This document shows positions 1 through 37,254 of a stretch of 37,254 nucleotides of DNA, piece after piece. Positions within the stretch are counted from its first letter, which is position 1; each line of letters starts with the position of its first letter. The position numbers and the translations under genes are program-made. Source of the DNA: Oscillospiraceae bacterium (GTDB taxonomy: Bacteria; Bacillota; Clostridia; Oscillospirales; Oscillospiraceae); contig JAFQUN010000125.1 in the NCBI GenBank assembly GCA_017408525.1, forward strand, positions 1 to 37,254. Reading direction: 5' to 3'. The notes under the pieces are model-generated. The model saw nothing but the letters and a program-made list of their open reading frames with translations. It made no database searches and had not been told where the DNA came from.

Positions 1-297
1 CATAAGGCTCATCACCAGTGCACCAAGCGGCATTGCAATACCCTCGGAGAGCGTATCCATGAAGTCGAGCCAGCAGTCGTTGAACTCGCCAACGATACCG
101 GTCTCGCTGATGCCGAGCGCACGGAAGGTACCCTGGAAGGGAACGTAGACGCCATTTGCGCCGAGTCCGTCGATGGCAACGATCGCCGCTTCAACCGCAA
201 TAGCGAGGCAGATGAACAAAACGACCTTGGAACGGCTGCTCTTCTTGCCCTTCATCTCCGCGCTGTCGATGAAGTTGGTCGCAACGACTTCGATCAG
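1..297 (-). pseudogene. C-terminal remnant of SNF-family transporter, downstream of an in-frame stop
   Basis: This stretch continues the reading frame of the transporter at 298-1296 without a frameshift, beyond the amber codon at 298-300. It encodes about 99 further residues up to the window edge, opening LIEVVATNFID and containing a hydrophobic segment (VVLFICLAIAVEAAIVAI). This is what the rest of transmembrane helix 8 and helix 9 of a sodium:neurotransmitter symporter should look like. No start codon with a ribosome-binding site is seen, so it is probably not translated on its own unless the stop is read through. The gene runs off the window. Confidence 0.7.
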
Positions 298-1296
298 CTA
301 GATCGAAGAGGAGATGGCAGCGATAGTGACGAGCAGATAGAACACAACGCCGAAGAGAGGACCGACAGTACCCATCGACTGGAACACATCCTGCAGCGTG
401 ACAAAGAGCAGCTTCGGGCCACCGAGCTGCGCGCTCGTACCGTAAGTGGCAACGGCAGCGGGGATCACGGCAAGACCTGCCATCGTGGCAACGATGGTAT
501 CGGCAACAACGATAACGACAGAGTTCTTGACAAGGTTCTCACTCTTTTTAAGATAGGAACCGTAGGTGATCATAACGCCCATCGCAAGGGAGAGCGAAAA
601 GAACATCTGACCGCCGGCCGTTGCAAGGACGGTCAAAAAGCCGGGGGCTTCCTCGATAAAGCCGGCCTCGACCGCGTAGCCGGGGACGAACATGAACTTC
701 AGACCCTCAACAGCGCCCGGGAGCGTGACAGAGCGGATGATAACGATGACGAGCATCACAAAGAGCGCCGGCATACCGATGGTGTTGAACTTCTCGATAC
801 CGCCGGAAACACCGCTGCGGTTGATGAGGTAGCAAAGCAGAATATAGAAAAGCGTGAACACGAGCGCACCAAACTGGTTGGTCAGCATCGAGCCGAACAG
901 GTCGCTTCCCGTTGCCGTGGAAGAAACGCCAAAGGCAAGGTTGCTCAAATTCAGCGCGAGGTACTCCATGCAGTAACCGCCAAGCACGGAATAAAAGCTC
1001 ATAATGACAAACGGTGCAAACACGGCAAGCCAGCCGAGCCACTTAAAGCGCTTGTCGATCTCATTATAGGCGGCGATCGCGCCCTTGCCGGTCTTGCGTC
1101 CCATGGCAAGCTCGGCGATCATGATGACAAAACCGACGAAAAGACCCAGCGCCAGATAGACGATCAAAAACGTAAAGCCGCCGGATTTGCCCATCTTGTA
1201 CGGGAAGCCCCAGATATTACCCAAGCCGACGGCAGAACCGACAGCGGCGAAGATAAATCCGATATTACTCCCCCAGTTTCCTCTTTCCTGACTCAT
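298..1296 (-). CDS. Sodium-dependent transporter (neurotransmitter:sodium symporter family), truncated by in-frame TAG
   Basis: This is an inner-membrane Na+-coupled transporter of the LeuT/SNF fold, probably taking up amino acids; the substrate cannot be told from sequence. The N-terminus carries the family signature GNIWGFPYKMGKSGG (from residue 26, helix 1 unwound region that binds Na+ and substrate). Several hydrophobic helices follow, and the chain ends at AAISSSI in helix 8. Start chosen at 1296 (MSQERGNWG) because AGGAGG lies 8 nt upstream; the longer frame from 1365 runs through the promoter. The ORF is 332 residues where the family has about 440-500, and it stops at a TAG (298-300) where relatives have Ser or Ala. 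The downstream sequence is intact in the same frame, so this is a recent nonsense mutation, a sequencing or assembly error, or readthrough. Confidence 0.85.
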   Translation of the reverse strand: MSQERGNWGSNIGFIFAAVGSAVGLGNIWGFPYKMGKSGGFTFLIVYLALGLFVGFVIMIAELAMGRKTGKGAIAAYNEIDKRFKWLGWLAVFAPFVIMSFYSVLGGYCMEYLALNLSNLAFGVSSTATGSDLFGSMLTNQFGALVFTLFYILLCYLINRSGVSGGIEKFNTIGMPALFVMLVIVIIRSVTLPGAVEGLKFMFVPGYAVEAGFIEEAPGFLTVLATAGGQMFFSLSLAMGVMITYGSYLKKSENLVKNSVVIVVADTIVATMAGLAVIPAAVATYGTSAQLGGPKLLFVTLQDVFQSMGTVGPLFGVVFYLLVTIAAISSSI

Positions 1297-1343
1297 TAAA
1301 AAATCCTCCTGTGTCATTTTTTCAGTCGACATCAGTCTAAGAT

Positions 1344-1372
1344 AAAATACAGCATCTTCCCTCAAATGTCAA
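1344..1372 (-). promoter_or_regulatory. Sigma-A-type promoter for the SNF transporter
   Basis: On the minus strand TTGACA (1372-1367), a 17-nt spacer and TATTTT (1349-1344) lie about 50 nt before the transporter start codon. The -35 is a perfect consensus. Confidence 0.65.
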
Positions 1373-1382
1373 GAGAAGACAG

Positions 1383-1436
1383 AAAAGAATGTGCGCTATT
1401 GTGCGAAAAACCGAGCAAAACAGCGCACATTCTTTT
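1383..1436. repeat. Perfect 15-bp inverted repeat between divergent promoters
   Basis: AAAAGAATGTGCGCT (1383-1397) and its exact reverse complement (1422-1436) are separated by 24 nt. It sits between the transporter promoter (1344-1372, minus) and the promoter of the Lar-like gene (1463-1490, plus), upstream of both -35 boxes. It could be a two-site operator. Low-GC tails make a bidirectional terminator possible, but no gene obviously reads into it. Confidence 0.7.
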
Positions 1437-1462
1437 GCATTTTCCGATTTTATTTTTTTTGC

Positions 1463-1490
1463 TTGCTTTTTTCCCGTCATTGGGTACAAT
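1463..1490 (+). promoter_or_regulatory. Promoter for the Lar-like gene
   Basis: TTGCTT (1463-1468), 16-nt spacer, TACAAT (1485-1490), about 40 nt before the ATG at 1530. Confidence 0.5.
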
Positions 1491-1529
1491 CATAAGAAGG
1501 TACACTACACTTTGAAAAGGAGACCACTC

Positions 1530-1754
1530 ATGGATATTTTCAAGGATATCGAGCTTTTTGACTGCCCGCTCTGCCACGGCGCGGGTCTTTTAGAGGAGGA
1601 AGCCGGCTGGTGCATTTATGCGACCTGCCTTGACTGCGGATGCCACACAGCGGAAGTCCCCTATAAAACGGAGGATGAGCGCATTGAGGCAGCACGCCGC
1701 GCTGCAAACACATGGAACATGGGCAAGGTCATCAGTCACGGTCTTGGAGAATAA
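1530..1754 (+). CDS. Lar-like small zinc-ribbon protein
   Basis: A 74-residue protein with two Cys pairs, CPLCHGAG (from residue 11) and CLDCGCH (about residue 32), followed by an acidic helix ending in AARRAANTWN. The pattern CPxC...C..CG...EAxxxWN is that of the Lar restriction-alleviation family (phage-type, predicted zinc binding). True Lar proteins modulate type I restriction, but many bacterial members are uncharacterised, and no restriction system is in this window. ATG 1530 is chosen for the AAAGGAG about 9 nt upstream; a longer frame from 1389 overlaps the promoter and inverted repeat. It has its own promoter and is followed at once by the promoter of the next gene. Confidence 0.75.
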   Translation: MDIFKDIELFDCPLCHGAGLLEEEAGWCIYATCLDCGCHTAEVPYKTEDERIEAARRAANTWNMGKVISHGLGE

Positions 1755-1764
1755 TGCGTGATGC

Positions 1765-1793
1765 TTGACGCGCACAGCGCATAGCGGTATAAT
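1765..1793 (+). promoter_or_regulatory. Strong sigma-A promoter
   Basis: TTGACG (1765-1770), 17-nt spacer, TATAAT (1788-1793), placed 10 nt after the Lar-like stop codon and 31 nt before the next ATG. Confidence 0.75.
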
Positions 1794-1824
1794 GGCTGCA
1801 AACCAAAGCGGAAGGAGCTCCATC

Positions 1825-2142
1825 ATGACCGATCCCAACAGCAAGACCCCGCACAAGCTGAAAAGAGTGCAGTATCCCGCGACGGCGGGCTTCGTTTACT
1901 ATGCTGTGATAAGCCTTTTTACCGGCATTTCCGACCCGTCGCCCGAAGGTTTTTTGTCCGTTGCGCTCGTCTCGCTTGTCATCAGCGTCGTTGCCTATAT
2001 CTCCTATCGCTATTTCCTCAGCCGTGACGGCGAAGATATGCAGAAGATGTGGTTCGTGTTTATCCTTGCCTATCTCGTTATGTCAAGTCAGCAGCTCACG
2101 ATCGCGTGGGAATTCATCGTCTCCCACACGCCGACGGCTTAA
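1825..2142 (+). CDS. Small multi-pass membrane protein of unknown function
   Basis: A 105-residue protein that I do not recognise. It has a short basic N-terminus (KLKRVQYP) and then three hydrophobic segments, roughly residues 20-36, 44-62 and 76-98, suggesting three membrane passes. No catalytic motif is visible. ATG 1825 follows GAAGGAG at 7 nt spacing. It has a near-consensus promoter (1765-1793) and ends just before a bidirectional terminator (2159-2200), so it is a single-gene transcription unit convergent with recN. Confidence 0.75.
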   Translation: MTDPNSKTPHKLKRVQYPATAGFVYYAVISLFTGISDPSPEGFLSVALVSLVISVVAYISYRYFLSRDGEDMQKMWFVFILAYLVMSSQQLTIAWEFIVSHTPTA

Positions 2143-2158
2143 ATCAAGTTCAATCAAG

Positions 2159-2200
2159 AAAAAATATCTGCCGGTCCTTACGGATCGGCAGATATTTTTT
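2159..2200. terminator. Bidirectional intrinsic terminator
   Basis: A 19-bp stem (2159-2177 with 2182-2200, one G-T wobble, loop TTAC) begins with an A run and ends with a T run, so it can terminate both the small membrane-protein gene (plus) and the OLE-recN operon (minus). The minus-strand recN stop codon overlaps its edge. Confidence 0.9.
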
Positions 2201-3882
2201 TACAGTTTCTTTTTAAATTCCTCCGCAGCGGTCAAAAGCTCCCCGGCACTTGCAAGCAGGGCATCGGTAACGTGACTGCCGCCGGTGATGCGCGCAAGCT
2301 CCGCCGCGCGCTGTGCACGGTCCATGCGCACAACGTGCGTATACGTTCTGCCGTCACGCTCCCCCTTTTCAACGTAAAAGTGCGTATCCGCCATCGCGGC
2401 AAGCTGGGGCAGGTGCGTAACACAGAGGACCTGCTTGCTCCGCGAAACAGCGGCAAGCTTTTCGGCAACACGCTGCGCTGCACGTCCGGAAACGCCGGTA
2501 TCGACCTCGTCAAAGACCAGTGTTGCAACGTGATCCTTTTCGGCAAGCACATTTTTGAGCGCGAGCATCACGCGCGCAAGCTCACCGCCCGAAGCGACAC
2601 GATTGATGGGTTTTAGCTCCTCTCCCACGTTTGCGGACATAAGAAAACGGATGTGATCCGCGCCCGTGGCATCAAATTCCTTTTCGGAAAATTCGACAGA
2701 AAACTGCATCCGCGGCATATCAAGCTCCGTAAGCTCGCGCAAAATGCGCGATTCAAGCATTTTTGCCGCAGCACGGCGCTTTTGGGAAAGCGCACCGGCA
2801 CTCTTTTTCGCCGCTGCCAACTGCGCAGACTCCTCCTCGCGCAGACGTGCAAGCGCATCATCTGCAAAGGCGATCTCGTCAAGCTCTTTTTGTGAACGCG
2901 CAAGATAGGCAAGCATATCCTCGACCGTCGCGCCGTAGCGCTTTTTAAGCCGCGCAAGAAGGCTGAGTCTGCTTTCGATCTGGTCAAGCTCCTCCGGCGA
3001 AAAGGAAAAATCGTCCTTCAAATCGCGCACCGTTTCGGCAAGGTCATATGCCTCACAGCTCACCTGCTTCAATCGTTCCAAAAGTTCTTCAAACGCAGAA
3101 GAGAGCTTCCTCGCCCCGCCGAGCGCACGCTCGGCTTCGCGCAGCTGCGACACAGCACCCATCGAATCGTCACCGCCGTTTAAGAAGTAAGATGCCGATT
3201 CAACGGCAGATGTATACTTCTCGGCGTTTTGCAGGATGCTGCGCCGCTCGCAGAGACGTTCCTCTTCCCCGCTTTCAAGCGCAGCCTCTTCCAGCTCCGC
3301 GATCTGGTAGCGAAGACTGTCGATACGGCGCGCTTTTTCCCCCTCATCCATCTCGAGTGAGCGGATGCGCGCGCGTGTTTTTACCAGCATTTCATAATCG
3401 GCAGCAAACGCCGCAAGCTCTTCTTCCACGTCCGCGCAGCGATCGAGGTAGACACGGTGCTGCTCCTCGTCCAAAAGCTGCTGTCCGTCGTGCTGCCCGT
3501 GAATATTCAAAAGCGCGCTGCCGGCCGCGCGAAGCGGTGAGACCGTGTTGGGACGCCCATTTGCACGGCAGACCTTCTTTCCGTCAGCATGGATCGTGCG
3601 CTGAAGGAGAAGGTTTCCGTCCTCGTCCGGCACGATCCCCTGTTCGGAAAGCTCGGCAAGATCGCCCGAAACACTGTCGAACGCAGCACTCACCATTGCT
3701 TCCGATGCGCCGGTGCGGATAAGGTCACGCGAGGTGCGCTGCCCCAACACCGCGCCGAGCGCGTCAATGACGATCGACTTACCGGCACCCGTCTCGCCCG
3801 TGAGCGCATTGAACCCGCGCTGAAATTCGATATCGGCACGCTCGATGACAGCGATATTTTCAATGTGGAGTATCTGAAGCAT
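2200..3882 (-). CDS. recN: DNA repair protein RecN
   Basis: An SMC-like ATPase acting early in double-strand break repair. The 560-residue length is typical. The Walker A motif GETGAGKS is at residues 29-36, with an ABC-type signature region ASGGELARVMLALK and Walker B LVFDEVDTGVSG near the C-terminus. Between them is a long charged, Leu-rich coiled-coil region (roughly residues 150-380). ATG 3882 follows a G-rich Shine-Dalgarno. It is the last gene of the dxs-tlyA-nadK-argR-recN operon, 15 nt after argR, and ends at the bidirectional terminator. The argR-recN adjacency is widespread in Firmicutes. Confidence 0.97.
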   Translation of the reverse strand: MLQILHIENIAVIERADIEFQRGFNALTGETGAGKSIVIDALGAVLGQRTSRDLIRTGASEAMVSAAFDSVSGDLAELSEQGIVPDEDGNLLLQRTIHADGKKVCRANGRPNTVSPLRAAGSALLNIHGQHDGQQLLDEEQHRVYLDRCADVEEELAAFAADYEMLVKTRARIRSLEMDEGEKARRIDSLRYQIAELEEAALESGEEERLCERRSILQNAEKYTSAVESASYFLNGGDDSMGAVSQLREAERALGGARKLSSAFEELLERLKQVSCEAYDLAETVRDLKDDFSFSPEELDQIESRLSLLARLKKRYGATVEDMLAYLARSQKELDEIAFADDALARLREEESAQLAAAKKSAGALSQKRRAAAKMLESRILRELTELDMPRMQFSVEFSEKEFDATGADHIRFLMSANVGEELKPINRVASGGELARVMLALKNVLAEKDHVATLVFDEVDTGVSGRAAQRVAEKLAAVSRSKQVLCVTHLPQLAAMADTHFYVEKGERDGRTYTHVVRMDRAQRAAELARITGGSHVTDALLASAGELLTAAEEFKKKL

Positions 3883-3897
3883 GCTGCCCCGTCCCCT

Positions 3898-4350
3898 TTA
3901 CTTGAGCATCAGGCGGATCTCTTCGCAAAATTCTGCCGCCGCGTCGCTTGTGCGCATAACAAGGAGCGCCGTGTCGTCACCGGCAAGGCTTCCCACCATA
4001 TAGCTGATGTTCATGCTGTCAAGCGCGGAACAAGCGGCGGATGCAAGCCCCGGCATCGTCTTGATGACGACGATATTCTGCGCAAAGTCGATGCTTACAA
4101 CGCTCTGGCGGAAGATGGCGCGCAGGCGGTCGGCAAAATTCAGCTTCGCTTTCTGGTCGGAAACAGCATACTTATAGCGTCCGCCTCCGGCAGGAGCCTT
4201 GACAAGGTGCATCTGTTTGATATCGCGCGAGATCGTCGCCTGTGTACTGACAACGCCGCTCGCTTTCAAACGCTCGAGAAGCTGCTCCTGTGTTTCAATA
4301 TCTTCGTTGTTTATGATCTCCAGGATCTTGCTCTGTCTGTCAATTTTCAT
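3898..4350 (-). CDS. argR: Arginine repressor ArgR/AhrC
   Basis: A 150-residue transcription regulator of arginine biosynthesis and catabolism, acting as a hexamer with L-arginine as co-repressor. The N-terminal winged helix (residues 1-75) contains the family stretch VSTQATISRDIKQMHLVK. The C-terminal arginine-binding and oligomerisation domain has the motif GSLAGDDTALLVMR, in which the GDDT pair contacts arginine. ATG 4350 has GGGAGG 8 nt upstream, inside the end of nadK, which it overlaps by 11 nt. No arginine genes are in this window, so its targets lie elsewhere. Confidence 0.96.
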   Translation of the reverse strand: MKIDRQSKILEIINNEDIETQEQLLERLKASGVVSTQATISRDIKQMHLVKAPAGGGRYKYAVSDQKAKLNFADRLRAIFRQSVVSIDFAQNIVVIKTMPGLASAACSALDSMNISYMVGSLAGDDTALLVMRTSDAAAEFCEEIRLMLK

Positions 4351-5218
4351 TGTTCAAACCTCCCGGTAGCATTTTCTTGGCGAGGATATCGCAGAAATTC
4401 TTGTTGGAAAGACGGATCAGCCGCGTCACATGCTGCGACTTGACGACCATGACCTCATCGCCGCTGCGAAGGAGAAATGCGCGTCCGCCGTCGACAGAAA
4501 GGTAGACCTGCTTGCGCCCTGTACTGCCGGTGCGGACGGTAACGCTGCGCTTTGAGGAAAGAACGTAGGAATTTGCGTGGATCGAGTGCGCGCAGATGGG
4601 GCTTATGATGATATTTTCCGCCGTTGGTTCAACAACAGGACCGCCTGCAGAGAGCGAGTAGCCCGTTGAGCCGGTCGGCGTTGCAACGATGACACCGTCG
4701 CCGGAAACATCGAGAAGCCGTCCCTGCTCGGTAAGGATACTCAGCCGAATGATACGCGAGACAGCGCCCTTTGTCACGACAGCCTCGTTGAGTGCAGCAT
4801 TGCTGTAGATCACGCGGCCTTCTCGTACAACGCTGATGTCGAGCATCATGCGCTCTTCAGTCGTAAATTTTCCGTCTCGAAGCTCACGCAGGCGCACAAG
4901 CTCGTTTTGCTCCAGCTCCGCCATAAAGCCGAGACTTCCGAGATTGACGCCGAGGATCGGAACATCGCGCACCGCCGTATTTTTAGCAAGGTGCAGGATC
5001 GTCCCATCCCCGCCGAAAGCAATGAGCATTTCCGCCTCGCGCAGCTCCTGTTGAAGCGGTGCGACGGAAAGTCCATACGTTTCCGTATTCTCGTCGGTGT
5101 AGAACGGAAGACAAACAGCGGTTTGAAAACCACACTCTTCCAGTATCGTTTTTGCCTGCTTCGCCGCACGCAGCTCATGGTCACGGTGCGGATTCGGGCA
5201 GAGTATCACCTTTTTCAT
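4340..5218 (-). CDS. nadK: NAD kinase
   Basis: Cytosolic NAD+ kinase making NADP+, 292 residues. The catalytic GGDGTIL motif (about residues 70-76) and the conserved TPTGSTGYSLSAGGPV block (about residues 180-195) are both present and intact. Its start overlaps the tlyA stop by 4 nt, its end overlaps the argR start by 11 nt, and no promoter is visible inside, so it is cotranscribed and probably translationally coupled in the operon. Confidence 0.97.
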   Translation of the reverse strand: MKKVILCPNPHRDHELRAAKQAKTILEECGFQTAVCLPFYTDENTETYGLSVAPLQQELREAEMLIAFGGDGTILHLAKNTAVRDVPILGVNLGSLGFMAELEQNELVRLRELRDGKFTTEERMMLDISVVREGRVIYSNAALNEAVVTKGAVSRIIRLSILTEQGRLLDVSGDGVIVATPTGSTGYSLSAGGPVVEPTAENIIISPICAHSIHANSYVLSSKRSVTVRTGSTGRKQVYLSVDGGRAFLLRSGDEVMVVKSQHVTRLIRLSNKNFCDILAKKMLPGGLNNEN

Positions 5219-6030
5219 GCGTTTACCTGCTCCTTCAGCGTTTGATGCGAGCTTTCAACGAGCGCCTTTAGATCGAAACTGCGCTCATCACCCGCACCTT
5301 TTTGGATATATGCGAGGTATTCAATATTCCCCTCCGGTCCACGGATGGGAGAGAACGTCAAATCAAGAACTGTAAAGTTATTTTCCTTTGCATGAACAAG
5401 GAAGTTTTGAAGCACTTCTTCGTGGACAGCGGCATCGCGGACGACACCTTTTTTGCCGACTTTTTCGCGCCCCGCCTCAAACTGCGGCTTGACAAGACAC
5501 ACCGCGTGTGCGCCCTCTTTCAAAACAGCGCCGAGCGAGGGCAGGATGAGCGCAAGGGAAATAAACGAAACATCGACCGAGGCAAAGTCCAGCGGGTCAG
5601 CGATCTGCTCACGCGTGAGGTAACGGGCGTTCGTGCGCTCCATGCACACGACGCGCTCGTCACTTCGCAATTTCCACGCAAGCTGGTTGTAGCCGACATC
5701 GACGGCATAGACCTTCACCGCGCCGTTTTGCAGCATACAGTCGGTAAAGCCGCCCGTCGACGCACCGATATCACCGCATATGAATCCTTTCAGGTCGAGT
5801 GAAAAAGATGAGATCGCCTTTTCCAGCTTCAACCCGCCGCGGCTGACATATTGCAGCGTGCGTCCGTGGAGCTCGATCTGTGCATTGTTTGGAACATTTG
5901 TGCCCGGTTTGTCGACGCGCTGATTGTCAACAAAGACAGCACCACTCATGATAATGCTCTGTGCGCGGGTGCGGCTTTCGGCAAAACCGCGCTCGACAAG
6001 CAGCACGTCCAGTCTTGTTTTATTGCTCAT
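5215..6030 (-). CDS. tlyA: TlyA-family rRNA 2'-O-methyltransferase
   Basis: A 271-residue protein with an N-terminal S4 RNA-binding domain (RLDVLLVERGFAESRTRAQ, residues 5-23) and a Rossmann methyltransferase domain (GDIGASTGGFTDCMLQNGA, about residues 87-105, the SAM-binding loop). Relatives methylate ribose in 16S/23S rRNA; in Firmicutes this protein is often listed as a hemolysin-like YqxC. It overlaps dxs by 11 nt and nadK by 4 nt. Confidence 0.95.
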   Translation of the reverse strand: MSNKTRLDVLLVERGFAESRTRAQSIIMSGAVFVDNQRVDKPGTNVPNNAQIELHGRTLQYVSRGGLKLEKAISSFSLDLKGFICGDIGASTGGFTDCMLQNGAVKVYAVDVGYNQLAWKLRSDERVVCMERTNARYLTREQIADPLDFASVDVSFISLALILPSLGAVLKEGAHAVCLVKPQFEAGREKVGKKGVVRDAAVHEEVLQNFLVHAKENNFTVLDLTFSPIRGPEGNIEYLAYIQKGAGDERSFDLKALVESSHQTLKEQVNA

Positions 6031-7870
6031 GGCACACCTCCATCACGCAGCGCACAAACGCTTCGGCATCGAGTCCCGCCGCATGGCGAAGCTCACTGAC
6101 CGTGCCGTGGGCAACGATACTTTTTCCAAGATTTTTCAGAATAAGCCGTTTCGGGGCAAGACCGTTCTCCGCAAGAATACCGGCAATACGCTGTCCCACA
6201 CAGCCGGCGCCGATGCACTCCTCCGCGATAAGCAGGCGATGGCAGCGCCCGATCTCCATAGCCGTTTCCCGCGAAATAGGCGAGATCTGGTTGAGCTTCA
6301 CAACACCCGCGCGGACGCCGCTCTGCGCAAGAATATCTGACGCGCGCAAAAGCTCGTCGACCATCGTGCCGTAGCCCAAAAGTGTGATATCCTCCCCTCC
6401 GCGGAGGGTAACGACCGGCGCATCGGCACAGCAATCGCGGTACACGCCCTCTCCCCCGCGCGGATAGCGCACAGCAACAGGTCCGTCCATCTCCAGCACG
6501 GCGCGGCGCAGCATCACACGAAGCTCCGCAAAGCTTGCAGGGCAAAGGACCGTCATGTTGGGAATACCCGATAAAAACAGCGGATCAAAGCAGCCGTGGT
6601 GTGTCTCCCCGTCCGCACCGACGAGCCCCGCACGGTCAACAGCAAGCACAACGTGCAAATTGGAAAGGGCAGCATCGTGGATCAGCGAATCGTATGCGCG
6701 CTGCAAAAAACTGGAGTAAACGGCAAAAACCGGAACGATCCCCTGTGCTGCCATGCCCGCTGCCATCGTAACAGCGTGCGCCTCGGCAATGCCGACGTCA
6801 AAAAAGCGGTCGGGATAGGTCTTAGCAAAACGCGTAAGCATCGTACCATCCGTCATCGCCGCAGTGATGGCGCAAACACGCGCATCCTGCGCGGCGAGAG
6901 CACAGATCTCCTCTCCAAAAACAGAGGAAAAGCTTGCGCTCTCCCGCATTTCCACGCCGCGCTCGGGATCAAATACACCGACACCGTGATAGGACGAGGG
7001 TTCCTCCTCAGCCGGAGCGTAGCCTTTTCCCTTTACGGTGTGGACATGAACAACGACAGGTCTTGCAAGATCACGCGCCCAGCGCAGAACATGGGTGAGC
7101 TGATGGGTGTCGTGTCCGTCGACAGGTCCGAGGTAGGTAAAGCCCATATCCTCAAAAAGACTGCTGTTTGGGAAAAGCGCTTTTTTCAGGTTCGTTTTGA
7201 TACGGTGATTGAAACGGTAGATCTTCGCGCCAAAGTCCGTGTAACCGAGGATACGGCGGTAGGTCTTCTTAAAGCGAAAATACCCGGGTCTCGTTCGAAG
7301 AAGCGACAGATGCCCCGACACCGCGCCGACGTTCGATGCGATCGACATTCCATTGTCGTTCAAAATAACGATCAGCGGCTCACCGGAGCTGCCCGCATCG
7401 TTAAGCCCTTCATACGAAAGCCCGCCCGTAAGCGCACCGTCGCCAATAAGGGCAATGACACTGTAATCGTCTCCCCTGAGCGTCCGCGCGCGCGCCATAC
7501 CGAGCGCAACGGAAACGGAGTTGGACGCATGACCGGCGATAAATGCGTCGTGTTCGCTCTCGTGCGGTTTTGGAAAGCCGGAGATACCGCCAAACTTACG
7601 CAGCGTCGAAAAAAGCTCACGCCGTCCGGTAAGCGCCTTATGAACATAACACTGGTGTCCAACATCGAACACAAGGCGGTCGCGCGCAGTGTCAAACACG
7701 CGGTGTATGGCAACAGTCAGCTCCACCGCACCATGATTCGAGGCAAGGTGTCCGCCTGTTTTGGAGACGCTGTCAACGACAAATGCGCGCAGTTCCCCGC
7801 AGAGGAGGTCAAGCTGCGCGTGGTCGAGTTTTTTTACATCCTGCGGCGAGGAGATATTTTCAAGTATCAA
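6020..7870 (-). CDS. dxs: 1-deoxy-D-xylulose-5-phosphate synthase
   Basis: A thiamine-diphosphate enzyme that condenses pyruvate and glyceraldehyde-3-phosphate, the first step of the non-mevalonate isoprenoid pathway. 616 residues, full length. Visible motifs: HQCYVHKALTGR, the ThDP/Mg site GDGALTGGLSYEGLNDAG, and DRAGLVGADGETHHG in the pyrimidine domain, then a transketolase C-terminal domain. The start is TTG at 7870, with a G-rich Shine-Dalgarno (AGGGGGGAG) a few nucleotides upstream. It lies 11 nt after oapA, the known order in OLE-bearing Firmicutes. Confidence 0.97.
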   Translation of the reverse strand: MILENISSPQDVKKLDHAQLDLLCGELRAFVVDSVSKTGGHLASNHGAVELTVAIHRVFDTARDRLVFDVGHQCYVHKALTGRRELFSTLRKFGGISGFPKPHESEHDAFIAGHASNSVSVALGMARARTLRGDDYSVIALIGDGALTGGLSYEGLNDAGSSGEPLIVILNDNGMSIASNVGAVSGHLSLLRTRPGYFRFKKTYRRILGYTDFGAKIYRFNHRIKTNLKKALFPNSSLFEDMGFTYLGPVDGHDTHQLTHVLRWARDLARPVVVHVHTVKGKGYAPAEEEPSSYHGVGVFDPERGVEMRESASFSSVFGEEICALAAQDARVCAITAAMTDGTMLTRFAKTYPDRFFDVGIAEAHAVTMAAGMAAQGIVPVFAVYSSFLQRAYDSLIHDAALSNLHVVLAVDRAGLVGADGETHHGCFDPLFLSGIPNMTVLCPASFAELRVMLRRAVLEMDGPVAVRYPRGGEGVYRDCCADAPVVTLRGGEDITLLGYGTMVDELLRASDILAQSGVRAGVVKLNQISPISRETAMEIGRCHRLLIAEECIGAGCVGQRIAGILAENGLAPKRLILKNLGKSIVAHGTVSELRHAAGLDAEAFVRCVMEVCHEQ

Positions 7871-7881
7871 TACTCTCCCCC

Positions 7882-8436
7882 CTATTTGCCTCGACGGAAA
7901 AAGTGCATGATGCGCCCCGCGCGGAAAACGACCGCGGTGCAGCAGTCGATGGCGATATTCTTGCCGATCGCCTTACCGCCGATGGTAAGTCCCGAAATAA
8001 GCGCCGTTACAAATATTGAAAGAAGCACGGAGCTGACAGTAAGGCTTCTTTGCAGGTGCGCGACGATCACGGCGGCAGTCGTGCCGCTGACGATGCCGCA
8101 GATGTCACCGACAACATCGTTGCAGAAGTTCGAGACCTTGTCGCTGTTGCGCAGCAGGAAAAGCGCCTCCTCCGCACCCTTCTCACGGTGCGACGCCATC
8201 GAGTGGAACGGACGCGGATCCGCCGCAGTGACGGCGACGCCGATCACGTCAAACACGATACCAAGCAGCACAAACGACAGCAGCACGGCAAGTGCCGGAA
8301 AAAAGTCCGCTCCTTCCAACGCAACGGAGGAAAAAAGGCTCAATACCGCGGAAATAGCAACGGAAATGAAAAAAATACGAATGACCCAGCCTGCGCGCGA
8401 AACGCCGCTGCCCTTTCGCTTTTGCTTTTTTGCCAA
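7882..8436 (-). CDS. oapA: OapA, OLE RNA-associated membrane protein
   Basis: A 184-residue membrane protein with a very basic N-terminus (AKKQKRKGSG) and about four hydrophobic segments (roughly residues 15-40, 43-68, 105-125 and 130-155). The middle carries the family block FHSMASHREKGAEEAL and NSDKVSNFCNDVVGDICG. It resembles the membrane part of DUF21/CorB-CNNM proteins, which is why such genes are often labelled Mg/Co transporter-like. Its place directly between a ~640-nt structured RNA and dxs matches OapA, which binds OLE RNA and brings it to the membrane. Start TTG at 8436, with AGGGGGG 7 nt upstream. The identification rests on length, motifs and synteny; an unrelated DUF21-like protein is the alternative. 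Confidence 0.85.
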   Translation of the reverse strand: MAKKQKRKGSGVSRAGWVIRIFFISVAISAVLSLFSSVALEGADFFPALAVLLSFVLLGIVFDVIGVAVTAADPRPFHSMASHREKGAEEALFLLRNSDKVSNFCNDVVGDICGIVSGTTAAVIVAHLQRSLTVSSVLLSIFVTALISGLTIGGKAIGKNIAIDCCTAVVFRAGRIMHFFRRGK

Positions 8437-8509
8437 GGCTGTGCCCCCCTATTGGATCCGCGCCCGTGCAGAGCGCGGTTTTTCTCGATAAAAGCTAAAC
8501 AACGGCAGC

Positions 8510-9146
8510 AAAAAGGGTAAATCTTACGGCTTAGGTACGGGTTGGATTTCCCCGCGCCCTACCCCTCGTTGCCGATGGGGGCGGTTTCCCTTCAAAGAGC
8601 GCGTCGCGGCGTTACCGACCACGAGACCCGACTGCCACTTAGTCCGCACTGCAATCCCCCCTCTGCCCGAAACGACAGCCTAGGTGATTTCCACAGCAGT
8701 CAAACCGTCTCCTATCCTCTTTTGCAGACATGGTTTCAAGGAAATGGCGCACATTCCCTGGCCTGGGAGCTGTACGCTTGAGCTCTCCTATCCGCCATAC
8801 CCACGCAAGGCAGGCTACTCTGCACACAGCGTTACGGCGCAAAGCGCCGGGTAGCACCGCATTGCAGGTTAATCCACCTGTTTCGTACAAGGGTCGCTTG
8901 ACCCCGAGGGGAGTACGCCCCGCACAAGAACAGGTCTCCACGGAAACAGGGTCGGCTCCTCCATGCCATTGAAGGTCGCCCGGAGTCCGCAGGCTTGCAA
9001 AAAGCAAGCCTACCACCAGCACCCACCCCAAACTGGGCGTAAGAAGCAGGCACCAGAGGCTTCACCGTTGTGCCCTTTAACGGATTTTTAGGCCCGTCTT
9101 CAGAGAACGGCAGATCCGACTAGGATACTGCACCGCTGTTTAGCGT
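8510..9146 (-). ncRNA. OLE RNA (ornate large extremophilic RNA)
   Basis: A ~640-nt stretch with no credible coding frame but many local hairpins: 8991-9011 (8-bp stem, AAAAA loop), 8835-8849 (CGGCGC-AAA-GCGCCG), and C/G-rich pairs around 8570-8582 and 8901-8911. It starts just after a strong minus-strand promoter (9153-9181) and runs into oapA and dxs. Size, position upstream of oapA, and order OLE-oapA-dxs match the OLE RNA known from anaerobic and extremophilic Firmicutes, where it forms a membrane-bound ribonucleoprotein linked to stress tolerance. The 5' end is inferred from the -10 box. The 3' end is uncertain; 8458-8478 holds one more hairpin before the oapA Shine-Dalgarno. I could not match primary motifs from memory, so this rests on context and structure. 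Confidence 0.82.
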
Positions 9147-9152
9147 GCCCAT

Positions 9153-9181
9153 ATTATACAGCAGTGCCATCAAATATGCAA
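9153..9181 (-). promoter_or_regulatory. Promoter of OLE RNA and the oapA-recN operon
   Basis: On the minus strand TTGCAT (9181-9176), 17-nt spacer, perfect TATAAT (9158-9153). This predicts transcription from about 9146 leftwards. Between it and the glmS terminator (9182-9233) is AT-rich sequence in which I see nothing else. Confidence 0.75.
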
Positions 9182-9233
9182 GATATTCACTTGATATTCA
9201 GCATGAACGATTTGTAAATTTTTTAAAAGGCAT

Positions 9234-9271
9234 AAAAAACGGAGCGGCGCCGCTCACGCTGCGCCACTCCG
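9234..9271 (-). terminator. glmS intrinsic terminator
   Basis: On the minus strand an 11-bp GC-rich stem (9271-9261 with 9250-9240, one G-T wobble, 10-nt loop) is followed by six T (9239-9234). It lies 57 nt after the glmS stop. Confidence 0.9.
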
Positions 9272-9327
9272 CATAAACTCAATATTTCCCACTGCCTGTA
9301 TGATCGGTGGCAGGGCTTTTCGCACCG

Positions 9328-11166
9328 CTATTCAACAGTCACCGACTTTGCAAGATTCCTCGGCTTATCGATATCACAGCCGCGGTGCAGTGCAACGTAG
9401 TACGCGAAAAGCTGCAGCGGCACAACGCCGAGCGACGGCTGGAGCACAGGGTGCGTGTCGGGAACGACGAGGACATTTTCCACCGTCTTTTCCATCTCCG
9501 CACGATGGCTTTGCGTCGTGAGCGCCAGCACATCCGCGCCGCGCGATTTGACCTCGACCACGTTGCTCATCGCCTTATCGAAAAGCGCGCCGTAGGTGCC
9601 AAGCGCAATGACGAGCGTACCCTGCTCAATGAGCGAGATCGTACCGTGCTTGAGCTCACCGGAGGCATATGCCTCGGAGTGGATGTAGGATATCTCCTTG
9701 AGCTTGAGTGAGCCTTCAAGCCCGAGCGTATAGTCAAGGTTGCGCCCGATGAAAAACACGGAATCGTGGTTGAAGTAGCTCGCCGCGAACTTCTGGATAT
9801 CCTCACAGGAAGCAAGCGTCTCCTCGACCTGCGTGGGGAGAGCCTCAAGTCCTTTGACGATGGCTTCATACTCCTCTTTCGAAACGGAGCCGAGCATGTC
9901 AGCAAAGTAAAGCCCCAGCATATTCAAAACGGCAAGCTGGGTGCTGTACGCCTTCGTCGTTGCGACGGCGATCTCGGGACCTGCGTAGGTATAGAGTACA
10001 TCGTCCGACTCGCGCGCGATGGAGCTTCCGACAACGTTGACGATGGAAAGGACACGCGCACCAAGACTCTTTGCCTCACGCAGCGCCGCCATCGTATCGA
10101 GCGTCTCACCCGACTGGCTGATGACGATGACAAGCGTTTTGTCATCAACAAGCGGATCGCTGTACCGAAACTCCGAGGCAAGACAGACCTCCACGCTCTT
10201 TCGCATGAGCCGTTCAAGGTTGTACTTTCCGACCATGCCAACATGGTAGGACGAGCCGCAGGCGACGATATAGATGCGCTCGATATGACGAAGCTGCCGC
10301 GCGGTGAGGGAAACATCGTCAAACACGATCCTGCCGCCGCGAAGACGCGGCGAGATCGCCTTTCGCAAGGCCTCGGGCTGCTCCATGATCTCCTTGAACA
10401 TGAAGTGCGCATAACCGCCCTTTTCCGCTGCCGAAACCTCCCAGTCGATATGAGAATGTTCCTTTTCAATGACCTGCTGCATGGCGTTATAGATGGTGAT
10501 GCTCTCGCGCGTAAGAACGGCGATCTCACCATCTTCCATGTAAACAACATCGCGCGTATACGGCAAAAGCGCCGTCGCGTCGGAGGCAATATAGTTCGCG
10601 CCATCACCGAATCCGAGCAGAAGAGGCGCGTCCTTGCGCGCGGTGATGATCATATCGGGGTGGTCGGCACACATCATACCAAGCGCATACGCGCCCTCGA
10701 TGCGGCGCAGGACACGACCAACAGCTTCGAAAAAGTCGCCGCACTCGTTATAGTAGAACGCAAGGAGCTGCGCGACGACCTCCGTATCCGTTTCGGAAAC
10801 AAAGCGCACGCCCTCAGCGATCAAAAATTCCTTGATCTCCACATAATTTTCGATGATGCCGTTGTGGATGACAGCGATCTTCTCGTCCTGGCTCAGATGC
10901 GGATGGGAGTTGACATCGTTCGGCTCGCCGTGCGTTGCCCAGCGCGTATGACCGATGCCGATGGTGCCGCGCACATCCTCGCCGCCGCCGATCTTGTCCG
11001 AGAGGACCTGCAGCCGACCCTTGCTCTTTGCCACCTGCAAAAAGCCGCCCGCCGTGCAAACGGCGATGCCGGCGCTGTCGTACCCTCTGTATTCAAGGCG
11101 GGAAAGTCCGTCCAGCAGGATGGGCGCCGCCTGTTCCTTTCCGATGTAGCCAACGATTCCACACAT
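9328..11166 (-). CDS. glmS: Glutamine-fructose-6-phosphate aminotransferase (isomerizing)
   Basis: Makes glucosamine-6-phosphate from fructose-6-phosphate and glutamine, the entry to peptidoglycan amino sugars. 612 residues. Translation must begin at 11166 (MCGIVGYIG), because Cys2 becomes the N-terminal nucleophile of the glutaminase domain; a longer frame from 11268 would bury it. The glutaminase domain (1-240) has GHTRWATHGEPND, two SIS sugar-isomerase domains follow (for example SQSGETLDT), and the chain ends in the family tail DKPRNLAKSVTVE. GAGGAG lies about 11 nt upstream. The 80-nt gap to the divergent gene leaves no room for a glmS ribozyme. It has its own terminator. Confidence 0.98.
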   Translation of the reverse strand: MCGIVGYIGKEQAAPILLDGLSRLEYRGYDSAGIAVCTAGGFLQVAKSKGRLQVLSDKIGGGEDVRGTIGIGHTRWATHGEPNDVNSHPHLSQDEKIAVIHNGIIENYVEIKEFLIAEGVRFVSETDTEVVAQLLAFYYNECGDFFEAVGRVLRRIEGAYALGMMCADHPDMIITARKDAPLLLGFGDGANYIASDATALLPYTRDVVYMEDGEIAVLTRESITIYNAMQQVIEKEHSHIDWEVSAAEKGGYAHFMFKEIMEQPEALRKAISPRLRGGRIVFDDVSLTARQLRHIERIYIVACGSSYHVGMVGKYNLERLMRKSVEVCLASEFRYSDPLVDDKTLVIVISQSGETLDTMAALREAKSLGARVLSIVNVVGSSIARESDDVLYTYAGPEIAVATTKAYSTQLAVLNMLGLYFADMLGSVSKEEYEAIVKGLEALPTQVEETLASCEDIQKFAASYFNHDSVFFIGRNLDYTLGLEGSLKLKEISYIHSEAYASGELKHGTISLIEQGTLVIALGTYGALFDKAMSNVVEVKSRGADVLALTTQSHRAEMEKTVENVLVVPDTHPVLQPSLGVVPLQLFAYYVALHRGCDIDKPRNLAKSVTVE

Positions 11167-11245
11167 ATGTTCTCTTCTCTCCTCAAAATCAATATCGTAT
11201 AGTTTCGTCCTCCGGCGCACATACTGCCCAAAAAGGAGGGACGAA

Positions 11246-11926
11246 ATGATCATTGCATTTGCCCGCACGGTTTTGCTGTATTTTCTGATAATGGCGGCGC
11301 TGCGCCTGATGGGAAAGCGTCAGCTCGGCGAGCTGGAGCCGGCGGAGCTTGTCATCGCACTCCTGATATCCGACCTCGCCGCCGTGCCGATGCAGGATTT
11401 CGGCATCCCGCTTCTAAACGGCATCATTCCGATCTTGACGCTTCTTGCGCTTTCCATGCTCATGTCCTACGGAAGTCTGAAAAGCATCCGTTTTCGAAGC
11501 CTTTTCTGCGGAACACCCTCTCTTTTGATCCGTGACGGTGTCGTTTTACAGGATTCGATGCGAAAAAACCGCTTTACGACCGACGAACTGATCGAAGAGC
11601 TTCGCACACAGGGCATAAGCGATATTGCAAGCGTAAAATACGCCATGCTTGAAACGAACGGTCAGCTCTCCGTCCTCCTTCGCAGCGACTGCCAGCCGCT
11701 TACAGCAAAGCAAGCCGGACTTCGCGTTGAGGACGACACTTTTCTTCCCATCGTCATCATAAGCGATGGACGGCTCATCCGCAAAAACCTTGACCTTTCC
11801 GGTCACACCGACAGCTGGGTCGACCGTGAGATCAAAAAACACGGCGCATCATCGCGGCGCGATGTATTTCTCCTGATGGTCGATGCGCGCGGAAAGACCG
11901 TCTTTTTGAAAAAGGAGGCGCAGTGA
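11246..11926 (+). CDS. DUF421 (YetF/YrbG-type) membrane protein
   Basis: A 226-residue protein with three N-terminal hydrophobic segments (about residues 3-22, 33-50 and 54-72) followed by a soluble domain with the conserved stretch LLIRDGVVLQDSMRKNRFT and SVKYAMLETNGQLSVLL. This layout is that of the DUF421/YetF family, whose biochemical role is not established and some members of which affect spore envelopes or stress. AAAGGAGGG precedes the ATG. It overlaps the following DUF4363 gene, a pairing that is common in Clostridia. It diverges from glmS across 80 nt. Confidence 0.93.
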   Translation: MIIAFARTVLLYFLIMAALRLMGKRQLGELEPAELVIALLISDLAAVPMQDFGIPLLNGIIPILTLLALSMLMSYGSLKSIRFRSLFCGTPSLLIRDGVVLQDSMRKNRFTTDELIEELRTQGISDIASVKYAMLETNGQLSVLLRSDCQPLTAKQAGLRVEDDTFLPIVIISDGRLIRKNLDLSGHTDSWVDREIKKHGASSRRDVFLLMVDARGKTVFLKKEAQ

Positions 11927-12306
11927 TGCGAGGCTTTCTTTTCCCCTGCGCGGTGCTTGCCGTTATTCTCGGCGCAACCATCGCAAACGGCATATATGTC
12001 ACTTCTCTTTGCGACGGCTGGATCGAAGCTTTGCACACCATCGAGCCGCAGATCGGTCCAAACGCGGAAGGGGATGTTTCAGGCGCCGTCGAATCGGTAT
12101 ACGGTGACTGGTCAGACCGCCAGAGGTTTTTGCACATCGTTGTTGAGCATGACGAGCTTGACGAGGTAGAATCACTCTTTGCGCGAACGATCAGCTGCGC
12201 AAAAGAGGATGACGCACACGAGCTGGAGGCAAACATCGCCGAGCTTATCACACAGCTTCGCCATCTCAAGGAGATGGAGCAGCCGCGTATCGAAAATATT
12301 TTCTAA
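11926..12306 (+). CDS. DUF4363 family protein
   Basis: A 126-residue protein with an N-terminal membrane anchor or signal (FLFPCAVLAVILGATIANGIY) and a helical, acidic remainder with heptad-like leucines. This matches the DUF4363 family, of unknown function, regularly encoded after DUF421 genes. The preceding stop codon and this start overlap: GTG (11923) and ATG (11926) are both in frame, and ATG is chosen because AGGAGG (11913-11918) is then 7 nt away. Probably translationally coupled to the DUF421 gene. Confidence 0.85.
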   Translation: MRGFLFPCAVLAVILGATIANGIYVTSLCDGWIEALHTIEPQIGPNAEGDVSGAVESVYGDWSDRQRFLHIVVEHDELDEVESLFARTISCAKEDDAHELEANIAELITQLRHLKEMEQPRIENIF

Positions 12307-12310
12307 ACTT

Positions 12311-12339
12311 TCGCAGAAAGTGACCCACACTTTCTGCGA
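12311..12339. terminator. Hairpin after the DUF4363 gene
   Basis: A perfect 12-bp stem TCGCAGAAAGTG / CACTTTCTGCGA with loop ACCCA starts 4 nt after the stop codon. It has no T run, so it may be a 3'-end stabiliser or part of the adjoining multi-hairpin element rather than a classical terminator. Confidence 0.5.
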
Positions 12340-12360
12340 GTAGGCTGCACGGCGCTGCAT

Positions 12361-12486
12361 CGCACTCTCTGCCCTGTCGGGCAGTTCGCACGTTTGCGCC
12401 GCGAGCTGTATTTTTTCCGACGTACACGCCGCCGGAAAAAATGATCCAACTTTATTTTGCCGCTTCACGGCAAAACTCGGTGAGAC
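12361..12486 (-). repeat. Multi-hairpin 3'-UTR element, copy A (after nrdR)
   Basis: Read from the nrdR stop codon (minus strand), it opens with GTCTCACCGAGTTT (12486-12473), then a hairpin (stem TTTGCCG/CGGCAAA), AAATAAAGT (12457-12449), CATTTT (12443-12438), a second hairpin (TTCCG/CGGAA), AAAATAC (12414-12408), CAAACGTG (12396-12389), a third hairpin (CTGCCC/GGGCAG, 12384-12369) and GAGTGCG (12367-12361). The single-stranded blocks recur in the same order in copy B at 22623-22737, while the stem sequences differ but still pair. That points to a structured RNA or DNA element, not chance similarity. Confidence 0.75.
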
Positions 12487-12942
12487 CTACTTCTCCTCGA
12501 GCAGCTTGCTCAATTCCTTCATAAAGGTATCGATATCCTTAAACTGTCTGTAAACGGAGGCGAAGCGGACATATGCGACCTCGTCGCACGATTTGAGCCG
12601 CTCCATGACAAGTTCGCCGATGCGGTCGGTGCTGATCTCACGGTCGAGCGAGTTTTGCAGCGTCTGCTCGATCTCATCAGTCATACGCTCAAGGTCGGCA
12701 AGCGCAACAGGGCGCTTCTGGCACGCACGCATCATCCCGTCAAGGATCTTGCGCCGGTCAAAGCTCTGTCGGCTCCCGTCCTTCTTTATAACCATCATCG
12801 GAAGGCTCTCGACCGTTTCATAGGTCGTAAACCGCTTTTCACAGGAAAGGCACTCTCTGCGGCGGCGGATACTGCACCCTTCCTCCGCGGGACGGGAGTC
12901 CACGACCTTGCTTTCACGATAGCCGCAATAAGGACATCTCAT
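12487..12942 (-). CDS. nrdR: Transcriptional repressor NrdR
   Basis: A 151-residue nucleotide-sensing repressor of ribonucleotide reductase genes. The N-terminal zinc ribbon uses Cys3, Cys6, Cys31 and Cys34 (MRCPYC ... CLSC). The ATP-cone domain follows, starting at [23 protein letters not shown] 12942 begins exactly at the zinc ribbon, as in the family; a longer frame from 12984 has no support. The gene stops with TAG, and the multi-hairpin element copy A begins at the very next base. Confidence 0.97.
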
Positions 12943-12993
12943 AAAAACAGCCTCTCTTTCGTCGATTGTGCCGCACAAGCACACGGCTTTTTT

Positions 12994-13022
12994 ATTTTAG
13001 CATATCAAAGTGCATTTGTGTA
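12994..13022 (-). promoter_or_regulatory. Extended -10 promoter for nrdR
   Basis: On the minus strand TACACA (13022-13017), 17-nt spacer, and TGC-TAAAAT with TAAAAT at 12999-12994. The -35 is poor, but the TGn motif compensates. It lies about 50 nt before the nrdR start. Confidence 0.4.
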
Positions 13023-13032
13023 GCGTTCTTTA

Positions 13033-13569
13033 TCAATTTTCCAAAAAAATCGGTTTGCCTGCATGGTCGACCGTAAAAACAGCGCAGCGTTTTCCGCCGA
13101 TCGATCGCACCGTTGCAAAGCAGAAAAGCGGCTCGAGCGGGAATGGCCGTCCCTCCGGAAACGGCAGCGCGATGCGCGCGCGCTGCTCCTCCTCAAGCAA
13201 GAGCGCATCGCCAAGCGCGTCGATCGCGGCAGACAGCTCCGCACAGGCAAATGGTCTTCGCCCGCCGAGCGCCAGCCAGTCCTCTTCGCAAGCATCAAGT
13301 GTCTTCCCTGCCTCGGCACGCGCCGCAACGATGCTTCCGACCGCACGCAGCGACGAGGCGGAAATGCGCCGCGTGAGGCACAGCGCACCGTCGCACGGCG
13401 CAAGTACGCCGAGCGGAAGCTCGCCCTCCTCGCCGCACAGCGTCAAGCGGTAGATATGTTCTGTGTCAAGCGCACATTCAGCATGAAAAGCGCGGTAGAG
13501 TCCGTCATTTTTCATATGTAGTGTTCCCACGCGCTGCGCCGAAAGATGCACTGGGTATTCCTGTCCCAC
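13033..13569 (-). CDS. Uncharacterised 178-residue protein
   Basis: I do not recognise this protein. It is soluble, mildly acidic and rich in Ala, Leu and Cys. The N-terminal half looks beta-rich (VGTLHMKNDGLYRAFHAEC, IYRLTLCGEEGELPLGVL), and the C-terminal part includes an alternating-strand end (CAVFTVDHAGKPIFLEN). No signal peptide, membrane segment or catalytic motif is seen. Start GTG 13569 is chosen because AAAGAGG is then 8 nt upstream; GTG 13578 overlaps that site. It follows the terminator of the next upstream gene and lies 91 nt before nrdR. Confidence 0.7.
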   Translation of the reverse strand: MGQEYPVHLSAQRVGTLHMKNDGLYRAFHAECALDTEHIYRLTLCGEEGELPLGVLAPCDGALCLTRRISASSLRAVGSIVAARAEAGKTLDACEEDWLALGGRRPFACAELSAAIDALGDALLLEEEQRARIALPFPEGRPFPLEPLFCFATVRSIGGKRCAVFTVDHAGKPIFLEN

Positions 13570-13595
13570 ACATATCACCTCTTTTCTCGAGAGGC

Positions 13596-13631
13596 AAAAA
13601 CCATCGCCCCTGCAACGATATGCAGGGGCGA
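13596..13631 (-). terminator. Intrinsic terminator
   Basis: On the minus strand an 11-bp GC-rich stem (13631-13621 with 13614-13604, 6-nt loop) is followed by a five-T run (13600-13596). It terminates the 13654-14223 gene. Confidence 0.85.
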
Positions 13632-13653
13632 AGGTTATAATAATTTAAAAATT

Positions 13654-14223
13654 TTATTCCACGGTGTACGCACCGCGCACAAGCACCTTGACTGTCTCCG
13701 CCGTTGCCTTCACCGCACGGTTTTCCATCGTGACCATATAAAGGTGATTCTTCACAAGTGCACCGCCGCCTGAAAGCGTTGCCGCATCAGTCGTGTCGAT
13801 CAGACCGGGGGTGCTGTCCGCAACACAGCTCGCCGTACCCACACGCAGCAAAACCTCGCTGCCGATGGGAAGGCGGAGCGTCTGTCCCTGCGTCAGGTCA
13901 ACGAGCGTAAAGCTCTGCGTGTTTGCCGTGCCGCCTGTCGTTCCTCCCGAGGGGACTTCGGATGTTCCTCCCTGCGGTGCCTTCCCCGCTGCATCCGCGA
14001 TCTTTCCCGAAAGGTCATCCATGACCTTCTCATTTCGCGCCGCGATCTTTTCATCAACGCGCGCAAGAAGCTCGTCCATATAGACCTCACTGAGGTAGCT
14101 CAGCGTCACGAGCGGGTCGGAGGAAGATCCCGTCTCCGCTGCGATGGCAACGAGCGAGGTGAGCGTAAAGCCGATCGTCAAAAGCGCGACAAGCCGCATG
14201 ATCCATCTGTTCTTTGTTTCCAT
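13654..14223 (-). CDS. Secreted or membrane-anchored protein of unknown function
   Basis: A 189-residue protein. Basic N-terminus METKNRWIMR, hydrophobic segment about residues 10-30 ending near AIAAETG (possible signal cleavage or anchor), a helical acidic section (residues 40-80), a Gly/Thr/Pro-rich linker (about 83-105), and a C-terminal beta-rich domain (LTQGQTLRLPIGSEVLLRVGTA onward). The latter resembles small exported domains common in Clostridia, but I cannot name the family. ATG 14223 follows AAAGGAG at 10 nt. It sits downstream of mazF and upstream of its own terminator. Confidence 0.75.
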   Translation of the reverse strand: METKNRWIMRLVALLTIGFTLTSLVAIAAETGSSSDPLVTLSYLSEVYMDELLARVDEKIAARNEKVMDDLSGKIADAAGKAPQGGTSEVPSGGTTGGTANTQSFTLVDLTQGQTLRLPIGSEVLLRVGTASCVADSTPGLIDTTDAATLSGGGALVKNHLYMVTMENRAVKATAETVKVLVRGAYTVE

Positions 14224-14287
14224 AGTATGTACTCTCCTTTGTTTTCGCCGCTCTCCGCGAGGTCTCCCCCGCGGAGAGGCGTAAATT

Positions 14288-14653
14288 TCAAACAAACTGG
14301 GTGTTTTGCAGTCCAAAGCTCACGGCAAGCGCAGCGTCTATCCGCTCCATCATCTCTCCATCGACACGCCCCATCCGTTCACGCAAGCGACGCTTATCAA
14401 GCGTGCGGATCTGCTCAAGCAGAACGACAGAATCCTTCGCAAGCCCGTAATTCTGTGCCGAAAGACCGATATGTGTGGGGAGCCGCGCCTTATTCGTCTG
14501 CGAAGTGATCGCAGCGGCAATGACCGTGGGACTGTATCGATTGCCGGTATCGTTCTGAACGATAAGTACCGGCCGCACGCCGCCCTGCTCACTGCCCACG
14601 ACGGGGCTGAGATCGGCATAGTAGATGTCTCCTCGTTTTACGCTGGTATCCAC
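14288..14653 (-). CDS. ndoA: MazF/NdoA-type mRNA interferase
   Basis: A toxin-family endoribonuclease of the PemK/MazF fold that cleaves mRNA at short sequence sites. 121 residues. The sequence [31 protein letters not shown] near the start holds the conserved Arg and the GSEQ/GGVRP loop of EndoA, and [12 protein letters not shown] follows. Start GTG 14653 is chosen for spacing to GCGGAG (10 nt); GTG 14662 is an alternative adding three residues. As in Bacillus, it lies just downstream of alr, but the small antitoxin gene normally between alr and ndoA is missing here (only about 170 nt without a usable frame). Confidence 0.92.
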
Positions 14654-14771
14654 AAAGTTCACACTCCGCCGGAAGAAGTACCCATCACCGCGCCTTGCGG
14701 TCAGGCCACTATCATTCTCCCACGCAGCCGGGGAATTTATACGCGCGCCGCGCGCAAATTTCCGCCGGCGT

Positions 14772-14797
14772 CGCCCCGCACTATCCTATGCGGGGCG
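14772..14797. other. Strong hairpin between alr and mazF
   Basis: CGCCCCGCA (14772-14780) pairs perfectly with TGCGGGGCG (14789-14797) across an 8-nt loop, 27 nt after the alr stop on the minus strand. There is no T run, so it is a possible mRNA processing or stability element rather than a clear terminator. The rest of 14663-14823 holds no gene that I can support. Confidence 0.5.
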
Positions 14798-14823
14798 CTG
14801 TCGGAGTGTGCTTTCCCAATATC

Positions 14824-15996
14824 TTATCGAAGAATGCAAAGGTCGCGCCCGACCACCGCACCGCCTTTGAGGTACAGCCGCGGCACACGCTTTGAAACAG
14901 CGCACAAAAGTTCGTAAGGGATCGTTCCGATCAGCTTCGCCGCATCGTCCACAAGGCTTCCCTCTCCGTAGATCTCCACCTCATCCCCCTCGCAAACAGC
15001 GGGAAGATCCGTCAGGTCGATCATGCACATATCCATGCAGATGCGCCCGCAGATAGGCGCCGGTCCCGCCGGTGTCAAAACGCTGAAGCCGTTTCCCAGC
15101 GCGCGGAAAAGCCCGTCAGCATACCCGACAGGCAAAACACCGATACGGCTTGGGCGTTTTGTCGTAAACGCTCTTCCGTAGCTGATGCTCTCACCCGCGC
15201 GCAACTCCTTGACAGAGGCAATGACGCTTTTAAGGCGCATAACAGGTCTTGCACCGACTTTCTTTGCTGCCCCTCCCGCACCGTAAAGCACAATGCCGCA
15301 GCGCACCATATCCCATGCATAGTGCGGATAAAGTGCCGTCGCGCCGCTGTTGCAGCAGTGGTGCAGCGGAAATTGAAAGCCCCGCTCCGCAATCGCATCG
15401 ACCATGCGCCGCGCGCGCTCGTACTGCATGCTCGTGTATGCCGCATCTTCCTGCGTTTCCTCATCAGCGGAGCAAAAATGCGTGAATATCCCCTCAGCAT
15501 CAATTCTGTCAAGCGAAAGGACCTTACATATTTCATCGCAGCTTTTTTCAAAATTCGCTTCGTCGCACAAAAAGCCGAGCCGACCCATGCCGGTATCAAG
15601 CTTGATATGCGCGCGCATCCGCCCACCGCACATACGCGCCGCGTCGTTATAGACACAGGCGGTCGGAAGATCCTGCACCGTCTGTGTGATGTCGTTTGCA
15701 AGGATGCGCGGCATCTGATCGGCGGGTGAATAGCCAAGCACCAGAACAGGCAGCTCCACACCGCCCGCGCGAAGCTCACACGCCTCGTCAACATTTGAAA
15801 CGGCGAGGTAGTCCGCGCCCGCTTCCTCCAAATGGCGTGCAATGTGCAGCGCACCGTGTCCGTAGGCATCCGCCTTGACAACGCCGAGCAGCTTCACGCC
15901 CGCACCGACCTGCGCGCGGACGGCGGCGAGGTTTTCGGTAAGCGCGTCAAGGTCGATCTCCGCCCATGTCCGTTTGAGCTGCGCTTCCATACTCAT
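14824..15996 (-). CDS. alr: Alanine racemase
   Basis: A PLP enzyme interconverting L- and D-alanine for peptidoglycan. 390 residues. Lys41 in VVKADAYGHGA binds PLP, and the C-terminal domain supplies the second catalytic residue, a Tyr in the block GESISYGRAF; ICGRICMDMCMIDLTDLP completes the family pattern. ATG 15996 is favoured by AAAGGCGGG about 7 nt upstream (ATG 15990 is also in frame). Neighbours are nnrD and a GerS-like lipoprotein upstream and mazF downstream, an order known in Clostridia. Confidence 0.97.
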   Translation of the reverse strand: MSMEAQLKRTWAEIDLDALTENLAAVRAQVGAGVKLLGVVKADAYGHGALHIARHLEEAGADYLAVSNVDEACELRAGGVELPVLVLGYSPADQMPRILANDITQTVQDLPTACVYNDAARMCGGRMRAHIKLDTGMGRLGFLCDEANFEKSCDEICKVLSLDRIDAEGIFTHFCSADEETQEDAAYTSMQYERARRMVDAIAERGFQFPLHHCCNSGATALYPHYAWDMVRCGIVLYGAGGAAKKVGARPVMRLKSVIASVKELRAGESISYGRAFTTKRPSRIGVLPVGYADGLFRALGNGFSVLTPAGPAPICGRICMDMCMIDLTDLPAVCEGDEVEIYGEGSLVDDAAKLIGTIPYELLCAVSKRVPRLYLKGGAVVGRDLCILR

Positions 15997-16015
15997 TTTC
16001 CCGCCTTTCTTTCGC

Positions 16016-16621
16016 TTATGTATCCTGCTCTATTGTAGCACCAAATTCAAAATTCGTAAACTCCATAAAAATAAATACTGCGCCTTCTTTTGAAATTTCC
16101 GCACACAGCGGTTTCATGTCCTCCGAAAAAAAGACTGTGCAAAGTATTTCTGCTTTACTGACACTACTTGTTTCAAACGTGATGCAGCGGCAAGGCTCAC
16201 CGTTCCACGAGGATCTTGACTGCTCCAAAACATACCCGCGCGCCGCCGACTCCATCACATATGCCGCGCCGTTTGCCGCACACACTTCCTCCGACACATC
16301 TCCCGCTTCCAGCGTAACACCATCGTAGTGCAAAGCAAGCGAATCACCGTCAACACTTGCACTGATACCCGCAAGCTCCTGCGGCTCGATGACCGTGACG
16401 CGGTAACCGCCGCCATGCTCATATGTGCAGCCAAGCGTGTACTCCCGCACCGCGTCACCGATGTCACAGCGCAGCCGCGTTTCCATCGTCATGGACGCCG
16501 CACCGCGGTACGCCTCCTGCACGGCAGCAGCAAAGTCATCGTTTGACACCCCTCCCCCCGTGCAGGCGCAAAGCGCCAGCGCAAGGCTCATCATCAGTGC
16601 GTAAAAGCCGACCTTACGCAC
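16016..16621 (-). CDS. GerS-like lipoprotein (LolA-type fold)
   Basis: A 201-residue lipoprotein. The start is GTG 16621 (MRKVGFYALMM), preceded by GGAGGAAGA at a good distance, and the signal peptide ends in the lipobox LCAC with Cys near residue 20. The mature part begins FAAAVQEAYRGAASMTMETRLR and continues as alternating strands, consistent with a LolA/LppX-like curved sheet. In Clostridioides difficile the lipoprotein GerS, needed with CwlD for cortex breakdown during spore germination, is encoded next to an alanine racemase. The size, lipobox and position beside alr suggest the same role. This is inference from context; sequence identity to GerS was not checked. Confidence 0.6.
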   Translation of the reverse strand: MRKVGFYALMMSLALALCACTGGGVSNDDFAAAVQEAYRGAASMTMETRLRCDIGDAVREYTLGCTYEHGGGYRVTVIEPQELAGISASVDGDSLALHYDGVTLEAGDVSEEVCAANGAAYVMESAARGYVLEQSRSSWNGEPCRCITFETSSVSKAEILCTVFFSEDMKPLCAEISKEGAVFIFMEFTNFEFGATIEQDT

Positions 16622-16632
16622 AAATCTTCCTC

Positions 16633-17496
16633 CTATATTATTTTTGAAAACGCCGCACCAAAATATGCAAGCATATCGTTTGGTGTCATCGCGTACTGCG
16701 TGTGCCTCTCGGCGGCAATGTCGCCTGCGCAGCCGTGCAGCCATACGCCGAGCGCTGCGGCGGAAAACGCGTCTGTTCCCTGCGCAAGAAGTGACGCAAC
16801 AAGCCCCGTGAGCACATCGCCGCTGCCTCCTTTTGCCATACCGCAGTTGCCGCTCGTATTTTCGGCAACCGCACCGTCCGGCGCGGCGACAAGCGTACCC
16901 GCACCCTTCAGGACGAGCGTGCAGCCACAGCGCAGCGCGAAATCGCGCGCCGCTTCCGCGCGTCCTTTGGATAGCTCCCCGCCAACGCGCAGAAACTCTC
17001 CCTCGTGCGGTGTCAGGACTGTTGCGCGGTCGCGCCGCGCGTCCAACACATCTATATGCCCCGCGATGGCGTTTATGCCGTCCGCGTCGAGCACGACAGG
17101 GCATTTGATCCGCATGAGAAGCTCTCGCACCAGCGCGTCCGATGCCGCCGACCTTCCAAAACCACAGCCAATCGCCACGCAGTCGCATCCCTCCGCGCGC
17201 TCCAATATCGGCGCGAGCGCGCCCGACGCAAAGTGCGCATCGTCAGATGGGAGCGGGAACGGCATCGCGCTGCCGCAGCGCGCGGCGACGATAGGATACA
17301 CGCACTGCGGAACGGCGAGGAAAACAAGTCCGCAGCCGCCGCGCACCGCCGCGTTTGCCGCAAAGACGGGCGCACCCGTATAGCCAACGCTGCCGCCGAC
17401 AACGAGAACTTTCCCAAAATCGCCCTTGTGTCCGTCACCCTTGCGCGGCGGCAGGAGCGTTTTTGCGTACTGCGCATCGATTTTCGTGATGTTCAT
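16633..17496 (-). CDS. nnrD: ADP-dependent NAD(P)H-hydrate dehydratase
   Basis: Repairs hydrated NADH/NADPH in the cytosol. 287 residues with a ribokinase-like fold: GKVLVVGGSVGYTGAPVFAA near residue 28, LTPHEGEFLRV about two thirds in, and the catalytic/ADP-binding region NTSGNCGMAKGGSGDVLTG. Only the dehydratase domain is present; the epimerase (NnrE) domain found fused in many bacteria is absent. It is the first gene of nnrD - gerS-like - alr - mazF, with a promoter at 17526-17554 that shares its -35 with the divergent T-box promoter. Confidence 0.94.
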   Translation of the reverse strand: MNITKIDAQYAKTLLPPRKGDGHKGDFGKVLVVGGSVGYTGAPVFAANAAVRGGCGLVFLAVPQCVYPIVAARCGSAMPFPLPSDDAHFASGALAPILERAEGCDCVAIGCGFGRSAASDALVRELLMRIKCPVVLDADGINAIAGHIDVLDARRDRATVLTPHEGEFLRVGGELSKGRAEAARDFALRCGCTLVLKGAGTLVAAPDGAVAENTSGNCGMAKGGSGDVLTGLVASLLAQGTDAFSAAALGVWLHGCAGDIAAERHTQYAMTPNDMLAYFGAAFSKII

Positions 17497-17525
17497 GGTC
17501 TTTCCTCCATGTATCGCTTTTCTTT

Positions 17526-17577
17526 ATCTTACCACGCGGAAATTCTCCTTGCAAGTTGGGGAAAAATGTGCTAATTT
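17526..17577. promoter_or_regulatory. Divergent promoter pair sharing one palindromic -35 box
   Basis: TTGCAA at 17549-17554 is its own reverse complement. On the plus strand, 17 nt later, is TAATTT (17572-17577) with an extended TGC just before it. On the minus strand, also 17 nt away, is TAAGAT (17531-17526). The first serves the T-box leader, the second nnrD. Confidence 0.55.
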
Positions 17578-17583
17578 AAGTGG

Positions 17584-17820
17584 TGCGAAATGCGTTGAAC
17601 GGGAAAATAGCGTCTCCGTGCCGCGAAGAGAGGGTCGGTCATCGGCTGGAAGCCGACCTGCGCGCGCCGCTTGGTTCGCCCGTGAGCTGCCGCGAGGAAA
17701 TGCGCGGACGGTCCTCCTCCGTTATCGGGAGATTTGAGTGCGCGCATTGGCGCGAAAATGGGTGGTACCGCGGAGGATCGTCTTTCGTCCCATACAGGGG
17801 CGGGGGACTTTTGTTTTTTG
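17584..17820 (+). promoter_or_regulatory. T-box riboswitch, phenylalanine-specific
   Basis: The conserved T-box ATGGGTGGTACCGCG lies at 17758-17772, with the tRNA-acceptor pairing bases TGGT (17763-17766), compatible with a tRNA ending ACCA (discriminator A, as in tRNA-Phe). A stem I AG-rich bulge (AGAGAGGG near 17627) precedes it. The likely specifier codon is TTC (17675-17677), placed just before GCCCGTGAGC as in other T-boxes. The terminator is GTCCC (17787-17791) with GGGAC (17804-17808) followed by a T run to 17819. Uncharged tRNA-Phe should stabilise the antiterminator and allow transcription of the deacetylase gene and pheST. Confidence 0.92.
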
Positions 17821-17830
17821 GAGGTTTTCT

Positions 17831-18859
17831 ATGCAAAAACGTTTTTCCCCTTTTTTTGCACTTTTATGCGTTTTAGCGCTTTTGATCGGCTGCACAGCAG
17901 CAAGCAGCACGGCGGACGAGCCATCTCCCCCACCGCAGCCGGAGCAATCCAATACGCAGGATACGGCGCCGGAAAACATCCCCGTCATACTGCCGGAGAT
18001 CGAACCGGAGGTCGTGCCGCAGCCGAAGCCCGAACTGGAACCACAACCGGAACCGGAACCTGAGCCAGAGGTCATACCCGAGCCGGAACCGGAACCGCAG
18101 CCTGCTCCGGAACCCGAACCCGAACCTGAGCCGGAGCCGGAGCCGGAACCGGAGCCTGCCCCAAAGCTTCTTACGACGCTCATGTACCATGACTTTATCG
18201 AAAGCGGCACACCGCCGACCGACTGGGTCGTGACCGCCGAAACGTTTCGCGAGGACCTTCAATGGCTCAAAGGCAACGGCTACACGACCGTTCTCCCGCG
18301 CGAGCTTGCCGCAGGACAGCTCGACAACGGCGAGCCGCTGCCCGAAAAGCTCGTCATGCTGACTTTCGATGACGGCTACACCAGCAACCTCACCATTGCC
18401 CTCCCCATTTTGCAGGAGTTCGGCGCAAAAGCAGCCGTTGCCCTCATCGGACACCATATCGACACCGGCGAGCCCGGCTTTCTCACATGGGAGCAATGCC
18501 GCACCATGCAGGCGAGCGGCTGCTTCGAGTTTGGCTCGCACACTTACGACCACCACATCCGCGAGGGGATCACGGGTGTTGCGCGCCTGGACGGCGAAGC
18601 GCAGGACGCTTACACCGTGCGTATCGGCGAGGATATTGCAAAAAGCGTCGAGGTGATCGAGGCACAGCTTGGCGCAAACGTGAATTATTTTGCCTATCCG
18701 CTCGGAAAGGTCGACCCGTGGGCAAACGACATCATGGCGGAGCATTTCACCGTCACCGTTACATCGAAAACAGGAAAAGCCGATATCAACGATGGGCTTT
18801 ACCGTCTGCCGCGCTATAACGTCACAGAAAACGAACGCGCCGCACTTTTTGTAAAGTAA
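17831..18859 (+). CDS. Polysaccharide deacetylase lipoprotein
   Basis: A 342-residue exported lipoprotein: signal peptide with lipobox LIGC (Cys about residue 21), a long Pro/Glu tandem linker (about residues 55-110), then a NodB-type carbohydrate esterase domain. Its metal and catalytic motifs are LTFDDGYTS (motif 1), GSHTYDHH (motif 2, metal-binding His) and FAYPLGK (motif 3). Likely substrate is N-acetylated wall polysaccharide or peptidoglycan outside the cell. GGAGG precedes ATG 17831. It lies directly behind the Phe T-box terminator and only 28 nt before pheS without a terminator, so it should be induced by phenylalanine limitation together with pheST, which is unexpected for an envelope enzyme. 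Confidence 0.92.
17996..18165 (+). repeat. Imperfect tandem Pro-Glu codon repeat
   Basis: Reiterated GAACCG/GAGCCG hexamers encode a proline-glutamate linker in the deacetylase lipoprotein, probably a rigid spacer through the cell wall. Such repeats can change in length by slippage. Confidence 0.85.
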
Positions 18860-18887
18860 TTTTAATAACCTGCAAAGGAGAATGGAT

Positions 18888-19913
18888 ATGAAACAGCAAC
18901 TGGAAGCCATCCGCACAAGCGCGCTTGAAGCCATCGCCGCCACGAAATCGGCGGACGAGCTTGATGCCCTGCGCGTGAAGTACCTCGGCAAAAAGGGCGA
19001 GCTGACCTCCGTTTTGAAAATGATGGGCAAGCTCTCCGCTGAGGAGCGCCCCATCATCGGACAGGTCGCAAACGAGGTGCGTGCAAAACTCGAAGACGCC
19101 ATTGAGGCGCAGTCCGCCGCACTCGCCGAGGCTGCGCTTGCGCAGAAGCTGCGCGACGAGGCGCTCGACGTCACCGTTCCCGGAACACCCGTGCGCGTCG
19201 GTCACAAGCACCCGATGTACGTTGCGCTTGACGAGCTCAAGGAAATTTTCGTCGGCATGGGCTTTACCGTGCTCGACGGTCCCGAGGTCGAGCTTGCCGA
19301 ACTGAACTTCGACCGCCTCAACGCCGAGGAAGGTCACCCCTCGCGCGACTGGTCGGATACATTTTATTTTGACGCCGACAGCCGCGTGATGCTCCGCTCA
19401 CAAACCTCCCCCATGCAGGTGCGCGCGATGGATACGATGGATCTTCCCATCCGCATCATCGCCCCCGGCCGCGTCTTCCGCAAGGATGAAGTCGACGCGA
19501 CGCACTCACCCATGTTCCACCAGGTCGAGGGCATGGTCATCGACAAGGGCGTGACGATGGCTGACCTTAAAGGCACGCTCAATCTCGTGATGGAGCAGCT
19601 TTACGGCAAGGGCACGGTCACACGCTTCCGCCCTCATCATTTCCCGTTCACCGAACCGTCCTGCGAAATGGACGTGCAGTGCCACAAGTGCGGCGGCGCC
19701 GGCTGCCCGACGTGCAAGGGTGAGGGCTGGATCGAGGTGCTCGGCGCGGGCATGATCCACCCCAAGGTCTTGAAGATGGCGGGCATCGACACGGAGGTTT
19801 ACTCCGGCTGGGCGTTCGGCATGGGGCTTGAACGCATGGCGATGCGCCGCTTTAAGATCAGCGATCTGCGCCTGATCTTTGAAAACGATATCCGTTTCCT
19901 CGAGCAGTTTTAA
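18888..19913 (+). CDS. pheS: Phenylalanine-tRNA ligase alpha subunit
   Basis: Catalytic subunit of the class II Phe-tRNA synthetase (alpha2-beta2). 341 residues. N-terminal coiled coil, then class II motifs including the ATP-site region FRKDEVDATHSPMFHQVEG, and the C-terminal GLERMAMRRF. A CHKCGGAGCPTC cluster, found in a subset of bacterial PheS, may bind zinc. ATG 18888 is preferred to ATG 18882 because AAGGAG (18875-18880) is then 7 nt away rather than 1. It is followed by pheT after 17 nt. Confidence 0.97.
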   Translation: MKQQLEAIRTSALEAIAATKSADELDALRVKYLGKKGELTSVLKMMGKLSAEERPIIGQVANEVRAKLEDAIEAQSAALAEAALAQKLRDEALDVTVPGTPVRVGHKHPMYVALDELKEIFVGMGFTVLDGPEVELAELNFDRLNAEEGHPSRDWSDTFYFDADSRVMLRSQTSPMQVRAMDTMDLPIRIIAPGRVFRKDEVDATHSPMFHQVEGMVIDKGVTMADLKGTLNLVMEQLYGKGTVTRFRPHHFPFTEPSCEMDVQCHKCGGAGCPTCKGEGWIEVLGAGMIHPKVLKMAGIDTEVYSGWAFGMGLERMAMRRFKISDLRLIFENDIRFLEQF

Positions 19914-19930
19914 GAAAGGGGCATAGAAAA

Positions 19931-22618
19931 ATGAATCTGAGCAGAAAATGGCTGAATGAATTTGTGAAGATAACTGCCTCCGACAGAGAATTTGCCGAGG
20001 CAATGACACTCTCCGGCTCGAAGGTCGAAGTCACCGAAGACCTCGGTGCGGAGATCTCCAACGTCGTCGTCGGCAAGATCGTTTCTCTTGAACGTCACCC
20101 CGACTCCGACCATATGTGGGTGTGCCAGATCGACGTGGGCGAGGCAGAGAATGTCCAGATCGTGACCGGCGCATGGAATATCCATGTCGGCGATATTGTT
20201 CCCGTCGCACGCCACAAGTCCACCCTCCCCGGCGGCAAGAAGATCGAACGAGGCAAGCTGCGCGGCGTCGTGTCGAACGGTATGCTGTGCGGTCTTTCGG
20301 AACTCGGTCTTGACGAGCGCGATTTCCCCTATGCCGTCATCACCGCCGCGGCGATCCTCGGCGACTATAAGCCGCTCGACCCTGCAAAGCCGTCGATCTC
20401 CGCCGACATCAAAGCCGGTGACAAGATTTACGGCAGCGTTGTCGCCGCCGAGGTCAAGGATGTCCAAAACGCCGGCGTGAACCTCTGGCGCTGCGCCCTT
20501 TCGACGGGCAGCGGCGAAGGTGAGCTTGTCACGTCCTGCCAGAACCTGCACGCGGGTGACATGGTCGCCTACGACACGAAAAAGAACATCGTCTGCACGC
20601 TTGCCGACCTCCATGCCGAGCAGGCGGAGTTCCCCCACTGCATTCCGGACGGTATCTTCATCCTCCACGAGGAGGACGCCGCGCTCGGGCAGGATATCAA
20701 GAGCGTCATCGGCGCGGATGACCACGTTGTCGAGTTTGAGATCACGCCCAACCGCCCCGACTGTCTTTCCGTCATCGGTCTTGCGCGTGAAGCGGCAGCG
20801 ACATTCGGCGCTGAGCTTTCCCTTCACGCACCCGTTGTCAAAGGCGGCGCAGAAGGCAATTTGACCGACCTTCTCGACGTGGAAACGCCCGCCTCCGACC
20901 TCTGCCCGCGCTACACGGCGCGCATGGTGCGAAACGTGAAGATCGCTCCCTCTCCCAAGTGGATGCGTGAGCGTCTTCGCGCGATGGGCGTGCGCCCGAT
21001 CAACAACATCGTCGACATCACCAACTATGTCATGCTCGAATACGGTCAGCCGATGCACGCGTTCGACTACCGTTATGTGAAGGGCGGCAAGATCATCGTC
21101 CGCCGCGCCGAAGAGGGCGAGGAGCTGACAACGCTCGACGGCAATGTGCGCAAACTCAACCGCAACCACCTCGTCATCGCCGACGATACACGCGCTGTCG
21201 GTCTTGCCGGCATCATGGGCGGACTCAACAGTGAGATCGTCGACGACACGGTCGACGTCGTTTTCGAGTCTGCGAACTTCGACGGCACCTGCATCCGCAA
21301 GGGCGCGCTCGCGCTCGGTATGCGCACGGAAGCATCCGCGAAGTTTGAAAAGGGTCTGGACATTCTCAACACCCTCCCCGCCGTTGACCGCGCGTGCGAG
21401 CTTGTCGAAATGCTCGGCGCAGGTGAGGTCATGGACGGTGTGATCGACATTTTAAACTATGTCCCGCAGCCGACGAAGCTCAAACTGCGCTCTGACAAGA
21501 TCAACGAACTGCTTGGCACGGATGTCGCCGAAGCGGAGATGGTCCGCATCCTCACAAAGCTCGGCTTCACTGTTGAAGGCGACGACGTGACCGTTCCCTC
21601 CTGGCGCGGCGATGTGGAGCATTACTCCGATCTTGCCGAGGAAGTTGCGCGCTTTTTCGGTTACAACAACATCCCCACCACGCTCATGCGCGGTCAGACG
21701 ACGCTTGGCGGCTACTCGCCGGCGCAAAAGCTCGAGATCGCGCTTGGAAGCGTCTGCCGCACGATGGGATACGATGAGATCATCACCTATTCCTTCATCT
21801 CCCCCACCTATTACGACAAGATCCGCTGGAGCGCGGACGATCCGCGCCGCAAGTCGATGAAGATCATGAATCCGCTCGGCGAGGATACGTCCATCATGCG
21901 CACCTCCATCCTCCCCTCGATGCTGGAAATTCTTACGCGCAACTATAACTTCCGCAACAAGTCCGCGCGGCTCTATGAGCTTGGCAGAACCTACTTCGAG
22001 CGCGAAGACGGCATGGCGGACGAGCCGAAGGTCCTCTCTCTCGGCGCGTACGGCGACGGCGTTGACTTCTATGCACTCAAAGGCTGCGTCGAAACGCTCC
22101 TTGCCGATATCCGCGCGGAAGATATCCGCTTTGAGGCGGTCAGCGACAACCCCTCCTACCACCCGGGTCGCTGCGCCGCAGTCTATGTCGGCGAGCGCAG
22201 GATCGGCGTTTTCGGTCAGAGCCATCCCCTCGTCGCCGCGAACTACGGCGTGGATACCGAGCTGTATGCCGCCGAGCTTTCCTTCGACGCGCTCTTTGCA
22301 AGCGTCGGATCTGATCCCATCTATCAGCCGCTTCCGAAGTTCCCTGCAGTCACGCGCGATATTGCTGTTGTTTGCGATGAAGCAACGACTGTCGGTGCGC
22401 TGACCGACTGCATCCGTCGCGGCGCAAAGGGTCTTTTGAAGGATGTCGTACTCTTCGACATCTATCGCGGTGCATCGCTTGGCGAGGGAAAGAAGAGCGT
22501 TGCTTTCAACCTGACGCTTCGCGCTGACGACCGCAGCCTCACCTCCGAGGAGGCAGACGCGGATGTTCACACTGTTCTCGCACTTCTTGAAAGTGAGCTT
22601 GGCGCACATTTGAGATAA
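19931..22618 (+). CDS. pheT: Phenylalanine-tRNA ligase beta subunit, enlarged
   Basis: Beta subunit with editing and tRNA-binding roles. Layout: EMAP-like OB domain (about residues 39-130), an extra block (about 140-250), B3/4 editing domain (from ITPNRPDCLS, about residue 270), B5 and catalytic-like core, and a C-terminal ferredoxin-like anticodon domain (about 800-895). The 895 residues exceed the usual ~800 by about 90, nearly all in the extra block. That block, VVAAEVKDVQNAGVNLWRC to VAYDTKKN, reads like a diverged second copy of the OB domain. The frame is continuous and well conserved around it. Multi-hairpin element copy B follows the stop codon after 4 nt. Confidence 0.96.
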   Translation: MNLSRKWLNEFVKITASDREFAEAMTLSGSKVEVTEDLGAEISNVVVGKIVSLERHPDSDHMWVCQIDVGEAENVQIVTGAWNIHVGDIVPVARHKSTLPGGKKIERGKLRGVVSNGMLCGLSELGLDERDFPYAVITAAAILGDYKPLDPAKPSISADIKAGDKIYGSVVAAEVKDVQNAGVNLWRCALSTGSGEGELVTSCQNLHAGDMVAYDTKKNIVCTLADLHAEQAEFPHCIPDGIFILHEEDAALGQDIKSVIGADDHVVEFEITPNRPDCLSVIGLAREAAATFGAELSLHAPVVKGGAEGNLTDLLDVETPASDLCPRYTARMVRNVKIAPSPKWMRERLRAMGVRPINNIVDITNYVMLEYGQPMHAFDYRYVKGGKIIVRRAEEGEELTTLDGNVRKLNRNHLVIADDTRAVGLAGIMGGLNSEIVDDTVDVVFESANFDGTCIRKGALALGMRTEASAKFEKGLDILNTLPAVDRACELVEMLGAGEVMDGVIDILNYVPQPTKLKLRSDKINELLGTDVAEAEMVRILTKLGFTVEGDDVTVPSWRGDVEHYSDLAEEVARFFGYNNIPTTLMRGQTTLGGYSPAQKLEIALGSVCRTMGYDEIITYSFISPTYYDKIRWSADDPRRKSMKIMNPLGEDTSIMRTSILPSMLEILTRNYNFRNKSARLYELGRTYFEREDGMADEPKVLSLGAYGDGVDFYALKGCVETLLADIRAEDIRFEAVSDNPSYHPGRCAAVYVGERRIGVFGQSHPLVAANYGVDTELYAAELSFDALFASVGSDPIYQPLPKFPAVTRDIAVVCDEATTVGALTDCIRRGAKGLLKDVVLFDIYRGASLGEGKKSVAFNLTLRADDRSLTSEEADADVHTVLALLESELGAHLR

Positions 22619-22622
22619 ACAA

Positions 22623-22737
22623 GTCTCACCGAGTTTCGTGCGTAAGCACGAAATAAAGTCAAACCATTTTCGCCGACGACATGCGCGTCGGCGAAAATAC
22701 TTCTTGCCCCACAAACGTGTGAGCGTAAGCGAGTGCG
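22623..22737 (+). repeat. Multi-hairpin 3'-UTR element, copy B (after pheT)
   Basis: Read in the pheT direction: GTCTCACCGAGTTT (22623-22636), hairpin CGTGC/GCACG (22637-22650), AAATAAAGT (22651-22659), CATTTT (22665-22670), hairpin CGCCGACG/CGTCGGCG (22671-22693), AAAATAC (22694-22700), CAAACGTG (22712-22719), a short stem, GAGTGCG (22731-22737). Order and spacing agree with copy A after nrdR, with different but still complementary stems. Two further hairpins follow within 22755-22796. There is no T run typical of an intrinsic terminator. Confidence 0.75.
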
Positions 22738-22829
22738 CGCAGCGAAGCGCAAAAAACGCAATAAAAGCGATGTTTCGCTTTTGTTGAAGCGTTAAGTGTT
22801 ACGCTTTTGTTACACACTTGCATTTTGAC

Positions 22830-22858
22830 TTTACTTTTCGCCGCAAAGCCGCTATACT
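22830..22858 (+). promoter_or_regulatory. Promoter of ireB
   Basis: TTTACT (22830-22835), 17-nt spacer, TATACT (22853-22858). A better-looking TTGACT at 22825-22830 is 22 nt from the -10 and therefore too far. Confidence 0.55.
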
Positions 22859-22892
22859 GTAAGCAGCACACGAAAAGGAGGTCTTCGCCGTT

Positions 22893-23138
22893 ATGGATGA
22901 ATTCACGAGAAAATTCAACGTCATGGATGAGAAGGACGCCCAGATCCGTCACATTCTGACGACGGTCTACGCTGCATTGGAGGAAAAGGGCTATAACCCT
23001 ATCAACCAGATCGTCGGCTATATCCTCTCCGAAGACCCGACGTATATCACCAACCATAATCAGGCGCGTATGCTCATCCGCAAGCTGGATCGCGACGAGC
23101 TTTTGCAGGTTTTGGTAACAGACTATCTGAAGAAGTAA
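22893..23138 (+). CDS. ireB: IreB family regulatory phosphoprotein (UPF0297)
   Basis: An 81-residue protein matching the IreB/YrzL family almost end to end: [37 protein letters not shown] and [19 protein letters not shown] are its hallmarks. In enterococci IreB is phosphorylated by the Ser/Thr kinase IreK and influences cephalosporin resistance; elsewhere it is usually encoded before ruvX. Here that neighbour is absent. AAAAGGAGG precedes ATG 22893. It has its own promoter and a hairpin at 23153-23179. Confidence 0.95.
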
Positions 23139-23152
23139 CACCACATCTCAAA

Positions 23153-23179
23153 ACGGCGCACCGAACTTCGGTGCGCCGT
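23153..23179 (+). terminator. Hairpin after ireB
   Basis: ACGGCGCACCGAA and TTCGGTGCGCCGT form an almost uninterrupted 12-13-bp stem 14 nt after the ireB stop. The following tract CCTTATG is only weakly T-rich, so termination may be partial. Confidence 0.6.
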
Positions 23180-23245
23180 CCTTATGCTCAAAAAGAATCT
23201 GTTTTCGCAAATAACTATTGGAAAATATTCACATCTATGTTATAA

Positions 23246-23274
23246 TTGACATTGGCTTTCAAAAGTGTTACAAT
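23246..23274 (+). promoter_or_regulatory. Near-consensus sigma-A promoter
   Basis: TTGACA (23246-23251), 17-nt spacer, TACAAT (23269-23274), 26 nt before the ATG at 23300. Confidence 0.8.
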
Positions 23275-23299
23275 TTGGTTACAAAAGGAGTGCATCATC

Positions 23300-23593
23300 A
23301 TGGCAACGAAAAACGAAGGTCTTGTTTACAAGGATCACCCGCTGCGCCGCGTAGACAATATGATCTACTACGGTTCGATGGCGGACAAATACATCGCCGT
23401 GCTGCAGGTGCTGGAGTCTCGCAAGGAAAAGGACATCAGCATCGCAACAAAGGTTTCCGTTCAGCTCCAGCTGACGGCTGCAAATCTCAAATCGCGCGAC
23501 CGCATCGTTAAAAAAGGCGAACGTGAAAGCCTTTATGCTGCGATGGATGTTGCATCCATCTGGCTTGAGCGCGCACAGAGCGGCAAGATCTGA
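23300..23593 (+). CDS. Small cytosolic protein of unknown function
   Basis: A 97-residue protein that I cannot assign. It has a basic N-terminal half (LVYKDHPLRRVDNMIYYGSM) and looks mostly helical (KYIAVLQVLESRKEKDISIATKV onwards), without signal peptide, membrane segment or Cys motif. AAAAGGAG lies 10 nt before ATG 23300, and the promoter at 23246-23274 is strong, so it is very likely expressed, possibly at high level. It lies between ireB and the SH3/NlpC-P60 hydrolase. Confidence 0.8.
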   Translation: MATKNEGLVYKDHPLRRVDNMIYYGSMADKYIAVLQVLESRKEKDISIATKVSVQLQLTAANLKSRDRIVKKGERESLYAAMDVASIWLERAQSGKI

Positions 23594-23664
23594 TCTTCTT
23601 TCGTATGCCGCCGCAAGATAGAAATACGACGGTTTACAAACCGGAGAAAGGACGGTCTTCCTCC

Positions 23665-25071
23665 ATGCACCATTTTCTGAAAAGAGCAATGCGTCTTGCA
23701 TTCGTTTCGACAGCTTTCGCCGTTGTTCTCACCGCCGGCGCTTCCGCCGCGCAGATAGCAACGGTCGACGCATCCTCTCTGCGCCTTCGCAGCGAGGCGA
23801 ACACATCTTCGTCGACGCTCAAATATCTCTCAAACGGCGCAAAGCTCGATGTTCTGCAAACGCTCGACGGCTGGTATAAGGTGAGCTATAACGGTACGAC
23901 CGGCTTTGTCTCCGCCGATTATGTCAAAGTCAGCGGCACGGTCGGCACCGGCAAGGTGACTGCCGATGTCATCAACCTTCGAAGCGGCGCGGGTACGTCT
24001 TACTCCATCGTCCGTCAGCTTTCGCAGGGAACCACCGTCACCATTCTTGATAATCTTGGCGGCTGGTACAAAGTCGACTGCAGCGGCTCGACAGGATACC
24101 TTTCCGCCGATTACGTTTCGCTTTCGGCGCAAGGCACGTCCCAGTCCACCGCACCTGTTTCCGGCTCATCCGCTGTCGTGACTGCCGATGTCATCAATCT
24201 CCGCAGCGGCGCAGGTACATCCCATTCCATTGTGCGTCAGCTTGCCAAAGGGACAAATGTTACGATCCTTGAAAGCGCAAACGGCTGGTATAAGGTTTCC
24301 GCCGGCAGCTCAACAGGTTACCTCTCTGCCGATTATGTCAAGCTCACCCAGTCCGGTGAGAGTACATCGCAGGAAAGCACGCCCGCTGCCCCGACCGTTT
24401 CCCCGGAAACGCAGCCGACCGACACACCCGACTCTTCCGATACGCCTGTCAGCAGCGGGACATCGTCCTCCGAATCGACGCAGGATTCGACCCAGACGCG
24501 CCGCGGCATCATCTCCGGCGGCACCATCAACGTCCGTACAGGTCCCGGCACAAGCTATGACCGCGTGACGAAGCTCTCTTCCGGCACATCCGTCACCATC
24601 CACGAAACGGTCGACGGATGGTACAAGATCTCCTGCTCCGCCGCCTCCGGCTATGTTTCGTCTGACTATGTCTATGAGACAAGCACTGCCGCAAGCTCCG
24701 TCGGCGCACAGGTCGCGGATCTTTCAAAGGCATACATCGGCGTGCGCTACTCTTACGGCGGCTCCTCCCCCAACGGGTTCGACTGCTCCGGCTTTACACA
24801 GTATCTCTATAAGCAGTTCGGCTATTCGCTCATCCATTCCGCATCGTCGCAGTATAAGAGCAACGGCGTCCATGTCGCACGCGAAGACCTCCAGCCCGGC
24901 GATCTCGTGTTCTTCAGCTCCACGCCCGGCGGCTCGATCACGCATGTCGGCATCTACCTTGGAAACGACGAAGTCATCCACGCGCGTTACAGCATCGGTC
25001 GCGTAGCGATCAACGAGCTTTCGCAGAACTACTACAACAAGAATTATGTCGGTGCAAAGCGCATCGTGTAA
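23665..25071 (+). CDS. SH3-domain NlpC/P60 cell-wall hydrolase
   Basis: A secreted peptidoglycan endopeptidase, 468 residues. Signal peptide about residues 1-28 (ending GASAAQ), three bacterial SH3 domains (about 29-90, 96-160, 171-235), a Ser/Thr/Pro-rich linker (about 236-277), a fourth SH3 domain (278-342) and a C-terminal NlpC/P60 domain with Cys374 (FDCSGF), His427 (THVGIYL) and His439 (IHARYS) as the catalytic triad. The SH3 domains probably bind wall peptides. ATG 23665 is chosen to begin the signal peptide; its Shine-Dalgarno (AAAGGA) is rather distant at about 13 nt. It ends before a bidirectional terminator. Confidence 0.95.
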   Translation: MHHFLKRAMRLAFVSTAFAVVLTAGASAAQIATVDASSLRLRSEANTSSSTLKYLSNGAKLDVLQTLDGWYKVSYNGTTGFVSADYVKVSGTVGTGKVTADVINLRSGAGTSYSIVRQLSQGTTVTILDNLGGWYKVDCSGSTGYLSADYVSLSAQGTSQSTAPVSGSSAVVTADVINLRSGAGTSHSIVRQLAKGTNVTILESANGWYKVSAGSSTGYLSADYVKLTQSGESTSQESTPAAPTVSPETQPTDTPDSSDTPVSSGTSSSESTQDSTQTRRGIISGGTINVRTGPGTSYDRVTKLSSGTSVTIHETVDGWYKISCSAASGYVSSDYVYETSTAASSVGAQVADLSKAYIGVRYSYGGSSPNGFDCSGFTQYLYKQFGYSLIHSASSQYKSNGVHVAREDLQPGDLVFFSSTPGGSITHVGIYLGNDEVIHARYSIGRVAINELSQNYYNKNYVGAKRIV

Positions 25072-25141
25072 ACATCAAGGAAAGTGGCTCTCGCCAGATA
25101 CCGTTCGGATAAGCTCGCAAAGCCTTTCGTTTGTAAAGTAC

Positions 25142-25185
25142 AAAAATCACGCCGCGCATCTTGAAGGATGCGCGGCGTGATTTTT
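25142..25185. terminator. Bidirectional intrinsic terminator
   Basis: A perfect 19-bp stem (25142-25160 with 25167-25185, loop TTGAAG) flanked by an A run and a T run. It ends the hydrolase transcript and can back up rplT termination on the other strand. Confidence 0.93.
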
Positions 25186-25193
25186 CACATCAG

Positions 25194-25235
25194 CCATAAA
25201 ACAAACCGACCGTCGGAGGATGCTCCGGCGGTCGG
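25194..25235 (-). terminator. infC-rpmI-rplT operon terminator
   Basis: On the minus strand CCGACCGCCGGAG pairs with CTCCGACGGTCGG (25235-25223 with 25218-25206, loop CATC), followed by TTTGTTTTA. It lies 16 nt after the rplT stop. Confidence 0.88.
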
Positions 25236-25251
25236 CTGCTTAATTGATAAT

Positions 25252-25602
25252 TTACGCCTTCTTGGCAACGGCGCACAGCGCGGCAAACGCAGCAGCGTCA
25301 TTGACAGCCATATCGGCGAGCATCTTGCGGTTGATCTCGATACCGGCGACCTTCAGACCGTGCATGAAGGTGGAATAATTCATGCCGTTGATCTTGCAGG
25401 CAGCGGAGATGCGGGTGATCCACAGCTTGCGGAAATCTCTCTTTTTGAGCTTACGACCGACATACGCGTAGGTCAGGGACTTCATGACCTGCTCGTTCGC
25501 CATCTTGAAGTGTCTGGACTTGGAACCCCAGTAGCCCTTCGCAAGCTTGAGGATCTTATTTCTTCTCTTGCGCGTCATCATTGCGCCTTTAACTCTTGCC
25601 AT
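25252..25602 (-). CDS. rplT: 50S ribosomal protein L20
   Basis: A large-subunit assembly protein, 116 residues, typical length. Basic N-terminus ([19 protein letters not shown]), then [18 protein letters not shown] and [16 protein letters not shown]. In Firmicutes L20 also represses its own operon by binding the leader RNA upstream of infC, which fits the leader at 26409-26571. Third gene of infC-rpmI-rplT. Confidence 0.98.
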
Positions 25603-25638
25603 TTGTATATGCCTCCTATTCGAAACGTGTCGTTATAC

Positions 25639-25836
25639 TTACTTGTAGGGGATCATCTTGCGGATCGTCGCCTCGGTGGTGACGTCGGCATAGCCGCCCG
25701 CGCGCAGATGACGGGTGCGCTTGGTGGTCTTCTTGGTCAGGATGTGGCTCTTATAGGCCTTCGCCTTTTTGACCTTGCCGGTCTTGGTGAGGTTGAATCT
25801 CTTCTTCGCACCGCTGTGGGTCTTCATTTTAGGCAT
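25639..25836 (-). CDS. rpmI: 50S ribosomal protein L35
   Basis: A 65-residue basic ribosomal protein with [14 protein letters not shown] at the N-terminus, the family signature. Start ATG 25836 is fixed by this and by AAAAGGAGAA upstream; a longer frame from 25878 is spurious. It lies between infC and rplT in the conserved order. Confidence 0.98.
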
Positions 25837-25889
25837 GGTTTCATTCTCCTTTTCGTATGATCGTTCGGCTTTCGCCAAATGGGCGGGGA

Positions 25890-26408
25890 TTACTTGTTCG
25901 GTTTGGGAGAGAGGAATATCGACATATTGCGACCTTCCAGCTTCGGGTCTTTATCGAGAGACGCCACACCGGCGCACTGCTCGGCAAAGCGCAGCAGCAA
26001 ATCTCTACCGATCTCCGTGTGCGCCATCTCACGTCCGCGGAAACGGACAGACACCTTCACGCGGTTTCCATCGGAGATGAATTTCTGTGTATTTTTCAGC
26101 TTCGTGTTAAAGTCACCGACGTCGATGCCCGGGGACATACGGATCTCCTTGATCTCGACAACGTGCTGGTTCTTCTTCGCTTCCTTTTCACGCTTGCCCT
26201 GCTCAAACTTGAACTTTCCATAGTCCATGAGCTTGCACACAGGCGGGTTCGCCTGCGGCGAGATTTTCACGAGGTCTAGGTCCTGCTCTTCCGCCAGCTT
26301 CAGCGCCGCGTCAGCTGACATGATGCCAAGCTGCTCGCCGTCGGTGCCGATCAGACGGATCTCCGGGTCGCGGATGTCCTCATTGAGTTGATGCACTACG
26401 TTTGCTAT
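25890..26408 (-). CDS. infC: Translation initiation factor IF-3, with AUA start codon
   Basis: Binds the 30S subunit and enforces start-codon fidelity. 172 residues: N-domain [21 protein letters not shown], linker [10 protein letters not shown]-domain [19 protein letters not shown]. The best start is ATA at 26408-26406: GGAGGTG (26422-26416) is exactly 7 nt upstream and the translation [13 protein letters not shown] matches the usual IF-3 N-terminus. The nearest GTG (26396) is 19 nt from the Shine-Dalgarno. Non-AUG starts (AUU, AUC, AUA) are a known feature of infC, used for autoregulation because IF-3 rejects them. First gene of the operon. Confidence 0.93.
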
Positions 26409-26571
26409 ACCGAAGCACCTCCAATGGTTTTAATTTGAAAACGAAAAAACGGACGCAAAACGCATCCGTACACAACAAAGACAGCGCCCCCGCAGAGCGC
26501 GTCGCATTGTTGACCTCTTTGCCATCGGCTGGAGGTGAGGACGGATGCAAAACCGACCTTCTTCCTTTTCC
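26409..26571 (-). promoter_or_regulatory. L20-type attenuator leader of infC-rpmI-rplT
   Basis: Transcribed from about 26571. A terminator (minus-strand ACGGATGC at 26469-26462 with GCGTCCGT at 26456-26449, then a T run at 26448-26443) precedes infC. The same ACGGATGC can instead pair with GCATCCGT at 26548-26541, nearer the 5' end, so two mutually exclusive folds exist. This is the layout of the L20 leader of low-GC Firmicutes, where L20 binding favours termination. Confidence 0.8.
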
Positions 26572-26577
26572 TGCGGT

Positions 26578-26606
26578 ATTATATCAGATGGAGAGTATCC
26601 TGTCAA
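26578..26606 (-). promoter_or_regulatory. Consensus promoter of the infC operon
   Basis: On the minus strand TTGACA (26606-26601), 17-nt spacer, TATAAT (26583-26578): both boxes perfect. Confidence 0.92.
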
Positions 26607-26639
26607 CAACTTTTTATAATTTTTTGATAACTTTTCTTA

Positions 26640-26788
26640 TGCAGTCATCTTTGGGATTTGTTTCGCCGCCTGAGCGGCGAAGCTTCTTTTTTCGCTTTTT
26701 GGTTGACGCAGTCCCTGCGAGGGGATCGGTTTCGCGCTCGGGGGCGCGAAACTCCCCCTTACAGGTATTATGTAAACATAATGCCTGT
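26640..26788. other. Cluster of four hairpins downstream of ispA
   Basis: Between the ispA stop and the infC promoter there is no gene. It holds ACAGGTATTATG/CATAATGCCTGT (26761-26788, one mismatch, TAAA loop), TTTCGCGC/GCGCGAAA (about 26728-26751), TCCC/GGGA (about 26712-26724) and TTCGCCGC/GCGGCGAA (about 26669-26688). The last one or the first one may terminate ispA, but none has a clear T run on the minus strand. Confidence 0.55.
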
Positions 26789-26802
26789 AAATATATTCCA
26801 CC

Positions 26803-27675
26803 TTACATTTCCCTTGTTGCAAGTCTGTCTGCAAGTTCACAGAGAAAGTCTGCGCCGTCAATGCCATCGAGGGCACGCTTTGCCGCCTCGGTGCATGCAA
26901 GAATACGCGCGCGGCAGCCGTCCACACCGAAAAGATCGACAAAAGTGGTCTTTCCCTCCTCTTTATCTGAGCCGATGGGCTTCCCCAAAACCGTCTCACT
27001 CGCCGTCACATCAAGCACATCGTCGCGGATCTGGAAGGCAAGTCCGATCTGCGCAGCGTATTCGTGCGCGGCGCTAAAAAGCTTTTCATCCGCCTCGGCA
27101 GCGGCACAGCCAAGCTCCGCCGCGCCGCAGATCAGCGCGCCCGTTTTGAGCGCGTGCAGCTGCGTAAGTGCTGCTTCATCCGACGCACCCGAAATATCGA
27201 GTACCTGCCCCGCGACCATGCCGCGCGCGCCGCACGCACGCGCAAGGACCGCCGCCGCTCTTGCGCGCGAGGCATCGGAGCAGTCTGCGCCCGCAATGCT
27301 CGCAAACGCCTCCGCCTGCAAAGCATCGCCTGCAAGGACTGCCATCGTTTCACCGTAAACGATGTGGTTCGTCGGTCGTCCGCGCCGCAGATCATCATCA
27401 TCCATGCAGGGAAGATCGTCGTGGATGAGTGAGTAAGTATGCACCATCTCAACAGCTGCCGCGTAGGGCAGCGCACTGCGCCAGTCCACGCCGCCAAGGT
27501 TCGCAAATTCCAATGTAAGGATCGGGCGGATGCGCTTCCCGCCGGCAAGCAGGCTGTACCGCATCGAATCAAAAAGCGCGCTGTACGTCGGTTTGTCGGT
27601 AAAAAGTAAATCAAGATACTCCTCCACCGCCGCACGGTAGAGCGTCATGCGCTTTTCATACAGTTCGCTTTTCAT
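26803..27675 (-). CDS. ispA: Polyprenyl (farnesyl/geranyl) diphosphate synthase
   Basis: Joins isopentenyl diphosphate units to allylic diphosphates for quinone and undecaprenyl lipids. 290 residues. The first aspartate-rich motif is in DDLPCMDDDDLRRGRPTNH and the second is in QIRDDVLDVTAS; GGKRIRPIL near residue 50 binds diphosphate. Its ATG overlaps the xseB stop by 4 nt. It is last in the nusB-xseA-xseB-ispA run. In many relatives dxs comes next, but here dxs is 19 kb away. Confidence 0.95.
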   Translation of the reverse strand: MKSELYEKRMTLYRAAVEEYLDLLFTDKPTYSALFDSMRYSLLAGGKRIRPILTLEFANLGGVDWRSALPYAAAVEMVHTYSLIHDDLPCMDDDDLRRGRPTNHIVYGETMAVLAGDALQAEAFASIAGADCSDASRARAAAVLARACGARGMVAGQVLDISGASDEAALTQLHALKTGALICGAAELGCAAAEADEKLFSAAHEYAAQIGLAFQIRDDVLDVTASETVLGKPIGSDKEEGKTTFVDLFGVDGCRARILACTEAAKRALDGIDGADFLCELADRLATREM

Positions 27676-27905
27676 GCTTTTTCCTCGTCTGCAAATTCTG
27701 TTTCAACAGGCGCACCATCAGTGCCCTTCATCAGCTTCACGACTTTTTGCTCGGCTCTATCGAGCATCCGGCTGCAATCGGAAACGAGCTTCGTCCCCTC
27801 CTCAAAAAGCGAGAGTGACTCGGCAAGCTGCGCGTCGCCGCGCTCGAGGGAGCTGACGATCTTTTCGAGGCGCGCGATCTTCTCTTCAAATGTTTTCTCA
27901 GCCAT
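27672..27905 (-). CDS. xseB: Exodeoxyribonuclease VII small subunit
   Basis: A 77-residue helical protein with KTFEEKIARLEKIVSSLERGDAQL (broken here for length) near the start and SLSLFEEGTKLV, the XseB signature. It pairs with XseA to form the single-strand-specific exonuclease VII. It overlaps xseA by 8 nt and ispA by 4 nt, indicating coupled translation. Confidence 0.96.
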   Translation of the reverse strand: MAEKTFEEKIARLEKIVSSLERGDAQLAESLSLFEEGTKLVSDCSRMLDRAEQKVVKLMKGTDGAPVETEFADEEKA

Positions 27906-29115
27906 GCTTATCCTCCTCCATCACCTGCTCGACCGCACACAAAAGCGCGCCGCGCTCGAGCTGCACATTCACCTTCTCACCGACGCACACAGCACCGGCA
28001 TCTTTCAAAAGCGCACCGCTTTGCGTGCGCACCATCGAATACCCGCGTCCGAGCACTTTGAGCGGACTGATCGCGTCGAGCGTCGCCGCAAGCGCGACAA
28101 AGCGCTCACGCCGCTGTGACACGCGCTGCTGCGCGGCGGCGCACAGCTCCTTCTGCACATGGTCGAGCAGCTCCCGCTTGTCGTTTACGAACGCCATCGG
28201 GTCACGCAGAACGCGTTTTTCCGTGAGTACCTGCATCCTCTCGCGCAGAAGGGCAACGCGTTTTGTCTGCGCACGCGCCATACGCTCGTCCGCCGATTTG
28301 AGCGCGCGCAGAAGGTCCGCCATGTCGGGCACGGCAAGCTCCGCCGCGTTCGACGGTGTTGCCGCACGCACGTCTGCAACATAGTCGGCGATCGTCACAT
28401 CCGGCTCATGTCCGACGGCGGAGATGACCGGAAGCTCGGAGGCGAAGATCGCGCGCGCCACGCGCTCGTCGTTAAACGCCCAGAGATCTTCGATCGAACC
28501 ACCGCCGCGTCCTGTGATGATCACGTCGGCAATGTTCCACTTGTTCGCATAGTTCAGCGCGCCCACGATCTCCGGCGGCGCTTCGACACCCTGCACGCGT
28601 ACAGGAAGCAATATGACTTTTGCGATAGGATAGCGCTTTTTCAATATCCGGATCATGTCATGCACCGCCGCACCTGCGGATGAGGTGATGATAGCGATGC
28701 GCTGCGGATAGCGCGGGAGCGGCTTTTTGTGCGAGGGGTCGAAAAGTCCCTCGGCGGCGAGCTTCGCTTTAAGCTGCTCAAATGCAACGTGCAGATCACC
28801 GATACCGTCCGCTGTGAGCTGCGTACAGTAAAGCTGGTACGCGCCGTCGCGCGGAAAGACAGAGATGCGTCCCGATGCGATGACCTTCATCCCGTTTTCG
28901 GGGCGGAAGCGCAGCGAGGACGCGTTTCCGCGAAACATGACGCAGCGCATCGCCCCCTCACCGTCTTTAAGCGTAAAATAATGATGTCCTGAGGGGTAGA
29001 GCTTATAGTTTGATATCTCGCCGCGCACACAGATGTTCTGAAGCTGCGGCACACCGTCAAGCAGCGCTTTTATAAAATTGTTCGCTTCGCTCACGGTAAA
29101 GATCATCTGTTCCAA
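27898..29115 (-). CDS. xseA: Exodeoxyribonuclease VII large subunit
   Basis: Large subunit of exonuclease VII, 405 residues. N-terminal OB fold (FTVSEANNFIKALLDGVP; VRGEISNYKLYPSGHHYFTLKD) and a catalytic domain with the family block ITGRGGGSIEDLWAFNDE and SAVGHEPDVTIADYVAD. Start TTG 29115 is chosen because AGGAGGGAG is about 9 nt upstream; the internal ATG (29106) would be too far. Preceded by a hairpin at 29148-29176 between it and nusB. Confidence 0.96.
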   Translation of the reverse strand: MEQMIFTVSEANNFIKALLDGVPQLQNICVRGEISNYKLYPSGHHYFTLKDGEGAMRCVMFRGNASSLRFRPENGMKVIASGRISVFPRDGAYQLYCTQLTADGIGDLHVAFEQLKAKLAAEGLFDPSHKKPLPRYPQRIAIITSSAGAAVHDMIRILKKRYPIAKVILLPVRVQGVEAPPEIVGALNYANKWNIADVIITGRGGGSIEDLWAFNDERVARAIFASELPVISAVGHEPDVTIADYVADVRAATPSNAAELAVPDMADLLRALKSADERMARAQTKRVALLRERMQVLTEKRVLRDPMAFVNDKRELLDHVQKELCAAAQQRVSQRRERFVALAATLDAISPLKVLGRGYSMVRTQSGALLKDAGAVCVGEKVNVQLERGALLCAVEQVMEEDKHG

Positions 29116-29147
29116 AGCAGCTCCCTCCTCTCATGTAAACACAAACG

Positions 29148-29176
29148 GGCAGAGTATCGCGGCGCGACACTCTGCC
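29148..29176 (-). terminator. Hairpin between nusB and xseA
   Basis: On the minus strand GGCAGAGTGTCGC and GCGATACTCTGCC form a 13-bp stem (one G-T) with a 3-nt loop, followed by CGTTTGTGTTT. It may be a leaky terminator or attenuator inside the run of genes. Confidence 0.6.
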
Positions 29177-29183
29177 GAAAAAT

Positions 29184-29633
29184 TTATTCTTTGACCTCCT
29201 CGCGCACGAACGAGCCGAGGATCCCGTTTACAAACTTCACCGTCTCCTCCGTTTCGTACTTGCGCGCAAGCTCCACCGCCTCGTTGATCGCAACGGCGTT
29301 GGGGATGTCGGGCATATAGAGAACCTCATACATCGCAACGCGCATCACAGCGGCAGCGACAAGCGGGATACGCGCAAAGCTCCACCCTTTTGCATAGCGG
29401 GCAATGCACTCGTCAAGCTCAGCGCCGTGCTCGCGCACGCCGGAGACGACCCTGCGGATATACTCCGCCTGCTTAGCGTTGGGCGCTTCCTTATAGATAT
29501 CATATTCGTCGCCATAGCTTGTAAATTCCTCCGCACTAAGGCGCAGGTCAAGGAGCTGTTCCACCGGATATGCCGTAAAGCTCAGCTCATAGGTCAGGTG
29601 GACAGCGATCTCTCGTGCCGTATTGCGAATCAT
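29184..29633 (-). CDS. nusB: Transcription antitermination protein NusB
   Basis: An all-helical RNA-binding protein of the rRNA antitermination complex. 149 residues. N-terminal REIAVHLTYELSF and C-terminal MPDIPNAVAINEAVELARKY and VKFVNGILGSFVREE are the family landmarks. Its Shine-Dalgarno is weak. It lies between an Asp23-family gene and xseA, the normal clostridial order. Confidence 0.95.
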   Translation of the reverse strand: MIRNTAREIAVHLTYELSFTAYPVEQLLDLRLSAEEFTSYGDEYDIYKEAPNAKQAEYIRRVVSGVREHGAELDECIARYAKGWSFARIPLVAAAVMRVAMYEVLYMPDIPNAVAINEAVELARKYETEETVKFVNGILGSFVREEVKE

Positions 29634-29682
29634 AAAATCCGGTTCTCTCTTTCGTTTGTAAAATCAGCGCACAAAGCAAGTT

Positions 29683-30042
29683 TTATTCAAAAACGATGCC
29701 TTCAACGTGGACATTGACGCTTTTGATCGGAAATCCCGTCATCGAAGCGACCGCCGTTGAAACAGCCTTTTGCACCTTCGCAGCCGTTTCAGGGATGTCG
29801 AACCCATAGCGCAGCATCACACGCACGTCAAGCGTGATCTGCTCATCCTCCACATCCATACGCACAGCGCGCGCCGCCTTCTTGCCAATGATCTGATCGG
29901 CGACATTCGCACCGGCAAGGGAGCTTACGCCCTCGATCTCCTTCACCGCGTCGGCGGCGATCGCGGCGGCGACCTCCTCGGCAATATAGATCGTACCCTG
30001 CTCGCACTTCTGCGCGACGTATTTTTCCTTCATTTCAGCCAT
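29683..30042 (-). CDS. Asp23/Gls24 family envelope stress protein
   Basis: A 119-residue protein with the Asp23 pattern: GTIYIAEEVAAAIAADAVKE at the start and VRVMLRYGFDIPETAAKVQK in the middle, ending in VNVHVEGIVFE. Members assemble at the membrane and are linked to cell-envelope homeostasis, though the mechanism is unclear. AAGGAG precedes ATG 30042. It has a promoter at 30085-30113 and is followed by nusB after 49 nt. Confidence 0.93.
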   Translation of the reverse strand: MAEMKEKYVAQKCEQGTIYIAEEVAAAIAADAVKEIEGVSSLAGANVADQIIGKKAARAVRMDVEDEQITLDVRVMLRYGFDIPETAAKVQKAVSTAVASMTGFPIKSVNVHVEGIVFE

Positions 30043-30084
30043 TTGTAAACACTCCTTACTTCCGGTGTCCGGTCTATCTTGGAT

Positions 30085-30113
30085 AGTTTACCATTTCTTT
30101 CGTAAAATTACAA
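30085..30113 (-). promoter_or_regulatory. Promoter of the asp23-nusB-xse-ispA run
   Basis: On the minus strand TTGTAA (30113-30108), 17-nt spacer, TAAACT (30090-30085), about 43 nt before the Asp23-family start. Confidence 0.5.
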
Positions 30114-30159
30114 CCATGAAATTCAGCTCATCAGGGTATCACCGGTTCGAAGTCTTAAA

Positions 30160-30705
30160 TTACACCGCGCCGTCGGCTTCGAGAATTTTTATCTGATCGG
30201 CAGTATAGGACGTCTGCGTCGTGACGATGTCCGTGATCTTTGCGATGTCCTCCCCTTCAAGCGGCGCATCGCCGTTCGAGACGACGACGCTGACGCTGTC
30301 CTCCCCCATAAATGCCACGCAGTCGGCGTAGCCTTTGGCGGTGACAAGGTTTTCGATCTGCGCCTCGGCGATGGTGTACGCCGCGATGACCTGCAGGCTC
30401 TCGGCTGCGGCGGAGACCTCCTCACCTGCGATCTCCTCTTCCAGCGCGCTCGCCTCCTCCAAAAGTGCGGTCGCGCTGTCGCGCGCCTGCTGTCTGGAAA
30501 GACGCGCGGCGGCAAAGTAGTCGCCGCTCATCTCCTCGTCCGGTGCGCTGTCCTGCGTGACCTCTGCGCTCACAAGCGTCGATTCGCCGAGCATTTTCCC
30601 ATCCACTGCCACATCCTCCGCGTAGCGCCAGTTGAGATACATTGCCGCGCATACGAGAAGCAGCACAGCTGCCACCACGATGTTCCGTTTGTGAAGTCGT
30701 TTCAT
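30160..30705 (-). CDS. spoIIIAH: Stage III sporulation protein AH
   Basis: Mother-cell membrane protein that pairs with forespore SpoIIQ to form the channel between the two compartments. 181 residues. Short basic N-terminus MKRLHKRN, one membrane helix (about residues 9-26), then an acidic extracellular region and a ring-forming YscJ/FliF-like domain (YTIAEAQIENLVTAKGYADC to the end). ATG 30705 is chosen to begin this helix; the longer frame overlaps spoIIIAG. Last gene of the operon. Confidence 0.93.
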   Translation of the reverse strand: MKRLHKRNIVVAAVLLLVCAAMYLNWRYAEDVAVDGKMLGESTLVSAEVTQDSAPDEEMSGDYFAAARLSRQQARDSATALLEEASALEEEIAGEEVSAAAESLQVIAAYTIAEAQIENLVTAKGYADCVAFMGEDSVSVVVSNGDAPLEGEDIAKITDIVTTQTSYTADQIKILEADGAV

Positions 30706-30739
30706 AGTTGCTCTTCTCCTCCTAAAAAAGATGTTCTTC

Positions 30740-31255
30740 TCACGCCGCGCCTTCCACAACGGCGATACAGTCACTTCCAAGTCCCGTAAGCACGGTGAGT
30801 GCCTGCGTGACGGCAAGACGCACCGCATCATCTCCCCCGCCGGTGCAGACAACGAGCGCACCTTTATAAACGGGCGCGCCGCGCTGCGTAACGACGGCGC
30901 TTTCCACGCCGCTGCCATTGCCCGCAAGGACGGTTTTTGTCTGCTTTTCATAATCATCCGGCGTCTGCGGGTCACCGCTGTACCTTTGCACCGTGTCGCG
31001 CGCAAGCTCCACCGCGCCGTCGGAGGCGAGCGTGAGCATCAGGTGCAGCGTGCCGACGCCCTCGATGTGCGAGAGGATCTGCTCCATTTCACGCTGCTGC
31101 AAGGCAAGCGCCTGCGTCGTTTCCACAGGTGCCGTACTCGTCGACCCCTCTTTACTCTCGCCGCCTGACGGGATGAGCAGAAGCAGCGCGCCCACTGCTG
31201 CAACGATGAGTATGTATCCGTAGCGTGCAAGAAGACCTTTCCCTTTTTCCATCAT
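30740..31255 (-). CDS. spoIIIAG: Stage III sporulation protein AG
   Basis: Ring-forming component of the SpoIIIA-SpoIIQ channel. 171 residues. One N-terminal membrane helix (YGYILIVAAVGALLLLI, about 12-28), a Ser/Thr-rich linker, then the ring-building domain with QREMEQILSHIEGVGTLHLM and a C-terminal VRLAVTQALTVLTGLGSDCI. GGAGGAG lies just before ATG 31255. Between spoIIIAF and spoIIIAH. Confidence 0.93.
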   Translation of the reverse strand: MMEKGKGLLARYGYILIVAAVGALLLLIPSGGESKEGSTSTAPVETTQALALQQREMEQILSHIEGVGTLHLMLTLASDGAVELARDTVQRYSGDPQTPDDYEKQTKTVLAGNGSGVESAVVTQRGAPVYKGALVVCTGGGDDAVRLAVTQALTVLTGLGSDCIAVVEGAA

Positions 31256-31267
31256 CTCTCCTCCACC

Positions 31268-31756
31268 TCACTTGATCGCCCCGCCCTGCGGCTCGATCCA
31301 TCTCTGCCGCTCACGCGGGACAAAGAGCGCCGCTTCAATGTGACGGGCAAGCACTTCGCTGTACGCGCCCGTGATCGTGACGCTGTACGGCAGCGCGACG
31401 CCGTCCGACGTGTACGCCGTGACCTCCGCCACGCAGTCAAGGCGAAGCTCCCTTGCTTTGTCCGATATATATGTTGCGGTTTCTTCTTCTATGATTCTTT
31501 CTATCGTGCGTTCGTTTTCTCTGACATATTCCTCCGTGACGGCGCGCTGCTGCGTTTCGTAAGCGGAAAACGCCGCGACACTTTCTTCAAGCCGCGTACC
31601 GGAGATCGGGCGCAATACGCAAAGAAGAAGCGCAAGCCCGCCCGTAAAGCCGCAGATGCGCCGCATCGTCCCCTTCGGCGTCAGCGTCTGGATCAGTGCG
31701 GTCAAAAGTGATACCGCAACGAGTGAGAAAAGCCATTGTCGAATACCGTCCATCAT
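31268..31756 (-). CDS. spoIIIAF: Stage III sporulation protein AF
   Basis: A 162-residue membrane protein of the SpoIIIA complex. Two N-terminal helices (about residues 5-24 and 32-48: WLFSLVAVSLLTALI and ICGFTGGLALLLCVL), then a soluble domain from SGTRLEESVAAF onward. ATG 31756 overlaps the spoIIIAE stop by 4 nt, and this start is chosen over the longer frame from 31810 for that reason. Confidence 0.9.
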   Translation of the reverse strand: MMDGIRQWLFSLVAVSLLTALIQTLTPKGTMRRICGFTGGLALLLCVLRPISGTRLEESVAAFSAYETQQRAVTEEYVRENERTIERIIEEETATYISDKARELRLDCVAEVTAYTSDGVALPYSVTITGAYSEVLARHIEAALFVPRERQRWIEPQGGAIK

Positions 31757-32829
31757 GTCACCACCACCGTGATCGAAACGACCATTGATATCAAAAGCAT
31801 CAGCGCACACGCAGCCGTCATCGCGAGCATCAGCCCAAGCGCGCAGCCGAGCGCATCGATAAGACCGCCAAGCGACTTTGCGCCCACCGCGCGGGCCAGC
31901 GCCGATGCCGCCTTGTAGAGGATGTACTGCACGCCCATCTGTAAAAACGGCAGGATGCAGATGGACAAAACCGCTGTCATACCAAGAATCCCGACCGTGT
32001 CTTTTAGCACGCGTGCGCCAGTGAGGACCGTTTCTGCCGCGTCGGAGATCGTACCGCCGACGACCGGCACCGCGCCGGAGATGGCAGCCTTTGCCGCCTT
32101 GAGCGCAAGCTGGTCGGTCGAGCCGGAGATGACGTTCGTAAGCGCAAGATACGTTGTGAAAACGACCAGCACCGCCTTAAGCGACCATGTCGCGACAGAT
32201 CTGACCGCCTCCGCAAGCGGGGCAAGGCGCCCGTTTTCGATCACGGTGTTCGCCGCGCAAAGACCGATGTAAACGTACACCATCGGGTGCAGCAGCCGCT
32301 CGACCGCGCCGAGCAGAATGTCGGCAAAAAAGACCGTCCCCACCTGCCACACACCCGCGCTTGCCGCGTGCCCCGACGCGGCGATCGCCGCGCCGAGCGT
32401 CGGGATCAGAAGCGTCGAAAAGCGCGAAAGCTCCCCGATAACGCTTGTCCCAAGCCCTAAAAGCGAACGCACGTCACCCGATGCGATGGTGAGGATGGCA
32501 AGCGTCCCGACCATCGGCGTATAATTCGGCGCAGCATCGTCCACACCTGTGTGCATTCCGTCCACCACACCGCAAAGAAGAACGACGAGCAAAAAAAGGA
32601 TCACCGCACGCATCCCGCCGCGAAGATATTCCCCGATATTCGCGCGCACCTTCTCACCGAGTGAATCGAGCGCACTCGTGAACATGGAAAGCACGCCGCT
32701 GTCTGTTTCACTTGCCGCACGCACATCGTCCGGAAGCGCGTCTATGTACTCCCGTGAAAGCTCCGCCGCGTATGCGCGGGGCGTGAATATGAGCAGTATG
32801 AGCAGCAAAACCAAAAACCGCTTCATCAT
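31753..32829 (-). CDS. spoIIIAE: Stage III sporulation protein AE
   Basis: Polytopic membrane protein, 358 residues, of the feeding-tube-like SpoIIIA apparatus. It has an N-terminal signal sequence (RFLVLLLILLIFTPRAYAAEL) and about seven further hydrophobic segments. The conserved block AISGAVPVVGGTISDAAETVL is clear. ATG 32829 overlaps the spoIIIAD stop by 4 nt. The much longer frame from 33213 only reads the spoIIIAD DNA in another frame. Confidence 0.94.
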   Translation of the reverse strand: MMKRFLVLLLILLIFTPRAYAAELSREYIDALPDDVRAASETDSGVLSMFTSALDSLGEKVRANIGEYLRGGMRAVILFLLVVLLCGVVDGMHTGVDDAAPNYTPMVGTLAILTIASGDVRSLLGLGTSVIGELSRFSTLLIPTLGAAIAASGHAASAGVWQVGTVFFADILLGAVERLLHPMVYVYIGLCAANTVIENGRLAPLAEAVRSVATWSLKAVLVVFTTYLALTNVISGSTDQLALKAAKAAISGAVPVVGGTISDAAETVLTGARVLKDTVGILGMTAVLSICILPFLQMGVQYILYKAASALARAVGAKSLGGLIDALGCALGLMLAMTAACALMLLISMVVSITVVVT

Positions 32830-33206
32830 AGCCACGACCTCATAAGCTCCAGCACTGCACGAAGCAGCGGCAGCGCCACCAGCACCGCACATACCGCGCC
32901 CGCCATGTCGACAAGCGCTCCGAGCGCCGACTCCCCCGCGTCGCGGCAAAGCGAGCCGGTGAGCTTCGCGGTGCAGGCGATGGCAAGCGTTTTCAAAAGC
33001 GGCGTGAACACCTCCCGCGCAATACCGGTGAGCGCGAGCACCTCCGAAAAAAAGACAGCAAGCTCCGTCGCGGAAAGCAAAAGCCGTGACGTGACGACAG
33101 CCACGACTGCGATCGCAAGCGTGAGACGGATGCGTGAGGTCTGCAAAAGCGGTGCGAGCGCGGCTGCAACAAGACATAGTGCTGCGATGCGAAAAAAATC
33201 CTCCAT
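32826..33206 (-). CDS. spoIIIAD: Stage III sporulation protein AD
   Basis: A 126-residue protein, nearly all hydrophobic, with about four membrane segments (MEDFFRIAALCLVAAALAPL at the start; ALVDMAGAVCAVLVALPLLRA near the end). Member of the SpoIIIAC/AD family. It follows spoIIIAC by 3 nt and overlaps spoIIIAE by 4 nt. Confidence 0.93.
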   Translation of the reverse strand: MEDFFRIAALCLVAAALAPLLQTSRIRLTLAIAVVAVVTSRLLLSATELAVFFSEVLALTGIAREVFTPLLKTLAIACTAKLTGSLCRDAGESALGALVDMAGAVCAVLVALPLLRAVLELMRSWL

Positions 33207-33209
33207 GCG

Positions 33210-33404
33210 TCAAAGTGAAAAGAGCGTCCGCACCAGCTCGAAAAGGTCGCTGATCTGCCGCACGAGCATCATCATCACAACGACCAGTCCCGCAAGCGTC
33301 GTCATCAGCGCCTGCTCCTCCCTGCCCGAGCGCACCAAAAGCTGGTTGAGTACCGCGACCAGTATCCCGACGGCGGCGATCTTGAAAATAAGGTCAACAT
33401 CCAT
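33210..33404 (-). CDS. spoIIIAC: Stage III sporulation protein AC
   Basis: A 64-residue membrane protein with two helices (IFKIAAVGILVAVLNQLLV and MTTLAGLVVVMMMLV). Length and pattern match SpoIIIAC. ATG 33404 (MDVDLIFK) is preferred to an upstream frame start at 33455 because AGGAGGACAAGGT precedes it. It lies between spoIIIAB and spoIIIAD. Confidence 0.92.
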   Translation of the reverse strand: MDVDLIFKIAAVGILVAVLNQLLVRSGREEQALMTTLAGLVVVMMMLVRQISDLFELVRTLFSL

Positions 33405-33462
33405 ACCTTGTCCTCCTCGTTTGTGCTGTTTCATCCTATGCCGCGCCGCACACATTCATGCC

Positions 33463-33954
33463 TCAAAGAAGCACGATTATGATAAACGCACAAGCCCCTA
33501 AGCAAAGCGCACTGTAAAGTCTTTTTCTTTCACAGTAATCCCTTTGCTTCCGTGCATAGCTCCCTTCCATTTCGCGCACGGCGCCGGCAAGCGCACGGCA
33601 TACGCTCTCCTCCTCACCGTCAAGCCGCTCCCCCAGCGAGTGCAGAATCTCGCGCTCTTCCTCGCAAAGCGGGAGCATCGAAAGCGCCTCCGCCCACGCC
33701 TCGAAAAGCGTCCTCTCGCGCCCCAGCCCCCGCGCGACGGCGGCAAAAAAATCACCGACGAGCGCGCGCTGCGACAGGCGCGGCAAAAGGCGCGGCACGG
33801 GCACAAGCTCCATGCGCACCTGTGCTTCCATCCACGATAGCGCGGCGATCATCGCGCGACACGTTTCAATTGACGCTTGCAGCCTCGATACGACGGCGCG
33901 GCGCACAAAAAAACCGGCGATAAGCACGAGCGCACTGCCTGCAAGCTTCAGCAC
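33463..33954 (-). CDS. spoIIIAB: Stage III sporulation protein AB
   Basis: A 163-residue protein with an N-terminal membrane helix (KLAGSALVLIAGFFVRRA), a helical soluble middle related to type II secretion GspF proteins (ALSWMEAQVRMELVPVPRLL) and a C-terminal membrane helix (LCLGACAFIIIVLL). It overlaps spoIIIAA by 7 nt. Confidence 0.92.
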   Translation of the reverse strand: MLKLAGSALVLIAGFFVRRAVVSRLQASIETCRAMIAALSWMEAQVRMELVPVPRLLPRLSQRALVGDFFAAVARGLGRERTLFEAWAEALSMLPLCEEEREILHSLGERLDGEEESVCRALAGAVREMEGSYARKQRDYCERKRLYSALCLGACAFIIIVLL

Positions 33955-34883
33955 GGCATTTCCTCCGTTTCGTACACCCTTTCACCGTCAACGCGATGAA
34001 TGGTGACCACGCGGCGGAATATCCCCTCGTCAAGAAGCGGCGCATAGACGCTGCGGCGGCGAAGCTCCTCCATATCGGCGGCGTGTGCCGTGGCAAGGAG
34101 CGTGACACCGCAGTTTGCCGCCTGTATCATCACCTCCGTGTCGGCTCGCGCGCTGATCTCGTCGACGGCGATGACCTGCGGGTTCATCGCACGCAGCACC
34201 ATCGTCACGCCGATGCTTTTCAGGCACCCGTCCAAAACATCCGTGTGCGCGCCGACCTCCATCTGCGCCGTGCCGTTGTGGACGGCAGCGATCTCCCCTC
34301 GCTCGTCAACAAGCGCCACACGAAGCGCTTCACGCTCCGCCCCTCCGTCGGAGATGCTTCGCACGATGTCGCGCAGCAGCGTTGTCTTTCCGCCGCCGGG
34401 CGCGGAGAGGATGAGCGTACTTTGCAGTCTGCCGTCCTCAAAAAGCGCACCCATCAAACCGTCGGCAATGCCGTAAACCTGTTTTGCGATGCGAAGCGCG
34501 GCGGAGGAAAAATCACGCATCGAGCAGCTTCTCCCGTCGCGCATGACCGCCGTGCCGCAAAGCCCAAGCCGAAAGCCGCCGCGCACGGTGAGATAGCCGT
34601 TTTTGAGCATCTCGCTTGATGCGTAGCGCGCGTATTCAGTCACCGCACCGACCATCCGTTCCAGATCATCTGCCGAAACGACGCTCTCGCGCACACCGGC
34701 GGCAAGAAGCACCTCCCCCTCGGGCAAAAGCACCGTCGCCGGACGACCCACACGCAGACGAAACTCCTCCGCGACTGCCTTTTTCTGCGCCGGAAGCTCC
34801 ATCGCCATGCGCCGCAGCCGCAGCGGCAAAAGCTCCGCCGCCTGTTCACAGCGGCGCACCGCATATTCCTTTTCCTGCACCAT
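33948..34883 (-). CDS. spoIIIAA: Stage III sporulation protein AA, secretion-type ATPase
   Basis: A 311-residue ATPase related to type II/IV secretion ATPases, thought to power the SpoIIIA-SpoIIQ channel during engulfment. Walker A SAPGGGKTTLLRD (about residue 160) and Walker B VIAVDEISARAD are intact. ATG 34883 has AAGGAGG exactly 7 nt upstream. First gene of the spoIIIA operon, expected to be under the mother-cell factor sigma-E. Confidence 0.96.
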   Translation of the reverse strand: MVQEKEYAVRRCEQAAELLPLRLRRMAMELPAQKKAVAEEFRLRVGRPATVLLPEGEVLLAAGVRESVVSADDLERMVGAVTEYARYASSEMLKNGYLTVRGGFRLGLCGTAVMRDGRSCSMRDFSSAALRIAKQVYGIADGLMGALFEDGRLQSTLILSAPGGGKTTLLRDIVRSISDGGAEREALRVALVDERGEIAAVHNGTAQMEVGAHTDVLDGCLKSIGVTMVLRAMNPQVIAVDEISARADTEVMIQAANCGVTLLATAHAADMEELRRRSVYAPLLDEGIFRRVVTIHRVDGERVYETEEMPC

Positions 34884-34930
34884 AACGCACCCTCCTTCGT
34901 GGTTTGTTCCACCTTATGAGGGTTTGTCCG

Positions 34931-34960
34931 TAAGTATGCAAAAAAGGCTTGTCAGGATGC
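34931..34960 (-). promoter_or_regulatory. Candidate sigma-E promoter of spoIIIA
   Basis: On the minus strand GCATCCT (34960-34954), 15-nt spacer, CATACTTA (34938-34931), about 50 nt before spoIIIAA. It resembles the sigma-E pattern (KMATATT, CATACAHT) with several mismatches. The assignment leans on the known sigma-E dependence of spoIIIA. Confidence 0.4.
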
Positions 34961-34977
34961 AGCGCTTCGGATAAAAT
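34949..34977 (+). promoter_or_regulatory. Sigma-A promoter of the WG-repeat gene
   Basis: TTGTCA (34949-34954), 17-nt spacer, TAAAAT (34972-34977). It physically overlaps the -35 of the divergent spoIIIA promoter candidate. Confidence 0.55.
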
Positions 34978-35011
34978 AATGTTCATACCAAATGCAAGGA
35001 GGAAAGCAATT

Positions 35012-36367
35012 TTGAAAAAAAGAGTTCTATCTATGGTCCTGGCGCTTACGCTGTGCCTGACGCTCCTACCGACCACGGCAATGGCAAACGGAGCGGAGTC
35101 GGAGATCACCTGGTTGGCGCAAGAGGAATACAAGAGCATCCAAAGCGTCATTGAGGTGGAGGACACCGGCGAGTACTATTTCCTCGTTGAAAACAACAAG
35201 GGGATGCTTGGTCTTGTGGACGAGCGCGGCGAGGTCATCCTGCCCTGCGAATACCAGAGCACACCCACCTACATGTTTGTAAACGGATTGATGCAGGTGA
35301 AGCAGAATGGAAAACTCGGCTTTATCGACACAAGCGGCAAGATCGTCATCCCCTGCGAATACACCAGGCTTATCCACTTTTCCGAAACCGGTCCGACTGT
35401 TGCGAAGAAAAACAGCAAATTCGGTCTTATCAACCGAAATAACGAGGTCGTTCTTCCCTTTGAATACGACTATCTGTTCCCCTTTTCCGGCGACAGGTGG
35501 ATCGTTGGGCAAAAAGGCACAAGCGGATATACATACGGCTTGATCGACATTGACGGCAATCTCATCGTCCCATGCATGTATTACTCCATTGAAAGCAGCG
35601 TTGACGGGATCGCAAGGATCGTAGAGGACAACTATTGGGACGGCAAATACGGCTACATTGACATCGATACCGGCCGGGTCATTGCTGCGTGCCAATATGA
35701 TACTGCCGAAGACTTTTCCGCGATTTTCGAGGGCCTTGCAATGGTCGGGTTCGAATACTACGACGAGGACCTCGACTGGAATGTTGGAAAAGCGGGCTTT
35801 ATCGACAAAACCGGCAGCGCCGTCATCCCGATCGAATTTTCGTATTTTCGCGAGTTTTCCGATGAGTACGTGGTCGCCGGGCGGGATACCTACACAGTAA
35901 ACGCAGACGGAAGCGCGAAATCCGAAGAAGCCCTGATCGACAGAAACGGCAATTTTATCATTCCTTTCGGCAAATACGACCGTATCGAAACGCTGTCCGA
36001 GGGGCTCTCCGTGGTCGAATCCAACGGAAAATACGGCTGCATCAATGCCGCCGGTGAGCTTGTCATTCCTCTCAAGTTCGATAGGATGGAGGACTTTTCC
36101 GACGGGATGGCGCTCGTTGCGGCAGGAAGCTGGTACGACGAAAAGTGCGGTTATATCGACAAAACCGGAAAGCTCGTCATCCCCTATACGTATGATTCCG
36201 GGTGGTCTTTCTCCAATGGGATCACATTGGTTTTCAGAGGCGATCTTTTCGGCTACATCGACAAAACCGGCAAGGAGATCCTTCCGTGCAAATACGACTA
36301 CTTGTGGCACAGAAGCCAAGCTGAAGGCAACAGATGGGTAGATTTCAAAGAGAACGGAAAGTACTGA
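35012..36367 (+). CDS. Secreted WG-repeat protein, interrupted by in-frame TGA
   Basis: Begins with TTG 35012, AAGGAGG ending 9 nt upstream. The signal peptide (KKRVLSMVLALTLCLTLLP) ends near TAMANG. About nine and a half WG-type repeats follow, each about 35-45 residues with a core such as KYGYIDKTGKLVIP followed by an aromatic/Asp-rich segment; these beta-rich repeats are probably a surface or sensing module of unknown partner. The frame is closed after 451 residues by TGA (36365-36367) in the tenth repeat, at the Gly of the KYG core. The same frame continues beyond with three more repeats and a C-terminal domain (36368-37225). Start 34949 would run through the promoter and is rejected. Confidence 0.88.
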   Translation: MKKRVLSMVLALTLCLTLLPTTAMANGAESEITWLAQEEYKSIQSVIEVEDTGEYYFLVENNKGMLGLVDERGEVILPCEYQSTPTYMFVNGLMQVKQNGKLGFIDTSGKIVIPCEYTRLIHFSETGPTVAKKNSKFGLINRNNEVVLPFEYDYLFPFSGDRWIVGQKGTSGYTYGLIDIDGNLIVPCMYYSIESSVDGIARIVEDNYWDGKYGYIDIDTGRVIAACQYDTAEDFSAIFEGLAMVGFEYYDEDLDWNVGKAGFIDKTGSAVIPIEFSYFREFSDEYVVAGRDTYTVNADGSAKSEEALIDRNGNFIIPFGKYDRIETLSEGLSVVESNGKYGCINAAGELVIPLKFDRMEDFSDGMALVAAGSWYDEKCGYIDKTGKLVIPYTYDSGWSFSNGITLVFRGDLFGYIDKTGKEILPCKYDYLWHRSQAEGNRWVDFKENGKY

Positions 36368-37225
36368 CACATCGACAACAACGGAAAGCTCATCGTCATC
36401 CTTCCCGGTGAGTATGACTCCATAGACAACTTCTGCGAGGGACTGGCGTGTGTCAAAAAAGGCGAAAAATACGGCTTTATCAATGCCGACTGCCGTCTTG
36501 TCATTCCGTATGAATATGACAGTGCAGTCAGCTTCCGTGATGGCGTTGCCGCTGTCGGCAACGATGGTAAAAAAGGCTTGATCGACAAAAGTGGAAATGC
36601 CGTTCTTCCCCTTCAATACGACAGTATTCTAACGCCCATGAACGTGACCGCGCCCTTTTTCATCATAAAGGACGGCTCCCGCTTGGGCATTCTTGCACAG
36701 TCCGACCTTTCGAAGTATGTCACCGAGCCGGAGCCCGCACCCGCACCTGTCGAGCCCGCACCCAAGCCCCCTGTCTCCACGAACACCGCCTATGCGAGCA
36801 CCCAGAATGTCGAGATCGACGGCAAGGCTGTCGAGGTACAGGCGTACGCCCTCCGCGATGCAAACGGCAACCCGACAAACTATGTGAAGCTGCGCGATGT
36901 CGCGCTGCTGCTCAACGGCTCGGCGGCGCAGTTTGAAGTCTCGTGGGACGGCGCAGTGAATATCGTCACCGGCGAGAGCTATACCGAAAACGGCTCGGAG
37001 ATGAAAACGCCGTTTTCCGGTGACCGCAGCTACACCGTCCCCACGGCGGCGACCAAGATCAACGGTGCGGCGGCTGACCTCGCTGCAATCACGCTGACCG
37101 ATGACGCGGGCGGCGGCTACACCTACTACCAGCTCCGCGACCTCGGACGCAGCCTCGGCTTCAACGTCGGCTGGAGTGCCGAGCGCGGCATCTATGTTGA
37201 GACGGACAAGGCATACGTCGGATAA
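36368..37225 (+). pseudogene. Downstream part of the WG-repeat protein, with C-terminal stalk-like domain
   Basis: In frame with 35012-36367 and uninterrupted to TAA at 37225. It encodes HIDNNGKL and two more full WG repeats, a Pro/Ala/Glu linker (PEPAPAPVEPAPKPP), and a C-terminal domain of about 140 residues beginning NVEIDGKAVEVQAYALRD and containing NYVKLRDVALLLNG and YYQLRDLGRSLGFNVGWS. That pattern is the copper-amine-oxidase-N-like module common in secreted clostridial proteins. A TTG at 36578 could start a shorter product, but no ribosome-binding site is evident. One TGA separates it from the upstream part. Confidence 0.7.
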
Positions 37226-37254
37226 AACCAAAGAAGGAAGCCCCCGCTATAGCG
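37226..37254 (+). other. Possible start of a terminator, cut by window edge
   Basis: After the stop codon, CCCCCGCTATAGCG ends the window; it looks like the left arm and loop of a GC-rich hairpin, whose right arm would lie outside. Confidence 0.3.

Follow-up and report, generated by a model that had tools for sequence, protein, structure and literature searches.

The minus strand of the window (by which we mean the whole 37,254-nt stretch of DNA analysed) carries a complete gene for OLE RNA, among the largest conserved structured RNAs of bacteria and one whose job is unsolved, followed by oapA and dxs. The RNA, at 8486-9152, matches Rfam RF01071 over model positions 1-616, scoring 416 bits where the cut-off is 50 (E 5.1e-119); it is the sole Rfam match above gathering score in the window, and the only OLE copy in assembly GCA_017408525.1, which is 78% complete. 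The covariance model bears out the earlier note, which had seen OLE in this hairpin-rich non-coding region and had placed a 184-residue ORF (7882-8436) and then dxs (6020-7870; TIGR00204, 655.6 bits) after it, the order that we find. This OLE is a true member of the known RNA class, in a structural form undescribed in the literature text covered.

The OLE promoter, OapA and the gene neighbourhood

A promoter, TTGCAT-N17-TATAAT, abuts the model start on its upstream side (9153-9181, minus strand). It had been called strong; the pair is there as described, but "strong" is too much for a -35 with three of six consensus bases, and the consensus promoter scan of the window did not list it. For 87 OLE copies the sequence ahead of the RNA offers a comparable -35/-10 pair, an enrichment that is partly built in because the script chooses the best-scoring pair; in the raw upstream rows, TTGnAT and TATAAT-like words stand at the same place in many copies. 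An imperfect inverted repeat (TGAATAT-N5-ATATTTG, 9171-9189) spans the -35 and is perhaps a candidate operator; by column composition, ATATTC-like bases just after TTGn recur among OLE relatives.

Downstream, OLE, oapA and dxs are followed by tlyA, nadK and argR, the last at 3901-4350 in the same gene block; unpublished evidence for ArgR binding to OLE RNA is mentioned in the covered text of PMC12054373. The glmS gene adjoins OLE. On the same strand, but some 17 kb or more away, lie ispA (26806-27675) and xseA (27901-29115), and the spoIIIA genes AA, AB, AE and AF (Pfam) occupy 31.3-34.9 kb, also on the strand of OLE. Among 95 loci, many of which are incomplete, 38 have ispA ahead of oapA.

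The oapA gene (7882-8436, minus strand; TTG start) encodes 184 residues with a CNNM-like predicted fold and a DxxxD motif at D107/D111, which is present in 14/14 aligned OapA proteins. DxxxD and the absence of the CNNM proline are given as OapA features in PMC11332333. The protein scores 19.7 bits against the CNNM domain, under the cut-off of 28.4, and a domain search found no CBS or CorC_HlyC domain; it thus has the predicted CNNM-like fold without CBS or CorC domains that marks OapA, and lacks the combination (CNNM above cut-off, CBS and CorC_HlyC) that marks an MpfA/CNNM transporter. On this evidence, with DxxxD, the identification as OapA proposed earlier holds against an ordinary CNNM transporter. 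Searches of the PDB gave no usable match: copper ATPases alone came up for the single sequence (E 0.005), and a potassium channel alone for a profile (E 0.49). Among named OapA proteins, Oscillospiraceae and Clostridia MAGs supply the closest relatives, and Oscillibacter, Papillibacter and Sporobacter rank lower. The genome is thus likely from the family Oscillospiraceae, which agrees with the earlier guess of a gut or anaerobic clostridium. Within the first sample oapA stands in tandem with OLE in 14 of 15 OLE loci, the window included. In G025, OLE adjoins an mfd-like gene (named by eye) and oapA is on a different contig. One genome (G029) has two oapA copies, and at one locus (L103) some 3 kb separates oapA from the OLE 5' motif upstream.

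An added J5/6 hairpin and the strands of the rival k-turns

Several elements with roles in model species can be read in the RNA (all coordinates on the minus strand). The L4 loop CUAAAAA (9082-9091) corresponds to the A-A bridge of the cryo-EM dimer, and the L9.3 palindrome GGCC (8758-8765) to its kissing loop (PMC12286853); that L4 reads CUAAAAA in 109 of 110 copies parsed for it is by construction, since the pattern demands UAAAAA, and is no measure of conservation. The P12.2/P13 region, the OapB site in the model species (PMC9723947), lies at 8566-8619.

Published work describes two mutually exclusive k-turns: 1a, which J4a/5 builds together with J5/6 and a portion of P6, and 1b, seen by cryo-EM, for which its partner is J6/7 (PMC12054373, PMC9723947, PMC12286853). 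Which of them OLE's protein partners use is left open in the covered text of PMC12054373, where bS21 favours k-turn 1a in the model species. From the published numbering we infer that k-turn 1a uses UUAA (140-143) and GG (144-145) and k-turn 1b GGAG (193-196) in Rfam numbering, an assignment that fits the published U84-G wobble. In the window copy the k-turn bulge strand, J4a/5 (9060-9069), reads AAC-GGU-GA-AG where the Rfam consensus has AUC-GAU-GA-AG; the putative 1a strand (8982-8991) is UGCGG where the consensus has UUAAGG; a predicted hairpin, GGCUUGC-UUUUU-GCAAGCC (8992-9010), missing from the consensus, stands in J5/6; and the 1b strand in J6/7 (8933-8941) is GUGGAGA. Position 84 is A; in the model RNA this change made OapC bind less well (PMC9723947).

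We considered 123 OLE loci, of which 105 could be parsed and 18 could not; excluding 7 repeats left 98 distinct copies (the parsings for promoter pairs, L4 and J5/6 inserts cover 87, 110 and 84 copies, respectively), and as these copies are related, counts over them are not independent. Fifty are without a J5/6 insert, and the other 48, which include the window copy, carry one of at least 8 bases. UAAG is found in J5/6 in 47/50 copies without the insert and in 2/48 with it, one having the UAAG within the insert (L252) and the other being another family's copy with a different insert (L002); UGC-like bases replace it in the other 46. The GGAG of J6/7, in contrast, is present in 48/50 and 47/48 (95/98 overall), and C85 and G89-A90 in 98/98. 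Position 84 is U in 49/50 copies without the insert; with it, the base is U in 20, C in 11, A in 10 and G in 7. By these counts both forms retain the 1b core, while the insert form lacks the putative 1a strand and leaves the base that would pair with it free.

These inserts are predicted hairpins: among 36 distinct sequences, 34 give stems of at least 5 pairs, the stem ends are of 23 kinds, and for 22 of the 36 at most 2% of shuffles fold equally well. One copy (L099) has a J5/6 insert of more than 100 bases. No mention of a J5/6 hairpin was found in the published OLE text covered, although figures may show one without naming it, and no paper was found joining "OLE RNA" with Ruminococcaceae or Oscillospir-.

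OapC, OapB and MpfA among OLE-bearing genomes

We take OapC to be the rpsL-linked and YlxQ the infB-linked L7Ae protein, names that we checked by gene neighbours alone. The survey of OapC covered 65 OLE-positive genomes, namely 15 of the first sample and 50 of 80 fetched loci (30 with a non-GAU bulge and 20 others); identical loci in G001/G062 and in G045/G049 are both counted. OapC is present in 34 and absent in 19 in which rpsL is assembled with at least about 1.5 kb of preceding sequence, while 12 have no evaluable rpsL upstream region. An rpoC motif lies upstream of rpsL in 13 of the 19 (none in G020, G056, G058, G063, G069 and G081). The window's own genome (G000, 78% complete) gave no ybxF/oapC match: rpoC-rpsL-rpsG are assembled, and on L258 the interval from the end of rpoC (1212) to the start of rpsL (2337) holds no ybxF. 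Looking for oapC and oapB, as had been proposed, thus finds oapC missing from its usual place; OapB was not found either, in an assembly from which infA is likewise missing. Elsewhere the OapB family, confirmed through PDB 7k9b ("OLE-associated protein B", E 5.1e-18), adjoins infA in 21/21 infA loci examined (12 OLE-positive, 9 OLE-negative; this survey took in 24 of 40 genomes) and is found in 54 of the 65. A YlxQ match occurs in 64 of the 65 genomes, in two of them (G031, G051) only at their OapC gene, and one weak match (G046, E 3.9e-4) was treated as YlxQ; in the window's genome it lies in nusA-ylxR-ylxQ.

By OLE form, OapC is present in 14 and absent in 2 genomes without the insert, and present in 18 and absent in 17 with it (14 of the 65 lack form or state). 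A raw table of k-turn bulge type against OapC (22:3 versus 11:16, Fisher 5e-4) fails the tree-aware test: on the OapA tree, weakly resolved and with long branches, OapC changes 6 times and bulge type 4 times, giving 2 independent pairs and no support for a link, which we therefore do not claim. Nor is A84 a result of OapC loss, as A84 sisters (G040, G043-G045, G048 and G049) retain OapC.

OLE was found in 15 of 40 genomes, that of the window included, and OapA in exactly those 15. The MpfA marker, PF03471, is above cut-off in 0/15 OLE-positive and 19/25 OLE-negative genomes (Fisher 1.4e-6), one OLE-positive genome (G026) having a match below cut-off. When both were scored in one same set of 250 family genomes, counting 3 partial OLE hits as present, 21 had both, 60 OLE alone, 163 MpfA alone and 6 neither (Fisher 1.5e-32, kinship ignored). 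In the three partial cases (G214, G252, G305) the best OLE piece covers only model positions 278-595; these are possibly decaying copies, contig ends or variants. MpfA is single-copy in 20/21 genomes with both, and in two or more copies in 113/163 MpfA-only genomes. Across the 9 genera with both OLE states, MpfA is found in 12/15 OLE-negative species against 11/31 OLE-positive ones (stratified exact P 0.0022). This count includes G215, G275 and G299, which have neither and, by handle order, seem to fall in g47, g99 and g97; without them it is 12/12 against 11/28 (P 3.3e-4). Replacement of one by the other is not strict, since 21 of 81 OLE-positive genomes have the MpfA marker and 6 of 250 genomes have neither; the excess of "both" over "neither" would fit, without proving, a gain of MpfA that precedes OLE loss. 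An anticorrelation of OLE with MpfA, and a lower MpfA copy number, have already been published across Bacillota (PMC11332333); new here is its within-family and within-genus form, and a pattern of this kind inside a single family lends further weight to the published argument for metal-ion handling by OLE-OapA.

A proposed single-fold OLE particle and its relation to known systems

We think it rather probable that this locus of OLE, oapA and dxs makes an RNA, likely a dimer, that holds OapA in what is likely an RNA-protein alternative to the Mg2+ exporter MpfA, in a fold limited to k-turn 1b and without OapC. An OLE dimer likely scaffolds OapA, with its predicted CNNM-like fold, in the membrane, and the particle likely helps to control divalent metal ions, in keeping with what has been argued for the model species; this half of the proposed mechanism draws on published work and the MpfA pattern, and for this organism the transport of metal by OapA, dimerisation of the RNA and its place at the membrane would be carried over from relatives. 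In the insert form, J4a/5 would pair with J6/7 and not with J5/6, the added hairpin likely blocking one of two rival folds at the protein-binding site; if such an RNA makes 1b but not 1a, the switch of the model species would be gone. The RNA would then probably be fixed in the 1b fold and the particle work without OapC, through either self-folding of k-turn 1b, or YlxQ seated on the k-turn. Weighing against this are the need for OapC in the model species (PMC9723947), the preference of bS21 there for 1a, and the failure of YlxQ to substitute for OapC in H. halodurans, as given in the covered text of PMC11332333, as well as the retention of OapC in 18/35 evaluable insert-form genomes, the loose replacement pattern with MpfA, the outcome of the tree-aware test and the A at position 84.

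The retention of OapC also favours a different account, in which the J5/6 hairpin is a neutral expansion, k-turn 1a still forms via a non-standard core and the OapC losses are unrelated drift; the tree test, with its lack of independent support for a bulge/OapC link, and the weakly resolved OapA tree, on which the insert form may stem from only one or two origins, point the same way. We nevertheless regard it as unlikely, as 46/48 insert-form copies have other bases where k-turn 1a would have its putative 1n adenosine, position 84 is free in that form, and the 1b strand is nearly invariant. It is just as doubtful, in our opinion, that nothing has been lost and that YlxQ binds the k-turn in OapC's place, leaving an L7Ae-type protein in the particle: all 98 copies retain the k-turn's G-A core and YlxQ is matched in the window's genome and in all 19 OLE-positive genomes without OapC at an assembled rpsL (partially in G041), but so nearly universal a protein says little by its presence, and its H. 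halodurans counterpart does not replace OapC. A regulatory role as an ordinary long leader of oapA-dxs, rather than a free RNA, would suit a region directly upstream of oapA, with no terminator-like site found between them in a minus-strand scan of the window; the full-length OLE fold given by the covariance model, and the genome in which OLE and oapA are on separate contigs, make this very improbable.

Returning to the preferred fold limited to k-turn 1b, we suggest, with more hesitation, that the Oscillospiraceae OLE could be a third structural variant, in which a J5/6 helix replaces the 1a switch and fixes the RNA as a 1b dimer; with the switch gone, OapC would be dispensable, and might have been lost several times while OLE and OapA were kept. 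A lineage seemingly unable to form one k-turn, with some members without OapC, makes the question of which k-turn the partners use testable by comparison.

The window locus resembles the OLE/OapA/OapB/OapC system of Halalkalibacterium halodurans in its match to the full covariance model, in oapA and dxs downstream and in a DxxxD OapA, and at the sequence level its RNA has both the strands for k-turn 1b and the loops of the dimer, L4 and L9.3. Unlike H. halodurans OLE, it has the extra J5/6 hairpin, a replaced UUAAGG and A at position 84; its genome lacks a gene for OapC at the usual locus, and OLE has glmS upstream and ispA/xseA about 17 kb off. Set against the MpfA/CorB-CorC (CNNM) Mg2+ transporters, its OapA is without CBS and CorC_HlyC domains, falls below the CNNM cut-off and has DxxxD. 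Another parallel is with OLE variants 1 and 2 (PMC11332333), the former mostly from TANB77 and the latter commonly from RF39, which are likewise lineage-linked forms of uncultured gut bacteria and with which, in the covered text of that source, OapB and OapC are largely missing. Those variants shorten or drop P7-P9 and often the end of P13, whereas the window copy spans the full model and has an additional helix in J5/6.
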